IMG/VR virus record: IMGVR_UViG_3300031974_003589
Span: 1-27,754 of that record
Direction: 5' to 3' (one strand)
Source of the DNA: a virus
Length of the DNA: 27,754 bases
Under the pieces are notes generated by a model. It had not been told where the DNA came from, searched no databases, and worked only from the letters and a program-made list of their open reading frames with translations. Position 1 is the first letter of the stretch; every line of letters begins with the position of its first letter. Positions 1 through 27,754 of this stretch are shown piece by piece. The position numbers and the translations under genes are program-made.

Positions 1-6
1 GATGAA

Positions 7-237
7 ATGAGAATCCGGAACTTAGCAGAGAAAATAGTAAAAGACTTTGAGTTATCTGTACGTGACAGAATAGATGCAGTATTAGAGTTAGATGCGATTT
101 CATATACTAACCTAGGATCAGATTCAACAAAAACTGAGAAACGTAAGGTAAAATCGGATAGCAAATACCTTTATAAGCTGATCAAAGGAATAGATGAGCC
201 AACCGGGAATCTTCTAATCAATCATTTAGATGCCTAA
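7..237 (+). CDS. Hypothetical small early protein
   Basis: 76-residue protein of unknown function, rich in charged residues (Lys, Asp, Glu). Its first half, roughly residues 1 to 32, is predicted by eye to be helical. No catalytic or metal-binding motif is visible. The ATG at 7 overlaps a TGA at 8-10 that could end an upstream gene cut off by the window edge, and its own stop overlaps the start of the NinG-like gene at 230, so it looks like part of a translationally coupled early operon. I do not recognise the family. It is supported as a real gene by its packing between overlapping neighbours and by strand agreement. Confidence 0.6.
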   Translation: MRIRNLAEKIVKDFELSVRDRIDAVLELDAISYTNLGSDSTKTEKRKVKSDSKYLYKLIKGIDEPTGNLLINHLDA

Positions 238-631
238 AAATGCTAAAAAACCAACAAAGAGTAAGTTGGTTAAAAAGCTAGATGTTGTTTTCAGTCAATG
301 GGTGCGCAGATCAAATGCAGATCATAAAGGATTTTGCACCTGTATAACTTGCGGAAGGAAACACCATTGGAAAGAGATACAAGCAGGACATTTTATGAGC
401 CGGAAACATTATTCAACCCGATGGGATGAAGATAATGTTAAACCGCAATGCAAAGCCTGTAATGTATTTAATGCGGGAGAGCAATATAAGTATTCCATTT
501 ATCTTGGAAGTCAACTTAGCGATGATCTGTTAGCCAAATCAAGGATGATAGTTAAATTCGGAGTGTATGATATTGAAAAAATGATAGAAGATTATTCGGA
601 TAGGCTAAAAAAATTACCTATCTTTGATTGA
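230..631 (+). CDS. ninG: NinG/Rap-like recombination protein
   Basis: 133 residues, resembling the lambda NinG (Rap) family, which targets Holliday junctions or branched DNA in phage recombination. The middle of the protein carries the family pattern: paired cysteines C38-x2-C41, then AGHF around H54, the segment W65 to N69 resembling an HNH core, then C74-x2-C77. This fits a zinc-stabilised treble-clef nuclease fold. The first 20 residues are lysine-rich, as in other members. It is shorter than lambda NinG (about 200 residues), which is common among Bacteroidota phage versions. It overlaps the previous gene by 8 bases and is followed by a strong terminator, so it closes the first transcription unit. 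The family assignment is solid; the biochemical role is inferred from lambda. Confidence 0.85.
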   Translation: MPKNAKKPTKSKLVKKLDVVFSQWVRRSNADHKGFCTCITCGRKHHWKEIQAGHFMSRKHYSTRWDEDNVKPQCKACNVFNAGEQYKYSIYLGSQLSDDLLAKSRMIVKFGVYDIEKMIEDYSDRLKKLPIFD

Positions 632-675
632 CTCAAGTTGAGGTCTATACTCAATTATTCATTGTTATGTTTGAA

Positions 676-707
676 AGGGGGAGGTATTTTTTTACTTCCC
701 TTTTTTG
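676..707 (+). terminator. Rho-independent terminator after ninG
   Basis: An 8-bp stem (679-686 with 693-700, one G-T pair) closes a six-T loop and is followed by six Ts at 701-706. It lies 45 bases past the ninG-like stop and directly before a promoter. Confidence 0.85.
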
Positions 708-734
708 TTTTATTAAAAATTTTTATTATATTTG
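704..734 (+). promoter_or_regulatory. Bacteroidota-type promoter (TTTG / TATATTTG)
   Basis: The -7 box TATATTTG (727-734) matches the Bacteroidota consensus TAnnTTTG exactly. A -33 TTTG (704-707) lies 19 bases upstream, the usual spacing. The -33 box overlaps the T-tract of the preceding terminator. It should drive the unit from 759 to 1719. Transcription would begin near 740, after the ATG at 738, which favours the ATG at 759 as the true start. Confidence 0.8.
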
Positions 735-758
735 AATATGATTTTAAATAACATAACT

Positions 759-929
759 ATGAATTACGTAAACACAACCACTTTTAACGAGATGTATTGG
801 AACTCTTTTACAATACAGGAACTGAGAACTATTGCTTTTGGCAATGGCTATCTTGAGCATTACAAAAAAGATGCGCTAAAGGAAATTATCCGCAGAACAA
901 CTGAATATAAAGTTGATGACTTATCTTGA
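759..929 (+). CDS. Hypothetical small protein
   Basis: 56 residues from the ATG at 759. This start was chosen because upstream in-frame starts (TTG 732, ATG 738) lie within or too close to the promoter -7 box, and because the ATG at 759 follows the leader AACATAACT that also precedes the helicase gene at 1774. The C-terminal half (from about residue 24) looks like a small helical, SAP- or HeH-like segment (IQELRTIAFGNGY, then KKDALKEIIRR), a shape often seen in small nucleic acid-binding modules. That reading is weak. It is the first gene of its transcription unit and is followed, with overlap, by a coiled-coil peptide gene. Confidence 0.6.
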   Translation: MNYVNTTTFNEMYWNSFTIQELRTIAFGNGYLEHYKKDALKEIIRRTTEYKVDDLS

Positions 930-1047
930 AGATCTTATTAGGTTGCGAGATAATGAGGTTTCTGCTTTGAGATCAAAAGTCGAAGAGTTGGAAGCAAAAC
1001 TTGAAGTATTACAAAACGATATATTATGGCAAAAACAGGAAAAATAA
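916..1047 (+). CDS. Small coiled-coil protein (43 aa)
   Basis: An ATG at 916 opens a 43-codon frame ending with TAA at 1045-1047. It overlaps the end of the previous gene (929) and the start of the next (1026). The protein is almost entirely one amphipathic helix with leucines or other aliphatics in heptad spacing (LEDLIRLRD, LRSKVEELEAKLEVL), so a dimeric coiled coil is likely. It fills the only gap between two tightly packed genes, which is the main reason to call it. The function is unknown; it could be a small regulator or a structural adaptor for a neighbouring replication protein. Confidence 0.55.
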   Translation: MTYLEDLIRLRDNEVSALRSKVEELEAKLEVLQNDILWQKQEK

Positions 1048-1427
1048 CAACGATAGAACCGGCTATACCACCAACGTATGAGTCAAAGTACGGTACAATG
1101 CATTCGTATCAAATCGGATTAGCAGATGGTACAAGATATAAATTTAATGCAAAAGGCGAATTTAAAAAAGCCGTTGGAGATGAGATTGAGTTTGAGGTAA
1201 CAAATGATCAATATAAGACCGCAAAGCTTATAAGCAATTTTACACCGACAACTTTGAAATCTAACCGAGATGATAATACTACCAACTCAATATTAGCACA
1301 AGTATGCTATAAGGCAAACAAAGAAATATTTGGTGCGGAGTATGAGCATTTGCTTGAGGAAAAGACTAGAGAAGATTTTAAATGGATGAAGAAACTAATA
1401 AACGATGCTGCAAATGGATCTATCTAG
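1026..1427 (+). CDS. Putative OB-fold ssDNA-binding-like protein
   Basis: 133 residues. Residues 1 to about 72 alternate short beta-strand-like segments with glycines (GKITTIEP, SYQIGLADGT, VGDEIEFEV), the look of an OB-fold barrel. The C-terminal part (about 85 to 133) is helical and charged. No sequence family can be named with certainty. The position, in an operon ahead of an SSB-tail-like protein and a replicative helicase, is where phages commonly keep their single-strand binding protein, so a nucleic acid-binding role in replication is a reasonable inference. It overlaps the gene before it by 22 bases and the gene after by 23. Confidence 0.55.
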   Translation: MAKTGKITTIEPAIPPTYESKYGTMHSYQIGLADGTRYKFNAKGEFKKAVGDEIEFEVTNDQYKTAKLISNFTPTTLKSNRDDNTTNSILAQVCYKANKEIFGAEYEHLLEEKTREDFKWMKKLINDAANGSI

Positions 1428-1719
1428 CAAACCTAAAAATAACGAGCCGGATTACGCATCTTGGATCAGAGTATTCAGACCACCGGCAAACGCACCTGAA
1501 TTTGTAAAATCTTCTATTGTAGTTGACTTTGATATGGTAGAAAAGGAATTACAAAGGATAAAATCTAAAGGAACTTTAGATGGCAAGGTAAGAGTATCTT
1601 TAAGAGAATCTAAGCAAGGTAATCTTTATACGATCTATGATACATATCACAGGGATAAAGAAGTAAATGCTACGGATCATTCTCCAGATCGGCAAGAAGA
1701 TCTTGATCCACCCTTTTAA
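1405..1719 (+). CDS. Replication-associated protein with SSB-like acidic tail
   Basis: 104 residues (95 if the second ATG at 1414 is used). The centre has beta-rich segments (SSIVVDFDMV, KVRVSLRES, LYTIYDTY), and the last residues are EDLDPPF. That tail resembles the acidic, proline-phenylalanine C-terminal tip of bacterial single-strand binding proteins (DDDIPF), which recruits partner enzymes. Similar small proteins ending in an acidic PF tail occur in flavobacterial phages near replication genes. The gene starts inside the preceding OB-fold candidate and ends just before a terminator, so it is last in its unit. An SSB-related or adaptor role is an inference; no enzymatic motif is present. 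Confidence 0.6.
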   Translation: MLQMDLSSKPKNNEPDYASWIRVFRPPANAPEFVKSSIVVDFDMVEKELQRIKSKGTLDGKVRVSLRESKQGNLYTIYDTYHRDKEVNATDHSPDRQEDLDPPF

Positions 1720-1724
1720 TTTTA

Positions 1725-1752
1725 GCCCTCGATTAATTTCGGGGGTTTTTTT
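1725..1752 (+). terminator. Rho-independent terminator
   Basis: Stem CCCTCGA (1726-1732) pairs with TCGGGGG (1739-1745, one G-T pair) around a short AT loop, followed by seven Ts. The T-tract runs straight into the next promoter -7 box. Confidence 0.85.
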
Positions 1753-1759
1753 ATATTTG
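1752..1759 (+). promoter_or_regulatory. Promoter -7 box TATATTTG for the helicase operon
   Basis: Exact match to TAnnTTTG, 14 bases before the helicase ATG at 1774, with the leader CAAAACATAACT between them. No clear -33 TTTG is seen at the expected distance, where the terminator stem lies. It may therefore be a weaker promoter or depend on the extended box. Confidence 0.6.
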
Positions 1760-1773
1760 ATCAAAACATAACT

Positions 1774-2682
1774 ATGCTAGTTGAATTTAAAAATGAAATA
1801 CAAAAGATTCGTGATATTCGCGAAAAAAGAATAACCGAAGGATTGCGTTTAGATGTTCCGGATATTGATGAGCATTTGCGATTAAAAAAAGGGAACTTTA
1901 ATGTAATACTTGGACACGCTAACGTTGGAAAAACTACAGTTGTTCTCTATTTAATGTTAATGTATTCTCTAAAGCACGATTGTAAGTGGCTTATATTTTC
2001 ATCTGAGAATGATCCATATACGCTGATAAAAAAAATCATAGAGTTTCTTGAACATAAGCCGATTAACAAAATAAATAATACAGACTTCGACGCAAGGCTT
2101 AAATGGATAGATGATCATTTTAAATTTATATCCAACGAAAGGATGTATGATTGGGAAGATCTGCAAGAATTATCACAAGCAGTTTACAATGCTTGGAATT
2201 ACGATGGGCTTTTAATTGATCCTTATAATTCTCTGACTAAGAAAATAACAAAAGGATTAAACGGACACGAATACGATTATAACGTTACAACTGAGATGCG
2301 AATGTTCTGCAAAAAGAATCGGGTAACAATATGGTTGTGTGCTCACGCAGCAACTGAGGCATTAAGAAAAAAACACGGACAATCTCACGATTATTATGAC
2401 CACCCAATACCGCCAATGGCAAGTGATATCGAAGGCGGAGGCAAGTTTGTAAACCGTGCAGATGACTTTATTGTAGTGCATCGATATGTACAACACCCTA
2501 CGGATTGGATGTATAGTTTAATACACGTTCGCAAGGTCAAAGACATTGATACCGGAGGCAGACCGACATCGATTGACAAGCCTATAAAATTAAAAAGTAT
2601 CGTAAATAATGTTGGTTTTCAAATAAATAACGTAGATTTGATAAAACCACCAGATAGAGAACAAAAGCAAATACCATTTTAG
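1774..2682 (+). CDS. DnaB/RecA-fold replicative helicase
   Basis: 302-residue P-loop ATPase of the RecA fold, closest in look to the C-terminal helicase domain of DnaB or Twinkle-type enzymes. It would unwind duplex DNA at the phage fork. Walker A is G47-HANVGKT-T55. The FSSEND segment around E78 matches the catalytic glutamate position of DnaB-like ATPases. Walker B is LLID with D149. The WLCAHA segment near residue 190 corresponds to the sensor or H3 strand. The N-terminal primase-interacting domain of full DnaB (about 450 residues) is missing, as in many phage versions. The C-terminus ends QIPF, recalling an SSB-type tip. It is the first gene after the promoter at 1752. Recombinational ATPase is the alternative reading. 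Confidence 0.8.
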   Translation: MLVEFKNEIQKIRDIREKRITEGLRLDVPDIDEHLRLKKGNFNVILGHANVGKTTVVLYLMLMYSLKHDCKWLIFSSENDPYTLIKKIIEFLEHKPINKINNTDFDARLKWIDDHFKFISNERMYDWEDLQELSQAVYNAWNYDGLLIDPYNSLTKKITKGLNGHEYDYNVTTEMRMFCKKNRVTIWLCAHAATEALRKKHGQSHDYYDHPIPPMASDIEGGGKFVNRADDFIVVHRYVQHPTDWMYSLIHVRKVKDIDTGGRPTSIDKPIKLKSIVNNVGFQINNVDLIKPPDREQKQIPF

Positions 2683-2874
2683 ATGCAGTTTAGGTTAGGT
2701 AATTATATGGTACATTCGCAGATTATTCCTTTGTACGGAATATTTTGTGGTATTATATATTATAACCCTAATCTTGAACCCGATGAAGAACCTGTTGATG
2801 ATGAAGACCTATACCATACGATAACTTTTGCGTTTTTTGTTCTTGGGATTCACATTAACCTATGGAAACTATAG
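2683..2874 (+). CDS. Small hydrophobic hypothetical protein
   Basis: 63 residues, starting immediately after the helicase stop. It has two hydrophobic stretches (about residues 9-27 and 46-61) separated by an acidic linker rich in Asp and Glu (PDEEPVDDEDL). A small membrane protein with an acidic loop is possible, but the first stretch contains polar residues. The end overlaps the sigma factor gene by 13 bases. I do not recognise the family. Confidence 0.5.
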   Translation: MQFRLGNYMVHSQIIPLYGIFCGIIYYNPNLEPDEEPVDDEDLYHTITFAFFVLGIHINLWKL

Positions 2875-3344
2875 CGGATAAAATCTATGCAAGGCACGAT
2901 GAGTGGGTTTATATAGTGACCAAGTATGGTTGCAACAAAGACACTGCTGAGGATATTGTGCAAGAGATGTATCTGCGAATCCTAATCTATATTGAAAAAA
3001 CGGATAATGACATTACCTATAAAGGCGATGTTAATATATATTTTATTGGCAAAACCTTAAAAAGTATATTTATAGATCATATTCGTAAAGAAAACAGAAA
3101 GCAAACATTAAGCTACGATGCTGAATCATATTATATAGGTGAAGAAGATCCTGCAGATTTTAATTCAGCGTATGCTAAAGTGCAGCAAATGTTGGAACAG
3201 ATGTATTGGTTTGATCGTAAAGTATATGAGATTATTGAAAGTGGGGTAAAAATATCTGAATTAGCAGATAAAACAAGCATTCCATATTATACGATTTACA
3301 ATACGTATAAAAAAGTTAAAAATCATTTAAAAAATAACATATGA
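2862..3344 (+). CDS. ECF-type RNA polymerase sigma factor
   Basis: 160 residues with the two-domain layout of a minimal (ECF-like) sigma-70 factor, which would direct host RNA polymerase to phage promoters. Region 2 spans about residues 25-80: AEDIVQEMYLRIL matches the core-binding helix and FIGKTLKSIFIDHIRK the -10-recognition helix. A variable acidic linker follows (about 85-105). Region 4 is a helix-turn-helix at about 128-157 (ISELADKTSIPYYTIYNTYKK). It lies in the early or middle part of the genome, next to the helicase. A phage sigma factor could switch transcription to later genes, but a target promoter set is only a conjecture. An alternative is a sigma-like DNA-binding regulator without true sigma activity. 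Confidence 0.75.
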   Translation: METIADKIYARHDEWVYIVTKYGCNKDTAEDIVQEMYLRILIYIEKTDNDITYKGDVNIYFIGKTLKSIFIDHIRKENRKQTLSYDAESYYIGEEDPADFNSAYAKVQQMLEQMYWFDRKVYEIIESGVKISELADKTSIPYYTIYNTYKKVKNHLKNNI

Positions 3345-3508
3345 AACTAGGAGATCTTTTAGCTACTATATTCAAATATACAGGAATAAAGTGGTTGGTA
3401 AATAAAATATTAATTGATTGGCTTGGTTATGAATCTTGTGGGTGCAAGGAACGTCAAGCGAAATTAAATGAAATACATATAGATTGGGAAAAAAAATGGA
3501 ACAGTTAA
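3341..3508 (+). CDS. Small phage protein with CGC-ERQ motif (55 aa)
   Basis: An ATG at 3341, preceded by AAATAACAT and overlapping the sigma factor stop by four bases (ATGA), opens a 55-codon frame ending at 3508. The N-terminal part (GDLLATIFKYTGIKWLV) is an amphipathic or hydrophobic helix. The middle has C33-G-C35 followed by KERQAKLNE. Short proteins with this arrangement, a GDLL-type helix then a CGC-x-xRQ-xKLN segment, recur in Bacteroidota phages and prophages as conserved proteins of unknown function. The two cysteines could bind metal in a dimer. It fills the gap between the sigma factor gene and the next one. Confidence 0.65.
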   Translation: MKLGDLLATIFKYTGIKWLVNKILIDWLGYESCGCKERQAKLNEIHIDWEKKWNS

Positions 3509-3711
3509 GCAAACAAGAATACGACAGATTTACACAAATCAGAAAGGAGAAAAAACTTACTGCAGATGTGCAGGATTTTGTTGCGATGCTACACGCTAAA
3601 TATTTTAAGCATTCGTTTTACAAGCCCTGTACTTGTTCGGGCAAAACTTGGCAGCAATGGATATCGCAGTTAAACCTTATATATGAAAAAGGGTATAGAG
3701 ACAATACATAA
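3496..3711 (+). CDS. Hypothetical protein with Cys pair
   Basis: 71 residues from ATG 3496; an in-frame TTG at 3484 is less likely. Overlaps the preceding small gene by 13 bases and the nuclease gene by 29. The N-terminal half is a charged helix (EYDRFTQIRKEKK). The second half contains CTC (KPCTCSGKTW) and then a helix with WQQWISQLN. This looks like a compact accessory protein; the Cys pair resembles that of the preceding 55-residue protein (CGC), but no function can be assigned. Confidence 0.55.
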   Translation: MEQLSKQEYDRFTQIRKEKKLTADVQDFVAMLHAKYFKHSFYKPCTCSGKTWQQWISQLNLIYEKGYRDNT

Positions 3712-4099
3712 GCTAGAACAAGCTGCGGTTTTAATCCTAAACACTTTTAACGGATGGGATTTAGAATGGACAGGCGAGGGCTTTGATCCGGTAGATGCTA
3801 TCGGCTACACTCCCAAAGGATTTTCTTGTGCGATGGAGATGAAGTTTCGTAACAAATACTATCCAACCAAAATGCTTGAGGCTTATAAGTATAATCGACT
3901 GATGAATATGAATGTTGATGTTAGACTATATTTTGTTGGGGATCCGCAAGGTAACTATATGTTTTGGCTTGATGATATAAAAATGCCTGACCCTGTTAAA
4001 ATATGGTGTCCATCGACTACGCTTTGGAACAACTCAAAGCAAGAGAAACTTGTTTATATGCTTGATGAAAAACAATCAGCCGAAACTCTTATTTATTAA
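3683..4099 (+). CDS. PD-(D/E)XK-type nuclease, possible resolvase
   Basis: 138 residues. The PD-(D/E)XK metal-binding core is visible: FDPVDAIG with D38, followed 14 residues later by MEMK with E52-x-K54. After it comes a helix with YKYNRL, and a last strand VDVRLYFVGD. The size and order of elements fit small phage endonucleases such as VRR-NUC or Holliday-junction resolvase-like proteins, which trim or resolve branched DNA before packaging. It is the last gene of the unit that starts at 1774; an AT-rich 52-base gap without a hairpin follows. The nuclease fold is likely; substrate specificity cannot be told from sequence. Confidence 0.65.
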   Translation: MKKGIETIHKLEQAAVLILNTFNGWDLEWTGEGFDPVDAIGYTPKGFSCAMEMKFRNKYYPTKMLEAYKYNRLMNMNVDVRLYFVGDPQGNYMFWLDDIKMPDPVKIWCPSTTLWNNSKQEKLVYMLDEKQSAETLIY

Positions 4100-4127
4100 A
4101 TATTTTTTATAATTCATTTTTTTTTAT

Positions 4128-4135
4128 TATTTTAG
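4128..4135 (+). promoter_or_regulatory. Possible -7 box TATTTTAG
   Basis: One mismatch to TAnnTTTG, in a very AT-rich gap, 16 bases before the ATG at 4152. The leader ATGAAAAATAACAACA resembles leaders of other units here. No -33 TTTG is seen at the right distance, so it is tentative. Confidence 0.35.
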
Positions 4136-4151
4136 ATGAAAAATAACAACA

Positions 4152-4487
4152 ATGAATGCTGAGAAATATTTGCTTTATGAAAAAATTAATAGACTAAAGG
4201 ATGCGCAACTAAACTCTGATCTTGCTTTTATTATTGAGCAGCTTAATGAATGGCAAAAGGCAAGACCGGATAATCAACCGCTAAAGGAAGTAATAAAGGC
4301 TTTTGTCGGTGTATATGATATTGTACAATCATATCAATGCGACAGACAAATGTACCACAAAGCAATATCTGAATATCGATCAGACAAATTAAGAGCAATA
4401 GAAAGAGCAAGAAGAAATGAAATACCTGATAGGTTACCTAGTAATAAGACTCTTGGAGATCTTACTGAAAAAATTAATCCTAAATAG
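4152..4487 (+). CDS. Hypothetical helical protein
   Basis: 111 residues, mostly helical and strongly charged, with no cysteine pair or catalytic motif. A basic stretch (KLRAIERARRNEIPDR, about residues 77-92) could contact nucleic acid, and the start (MNAEKYLLYEKINRLKDAQ) is likely a coiled-coil-forming helix. It is the first gene after an AT-rich gap and a tentative promoter at 4128. Its stop TAG overlaps the GTG at 4487 that could start the next gene. No family recognised. Confidence 0.6.
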   Translation: MNAEKYLLYEKINRLKDAQLNSDLAFIIEQLNEWQKARPDNQPLKEVIKAFVGVYDIVQSYQCDRQMYHKAISEYRSDKLRAIERARRNEIPDRLPSNKTLGDLTEKINPK

Positions 4488-4495
4488 TGCAAACA

Positions 4496-4735
4496 ATGAA
4501 TAAAACGAAAAAACAAATTCAATCTGAGTACGCTTACGTACACGAAATTTTCGAGGGTTTAAATCTTCGTCAAATGGAACACTTGTTATGGCTAATGAGT
4601 GATCGTATAGAAATCCCTCACGCATTTAACGATGGAGTGGTTAGGGGTATGAAAATAGAAAGTTGTGGTATTAACGGAACGATCATTCAAGTTAATACTC
4701 AAGAGTTTGCTAACCATTGCGAAAATGTAAAATAA
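4496..4735 (+). CDS. Hypothetical protein
   Basis: 79 residues from ATG 4496 (an in-frame GTG at 4487 would add three residues). The first half is helical (KKQIQSEYAYVHEIFEGLNLRQMEHLLWLM). The second looks like two or three beta strands (MKIESCGINGTIIQVNTQEF). The mixed fold suggests a small globular protein. It follows the previous gene within ten bases and precedes a 46-residue gene by five bases. No function is recognised. Confidence 0.55.
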   Translation: MNKTKKQIQSEYAYVHEIFEGLNLRQMEHLLWLMSDRIEIPHAFNDGVVRGMKIESCGINGTIIQVNTQEFANHCENVK

Positions 4736-4740
4736 TCAAT

Positions 4741-4881
4741 ATGCCTATACCAAAACCAAAACAAGAAGAAACGCTAACTGAATATGTTCAGCGTTGTATG
4801 ATTAACCCAACAATGATAAAAGAGTATGGAACGGATCAAAGATATGCTATCTGCATCAAGACCTTCGAAGAATCAAGATGA
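4741..4881 (+). CDS. Small conserved phage protein (46 aa, RCM...QRYAIC)
   Basis: The ATG at 4741 opens a 46-codon frame that runs 56 bases into the exonuclease gene in another frame. The layout MPIPKPKQEE, then YVQRCM, then a M-x2-EYG segment and DQRYAIC matches a widespread short phage domain (P-x-PKxxE, F-x-x-RCM, EYPD-x-xQRxAxC) often found alone or fused to head proteins. Its function is not established. The two cysteines (residues 19 and 38) are at the conserved positions. The strong match to this pattern makes it a real gene although it is short and overlaps its neighbour. Confidence 0.65.
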   Translation: MPIPKPKQEETLTEYVQRCMINPTMIKEYGTDQRYAICIKTFEESR

Positions 4882-5704
4882 GATAGTTCTTCTCAATGGC
4901 GATGTCTTTCAGAAAGATCATCTGCTAGAAAAAATGCGAGACGATGACTTCTACTATAATTGGCTTAGTAGAGATATTGCTTTAAGTGCATCTTCAATAA
5001 AAGACCTTGTGCCACCTAAAAGCCCAAAAGCTTGGTATTATGGGAACGGAAAACCCGAAAGTGATACTGCTTTGAGAGCAGGTATATTATTTCACAATGC
5101 AATACTAGAACCCGAAAAGTATGATAAGCTAAAGTTTTCTAAATTAAAAACTAGAACCGCAAAAGGATTCCGAGATGAGCAAAGCAGGATAAATGAACCG
5201 CTTTATACTGCAAATGAAAAAGCTTTTAATGATAGGCTTGTCTCTGAGTTCACTGTAAACAAAAGAGCAATGAGCAAATTATCCGGAGCAGACTTTGAGG
5301 TGCCTTTGTTTGGTTATATAGAGGGGTTACCTTTTAGGGGCAAGGCTGATATTATTACACCGGATGGAAGAATATTGGATTTGAAAACAACAGGCAACCT
5401 TGAAGATTTTCCTAAAAGTGCTTATTCTTTTAGTTACGATGTGCAATGTTATATCTACGCAACTTTAATGGGGGCAGATCCTTTGGGATGTGAGTTCTTG
5501 GTTATATCTAAAAATACCTATGATATTGGATTTTTTGAAGTAGATAGATCTTTTATCGATCAAGGAAAAGATAAGCTAATGAGAGCCATTGAGGTTTACA
5601 AGCAGATCTTTTGGAAAAAATCTGACGATGAGATCAGAGAAACCTTAAACGAATTATCATTCGATAACAAATTATATTCACGAGAAAAATACCATAAAAA
5701 ATGA
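4826..5704 (+). CDS. RecE/YqaJ-like PD-(D/E)XK exonuclease
   Basis: 292 residues, resembling the exodeoxyribonuclease VIII C-terminal domain family (RecE/DUF3799 type), 5'-3' exonucleases that make single-stranded tails for recombination. Visible family features are: ALSASSIKDL near the start of the domain; ALRAGILFHNAILEPEKY around residues 82-99 with H90; a conserved acidic residue E158 (FEVP); D175 in GKADII; D185-L-K187 in ILDLKTT; and the YDVQ-x-x-x-Y helix with Q207 and Y211. All catalytic positions appear intact. The first 20 residues overlap the 46-residue gene, so an internal ATG at 4844 is an alternative start. No RecT-like annealing partner is recognisable nearby. Its stop overlaps the next start (ATGA). 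Confidence 0.85.
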   Translation: MERIKDMLSASRPSKNQDEIVLLNGDVFQKDHLLEKMRDDDFYYNWLSRDIALSASSIKDLVPPKSPKAWYYGNGKPESDTALRAGILFHNAILEPEKYDKLKFSKLKTRTAKGFRDEQSRINEPLYTANEKAFNDRLVSEFTVNKRAMSKLSGADFEVPLFGYIEGLPFRGKADIITPDGRILDLKTTGNLEDFPKSAYSFSYDVQCYIYATLMGADPLGCEFLVISKNTYDIGFFEVDRSFIDQGKDKLMRAIEVYKQIFWKKSDDEIRETLNELSFDNKLYSREKYHKK

Positions 5705-6165
5705 GCATACATATATTTAAGCAATACGCTAGGGACATTAAAAAATTAACCGGAATTAATGTCTTTGAAACCAAAAAAGGAATAGCAAGAACAGATGCCA
5801 ATGCATTTGCAAGATCAATATTAAATCAGTTATATACTAAATCAGTTCGTAAATGGACATTGTATGGTGTAAGGGATATGTATATTGAATGCGGAAAACC
5901 AATGGATCACACAACTGTATTACATTCTTTAAATAGCTTTGAGAATTATTTGCGAGTTCCAATAGAGAAACAAGTCAAAGAATTAAAAATGCCTATTCGA
6001 GAGGTTTACTATCGGGTATTAATATCAGACCTTGGAATACTCAGAAAAAAAATGATAGTAAATGACAAACTTGTGTATCTTGATCCCAAGCAAATTAGAG
6101 AGGTAGAATCTTTGGTAGATTCCTATGCAGAAAAAAACATTAAAGAATATTTACAAGAAGTATGA
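5701..6165 (+). CDS. DnaA domain IV-like DNA-binding protein
   Basis: 154 residues, much shorter than DnaA and without any P-loop. Residues about 31-85 resemble DnaA domain IV, the helix-turn-helix domain that recognises DnaA boxes. The segment D69-HTTVLH-75 is nearly identical to the DnaA signature (DHTTVLHA), whose Asp, His, Thr-Thr and second His contact the box. The preceding helices (ANAFARSILNQLYTKSV, then YGVRDMYI) take the place of the usual RQIAMYL and IGxxFGGR elements. The rest of the C-terminus is helical and unassigned. It is coupled by ATGA overlaps to the exonuclease gene before and the glycosyltransferase gene after. It may bind the phage origin or host DnaA boxes; lacking AAA+ it cannot act as a full initiator alone. 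Confidence 0.7.
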   Translation: MSIHIFKQYARDIKKLTGINVFETKKGIARTDANAFARSILNQLYTKSVRKWTLYGVRDMYIECGKPMDHTTVLHSLNSFENYLRVPIEKQVKELKMPIREVYYRVLISDLGILRKKMIVNDKLVYLDPKQIREVESLVDSYAEKNIKEYLQEV

Positions 6166-6872
6166 TTCCGAAGATAGTTCATCAGATATTTTTTAATTTA
6201 AGGGATGAGAAAATAGAAGATATTCCATTATTTCAAAAAAGCATAGAATCTATTAAGAAACATAATCCAAACGTAAAACATATTCTTTGGGATGAAGAAA
6301 TGTGCTTGAATTTAATGATAAAAGATTTTCCAGAGTATCTTTATTTTTATGTAAATATGAGATATGATATACAAAGAATAGATTATATTAGAAACGTTAT
6401 ATTACATTCATTTGGGGGCATTTATGTTGATCTTGATATGATATGCTTAAAAAACATAGATGATCTGTTTAAAAAAAGATTTTTTATCCATAGCTTAAGA
6501 CATCTAAAACCTAATCATAGTGAATTTGTATTGAATGATTTGATGGGATCTGAAAAAGGATTCAAATTTTGGAAGATACTATTGGATAGAACCGTTGACA
6601 ATTATAAAGAAAAAGAAAGCATTGAAGTGTATAATACTTGGAAAGCAAGATTTGTCTTGCAAACAACCGGTCCTAAATTCCTCAGCAGAATATTAAAGGA
6701 TGTTTTGCCAAGCTATAAACCGGAGCATCTTGTTTATATTGACACTGAAAACGCTATGCAAAAAGAATGGAGATTTGAAACGAAAATAAAAAGTAAAGAT
6801 GGATATTACTTTGAAGATTATAAGGCAGGAACTTGGTTACCAAATTTAAAGAAAGATGATAAAAAAAGTTAA
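6162..6872 (+). CDS. GT32-like (DXD) glycosyltransferase
   Basis: 236 residues matching the OCH1/capsular polysaccharide-type glycosyltransferase family (Gly_transf_sug, GT32). It begins MIPKIVHQIF, the family start, continues with NPNVKHILWDE near residue 40, then YDIQRIDYIRNVIL near 68-81 and the sugar-nucleotide-metal DXD motif in GGIYVDLDM with D90 and D92. Such enzymes transfer a hexose from a nucleotide sugar. The neighbours are a ParB-like protein, a second glycosyltransferase and a TET/JBP dioxygenase, so hydroxymethylated DNA bases, or a sugar already placed on them, are a plausible acceptor. Modification of host surface glycans is the main alternative. It is coupled by a 4-base overlap to the DnaA-like gene and overlaps the ParB-like gene by 17 bases. 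Confidence 0.8.
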   Translation: MIPKIVHQIFFNLRDEKIEDIPLFQKSIESIKKHNPNVKHILWDEEMCLNLMIKDFPEYLYFYVNMRYDIQRIDYIRNVILHSFGGIYVDLDMICLKNIDDLFKKRFFIHSLRHLKPNHSEFVLNDLMGSEKGFKFWKILLDRTVDNYKEKESIEVYNTWKARFVLQTTGPKFLSRILKDVLPSYKPEHLVYIDTENAMQKEWRFETKIKSKDGYYFEDYKAGTWLPNLKKDDKKS

Positions 6873-7434
6873 AATTTCAGAAGTAAAAAGAAATCCCAAC
6901 AATCCAAGATTGATTAAGGATTACAAGTACAAGAAACTCGTAAAGAGCATCAAGGATTTTCCCAATATGCTTGAGTTAAGACCTATTGTGGTTGATGAGG
7001 ATATGGTTATCCTTGGGGGTAATATGCGATACAGAGCAAGTGTAGATGCAGGGCTAAATGAGGTTTGGATCAAAGTTGCAGACAATTTAACAGAAGATCA
7101 AAAGAAGGAGTTTATAATAAAAGACAACTCAAACTTTGGTGAATGGGATTGGGATATGTTGGCAAACGAATGGGATGTAGATTCTTTGGGTGAATGGGGA
7201 TTAGATCTTCCGGCAGTTTATTTTGATGACGATGAGGAGCCAGAGTTTGACGAAGAAGAGTTGGACAAAGACCTTGATACTTATATAAACAATAACATCA
7301 AGCAGATTGTTTTGTATTACAATACCGAAGATTATGAAACTATGATTGAGAATCTTGACAAACTCAAAGAGGCAGAATCAATAGATGATAATTCTAAACT
7401 GATCAAAAACCTTGTAGATGCAAAGCTTTCCTAA
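6856..7434 (+). CDS. ParB/Srx-fold protein of the modification island
   Basis: 192 residues. Residues 1 to about 95 form the ParB N-terminal (ParB/sulfiredoxin) fold: KISEVKRNPNNPRLI, a helix KLVKSIKDF, RPIVVDEDMVILGGNMR (about 42-58) and a following helix with a conserved glycine. In phages this domain is often fused to, or sits beside, DNA methyltransferases and is thought to act on or load onto DNA; the extension IIKDNSNFGEWDWDML is typical of that group rather than of chromosome-partitioning ParB. The C-terminal third is very acidic and has no helix-turn-helix. No methyltransferase domain is fused here. The neighbours point to a role in DNA modification, for example nucleotide hydrolysis or recruitment. 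It overlaps the next gene by 17 bases. Confidence 0.75.
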   Translation: MIKKVKISEVKRNPNNPRLIKDYKYKKLVKSIKDFPNMLELRPIVVDEDMVILGGNMRYRASVDAGLNEVWIKVADNLTEDQKKEFIIKDNSNFGEWDWDMLANEWDVDSLGEWGLDLPAVYFDDDEEPEFDEEELDKDLDTYINNNIKQIVLYYNTEDYETMIENLDKLKEAESIDDNSKLIKNLVDAKLS

Positions 7435-8260
7435 AATATTTATTCCTTCATACAATAGACCGGAAGAAATTAAAACACTTAGGAATCTAAAAGGATATGA
7501 TCCTACAATAGTTTTACATTCAGATGAGCAGTTGCAAATGTATAAGCAATACAATCCGGATTTAAAATATGTCGTAACCGATATTCCTGTGGGGGAGTAT
7601 GGAGTTATCCGCACAAGAAACTTTATTCAAGATAATTTGGTTGAAGATGGGGAGTGGTTTATTATGTTTGACGATAACAACCATAAGATAACTAAAGTTG
7701 ACGATGATCATTATGGGTTTCAATCGTTAGATGTTAAATCAGATAAAAAATATCAGCAGATATACAATCAAGAAGTAACCTTAAATGAGATTGAGCATCT
7801 AATAATGCGAGATATAAAAATGGCTGAAAGAACTGGAGTGCATCACATTTCGTATGCTCCAAATGAAAATTATTTTTTTAGACCAAACAAATATCGGAAC
7901 ATAGGATATACGAAAGGAAATGCGACCATTACAAAAAAAGATGGAGTAAGATGGGATGAGAACTTAAAATCTATGTGCGATTATACTTATCCTTGTCAGC
8001 AGTTAGTAAAATACGGAAGAGTGCTTATAAACTATTTTATTTGCTTTCACAAGAAACATTACTCTCCAGGTGGAATAGGAACGTATGATAGCAGATTGCC
8101 TATGAAACTGCACGATACTGAATACCTTATGAAAAAATATGAAGGATTATTACGTTATTCTGTAAAGAAGGGAATGCATCCTCAGTCGGATCTTACCTTT
8201 AGGATCACTAATATGAACTCATTTAAAAAATGGAGAGCAAACTATCTGCGAAATGAATAA
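7418..8260 (+). CDS. TET-associated-type DNA base glycosyltransferase (candidate)
   Basis: 280 residues of apparent GT-A fold. It opens with PKIFIPSYNRP (about 5-15), followed by a strand-helix pair, then VGEYGVIRTRNFI (58-70) and the sugar-nucleotide/metal motif FIMFDDN with D85-D86-N87. These elements, in this order, resemble the glycosyltransferases found next to TET/JBP genes in phages (the TAGT group), proposed to glycosylate hydroxymethylated bases. The gene directly downstream, overlapping by 8 bases, is such a dioxygenase, which strongly supports the role. The centre (about 100-200) is charged and would carry the acceptor site. Other GT-A enzymes remain possible, since I rely on motif order and context. 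No signal peptide is seen, fitting a cytoplasmic DNA-acting enzyme. Confidence 0.7.
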   Translation: MQSFPKIFIPSYNRPEEIKTLRNLKGYDPTIVLHSDEQLQMYKQYNPDLKYVVTDIPVGEYGVIRTRNFIQDNLVEDGEWFIMFDDNNHKITKVDDDHYGFQSLDVKSDKKYQQIYNQEVTLNEIEHLIMRDIKMAERTGVHHISYAPNENYFFRPNKYRNIGYTKGNATITKKDGVRWDENLKSMCDYTYPCQQLVKYGRVLINYFICFHKKHYSPGGIGTYDSRLPMKLHDTEYLMKKYEGLLRYSVKKGMHPQSDLTFRITNMNSFKKWRANYLRNE

Positions 8261-9179
8261 GATAAATCTTGTGCGTAACAAAATAGATATAGCAAAGTAT
8301 AAGAAAAGATCTGCGCTAATATCGGATGTATCTAAAATAATCAAAGAAGATACTATTGTTTTTTGCGAGGGCAAACCGATAATACTGTATAAAAAACTCG
8401 ATAAGGATCTGACAAAGAATCTTAGATGGGCAGTAAAAAACACTAGCTTTATCACAGGCAAAAGATCAAGAGGGCTTAAACATACTTCAAGAACATTTGG
8501 ATATGCACCGAGAATCGCAATGCGACAAGATTACTGCCACACAACATCAATGGCATACGATCAACCAAAGCATCACTTAGTGGTATCAAAATTTGCAGAG
8601 AATTTAAAGGATATATATGCAGAGAATTTTCCAGAGGTATATGCGGATCACTCAAAAAGAGTAGAAGAAAGAATCAAGCCGGAATGGAAAATAGCAGATA
8701 CACCCTTTACAAGCGGAATCATAAATAAAAACAATCCATTAAAATATCACTTTGATCAAGGAAACTTTAAAGGAGTGATGAGTAATATGATTGCATTTAA
8801 AAAGGATGTTGTCGGAGGTCATCTTGTAATGCCTGAATTTGACATTGCTTTTGAGATTGATGATAATACTTTGAGTATATTTGATGGGCAAGATATATTG
8901 CACGGAGTATCCGGATTTGAAAGAAAAAATGATCACGGATATAGATATACAATAGTATATTATTCTTTGGAGCAAATGTGGAAATGCGAACCAATAGATG
9001 AAGAGGTACTGCGTATTAGAAAGGTAAAAGAAGAAAGAGAGAAAAAAAGACTTGATCCGGAACACTTGGAAACATTAAAGAAACGCAAACAAGAACTTCA
9101 AGAACATTCAGAGAAAGAGAAAACATTAAGCAAGTTAAAAAATGGACAAATCGGACACACTAAAAAAGGCAACGCTTGA
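8253..9179 (+). CDS. TET/JBP-family 2OG-Fe(II) dioxygenase
   Basis: 308 residues. The double-stranded beta-helix core lies at about 145-240. The iron ligands are visible as H166-F-D168 and H217 (DILHGV), and R231 (GYRYTIVYY) is placed to bind 2-oxoglutarate. The stretch between, with GGHLVMPEF and LSIFDGQ, has the exact shape of phage TET/JBP enzymes that oxidise the methyl group of 5-methylcytosine or thymine in DNA. All catalytic residues appear intact. The N-terminal 140 residues include a short Cys/His stretch (DYCHTT) and probably form a family-specific DNA-binding part. The C-terminal 55 residues are a charged coiled coil that overlaps the terminase small subunit gene by 38 bases. It should produce the hydroxymethyl acceptor for the neighbouring glycosyltransferases. 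No C5-methyltransferase is in the window. Confidence 0.85.
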   Translation: MNKINLVRNKIDIAKYKKRSALISDVSKIIKEDTIVFCEGKPIILYKKLDKDLTKNLRWAVKNTSFITGKRSRGLKHTSRTFGYAPRIAMRQDYCHTTSMAYDQPKHHLVVSKFAENLKDIYAENFPEVYADHSKRVEERIKPEWKIADTPFTSGIINKNNPLKYHFDQGNFKGVMSNMIAFKKDVVGGHLVMPEFDIAFEIDDNTLSIFDGQDILHGVSGFERKNDHGYRYTIVYYSLEQMWKCEPIDEEVLRIRKVKEEREKKRLDPEHLETLKKRKQELQEHSEKEKTLSKLKNGQIGHTKKGNA

Positions 9180-9489
9180 GGCATTAGAGAAATCTCTAGG
9201 GGTTGTTACAACCGCAGTCAAACAAGTTGGAATTGCTAGAAGTACTTTTTACGAATGGATGAAAGACCACGAGTTTAAAATGCAAGTAGATGACATTCAA
9301 AACATAGCTTTAGATTTTGCCGAAAGCCAACTGCACAAACAAATACAATCGGGCAATACTTCAGCAACAATATTTTACTTAAAGACAAAGGGTAAGAACA
9401 GAGGATATGTTGAACGTCAAGAATTAACCGGAGCAGATGGTTACCCTGCTGAGATTGAGTTGAATATCATCAAAACGAATGCGAATTGA
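9142..9489 (+). CDS. terS: Terminase small subunit
   Basis: 115 residues. A helix-turn-helix occupies about residues 12-42 (LEALEKSLG then AVKQVGIARSTFYEWM), the form seen in small terminases of Gram-positive and Bacteroidota phages. The central helices (IQNIALDFAESQLHKQI) and the segment SATIFYLKTKGKNRGY are typical of this family, which recognises the packaging site and feeds DNA to the large subunit. It is immediately followed, with an 11-base overlap, by the large subunit. Unusually, it starts 38 bases inside the dioxygenase gene, so packaging and modification genes are probably translated from one message. Confidence 0.85.
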   Translation: MDKSDTLKKATLEALEKSLGVVTTAVKQVGIARSTFYEWMKDHEFKMQVDDIQNIALDFAESQLHKQIQSGNTSATIFYLKTKGKNRGYVERQELTGADGYPAEIELNIIKTNAN

Positions 9490-10633
9490 CACCAACGTTG
9501 TATGCGAACATCTTGTTTACTCTGATAAAAAAATAATAGTAGAGCAAGGGGGAACTCGTTCGGGAAAGACATACAATATACTTCTTTGGATTATTTTTCA
9601 TTATTGTGCCGAGAATACCGGAAAAGTAATTACGATCTGTAGAAAGACTTATCCGGCTTTAAGGACATCGGCAATGAGGGATTTTATTACAATCCTTAGA
9701 GAAAAAAATATATACCGAGAAGATGACCATAACAAGTCATCGTCAGAATATAGGCTCAAAGGAAACCTTGTGGAATTTATATCTTTAGATCAACCACAAA
9801 AGGTAAGGGGTAGAAAAAGAGATTTGCTTTTCATTAACGAGGCTAATGAATTGTTTTGGGAGGATTGGCAGCAGCTTATATTCAGAACACAAGAAAGAAT
9901 AATAATTGATTATAACCCATCAGATGAATACCATTGGATATACGATAAAGTCATCAATCGAGAAGATTGTGCTTTCTTTCAAACAACTTATCTGGATAAC
10001 CCTTATCTGGAGAAAACTATCGTTGATGAGATCGAGAGACTTAAAGAAACAGATGAAGAATATTGGCAAATTTACGGACTTGGAATTCGAGGAGTTTCTA
10101 AATCAACTATCTTCCGATACGTGGAAGTAGATAGAATACCGGACAACGCATCTTTTTTAGCATACGGAATTGACTACGGATTCACAAATGATCCAACAAC
10201 AATCGTTGGGGTTTGGACAGATGAATATATGTTATATGCTAAAGAATATCTTTATCAAACAATGATGACAACGATAGACATACACAAAAAGCTAAAGTCT
10301 ATTGGAATAGATCGTGAGATAATATTTGGAGATTCAGCAGAACCAAGGCTAAACGAAGAATTGCGAAGAATGGGATGGAATATAAAACCAAGCCTTAAAG
10401 GAAAGGATAGTATAAATGCGGGAATAGATCTACTCAAGCGATATAAAATACACTTGACAAAGGATTCCAATAATATGATACAAGAGTTTCGTAATTACAA
10501 ATGGAAGCAAGATCGTAGTGGCAAGACATTAAATGTACCCGAAGATAAGGCAAACCATACAACAGATGCCTTGAGATATGCTACATATTCATTGTTAAGC
10601 AGACCAAACTTCGGTAGGTATGCAATCCGCTAA
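9479..10633 (+). CDS. terL: Terminase large subunit
   Basis: 384 residues with both terminase domains, ATP-driven translocation and headful or site-specific cleavage. The ATPase has Walker A in QGGTRSGKT (K30) and Walker B LLFINE (about 116-121) with E121 as catalytic glutamate. The C-terminal RNase H-like nuclease has D232 in GIDYGF, D285 in FGDSAEP and D363 in TTDALRYA, the three acidic metal ligands. The length is short but normal for the phage Terminase_3/XtmB type. The gene ends the long overlapping chain that began at 4741. An AT-rich 56-base gap, without a good hairpin, separates it from the next gene. Confidence 0.92.
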   Translation: MRIDTNVVCEHLVYSDKKIIVEQGGTRSGKTYNILLWIIFHYCAENTGKVITICRKTYPALRTSAMRDFITILREKNIYREDDHNKSSSEYRLKGNLVEFISLDQPQKVRGRKRDLLFINEANELFWEDWQQLIFRTQERIIIDYNPSDEYHWIYDKVINREDCAFFQTTYLDNPYLEKTIVDEIERLKETDEEYWQIYGLGIRGVSKSTIFRYVEVDRIPDNASFLAYGIDYGFTNDPTTIVGVWTDEYMLYAKEYLYQTMMTTIDIHKKLKSIGIDREIIFGDSAEPRLNEELRRMGWNIKPSLKGKDSINAGIDLLKRYKIHLTKDSNNMIQEFRNYKWKQDRSGKTLNVPEDKANHTTDALRYATYSLLSRPNFGRYAIR

Positions 10634-10654
10634 AAAAAATAATTATTAAAATAT

Positions 10655-10688
10655 TTTGATAAGTCAAACAATTATCGGATATTAGTTG
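10655..10688 (+). promoter_or_regulatory. Possible promoter with ATATTAG-type -7 box
   Basis: A TTTG (10655-10658) lies 19-21 bases before GATATTAGTTG (10678-10688), which only loosely matches TAnnTTTG. The sequence ATATTAGT is shared with the region before 24013. It precedes the leader AAAAATAACATAACA and the ATG at 10708. Tentative. Confidence 0.4.
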
Positions 10689-10707
10689 TATGAAAAATAA
10701 CATAACA

Positions 10708-11016
10708 ATGGACTTTGAATTTTTAGGATACTCTGAGGAGTATTATTTAAACAACAAGTATATAGGTTCTGTCAAGATTGACCAGAATACTAGACCGACC
10801 GGTTATGCAGGTCGTGAGTACAAGATTGCTGATCAAGATATTTTCCTTAAAAATGGTATGGGCAAAATCAAGAAGATCAGAAAGGGTGCTGAATATTATA
10901 CTGAGATTATTATTCTTTGTGGTAAAATGATCGGTTCTCAAGATGACAAAATCAAACGTTTAGCATCTTCTTTTGAATGGCGTAATCAATCTAAATTGTC
11001 AAGCTATGTCGTATAA
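10708..11016 (+). CDS. Hypothetical protein
   Basis: 102 residues from ATG 10708, or 108 from ATG 10690. The later start was preferred because it follows the leader AACATAACA shared with other units and because a transcript from the candidate promoter would begin near 10691. The first half is beta-rich (DFEFLGYSEEYYLNNKYIGSVKI), the middle basic (KIKKIRKGAEYY). No catalytic motif is visible. It is the first gene of a short unit placed between the packaging and tail modules and overlaps the next gene by 11 bases. No family recognised. Confidence 0.6.
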   Translation: MDFEFLGYSEEYYLNNKYIGSVKIDQNTRPTGYAGREYKIADQDIFLKNGMGKIKKIRKGAEYYTEIIILCGKMIGSQDDKIKRLASSFEWRNQSKLSSYVV

Positions 11017-11362
11017 CGGATGGAAAAACTATGCCACTTGGCGAGTTAATTTAGAATACTTTGATGATTGCGTTATATACGATGATCTGATTAGACAAAA
11101 TAGAGATGCGATTGATCTAGCAGCTTGTCTTAGAGAACAAGTGGAAGAATCTCTATCAGCAGAAGGGGAAGGAAATGCATTAAGCTATGCTTTGGCTTTC
11201 TTAAATGAATGCTCATATTTTGAAATAGCACAACATATGATATCGGATTGGGAAGATAATCATTGTACAAATTGTGATGAACCAATAGATGGCTGGGACG
11301 AGTTTTGTTCCAAAAGATGTAAAAATGAATACGAGTTGTTAGCCACTCATCCAAAAGGCTAG
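11006..11362 (+). CDS. YNGWKNYATW-type protein with zinc-binding tail
   Basis: 118 residues from ATG 11006; a TTG start at 10973 is in frame but less likely. The N-terminus, YNGWKNYATWRVNLEYFDD, matches a small domain widespread in phages and plasmids (often the only recognisable part of such proteins), of unknown function. The middle is helical. The C-terminus holds C87-x2-C90-x10-C101-x3-C105, a zinc-ribbon or treble-clef-like knuckle that likely binds DNA, RNA or protein. A terminator with a GAAA loop follows 27 bases after its stop, so it ends the short unit that begins at 10708. The family is recognised from its N-terminus; a role in regulation is only a guess. Confidence 0.7.
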   Translation: MSYNGWKNYATWRVNLEYFDDCVIYDDLIRQNRDAIDLAACLREQVEESLSAEGEGNALSYALAFLNECSYFEIAQHMISDWEDNHCTNCDEPIDGWDEFCSKRCKNEYELLATHPKG

Positions 11363-11389
11363 TCTTTTTTCATTAATTTTGTTTTTAAT

Positions 11390-11419
11390 GGGGTGGCAGA
11401 AATGTCATCCCTTTTTTTT
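11390..11419 (+). terminator. Rho-independent terminator with GAAA loop
   Basis: A 9-bp stem (11390-11398 with 11403-11411, two G-T pairs) closes a GAAA tetraloop and is followed by eight Ts. It ends the short unit 10708-11362 and precedes the tail operon. Confidence 0.85.
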
Positions 11420-11426
11420 AAATTCG

Positions 11427-11446
11427 CTTATAACAATCGTTATAAG
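11427..11446 (+). promoter_or_regulatory. Perfect inverted repeat ahead of the tail operon
   Basis: CTTATAAC (11427-11434) and GTTATAAG (11439-11446) are perfect reverse complements with a 4-base spacer, AATC. The repeat lies between the terminator T-tract and the ATG at 11450, only three bases from it. It could be an operator for a dimeric repressor, or an mRNA hairpin that hides the start codon. There is no T-run after it, so it is not a terminator. Confidence 0.5.
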
Positions 11447-11449
11447 TAT

Positions 11450-12103
11450 ATGAAGTTAGATGTTTTAGTACCGACAAGTTTATCTGAGATAACTTTAGAT
11501 CAATTTAGAAGGTTCTTATCATCCGAGCAAAAGAATGCCGGATCAACCTTTCAAATGCAGAAATGCGTTGAGATTATGTGCGATATTGATTTGCAGTCAA
11601 TCGCTACAATTAAATATACTGACGTCAAAAGTATATACGATCATATTGTGAATCTTTTTAAGGAGGAGCAAGAACTAATACCTACCTTTAAAATGGATGG
11701 TGTTGAATATGGCTTCATTCCCGAATTAGATGATATAAGCCTTGGAGAGTATATAGATCTTGACGAGAATATTACTTCTTGGGAAACTATGCACAAGGCT
11801 ATGAGCGTTCTTTATAGACCGATCACGCACAAAAAAGAGGAACGATACGATATAGAAAAATATAAAGGGCTTCAATATTCGGATAGATTTAGGAATATGC
11901 CGGTTGATGTTGCATTAGGTGCCAATTTTTTTTTGTTCAATTTAGGGATAGAGTTATTGGAAGTTACCCTGAATTATTCGAAGGAGGAGCCGACAATGAC
12001 CTTAGCGGAGAAGGAAACTTTGCTCGTAAATGGGGCTGGTTTCAAAGCCTCTTTGGACTCGCTCAAGGAGATGTTACACGAATCGAAAATATCACTCAAC
12101 TAA
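11450..12103 (+). CDS. Tail assembly chaperone (0-frame product, gpG analogue)
   Basis: 217 residues from ATG 11450; an in-frame GTG at 11393 lies within the terminator stem and is rejected. The protein resembles the Bacteroidota phage tail assembly chaperone-like family: DVLVPTSLSEITLDQF at the start, a central GFIPELDDISLGEYIDLD (roughly 90-107), KAMSVLYRPITHKK, then VALGANFFLFNLGIELLEVTLNY. This family sits where lambda gpG does, upstream of the tape measure gene. The C-terminal 28 residues overlap a second frame that encodes another conserved-looking domain (see 11935). A T9G run at 11926-11935 within the coding sequence could allow ribosomal slippage. It is the first gene of the tail operon and is preceded by an inverted repeat at 11427. 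Confidence 0.65.
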   Translation: MKLDVLVPTSLSEITLDQFRRFLSSEQKNAGSTFQMQKCVEIMCDIDLQSIATIKYTDVKSIYDHIVNLFKEEQELIPTFKMDGVEYGFIPELDDISLGEYIDLDENITSWETMHKAMSVLYRPITHKKEERYDIEKYKGLQYSDRFRNMPVDVALGANFFLFNLGIELLEVTLNYSKEEPTMTLAEKETLLVNGAGFKASLDSLKEMLHESKISLN

Positions 12104-12189
12104 ATGTACACGAATGCTTGTATACTCTTGCGTTCATAAAAGAGAAAAACGAATTAGAATCAAGAAGAATAAAAAATAAATTCAAATGA
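11935..12189 (+). CDS. -1 frame extension of tail chaperone (gpGT analogue, frameshift)
   Basis: The -1 frame relative to the 11450 gene is open from 11908 to TGA at 12187. It contains no ATG, GTG or TTG before its recognisable part, so it can hardly be started independently. It encodes KWGWFQSLFGLAQGD, then TRIENITQLNVHECL and a basic charged end, a pattern like the small partner proteins found after this chaperone in related phages. Its stop overlaps the next start (ATGA at 12186), a sign that ribosomes arrive in this frame. The likeliest slip site is T9G at 11926-11935, giving a fusion of about 246 residues. The exact site is inferred; an indel in the T-run is the alternative. Confidence 0.65.
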   Translation, partial: VQFRDRVIGSYPELFEGGADNDLSGEGNFARKWGWFQSLFGLAQGDVTRIENITQLNVHECLYTLAFIKEKNELESRRIKNKFK

Positions 12190-12656
12190 GCAATAGAGGT
12201 GCAAGATCATATTACCTTATAACCGATAAAATAAAAGATCAGCTAATTGCAGATGTCAACGTAAATACAGTTACTCTAGGAGATATTAGCGAGGTTGATC
12301 TTTCAAAGCAAACCATATTCCCATTATCACATATTATTGTAAATACTGCAACGTATGAGGGCAACGTATGGAGAATGAATATAACTGTAATGGCTATGGA
12401 TGTTGTGGATCAATCCAAAGATGCTGCGACTGATGTTTTTAGGGGAAACAATAACGAGCAAGATATACTAAATACCCAACTTGCAGTACTCAACAAATTG
12501 CTTGGAGTTATTTCACGTGGAACAATATATTCAGACAATTATCAGCTTGATGGATCGGCAGTATGCGAACCATTCTTGGATAGATACGAAAATATGATTA
12601 CCGGATGGGCTTGTACTTTTGATGTTGTTGTGAAAAACGATATTGACATATGCTAA
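12186..12656 (+). CDS. Probable tail completion/terminator protein
   Basis: 156 residues. The layout, a first helix (YYLITDKIKDQLIAD), then a beta-rich centre (FPLSHIIVNTATYEGNVWRMNITVMAMD), a middle helix with LNTQLAVLNKLL, and a last strand (WACTFDVVVKN), fits small tail-terminator or completion proteins that cap the tail tube at the neck. The assignment comes from shape and position, between the chaperone frame and the gp10-like gene, not from a diagnostic motif. ATGA coupling with the upstream -1 frame stop. It overlaps the next gene by 7 bases. Confidence 0.5.
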   Translation: MSNRGARSYYLITDKIKDQLIADVNVNTVTLGDISEVDLSKQTIFPLSHIIVNTATYEGNVWRMNITVMAMDVVDQSKDAATDVFRGNNNEQDILNTQLAVLNKLLGVISRGTIYSDNYQLDGSAVCEPFLDRYENMITGWACTFDVVVKNDIDIC

Positions 12657-13132
12657 AAGACACTCAAAAAAGACTAGAAGATTTTGGTAAACTTGTTGTC
12701 AAGACAAGCAGATACTATTTGACAAAAGGCAAACATAAGTCAAGCGGAGATCTGTACAAAAATTTGACATTCGATATTACTAAAAATGCGGATGGCTATT
12801 CTATGATATTTGAGATGCCTTACTATGGAGAATTTGTCGATAGAGGGGTTTCGGGTACTGAGAAAAAATACGATACACCATATAAATATACAACCAAGAA
12901 ACCACCTTATAGAGCCTTATTAGGATGGGTAAAGCAAAAAAAGATACGCTTTAGAGATCCTCAAGGAAGATTCAAAGCCGGAAACTACAAGACAATAGCT
13001 GCGATAATGCAAAACAGTATCTACAAAAAAGGAATGGCACCTACGTTATTCTTTACAAAGCCTTTCGAGAAACACTTTAAGAACCTTCCGGATGAACTGC
13101 TTGGAGGTCTTGCAAATGATTATAACCTATGA
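12650..13132 (+). CDS. HK97 gp10-like head-tail/neck protein
   Basis: 160 residues. The sequence MPYYGEFVDRGVSG near residues 55-69 is the hallmark of the HK97 gp10-like family (small tail-completion or neck proteins; core Y-x-x-FVE/D-x-GT/G). Before it is a helix (LEDFGKLVVKTSRYYL), and the end has PTLFFTKPFEKHF, the typical C-terminal helix. The extra basic segment KKPPYRALLGWVKQKKIR is also frequent in members that carry it as an extended loop. It acts at the connection of head and tail. It overlaps both neighbours in the tail operon. The assignment is good at family level. Confidence 0.75.
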   Translation: MLKDTQKRLEDFGKLVVKTSRYYLTKGKHKSSGDLYKNLTFDITKNADGYSMIFEMPYYGEFVDRGVSGTEKKYDTPYKYTTKKPPYRALLGWVKQKKIRFRDPQGRFKAGNYKTIAAIMQNSIYKKGMAPTLFFTKPFEKHFKNLPDELLGGLANDYNL

Positions 13133-14649
13133 GTACAAAAATTAACGTAAGAAGCCCTTACTATTTATCATATTCTGAACCGGTTGATCCAACACCTGCC
13201 TTTACTTGTGGATATGCAAATCCCCAAAATTTTTCAGTAGATGAAAGTGGTGCGGTATCATTACCAACATTAAGCTATGGTGCAATAGAATCTTATACTT
13301 CAACTGCTTCTGATTTTTCAAACGGAAGTTTTGACGAGGTTTCCTCTAGCACTTCTAGAACAGTTGACCTTACAATAATAGCCCCTGCGGGATTCAGTAA
13401 TGAAGGAAGCGGAATAGTTTGTAGCGTTACTGCAGATCAACCTGCCAAACCTGTGAGTTGTCCTGCGGTGGTAAGTGCAACCGGAACAATAGCAACCCAA
13501 TCATTAGATACCGGAGGAGATTCAGTAACAATAGACTATTCAAGTTATTTCACCGGAACAACAACGGATTTTACTGATGTTGTTTTAAATTCAAATGGGT
13601 CATACCTTGATGCAAGTATAAATACTGCAGATGAAGAGATCACATTAACATCAAAAGATACCGCAGGATCATTTACAATTCAAATTGAAAGAATAGATAA
13701 CACAACTGGTTGTAATGCGAAACAAACAATTACAACTACTCTTACTTCTCTAGATGCTTTTGATTGTACTGCAGCGAATCTTATTGGGGGTGCAATAAAT
13801 CCTGATGGAAGTTTAACAACACCATCCTCAATAGGAACAGTAACCGCAACAAAAGAAACAAGTGGAGGTTCTTCCGTTACAAGCATCGCAGCAAACAACA
13901 CGAGTTCAGATATAAGCGTTACATTGTATTACGATGTCCTTGCGCCATCTGGATATTCAAACGCAGGATCTACAATAGAATGTAATGTAACCTATACGCA
14001 AAAATCTAATATTACGCTTTTCGATTTTGATTGTAATGACGTTGATTTAGATGATCAAGCTATTTTGGTAGATGGTAGTGTAGTTGCAGGAGTAGCGAAA
14101 TGGCACGGAGCACCATTAGGCAAAGATGATCCAGAATATTACTTAACTATTGATAGCTTTACCCCTACCAAATTTACAAGAGTAGATACAACGGTAAGGC
14201 AAGATGTTACCTTTACAATACAAACTCCCGCATCCGGATTTGCAAATAGTGGAAGCACAATTGATTGTGTTGCTAGAATATGGCAACCTGCTCAGCCGGC
14301 AGCAGTTGTTGATCCTTGTGCTGACAAAACTGAAACTTGGTATATTGGGGTAGAAACCAATGATGTTTATACTAATTTTTATGACAAGAATATACAATAT
14401 TGTAGATATGAGGCAAAAGCAGAAGATGTACTTGCACCGGATGGTTCTTGGGAAGGGAAAACTCTTTGTTATTTAGGTAAATTAGCGGAGTTTCCCAATG
14501 GGCATCACACTTATATAAGAAAGACTAAGGGGAGTGTATATCTAGCATCAGTTACTCAATATGAATACGTTTTAGTTTTTGGAAGTAATTATACTATTTC
14601 TGCAGTTTATTTAAAAGATTGGAATACCAAACAGTTAAGAAGATTATAA
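13129..14649 (+). CDS. Repetitive beta-rich tail protein (three modules)
   Basis: 506 residues, low in charge and rich in Ser, Thr, Asn and Gly, suggesting an extended beta-structure. Three imperfect modules of about 80 to 100 residues can be traced: each starts with a Phe-x-Cys (about residues 25, 211 and 300), carries a DGS or ESG turn, and ends with a PxGFxNxGSxIxC motif (85-98, 272-285, 367-380). A different segment (about 105-205) separates modules one and two. The paired cysteines could form disulfides outside the cell. The C-terminal 110 residues have no repeat and include CADKTETWYIG. The protein is probably a tail or baseplate adhesin. It overlaps the gp10-like gene by 4 bases. No named family. 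Confidence 0.55.
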   Translation: MSTKINVRSPYYLSYSEPVDPTPAFTCGYANPQNFSVDESGAVSLPTLSYGAIESYTSTASDFSNGSFDEVSSSTSRTVDLTIIAPAGFSNEGSGIVCSVTADQPAKPVSCPAVVSATGTIATQSLDTGGDSVTIDYSSYFTGTTTDFTDVVLNSNGSYLDASINTADEEITLTSKDTAGSFTIQIERIDNTTGCNAKQTITTTLTSLDAFDCTAANLIGGAINPDGSLTTPSSIGTVTATKETSGGSSVTSIAANNTSSDISVTLYYDVLAPSGYSNAGSTIECNVTYTQKSNITLFDFDCNDVDLDDQAILVDGSVVAGVAKWHGAPLGKDDPEYYLTIDSFTPTKFTRVDTTVRQDVTFTIQTPASGFANSGSTIDCVARIWQPAQPAAVVDPCADKTETWYIGVETNDVYTNFYDKNIQYCRYEAKAEDVLAPDGSWEGKTLCYLGKLAEFPNGHHTYIRKTKGSVYLASVTQYEYVLVFGSNYTISAVYLKDWNTKQLRRL

Positions 14650-14650
14650 T

Positions 14651-15637
14651 ATGGCATTTGATAATATAGTTCTAGATCTTTATATCTATACAGGATTATC
14701 CTCAAGTTATACAGGGGATGATAAAAAATATACTTTAAATAAATCCTTAATTACAGGAGAGAGTAAAATTAACTTTGAAGTAGCCGAATTAGTACGAGAT
14801 TATATTAATATAGAATTTAACGATGACTATACAAGCTATTGCGTGTGGGTGCGTACTGATGCAACCGTAAGGGATGAGAACGATACAGAGTTTACTTATG
14901 GTAGCCCTATATCAAATACATATCTAGCCTTTGAGGGTTTCGGTTATTTTGAAGAAGGAATAAACCCCGAACTAGACAGGCACGCTTTAATCAGTACAAG
15001 TACTTTATATATCCCAGAAAATAGTGCAGGAAAGTTACCAATATTCGCAGAGGGAGTAGGAAAGGTTACTATTGATTCGGTTGATACGCAAATTACAGAT
15101 AGTGGAGATACAAACCAAAAGATACAATACATTACAATACCTGCCAATAGCAGTACCATTCAAGTTTACGATACTGATGATTCTACGCTTTTGAAAACGA
15201 TTACAGTAAACAATATATGCGAACCTAAATACACTCCGCATAAAGTAACATTTGTAAATAAATACGGAGCATTCCAAGATATATACTTCTTTAAAAAGAC
15301 AACCGAAAGGTTTAATGTTACGGATGAAACATATAAGAGGAATATATTTGAGAACAATAATAGCACCTACGATACTTATAGAGGGCAAAGAGAAAGATAT
15401 AATACAAATGCTAAAAGTACAATTAGCTTGAACACAGGTTTTGTGAACGAAGATTTTAATACCGCTATTGAAGAGTTGTTTCTGTCTGAGAAAGTATGGA
15501 TTAGATGGAATAATAAAACCTTGCCAATCATACCGACAACAAAAAGCCTTGAGTTTAAAACAAGCCTAAACGACAAATTAGCTAATTATACTATTGACTT
15601 TGAATTTGCATTCAATAAGATCAACAATGTAAGATGA
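14651..15637 (+). CDS. Distal tail/baseplate protein (putative)
   Basis: 328 residues. It belongs, by appearance, to a group of tail proteins common in Bacteroidota siphophages: an N-terminal beta domain (LDLYIYTG, ESKINFEVAELVRDYI), a middle with a beta-sandwich (YITIPANSSTIQVYDTDD), and a strongly typical C-terminal half: HKVTFVNKYGAFQDIYFFKK, then NTGFVNEDFNTAIEELFLSEKVWI, and a final NYTIDFEFAFNKIN. The position, before the large tail protein and the tape measure, would suit a distal tail (Dit) equivalent. That functional name is inferred from order and not proven. It overlaps the next gene by 4 bases. Confidence 0.5.
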   Translation: MAFDNIVLDLYIYTGLSSSYTGDDKKYTLNKSLITGESKINFEVAELVRDYINIEFNDDYTSYCVWVRTDATVRDENDTEFTYGSPISNTYLAFEGFGYFEEGINPELDRHALISTSTLYIPENSAGKLPIFAEGVGKVTIDSVDTQITDSGDTNQKIQYITIPANSSTIQVYDTDDSTLLKTITVNNICEPKYTPHKVTFVNKYGAFQDIYFFKKTTERFNVTDETYKRNIFENNNSTYDTYRGQRERYNTNAKSTISLNTGFVNEDFNTAIEELFLSEKVWIRWNNKTLPIIPTTKSLEFKTSLNDKLANYTIDFEFAFNKINNVR

Positions 15638-18399
15638 TAAATCTACAATTATACATTTTAAACGAGAACGGACAATCTTACGATGAAGTAGAACTCTACG
15701 ACAACGAAACGGTTAGCTATACTCAATCGCTACAAGATGTTAGGGATATATCTAAAGTGTTCTCAGACTTCACACGCACATTTAATGTACCGGCTTCTCG
15801 GACAAACAACATTATATTCAAGCATTTCTATAATTATTTTATAGATGGTTTTGATCCCAAAAAAAGACATAAGGCTAAAATATATCTTAACTACAAGCTA
15901 TACAAGGAGGGGTATATAAAATTAGAAGGATCAACAACAAAAGACAATAAGCCTTTTACTTATAGATTAACATTCTTTGGAAGCGGTGTAATACTTAAAG
16001 ATGTTTTTAGAGAAAAGAAATTAGCCTCTTTATCATATCTGATCAGCAACTTTAAATTTGACTACACATCAGCGAATGTAAAACAATACTTGCAAGATGG
16101 TCTTAATGAATCCTTGTTTATTCCTTCGGGCAGTGTAACCGGTACTTCAGAATTTATTGATATTGAAGATGCGATTGTCTTTCCACTTATATCACATACG
16201 GAGCGTATGATATATGATAGCAATACTTCTTATACAGCAATCTCTGGGGAGGCTAACCTAGCAGATGTTACAAATGGAGGTTTAAAGCTAACGGAATTAA
16301 AACCGGCAATTAGGGTACACGCTATTATTAAGGCAATAGAAGCACAATATAAAGATCACGGAATAGAGTTTACTGATGATTTTTTTAATGAAACAAATCT
16401 TCCGTATTACAACCTATATCTTTGGTTGCACACGAAAAGCGGAGGGCTATTTGTAGATCAAGAGGGAGGTACATATTTTGAGGATTTTGTAGTTGTTCCG
16501 GGTTCGGATGTTGGAGCAACCGGTGTGGGTATTATTGAAAATGGGAATACATTTACAACCCCCGATCCTGCACAAGTAATTAGCAATCCCAAAAGAGCAG
16601 AATTGCAGAGAAGCCTAAGTATGTATGTTGAAACATCTGTTAGTGGTTCTTTTACAGTTATCATATACGATGAGCAGGGGAATGAGTTTGGAAGCTATAC
16701 CGGAACTCAAACGAATAACAAATTTGTTGCTATTGCAGAAAAAGATGCGATAGAAATAGACAAAGGATCATATAGATTTGCAGTTAAATCAAACACTCCG
16801 GGTACTTTTTTTGTACACGTAAAAGTAACAAGACCTGGCACAACCCTTGGAAAAAGAGAATTAGACTTTTTTGGAGAGGCTGTTGTAGGTACGGACACAG
16901 AAGTATATGCAGCAAATCAAATGCCCGATATAACAATCTTAGGATTCCTTACAGGATTATTTAAGATGTTTAACCTTACCGCATATCAAAATAGTGATGG
17001 CAAAATAGTAGTACAAACCCTTGATCAATTCTTTGATGCTAGTGATAAGATATATGATATTACAGAATATCTTGACAAAGATACAATCACAGTAGATTCT
17101 ATTGTGCCTTACAGACAAGTAACATTTTCCTACGAAGGGAGAGATACTTTTTTAGCATCAACCTACGAAGATCTAAACAATAAAGATTGGGGGGGCTTAC
17201 ATTACAAGGAAAACGACAACAACCTTGGTAGCGAATATAAAATAATCGCACCTTTTGAGCATATGTTGTTTGAAAAGCTAACTGATGTTAATGACAGTTC
17301 AGATACAGGAATACAAATAGGATGGAGTGCGGATGACAAGCAATCTCCAACGGTTGGCAAACCATTACTTTTTTATGCAGTACCAAAAGAGATTAGCGAA
17401 CCAATAAAGCTGATAAACTTTAATAGTACAACATCTGTCCTAAGTGCAAATACAAGCGTTTATATGCCATCTAATTCAGTTGAGTTGGGTGTTGATCTGA
17501 CTGATTCAGATAATATAAATTTCGCATCTGAAATAAATGAATATGCTCTAATACCTTTTAAAAGTTCTTTATTCGACAAATACTATAAGAATTATATAGT
17601 AGATATTTTTGACAAGCAAAGAAGAATAACAAACACATCTGCGTATTTGCCGATGAGGATATTAGTTAATCTTAATCTTAATGATAAGATATTAATTACA
17701 GATAAGCTTTATAAAATTAATAAGCTGACAACTGATTTTCAGAAGCTATTGACAAAGCTAGAGTTAATTAATACAACAAATATTCAAGGGAAAAATATAA
17801 TAAGAAATACCATTTTCAGACAAGAGCAGCTTGTAACAAATAAATCTTGTGGATCTGCAGATTCAACCATTTTAAGTGCGGATTCAACAATAATTTCGGT
17901 AGATTGTACAGGATTAAAAGCTTCGGATGGATATGTATTAATAAATGATTCGGGAGATGGAACTACCGCAATTAGCAATACCCCATCCTCAAGTATAAAC
18001 GGATCTCCGGTTACTGTAACACCACCAACATTGGCAGTAGATACTTTGAGAGATGTAACATCTTCTTCTTTTAATATTGGGCATCAAGTTACTGCATTAG
18101 GAAAAATAGGAACTGCAGAAAATATAGATGAATATGGATTCTTATATAGCACAACTTCAAATGATCTGGTAGGAACTGATGTTGATGATATTGCAGCGGT
18201 ATCTGGAGTAACAAAAATAGCTTATGCAACCGCATCAAACAATAAAAGACCAACTGTTCCATTTACTTCAACATACAAAAACAATAGTGCAAGTTCGGCA
18301 ACAACATATTATTTTAGATTTTATGGCAGAACAAACACAGGATTAGCGTATGCAGAAGCAGATGCGATAAGTGATATTCAATCAATAACAACATTATGA
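15634..18399 (+). CDS. Large tail/baseplate hub protein with FN3-like C-terminus
   Basis: 921 residues, the largest gene in the window. The N-terminus (about 1-150) contains a phage tail domain with SDFTRTFNVPASRTNNIIFKH and FDPKKRHKAKIYLN, known from large tail proteins of Bacteroidota phages, presumably a baseplate hub or Tal-like protein. The central part is beta-rich with no enzymatic motif. At about 745-765 a short imperfect repeat SADSTI-x-SAD/VD leads to a C-terminal domain (about 800-921) with DEYGFLYSTT and TTYYFRFYGRTNTG, which looks like a fibronectin type III-like or Bacteroidota surface-binding domain. Such a domain would sit at the tail tip and could touch the host. Its stop overlaps the next start (ATGA). 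Confidence 0.6.
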   Translation: MINLQLYILNENGQSYDEVELYDNETVSYTQSLQDVRDISKVFSDFTRTFNVPASRTNNIIFKHFYNYFIDGFDPKKRHKAKIYLNYKLYKEGYIKLEGSTTKDNKPFTYRLTFFGSGVILKDVFREKKLASLSYLISNFKFDYTSANVKQYLQDGLNESLFIPSGSVTGTSEFIDIEDAIVFPLISHTERMIYDSNTSYTAISGEANLADVTNGGLKLTELKPAIRVHAIIKAIEAQYKDHGIEFTDDFFNETNLPYYNLYLWLHTKSGGLFVDQEGGTYFEDFVVVPGSDVGATGVGIIENGNTFTTPDPAQVISNPKRAELQRSLSMYVETSVSGSFTVIIYDEQGNEFGSYTGTQTNNKFVAIAEKDAIEIDKGSYRFAVKSNTPGTFFVHVKVTRPGTTLGKRELDFFGEAVVGTDTEVYAANQMPDITILGFLTGLFKMFNLTAYQNSDGKIVVQTLDQFFDASDKIYDITEYLDKDTITVDSIVPYRQVTFSYEGRDTFLASTYEDLNNKDWGGLHYKENDNNLGSEYKIIAPFEHMLFEKLTDVNDSSDTGIQIGWSADDKQSPTVGKPLLFYAVPKEISEPIKLINFNSTTSVLSANTSVYMPSNSVELGVDLTDSDNINFASEINEYALIPFKSSLFDKYYKNYIVDIFDKQRRITNTSAYLPMRILVNLNLNDKILITDKLYKINKLTTDFQKLLTKLELINTTNIQGKNIIRNTIFRQEQLVTNKSCGSADSTILSADSTIISVDCTGLKASDGYVLINDSGDGTTAISNTPSSSINGSPVTVTPPTLAVDTLRDVTSSSFNIGHQVTALGKIGTAENIDEYGFLYSTTSNDLVGTDVDDIAAVSGVTKIAYATASNNKRPTVPFTSTYKNNSASSATTYYFRFYGRTNTGLAYAEADAISDIQSITTL

Positions 18400-18551
18400 T
18401 ACAAAACATATTAGAGCTTCTTGAGTTAAATAAGAAAAACAAACAATCTGGTCGTTATATTAGTATAGCAATCGGAGAGTATAAATATCCGCACTCGTTT
18501 TCAGAGGGTGTAAAACTATTGAGACGTAAATTATGGAAAAACGCACCATAG
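18396..18551 (+). CDS. Small hypothetical protein ahead of tape measure (51 aa)
   Basis: An ATG at 18396 overlaps the previous TGA and opens a 51-codon frame ending at 18551, 19 bases into the tape measure gene. The protein has a helical start (IQNILELLELNKKNK) and a compact second half (YISIAIGEYKYPHSF, then LLRRKLW), positively charged. It fills a 133-base gap in an otherwise gapless operon with ATGA coupling. Unknown function; a small tail chaperone or connector is one option. Confidence 0.55.
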   Translation: MIQNILELLELNKKNKQSGRYISIAIGEYKYPHSFSEGVKLLRRKLWKNAP

Positions 18552-20278
18552 AGGTAAATGCCAAAACAGGCGCAGCAGAAAAAGATCTAGAAAAGATTGC
18601 ACAGATACTTGAGGGTATTGCAGGCAAAATGGATTCAGCTGCTGATTCTATTGATCAAGGATTTAAGGATATCAAGGAGGGAGCAAAGGATAGTGGGAAA
18701 TCTCTTTTATCTTTTGGCAATCTATTTAAAGCCGGTGGTGTATTTGCTTTGGCTGAAAAAGTGCTTGGCTTTGTAACAGATGCATTCAAGGAAACTCAAT
18801 TTGGAGCAGATGCTTTAAGAATAGGGCAAGAGGCTTTGTCTAGGGTAATGAATGATTTCTTTAACTTCATATTTAATAATGTAGGAACGGTTGTAGATTA
18901 TTTTAAAGCAATCTTTGAAAATCCTCGTCAAGCAATTTCTGATTTATCTGATGCTATTCAGAAAAACTTAATGGAACGTTTGAATAGTCTGCTTGAAATG
19001 TTTGGATATTTATCAGATGCTTTGGTTAAAGTATTCAAAGGAGATTTTGCAGGTGCATTAGATTCCGTAAAGGAAGCAGGAAAAGAATATGTTGATGTGT
19101 TAACCGGAGTGGATGATTCAGCAAGTAAAATTGTAGAAGGCACAAAAGAACTCGTAAAGGCAACTGTCGATTATGGAAAAGAAGTAGTGACTACTGCAGC
19201 AAATTCTGTTAAATTACAAAAACAAGCTGAAAAATTAGAAGCGGTAAATCAAGGGCTAATCGAAAGCTATGATATACAAGCGGAAAGTTTACGACAGATT
19301 CGTGACGATGAAAGCAAATCTATTGACCAAAGAATAGAGGCAAACAACAAACTAAAAGGAGTACTTGAGGAGCAGGAAAAAGTAATGAAAGCAAATGCTC
19401 AAGCTATTGTTGATGCAGCACAAGCAAGATTTAATGCAACCGGTTTACAAGAGGATGAGATTGCTTTGATCCAAGCTAAAAATGAATTGACTGCAGTTGA
19501 GGCAACTGTTACAGGATTTATGAGTGAGCAGCTTACCAATGAAAATGCTCTTAGAAAAGAGAAACTCGAATTGATGAATGAGTTGCAGTTAATTGGTAAA
19601 GATGATTTTGAAAGACAGATATCAGAAGCAGAACAATTAAGAGATCAGCGTTTATCAGATATTGAAAGAGAAATATCAGATGAAGCAATGCGTAAAGAGT
19701 TACTTCTTGCGGTAGAAAAAGAATATCAAGCATCGTTAGATGATATTGAAAATCAAAAAAACGAAATAGCGGAAAAGCAAAGACAAGAAGATTTTGCAAG
19801 AGAACAAGCAGTTACTCAAGCTAAAATAGATTTAGCAGCCGGAGCATTAAACGCATTACAAGGGTTAGCTAAAGAGGGTAGCGATGCAAGTAAAGCATTA
19901 GCAGTAGGACAAGTTGTGTTAGATGCATACAAGGCAATCCAAGCAACGTTCGCTAACGCATCAGCAAATCCAAGCACAATACTTTTCCCTGGTTATCCCT
20001 TTGTTCAAGCAGCAGTAACCGCAGTAAGTGCTTTTGCTAATGTTCGTAAAATAATGGCGGTTGATCCTATGAAGGCTTCAACACCGGCTGCACCATCGGG
20101 AGGGAGAGGCGCACAAGCACCATCTTTTAATGTAGTGGGAGCAGCACCGGAAAATCAATTAGCTGAAACGCTAGGAGAAAAAGAACAGAAACCGGTCAAA
20201 GCATTTGTTGTGAGCAACGAGGTTAGCAATGCACAAGAACTTGATAGAAATATAACAGAAGAAGCATCAATAGGTTAA
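18533..20278 (+). CDS. Tail tape measure protein
   Basis: 581 residues, mostly helical and rich in Ala, Glu, Lys and Gln, with coiled-coil stretches (about 225-430, for example KLQKQAEKLEAVNQGLIE). The N-terminus (EVNAKTGAAEKDLEKI) is typical of tape measure proteins that line the tail tube, and a hydrophobic segment near 60-80 (FKAGGVFALAEKVLGFV) could enter the host membrane at DNA injection. The C-terminus (about 470-581) has FANVRKIMAVDP and a Gly/Pro-rich stretch before FVVSNEVSNAQELDRNI, common in Bacteroidota phage tape measures. If it follows the usual rule of about 0.15 nm per residue, the tail would be about 85-90 nm long, a modest siphovirus tail; this length is an estimate only. 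Confidence 0.75.
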   Translation: MEKRTIEVNAKTGAAEKDLEKIAQILEGIAGKMDSAADSIDQGFKDIKEGAKDSGKSLLSFGNLFKAGGVFALAEKVLGFVTDAFKETQFGADALRIGQEALSRVMNDFFNFIFNNVGTVVDYFKAIFENPRQAISDLSDAIQKNLMERLNSLLEMFGYLSDALVKVFKGDFAGALDSVKEAGKEYVDVLTGVDDSASKIVEGTKELVKATVDYGKEVVTTAANSVKLQKQAEKLEAVNQGLIESYDIQAESLRQIRDDESKSIDQRIEANNKLKGVLEEQEKVMKANAQAIVDAAQARFNATGLQEDEIALIQAKNELTAVEATVTGFMSEQLTNENALRKEKLELMNELQLIGKDDFERQISEAEQLRDQRLSDIEREISDEAMRKELLLAVEKEYQASLDDIENQKNEIAEKQRQEDFAREQAVTQAKIDLAAGALNALQGLAKEGSDASKALAVGQVVLDAYKAIQATFANASANPSTILFPGYPFVQAAVTAVSAFANVRKIMAVDPMKASTPAAPSGGRGAQAPSFNVVGAAPENQLAETLGEKEQKPVKAFVVSNEVSNAQELDRNITEEASIG

Positions 20279-20280
20279 AT

Positions 20281-21342
20281 ATGAAAATAGTAGAATTAAT
20301 ATTAGATGAAGAAAACGATCACGCAGGAATAGATGCGATTAGTATCGTTGAAAATCCTGCAATAGAAAGAGATTTTGTTGCCTTAAAATCGCACGAAGTT
20401 AAGTTTGCAGAAGTAGATCGTGAAAAGAAAATCTTAATAGGACCATTATTAACCCCAAATAAGCCTATATACAGAAGATCTGGAGAAGAAGAGTATTATA
20501 TATACTTTTCAAGAGAAACTGTCTTAAAAGCCTCGCAAATGTATTTAAAGAATGGCAATCAAAAGAACAGCACATTAGAACACGCTGAAAAAATACAAGG
20601 GCTTACGTTGGTTGAATCTTGGATCGTTGAAGATAAGAAAAAAGATAAGAGTGCTTTGTATGATATGGATGTGCCATTAGGAACTTGGATGGGTACAGTA
20701 AAGGTTGATAATGATCAGATATGGGAAGATTATGTAAAAACCGGAAAAGTGAAAGGATTTTCTATTGAGGGTTATTTTGCAGACAAAGCTGAACAACCAA
20801 GAGAAAGCGGATTAAGAGAAGAATACGATGAGATTCTTTCTATGATTGAAGAAGAAGAAGCTACCGAGATGCTATCTACCGCAAAAGCTATTATCAAAAA
20901 AGATAAGCGACATAAATCCGGTCAGACAATCGAAATGGAATCTTACTCTGATTATCCTGCATCGGTTAAAAATAATGCAAAGAGAGGGCTTAAATTAAAC
21001 GAAGAACAAGGAAATAAATGCGCAACTCAAGTAGGAAAGGTAAGAGCGCAGCAATTAGCCCAAGGAAAGCCGGTATCTGAATCTACGATCAAACGTATGT
21101 TTTCATATTTGTCAAGAGCAGAAACATACTATGATCAAGGAGATCCAACCACTTGCGGATATATAAGCTATTTATTATGGGGTGGTAAGACTGCTAAGAA
21201 TTGGGCAGAGAGCAAAATAAAATCATTTGAAGGGATTGCAGAGGATGTTGATTTAAAAGCACCTTGTTGGGATGGATACGAAATGATAGGATGGAAGATG
21301 AAAAATGGAAAAAAAGTACCTAATTGTGTACCTGAAGAATAA
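20281..21342 (+). CDS. Prohead protease (XkdF-like) with C-terminal extra domains
   Basis: 353 residues. The first 170 match the XkdF-like phage serine protease family: ILIGPLLTPNKPIYR near 51-65, YIYFSRETV, then STLEHAE with H101 and VESWIVED, and KGFSIEGYF with S161, the probable catalytic serine, H101 being the partner. It would trim the scaffold and capsid in the prohead. Two further parts follow. About 222-312 is a helical domain starting YSDYPASVKNNAKRGL with CATQVGKVRAQQLA and ending CGYISYLLWGGKTA, known as an appendage to phage head proteins. The last 25 residues (PCWDGYEMIGWKMKNG, then PNCVPEE) form a tiny common tail. The gene starts 3 bases after the tape measure stop. Confidence 0.8.
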   Translation: MKIVELILDEENDHAGIDAISIVENPAIERDFVALKSHEVKFAEVDREKKILIGPLLTPNKPIYRRSGEEEYYIYFSRETVLKASQMYLKNGNQKNSTLEHAEKIQGLTLVESWIVEDKKKDKSALYDMDVPLGTWMGTVKVDNDQIWEDYVKTGKVKGFSIEGYFADKAEQPRESGLREEYDEILSMIEEEEATEMLSTAKAIIKKDKRHKSGQTIEMESYSDYPASVKNNAKRGLKLNEEQGNKCATQVGKVRAQQLAQGKPVSESTIKRMFSYLSRAETYYDQGDPTTCGYISYLLWGGKTAKNWAESKIKSFEGIAEDVDLKAPCWDGYEMIGWKMKNGKKVPNCVPEE

Positions 21343-21704
21343 TGGCAGACAGAAGAACACCAATACCGCATAGTAAAAAAAGAGCCTGTCTTTGCAGAGA
21401 TGGTTCTTATAGTAGAGAATGTTGTGGGCAAGATTATTTCAGCCAAGGAATAGGCAATATCACAGGGGAAGCTATCGAAGGGGTTTTATATAAATATATT
21501 ATAGAATCTTGTTCAGATCAGCATCAGCATCACGCACATATACACGATACCGCTTTAGAGGTTGGTAAAATATATTACCTTACCCTTGAAAACAATCACA
21601 ACGAATGCTACACTATTGTACAGGAATCGGGAAGCGAAGGAATACACATTAATACCGCATCAATAGCTTACAATGATTGTGCAACTTGTGAATCCGCAAA
21701 TTGA
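21342..21704 (+). CDS. Conserved Cys-rich structural-region protein
   Basis: 120 residues. The beginning, KKRACLCRDGSYSRECCGQDYFSQGIGNI, is typical of a small protein that recurs in the structural region of Bacteroidota phages. It contains clustered cysteines (C17, C19, C27, C28) that may bind metal or form disulfides. The rest is beta-rich and ends with two cysteines (CATCESAN). A histidine-rich patch (HQHHAHIH) lies in the centre. The overlapping start at 21342 (ATGG after TAA) couples it to the protease gene. It could be a head decoration or tail component. The function is unknown. Confidence 0.6.
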   Translation: MADRRTPIPHSKKRACLCRDGSYSRECCGQDYFSQGIGNITGEAIEGVLYKYIIESCSDQHQHHAHIHDTALEVGKIYYLTLENNHNECYTIVQESGSEGIHINTASIAYNDCATCESAN

Positions 21705-21740
21705 AAATGCAAATTTTTTTAATCAATACGTTAATATAAT

Positions 21741-22346
21741 ATGAAATCAACAGAAGTACTCACGCAACTTAAAACCCTATTGGGTATGGAAGTTAAATTA
21801 GAGGAGATGGAATTGTCAAACGGAACAATTCTTGAAGCCGAAAAGTTCGAAGCTGGTCAAGAGGTTTTTATCAAAACCGAAGATGAGAAAGTAGCTTTGC
21901 CGGAAGGAATCTATGACCTTGCAGATGGCAACAAATTAATCGTTGTAGATGAAGGTGTGATAGATGATATTAAATCAGAAATAGAAACCGATATGTCAGA
22001 AGAAATCGAAAACCAAGTAGAAGAGACTGTTCTCGAAGAAAACCAAGAAGAGAAACAGGAAATGAATTACGCTACAAAAGAAGAGTTAGCGGAGGTCAAG
22101 GAAATGATTGAGGAGATCAAAGCAATGATCGAGCCAAAAGAAGAAGAAATGTCTTCGGAAGAACCTAAAGAAGAAATCCAAGCAGAACAACAAGAACTTA
22201 AAGAAGAATTGTCAAAACCTGCAGCAGAAGCTATCAAGCATAATCCTGAAGCACAGACAAAAACTTCAATGAATTTATATGCACAAAGTAGAGCAACAAC
22301 TACTTTTGACAGAGTCTTAGAAAAAATCTCAAATATTAATAGATAA
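21741..22346 (+). CDS. Head scaffolding protein
   Basis: 201 residues, highly acidic and Glu-rich, with a long coiled coil (about 100-150: EELAEVKEMIEEIKAMIE) and a disordered Glu/Lys/Pro stretch. It sits immediately upstream of the major capsid gene, with the protease gene just before, the classical order for scaffolds. The C-terminal segment SMNLYAQSRATTTFDRVLEKISNI is conserved in form in related scaffolds and probably binds the capsid protein. The N-terminal part (about 1-75) is a small beta-rich domain (EVFIKTEDEKVALPEGIYDL) seen in many such proteins. A 36-base AT-rich gap precedes it, perhaps with a weak promoter (TTG 21701; TAATATAAT 21732). Confidence 0.75.
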   Translation: MKSTEVLTQLKTLLGMEVKLEEMELSNGTILEAEKFEAGQEVFIKTEDEKVALPEGIYDLADGNKLIVVDEGVIDDIKSEIETDMSEEIENQVEETVLEENQEEKQEMNYATKEELAEVKEMIEEIKAMIEPKEEEMSSEEPKEEIQAEQQELKEELSKPAAEAIKHNPEAQTKTSMNLYAQSRATTTFDRVLEKISNINR

Positions 22347-22352
22347 ATAAAA

Positions 22353-23306
22353 ATGGCAACAACAACTAGTATTACATCAACTTACGCAGGGGAATTTGCA
22401 GGAGAGTATATCTCAAAAGCACTTTTATCTGCTAGCACAATCGAAAATGGTGGTATCACTGTGAAACCGAATGTGAAATTTAAAGAAGTAATTAAGAAAG
22501 TAGATACAAACGCAATAGTAAAAGATGCTACTTGTGACTTTGATCCTACTTCTACAGTTACTTTGACTGAAAGAATTCTTCAACCTGAATTCCAACAAGT
22601 AAACTTACAACTTTGTAAGAGTGACTTTGTTTCAGATTGGGAGGCAATTCAAATGGGCTATTCAGCACATCAGTCTTTACCACCTAAATTTAGCGATTTC
22701 TTAATTGCACACGTAGCAGCAAAAGTAGCAGACAGAACTGAGCGTTCTATTTGGGCAGGTGATACTTCTACAAACGGACAGTTTGATGGAATCACAACTC
22801 AAATTGCAACTGACGCAAGCCTTCCTGCTGCACAAGAAGTAGCCGGTACAACTGTAGATTCTTCTAACGTAATTGCACAATTAGGATCTATCGTTGATGC
22901 GATTCCTTCTACTCTTTATGGAAGCGATGATCTTAACATCTATGTTTCTCAAAACATTGCAAGAGCATACGTTCGTGCATTAGGAGGATTTGGAGCAAGT
23001 GGATTAGGTGCTGCCGGTACAAACGCTATGGGTACTCAATGGTGGAATAATGGATCACTTTCATTTGATGGTGTTAAATTATTCGTAGCTAACGGTCTTG
23101 CAGACAATACTGCAGTAGCTGCTGAGAAATCTAACTTATTCTTTGGTACTGGTCTATTAGCTGACCACAACGAAGTAAAAGTATTAGATATGGCTGACCT
23201 TGATGGATCTCAAAACGTAAGAGTTATTATGAGATTTACTGCAGGTGTTCAGTATGGTAATGTAGAGGATATCGTAACTTACGGTATTACTAACTCTGCT
23301 AACTAA
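22353..23306 (+). CDS. Major capsid protein
   Basis: 317 residues, HK97-fold-like. It follows the scaffold gene after 6 bases, and its codon choices (repeated GCT, ACT, CTT) look tuned for high expression. Typical segments include LTERILQPEFQQVNLQLC near 71-88, SDFLIAHVAAKVADRTERSIWAGD (E-loop to spine helix region, about 113-136), and the final strand VRVIMRFTAGVQYGNVEDIVTYG. A terminator follows 23 bases after its stop, which would allow a separate abundant transcript. The length fits unprocessed or delta-less capsid proteins with a separate scaffold. It forms the icosahedral shell. Confidence 0.85.
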   Translation: MATTTSITSTYAGEFAGEYISKALLSASTIENGGITVKPNVKFKEVIKKVDTNAIVKDATCDFDPTSTVTLTERILQPEFQQVNLQLCKSDFVSDWEAIQMGYSAHQSLPPKFSDFLIAHVAAKVADRTERSIWAGDTSTNGQFDGITTQIATDASLPAAQEVAGTTVDSSNVIAQLGSIVDAIPSTLYGSDDLNIYVSQNIARAYVRALGGFGASGLGAAGTNAMGTQWWNNGSLSFDGVKLFVANGLADNTAVAAEKSNLFFGTGLLADHNEVKVLDMADLDGSQNVRVIMRFTAGVQYGNVEDIVTYGITNSAN

Positions 23307-23328
23307 GAATTGATTAACTAACTTAAGA

Positions 23329-23363
23329 GGGTGGGTGAGCCTAGTGCCTACCTACCCTTTTTT
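23329..23363 (+). terminator. Rho-independent terminator after capsid gene
   Basis: Stem GGGTGGGT (23329-23336) pairs with ACCTACCC (23350-23357, one G-T), with a 13-base loop and six Ts. Directly downstream of the major capsid gene. Confidence 0.85.
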
Positions 23364-23376
23364 AATACCTTAAAAT

Positions 23377-23925
23377 ATGGCTTGTGATTTAACACGTGGT
23401 AGAAAAGAACCTTGCAAAGACGTAGTTGGTGGTCTAAAGGCTGTGTATTTTACTGATTACGGAGATTATGGTACAGTAACACAGACTTCAGATGAGATTA
23501 CAGATATGGATGGTACTTTTACTGCCTACAAATATGAACTTAAGGGGAATAGTAGCTTTGAGCAAACTATTACTTCATCAAGAGAGAATGGGACAACTTT
23601 CTTTGATCAAACCTTGAATCTTACGCTTAAAAAATTAAGCAAAGAGGATAATGCTGAGATTAAGTTGTTGGCTTATGGTAGACCACACGTTGCGGTAGAA
23701 GATTACAATGGTAATGTATTTGTTATGGGGCTTGAACACGGAGCAGAAGTAACAGGAGGCACTATCGTAACCGGAGCGGCAATGGGAGATTTAAGCGGAT
23801 ATACATTAACCTTGAATGCTCAAGAGTTAAAACCCGCTAACTTTGTGTCAGGTGCAACTGATGGAGATCCATTCGCAGGAATGATTTCAGCCACCGATAC
23901 TATTACAGAGGGAACTAACACATAA
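23377..23925 (+). CDS. Probable tail tube (major tail) protein
   Basis: 182 residues, compact, beta-rich. It begins MACDLTRGRKEPCKD-x-x-GGL, then a tyrosine-rich segment (YFTDYGDYG). The centre YELKGNSSFEQTITSSRENGTTFFDQ and LKKLSKEDNAEIKLLAYGRPHV, and the later GLEHGAEVTGGTIVTGAAMGDLSGYTLTL, recur in Bacteroidota phages as a structural protein, most likely the tail tube. It is isolated by terminators on both sides (23329 and 23951), which suits a highly expressed structural gene. The tail-tube name comes from this look and from the absence of a better candidate, so it is probable, not proven. No start problem: ATG 23377 is the first codon after the terminator. Confidence 0.55.
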   Translation: MACDLTRGRKEPCKDVVGGLKAVYFTDYGDYGTVTQTSDEITDMDGTFTAYKYELKGNSSFEQTITSSRENGTTFFDQTLNLTLKKLSKEDNAEIKLLAYGRPHVAVEDYNGNVFVMGLEHGAEVTGGTIVTGAAMGDLSGYTLTLNAQELKPANFVSGATDGDPFAGMISATDTITEGTNT

Positions 23926-23950
23926 TTTAGTTTTTTCATTTGATAAAAGA

Positions 23951-23980
23951 GGGGTAACTTATTAGTTGCCCTTTTTTTTT
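23951..23980 (+). terminator. Rho-independent terminator
   Basis: GGGTAACT (23952-23959) pairs with AGTTGCCC (23964-23971, one T-G pair) around a 4-base loop, with nine Ts after it. Closes the tail tube gene. Confidence 0.9.
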
Positions 23981-24011
23981 GCAAAAGAAATTAATTTTAG
24001 CGTTATATTAG
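23979..24011 (+). promoter_or_regulatory. Possible promoter: TTG and TATATTAG
   Basis: TATATTAG (24004-24011) is one mismatch from TAnnTTTG, and a TTG (23979-23981, end of the terminator T-run) lies 22 bases upstream. The box ends just one base before ATG 24013, so a transcript from it would be leaderless or start within the gene. Tentative. Confidence 0.4.
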
Positions 24012-24012
24012 T

Positions 24013-24360
24013 ATGATGATTTTATCGACCACAACAGATGCGCAAACTATCAAGGTAATACCTAGAGAATATGTTGCTAGTGCTACATTAAAATTGCGTG
24101 ATGATTCTTCAAATGCAGAGGTAAGCTATTCGGTAAGCACTACTACAGATAAAAATTATTTAGAGATTACTCAAGCATTTGCTTTGAAAGAAGGAAGGTT
24201 TTACGATTTGACTTTGCTAGATGGTACAGATGTGATTTACAAGGACAAAGTATTTTGTACTGCACAAACTATTGATCAATCTGCAAATGATTACTACACA
24301 ATCAATGATAGTGAATATACAACCGACACTTCTTACGATAACGACTTTATTATATTATGA
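24013..24360 (+). CDS. Conserved structural-region protein
   Basis: 115 residues, beta-rich. The start (a run of Thr, then TIKVIPREYVASATLKLRD) and the centre (YLEITQAFALKEGRFYDLTLLDGTDVIYKDKVFCT), ending with NDSEYTTDTSYDNDFIIL, recur in Bacteroidota phages next to portal genes. It may be a head fibre, decoration or minor structural protein. It has adjacent ATG codons at 24013 and 24016, and no further start is suitable. Its stop overlaps the portal start (ATGA). No function is established. Confidence 0.65.
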   Translation: MMILSTTTDAQTIKVIPREYVASATLKLRDDSSNAEVSYSVSTTTDKNYLEITQAFALKEGRFYDLTLLDGTDVIYKDKVFCTAQTIDQSANDYYTINDSEYTTDTSYDNDFIIL

Positions 24361-26111
24361 GAGATATACGAATAGTAAATTTAGCAAATTACTCATCCCC
24401 TAAAATCAAAGAGGAACGGACAAAGAAGTGGGTAAGATATGGCGAGGATAATAATTACTACGAGTATCTAATAGATAGATACAATGGTAGCCCGACCAAT
24501 AATGCCATAGTAAACGGATTGTCTGAGATGATCTATGGGAAAGGATTAGATGCAACTGATAGCGCACGAAAACCCGATCAGTATGCTAAAATGAAGTCTT
24601 TGCTTACAAAGGATTGTGTTCGTAAATTGGTTTTAGACCTAAAGCTGATGGGACAATGCGCAATGCAAGTAATATATTCTAAGGACAGAAAAACAATAGC
24701 CCAAGTAGAGCATTTTCCTATCGAAACTTTACGAATGGAAAAAGCAGATGAAGGGGAAATAAAAGGATATTATTATCATCCGGATTGGAAAAATGTAAAA
24801 CCAAACGAGCAACCCGAAAGAATACCTGCGTTTGGCACTTCTAGTGAACCCATAGAAATATATTGCATTAAGCCTTATCGTGCAGGATTTTATTATTATT
24901 CGCCTGTAGATTATCAAGGAGGTTTACAATATGCTGAATTAGAAGAAGAGATTGCGAACTATCATCTGAATAACATTAAAAATGGTTTAGCACCATCGAT
25001 GTTGATCAACTTCAATAACGGAATACCGAACGAAGAAGAAAGATCATTAATTGAAAACAGAATCTACGAAAAGTTTAGTGGATCATCAAATTCAGGTAAA
25101 TTCATTTTATCTTTCAATGATAACCAAGATACTCAAGCGAGTATAGAGCCTGTTCAATTATCAGATGCTCACAATCAATATGAGTTTCTGTCAAATGAAT
25201 CCTCAAGAAAAATCCTAGTAAGCCATAGAATCGTTTCTCCAATGTTGTTTGGTATTAAGGATCAGACCGGATTAGGAAACAACGCAGATGAACTTAAAAC
25301 CGCTTCTATTTTAACAGACAATGTGGTTGTAAAGCCATTTCAGAATCTTTTAATAGATGCGTTTGATCAAATCTTAGCTTTCAATGATATTAGCCTTAGC
25401 TTATATTTTAAAACGTTACAACCGCTTGAATTTACCGAAGTAGATAATATTCAAGATTCCGAAACAAGAGAAGAAGAGACAGGAGTTAAAGAAGATCAAG
25501 TAGGATTAAGTGCAGATATTAATATTGATAAAATTGCAGATGATTTGATTGATCTTGGTGAATCAGAAGAAGATTTTGCAGATTGGGAACTTGTTGATGA
25601 AATGGAGGTAGATTATGATATGGAGGATAAGCTAGACAAAATGATAGGCTTAGTTTCTACCGGTACTGCAAATCCAAAAGCTAAAAGCGAACAGGACAAG
25701 AATATTGAAGGGGTGCAATATAAGGTAAGATATCAATATGCTCCGCAAAGTGTAAGTGCAAACTCAAGGGAGTTCTGTCGCAAGATGGTAAGTGCAAATA
25801 AATTATATCGAAAAGAAGATATTATTGCAATGGGTGAAAAGCCTGTGAATGCAGGATGGGGTAAAGGCGGTGCTGATACATATTCAATCTGGAAGTACAA
25901 AGGAGGCGGAGCGTGTCATCACAAATGGCTTCGCAAAACATTTAGGTTTACCGGATTACCAAAGGGTCAAGGCGATGTTACTAGCCCTAAAGCAGATACA
26001 ATCAGCACAAACAAAGCAGAAAAAGAAGGATATAGAGTACGGAATCCTAAAGAGGTATCAATGATGCCTAAGGATATGCCGAACAAGGGATTTGTAAAAA
26101 AGCGTAAATAA
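24357..26111 (+). CDS. Portal protein with C-terminal Cys/His domain
   Basis: 584 residues. Residues 1 to about 390 have the portal fold of the HK97/SPP1 type: EERTKKWVRYGEDNNYYEYLIDRYNGSP (about 19-46), NAIVNGLSEMIYGKGL, a wing and stem region with AELEEEIANYHLNNIKNGLAPSML, and SSRKILVSHRIVSP with a crown helix. It forms the dodecameric ring through which DNA is packaged. An acidic linker (about 395-425) leads to a separate C-terminal domain (about 450-530): YKVRYQYAPQ, SREFCRKMV, RKEDIIAMG, GGACHHKW, with Cys and His positioned as possible metal ligands. The same domain is attached to portals of many Bacteroidota phages. The gene is coupled to the upstream one by ATGA and overlaps the connector gene by one base. 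Confidence 0.85.
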   Translation: MRDIRIVNLANYSSPKIKEERTKKWVRYGEDNNYYEYLIDRYNGSPTNNAIVNGLSEMIYGKGLDATDSARKPDQYAKMKSLLTKDCVRKLVLDLKLMGQCAMQVIYSKDRKTIAQVEHFPIETLRMEKADEGEIKGYYYHPDWKNVKPNEQPERIPAFGTSSEPIEIYCIKPYRAGFYYYSPVDYQGGLQYAELEEEIANYHLNNIKNGLAPSMLINFNNGIPNEEERSLIENRIYEKFSGSSNSGKFILSFNDNQDTQASIEPVQLSDAHNQYEFLSNESSRKILVSHRIVSPMLFGIKDQTGLGNNADELKTASILTDNVVVKPFQNLLIDAFDQILAFNDISLSLYFKTLQPLEFTEVDNIQDSETREEETGVKEDQVGLSADINIDKIADDLIDLGESEEDFADWELVDEMEVDYDMEDKLDKMIGLVSTGTANPKAKSEQDKNIEGVQYKVRYQYAPQSVSANSREFCRKMVSANKLYRKEDIIAMGEKPVNAGWGKGGADTYSIWKYKGGGACHHKWLRKTFRFTGLPKGQGDVTSPKADTISTNKAEKEGYRVRNPKEVSMMPKDMPNKGFVKKRK

Positions 26112-26611
26112 TGGCAACAGCACTATTCATATCAAGAACAGATCTTGTCAAGAATACTATCTTAGATGGTAATGTAGACACAGACAAATTCATTCAGTTC
26201 ATAAAGATTGCACAAGAGATTCATATTCAGAATTATCTTGGAACTGATTTATATAACAAAATAAGTACTGATATTATTGCCGGAGATTTAGATGGTGCAT
26301 ATTTAACCCTTGTGAATAGCTATGTACAACCTATGTTAATACACTATGCTATGGCAGACTATTTGCCTTTTGCAGCATATCAAGTAAAAAACGGAGGAGT
26401 ATATAAGCATACTAGTGAAAATGCGGAAAGCGTAGAGAAAAATGAAATAGATTATCTGGTAAATAAAGAAAGAGACTTTGCAGAGTATTATACAAGAAGG
26501 CTAATAGATTACATAACATTTAATATCAGCAGCTTTCCAGAGTATAATACCAACAACAATGAGGACATTTATCCCGATAAAGATGCATTATATCACGGAT
26601 GGGTACTATAA
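26111..26611 (+). CDS. Head-tail connector / DUF6712-like protein
   Basis: 166 residues, mainly helical. LFISRTDLVKNTILDGNVDTDKF followed by KIAQEIHIQNYLGTDLYNKI (about 5-50) and YVQPMLIHYAMADYLPF match the DUF6712-type proteins that follow the portal in Bacteroidota phages and are thought to be gp6-like adaptors. Such an adaptor binds under the portal and closes the head. The C-terminal part has the helix KERDFAEYYTRRLIDYI. It overlaps the portal stop by one base. The family name is given from memory of the pattern; the function is inferred from position. Confidence 0.7.
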   Translation: MATALFISRTDLVKNTILDGNVDTDKFIQFIKIAQEIHIQNYLGTDLYNKISTDIIAGDLDGAYLTLVNSYVQPMLIHYAMADYLPFAAYQVKNGGVYKHTSENAESVEKNEIDYLVNKERDFAEYYTRRLIDYITFNISSFPEYNTNNNEDIYPDKDALYHGWVL

Positions 26612-26688
26612 AAAATTACAAACCGAAGAAAAAAAACGTTATAAAATTAGAGCGTTATCTTAAAGAGAAAAATAAAGATAAAAAATAA
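26599..26688 (+). CDS. Lys-rich 29-residue peptide (putative)
   Basis: An ATG at 26599 overlaps the end of the connector gene and opens a 29-codon frame ending with TAA at 26686, four bases before the next ATG. It is very basic (more than a third Lys) with a KPKKK stretch. It occupies the only gap between two structural genes and ends exactly before the next start, but it is too short to be sure. Confidence 0.4.
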   Translation: MGTIKNYKPKKKNVIKLERYLKEKNKDKK

Positions 26689-26691
26689 AAT

Positions 26692-26898
26692 ATGTCAGCA
26701 CCTATAACAGATTGGTACGGAAGAAACTTAATAGGATGGGGAAAAACCTATGAAGTATGTCACGCAGGTAATGTGAATGAGGCAAACTATTGGGGTTATA
26801 TTTATCCTTTTAATTTCGATGGAAGTATCTTTGATGTTTCAAGCAGTTTAATAAGTGCGGATAGTAGTAGTTATAGAGCAGATCAAACACAATTTTAA
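26692..26898 (+). CDS. Small structural-region protein (WYGRNLIGWG)
   Basis: 68 residues. It has a conserved-looking start (DWYGRNLIGWGKTYEVCHAGNVNEANYWGYIYPFNFDG) that I know from small proteins near fibre genes in Bacteroidota phages. The C-terminus (SSLISADSSSYRADQTQF) carries the S/T-AD-S/T pattern also seen in the large tail protein (about 17860-17920), which suggests a beta-strand repeat. A virion or tail-tip component is possible. It is close to the fibre gene downstream, 11 bases away. Function unknown. Confidence 0.55.
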   Translation: MSAPITDWYGRNLIGWGKTYEVCHAGNVNEANYWGYIYPFNFDGSIFDVSSSLISADSSSYRADQTQF

Positions 26899-26909
26899 AT
26901 TAAAATAGA

Positions 26910-27539
26910 ATGGCACAACAAACGATAAACATAGGTACTTCTGCAGACGATGGTACTGGTGATGTTTTAAGAGTAGCTTTTGACAAAGTAAACGACAATT
27001 TTACTGAACTGTATAATGACGATGCAGGGGATGTAAACTCGGTAAATGGTCAAACAGGAGCAGTTACATTAGATTCAGATGACATTACACAAGGTTCTAC
27101 TAACCTTTATAACCAAACTCACACAGGAGATGTTACAGGGTCAACTGCTTTAAGTATTTCTGCTGATGTTGTAGATCACGACGAGTTAGCACCAAGATAT
27201 ACTGCAATTCAAGATATATCTACTACAAGTGGCACTATTAATTTAGATGCTTCTTTGTATGCTGCATTTAATCTTACAGGAACTCTTACAACTGCTACTT
27301 TGAATTTGCAAAATATGAAAACAGGTCAAGTTGTAGATATTATCCTTTCGGGTACTTTGACAAGTGCAGTCATTACTTTAGCGGATGACTTTACTACTTC
27401 TGCAATCAACAAAGTAGGAAGTAACGATTTAGACACTTCAGCAACCAATATAATCCAAGTGCTTTGTGTGGATGATACGGATTCAGATGCAATTTTAACT
27501 TGGGCAGTAGCAACTTATACATCAGATACATCAGCGTAA
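26910..27539 (+). CDS. Tail fibre-like protein
   Basis: 209 residues. The N-terminus (INIGTSADDGTGDVLRVAFDKVNDNF, with ELY following) is the common module at the base of phage tail fibres, which anchors them to the tail. VNSVNGQTGAVTLDSDDI is a typical fibre linker. The C-terminal 100 residues are Thr/Ser/Asp-rich beta strands that likely form a trimer and may bind a receptor. No chaperone or peptidase domain is attached. It starts 11 bases after the previous gene. The specific receptor cannot be told from the sequence. Confidence 0.75.
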   Translation: MAQQTINIGTSADDGTGDVLRVAFDKVNDNFTELYNDDAGDVNSVNGQTGAVTLDSDDITQGSTNLYNQTHTGDVTGSTALSISADVVDHDELAPRYTAIQDISTTSGTINLDASLYAAFNLTGTLTTATLNLQNMKTGQVVDIILSGTLTSAVITLADDFTTSAINKVGSNDLDTSATNIIQVLCVDDTDSDAILTWAVATYTSDTSA

Positions 27540-27541
27540 TT

Positions 27542-27754
27542 ATGAAAGCAATACAAATAAACGGAGCAATAAAAAGATATACTACAATACCTAAATCGTG
27601 GGGTAGTGTAATAGCAGGTTTTGATTTACTATCATCTTCTGATTGGGAAGCTGCAGGATTCTACGATGTGGTTACACCAAGCTACGATTCAGCAATTCAA
27701 TACTTGGGAGATTTAGAGTGGGATGGGGATGCCTCTGTATTCACCTACCCTGTA
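27542..27754 (+). CDS. Tail protein, 5' part only (cut by window end)
   Basis: The frame from ATG 27542 stays open to the last base (71 codons). The start, MKAIQINGAIKRYTTIPKSWGSVIAGFD, is typical of a small tail protein found after fibre genes in Bacteroidota phages. It is followed by a helix-poor part with FYDVVTPSYDSAIQYLGDLEWD. Function unknown; it may be a fibre accessory protein. It is two bases downstream of the fibre-like gene. The rest lies outside the window. Confidence 0.65.
   Translation, partial: MKAIQINGAIKRYTTIPKSWGSVIAGFDLLSSSDWEAAGFYDVVTPSYDSAIQYLGDLEWDGDASVFTYPV

Follow-up and report, generated by a model that had tools for sequence, protein, structure and literature searches.

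A phage gene island with a TET/JBP dioxygenase and two glycosyltransferases, a candidate route to base-J-like glycosylated thymine in DNA

The base J pathway of kinetoplastids combines the thymine hydroxylases JBP1 and JBP2 with a glucosyltransferase. T-even phages carry glucosylated hydroxymethylcytosine, in which the hydroxymethylated cytosine is made as a nucleotide and no TET enzyme takes part. Phage TET systems for cytosine hypermodification, treated by Burke et al. in 2021, reportedly carry a C5-methyltransferase. Thymidine hypermodification is represented by phages M6, ViI and phiW-14; in M6, 5-hydroxymethyl-deoxyuridine (5hmdU) in DNA is first phosphorylated by a 5hmdU DNA kinase and then decorated (PMC6449724). 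TET operons are also found in the actinophages Tonitrus, Reprobate, Prince and Acadian, and the Tonitrus relative of the operon described below was predicted to be a thymine hypermodification system in a published genome note (PMC11955845). The Prince homologue was deposited as a 'thymidine hydroxylase', an annotation that is itself a prediction.

The island considered here lies in IMG/VR virus record IMGVR_UViG_3300031974_003589, a probably incomplete record whose 27,754 bases were analysed throughout (the window). Like the base J pathway, it pairs a TET/JBP-fold dioxygenase with a glycosyltransferase, the proposed sequence being T to 5-hydroxymethyluracil (5hmU) to glycosyl-5hmU. Unlike that pathway, it is organised as a phage operon, its ParB-fold partner is a separate protein and no J-binding domain was identified; moreover, base J is a transcription-termination mark, whereas the modification in the window phage probably is a genome-wide shield. 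The actinophage operons share with the island a ParB-TET block near the terminase genes, TETs 28-36% identical to that of the window, and decoration genes of the TAGT (TET-associated glycosyltransferase) or ADDT (amino acid:DNA transferase)/kinase types. They differ from it in that the window has both a GT32-type enzyme and a TAGT, the latter placed between ParB and TET, has no kinase, and comes from a phage whose host probably belongs to the Bacteroidota. Transferase and kinase families of the M6/ViI/phiW-14 type recur in sister loci of the window, but M6-type phages make 5hmdU at the nucleotide level with a thymidylate-synthase homologue, while the TET of the window would make 5hmU within DNA. 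The cytosine systems resemble the island in combining TET with glycosyltransferases and differ from it in the C5-methyltransferase, none being found in the window. With the T-even phages, the proposed product would share the character of a glycosylated hydroxymethyl pyrimidine serving as a restriction shield, although the window uses a TET. The general kind is already known from phage TET and thymine-hypermodification systems, and the window island is a new variation on these.

Gene chain and conserved locus order

All genes called in the window are on the plus strand, with replication genes upstream of the island and terminase and structural genes downstream. The island comprises a GT32-type glycosyltransferase of 236 amino acids (6162-6872; PF04488, 4.4e-16), a 192-residue ParB N-terminal-fold protein with a GGNMR motif at residues 54-58 (6856-7434; PF02195, 1.6e-6; phrog_498/620), a TAGT of 280 residues (7418-8260; PF20691, 9.3e-13) and a TET/JBP 2-oxoglutarate/Fe(II) dioxygenase of 308 residues (8253-9179; PF12851, 2.5e-12). 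Each of the four exceeds the curated Pfam cut-off for its family (Gly_transf_sug, ParB_N, TAGT and Tet_JBP, respectively), bearing out the identities that a sequence-only reading had given to the genes at 6162-9179. The residues named in that reading are all present: DLD at 90-92 of GT32, DDN at 85-87 of TAGT, and the H166/D168/H217 metal triad with R231 in the dioxygenase. The chain of overlapping genes was also confirmed (17 bases for GT32/ParB, 17 for ParB/TAGT, 8 for TAGT/TET) and runs further than had been claimed. Upstream, a 154-codon ORF with no assigned function (5701-6165) overlaps the GT32 gene by 4 bases; homologues of its product occur in only a few close relatives (L005, L006 and L007). 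Downstream, the TET gene overlaps by 38 bases the gene for the terminase small subunit (9142-9489; phrog_309, 5.5e-8), which marks the 3' continuation of the chain and is followed by that for the large subunit (9479-10633; PF04466, 1.5e-21; PF17288, 4e-19).

In an alignment of 19 sequences, 23-79% identical to the window TET, residues H166, D168, H217 and R231 are invariant; the protein has the HxD...H metal triad and the 2-oxoglutarate arginine of a TET/JBP dioxygenase. Searches of PDB sequences with phmmer and with profiles returned only weak matches to CMD1, whereas a fold search succeeded: an AlphaFold model (mean pLDDT 74) submitted to Foldseek retrieved CcTet, CMD1, NgTET1 and human TET2 as best matches, with a best E value of 7e-11. 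Structure prediction had been suggested as a check on the island proteins; for the dioxygenase, whose catalytic residues are intact, TET/CMD1 structures come first. The protein is proposed to be a thymine 5-methyl hydroxylase.

The TAGT matches PF20691, carries the acidic motif and is encoded beside TET. Aspartate 86 of its DDN motif does not vary in a set of 12 diverse TAGTs, and neither do D188, G218 and G219; no match to the window protein was found among isolated phages at an E value of 0.01. In the same structural check, its model (pLDDT 81) finds GT-A glycosyltransferases, but the TM-scores are low and nucleotidyltransferases are matched as well, so that no specific donor or acceptor can be read from the fold search. 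The proposed role of the TAGT is to glycosylate the hydroxymethyl group made by TET.

A scan of viral contigs yielded 78 related loci, and a profile scan 332 related stretches; 80 of the latter were retained. The order ParB-X-TET-TerS-TerL is syntenic in most of the 78 or more viral loci and is strongly kept in the window clade, where ParB lies 5' of TET in nearly every informative locus; the terminase small subunit gene comes after TET in most related loci. Slot X is usually occupied by a glycosyltransferase of one of several types, either TAGT or related to it or putatively GT-B. Its product clusters with the window TAGT in 32 loci and belongs in 29 others to a second TAGT-like type (phrog_842) that falls just under the Pfam TAGT cut-off. 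In L041, L044 and L076 the slot is filled by a different protein of 301 residues, without a Pfam hit, that we read as putatively GT-B-like. In L067-L069, ParB is directly 5' of TET and a related protein comes after TET. The ParB-fold protein itself matches ParB/Spo0J in the PDB and is very strongly conserved among 60 homologues. Being more constant than the glycosyltransferase, it is suggested to work with TET, presumably as its DNA-targeting partner. The expectation that ParB-fold and glycosyltransferase genes accompany TET agrees with this conserved ParB-glycosyltransferase-TET block, in which the glycosyltransferase is exchangeable; the broader claim of DNA-base hypermodification by oxidation followed by glycosylation is well supported on the same grounds.

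Exchange of decorating cassettes in sister loci

The window itself is without a kinase or an amino-acid transferase; sister loci with homologous TETs have them. In L060-L062 and L073/L115, slot X contains ADDT together with a P-loop kinase; L107/L109 have only the kinase there. The TETs of these seven loci are about 51-58% identical to that of the window and belong to its own TET clade. Three close pairs, in which the DNA is 80-92% identical up to the cassette edge, capture the exchange. L129, which has ADDT and kinase, and L130, which has TAGT, show 92% DNA identity along 3.67 kb reaching to about 13 bases from where the cassette begins, and their TETs are strongly supported sisters in the TET tree. 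In L131 and L133 the DNA flanking the exchanged cassette is about 80-82% identical on either side. The corresponding figure, again on either side, is 84% for the mycobacteriophages Reprobate, which has ADDT plus an FAD protein, and Acadian, in which TAGT is followed by a gene for a GlcNAc deacetylase-like PIG-L protein. In a TET tree of 57 rows, loci labelled glycosyltransferase and loci labelled kinase/transferase are intermixed, and the well-supported branches require the glycosyltransferase label to have changed at least seven times. That near-identical TETs feed either enzyme set is most simply explained by a single product, 5hmU.

The cassette transferase shares phrog_6364 with M6 gp51, which the ADDT profile matches at 1.7e-15, and the kinase shares phrog_800 with M6 gp54, reportedly the 5hmdU DNA kinase (Lee et al. 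2018); the M6 counterparts of both cassette proteins presumably act on 5hmdU. The link between the kinase and gp54 is made through phrog_800, since gp54 gave a weak signal when compared directly, profile against profile, with the kinase alignments, and our own profiles missed it. Kinases of the window clade match phrog_800 at 1e-9 to 5e-6 and PF18751 weakly, with E values of 0.004-0.006. BLAST finds kinases of this family in about 400 actinophage records, whereas a TET homologue is detectable in 96; given this excess and the weak PF18751 match, a kinase alone is no proof of thymine chemistry. Phages of the Acadian type carry TAGT and kinase together, so that the two are not mutually exclusive there.

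Substrate base and second glycosyltransferase

The sequence-only reading implied that the dioxygenase oxidises 5-methylcytosine, and this part of it did not hold up in a search for the methyltransferase. No C5-methyltransferase (PF00145) occurs in the window, and no full-length one in 94 entries (about 86 distinct records) searched as two batches of 47, with full isolate genomes included and a few records in both under different loci; most of the virus records searched are fragments. The nearest approaches were a partial match over 78 model positions in the L132 record and a fragment under the cut-off in L015. Two annotated candidates were rejected: in Prochlorococcus MED4-184 the so-called 'DNA methylase' proves to be a ParB-fold protein, and the methyltransferase of Nonlabens P12024L is of the N4/N6 type. 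Nor was any C5-methyltransferase-linked TET found that could serve as a positive contrast. A thymidylate-synthase-type dUMP hydroxymethylase was likewise absent from all 38 TET-phage records searched, while the M6 homologue, used as positive control, was detected; TET could therefore supply the 5hmU. Since no C5-methyltransferase was found and related TETs sit beside homologues of 5hmU-acting enzymes, thymine rather than 5-methylcytosine is probably the substrate base. A cytosine route, in which 5-methylcytosine from the host or from an undetected methyltransferase would be converted by TET to 5-hydroxymethylcytosine and then glycosylated by TAGT, has points in its favour: TET/JBP enzymes of both specificities have this fold, a host could supply the methylated base, and phage sets of C5-methyltransferase, TET and glycosyltransferases making glycosylated cytosine are described (PMC12730594, citing Burke et al. 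2021). The methyltransferase search of the 94 entries and the exchange of cassettes for homologues of 5hmdU-acting enzymes argue against this route, which we regard as unlikely. Far less probable still is a TET that removes or further oxidises bases, in counter-defence or as a regulatory demodification, with the glycosyltransferases serving something else. Some TETs do take 5-methylcytosine past 5-hydroxymethylcytosine (PMC12730594), but in most related loci a glycosyltransferase or another decorating gene lies directly beside TET, and these genes come from several unrelated families, as fits a pathway that builds on the hydroxyl.

The role of GT32 is a separate matter. Among the 50 loci of the glycosyltransferase type with enough upstream sequence, GT32 is present in 14, a GT-B type (phrog_7162) in 20 and neither in 16. 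GT32 is hence an optional gene, missing from most relatives, as would suit a passenger whose substrate is a phage protein or the sugars of the host surface and which lies beside a genuine ParB-TAGT-TET island, and PF04488 relatives act mostly on glycans or proteins. Against this stand the 17-base overlap with the ParB gene, the match to PF04488 with a DxD motif whose aspartates, D90 and D92, are kept in 14/14 homologues, and the presence in related phages of other glycosyltransferases and of a gene for a sugar-O-methyltransferase-like protein upstream of ParB. As to a direct link between GT32 and the cassette type, the lack of a second glycosyltransferase at kinase-type loci (0/2 informative loci, versus 34/50 of the glycosyltransferase type) is not significant. 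We put the chance that GT32 is a passenger at a little short of even; such a reading concerns GT32 only and would fit thymine or cytosine alike. The earlier suggestion of two sugars accordingly keeps its place as a possibility, but a weak one, with GT32 optional and no linkage statistic behind it: the enzyme may attach a second sugar, conceivably giving a disaccharide in the window phage, or could act elsewhere. Across related phages, sugar diversity is plausible.

Proposed pathway, host and implications

Taken as a whole, the comparisons make it fairly likely that the island produces, in phage DNA, a glycosylated and base-J-like derivative of thymine. The ParB-fold protein would bind DNA and help direct the dioxygenase, which would hydroxylate the 5-methyl group of thymine in replicated phage DNA to give 5hmU, a step deduced from the cassette swaps in the sister loci. 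To judge from its family and position, TAGT would then move a sugar onto the hydroxyl, yielding a base-J-like base that GT32 might conceivably extend or vary, and the glycosylated DNA would be packaged by the adjacent terminase. Being bulky, the sugar would be expected to keep host nucleases off the DNA, an effect already demonstrated with other hypermodifications of phages.

Among cellular records, the nearest are from Siphonobacter (Bacteroidota), an isolate genome included, and an Ignavibacteria MAG, and the window terminase resembles those of Bacteroides-group phages; a Bacteroidota host is likely but not certain. A more tentative extension, which we consider rather doubtful, is that a Bacteroidota-type phage makes a base-J-like thymine with a two-sugar or alternately sugared tag, TET-ParB acting as a universal hydroxyl writer for exchangeable decorating cassettes. 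The cassettes in question would be glycosyltransferase types, or amino-acid transfer plus kinase.

If thymine is the substrate, then base J, usually deemed a kinetoplastid oddity, has counterparts in phages, and in the phage islands a single oxidation handle serves many decorations. With swap pairs available among isolated phages, it can be tested directly which substrates TET and TAGT accept. Glycosylated thymines, if made, would be predicted to render the DNA resistant to many nucleases of restriction and CRISPR systems.

Names attached to dioxygenase, kinase and ParB genes

The TET/JBP dioxygenase of the window (8253-9179) and its mycobacteriophage homologues bear the phrog_6059 label "queuine tRNA-ribosyltransferase", and in one record a TET/JBP homologue is named DpdA-like. 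Both names look like annotation errors. The label of phrog_800 is "terminase small subunit"; the family contains P-loop kinases of the 5hmdU-kinase type, including gp54 of phage M6 (L146, 16686-17249) as well as the kinases of loci L060 (3451-3933) and L083 (3327-3866). P-loop kinases are misnamed through this label in several deposited phage genomes. A gene with the annotation "DNA methylase" in Prochlorococcus phage MED4-184 (L086, 3581-4222) matches ParB_N and not a methyltransferase; it is followed in that phage by genes for an FkbM methyltransferase and TET. Within the window, a 506-aa ORF flanked by structural genes (13129-14649) was without a PHROG match.

Putative decoration genes beside TET in related loci

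In the prophage-like ParB-TET locus of Siphonobacter isolate genome BAB-5405 (L140, entry at 8001-8795), the decoration slot beside TET is taken by an unassigned 172-aa gene. Locus L073 carries, 3' of TET, a cassette encoding a glutamine amidotransferase, a GNAT acetyltransferase, an ADDT (amino acid:DNA transferase) and a P-loop kinase (3185-5605), possibly specifying an unusual thymine decoration of the amino-acid type.

Possible sugar-type decorations

In Acadian and Altadena, a PIG-L/glucosaminyl deacetylase-like gene lies after the glycosyltransferase (TAGT) gene (L142, 1707-3025; L144, 4480-5828), suggesting that GlcNAc is put on DNA and then deacetylated to glucosamine. Upstream of ParB in L038 (6363-8403) and similar loci, a phrog_7162 glycosyltransferase gene is accompanied by a Methyltransf_24/TylF-like gene, hinting at O-methylated sugars.
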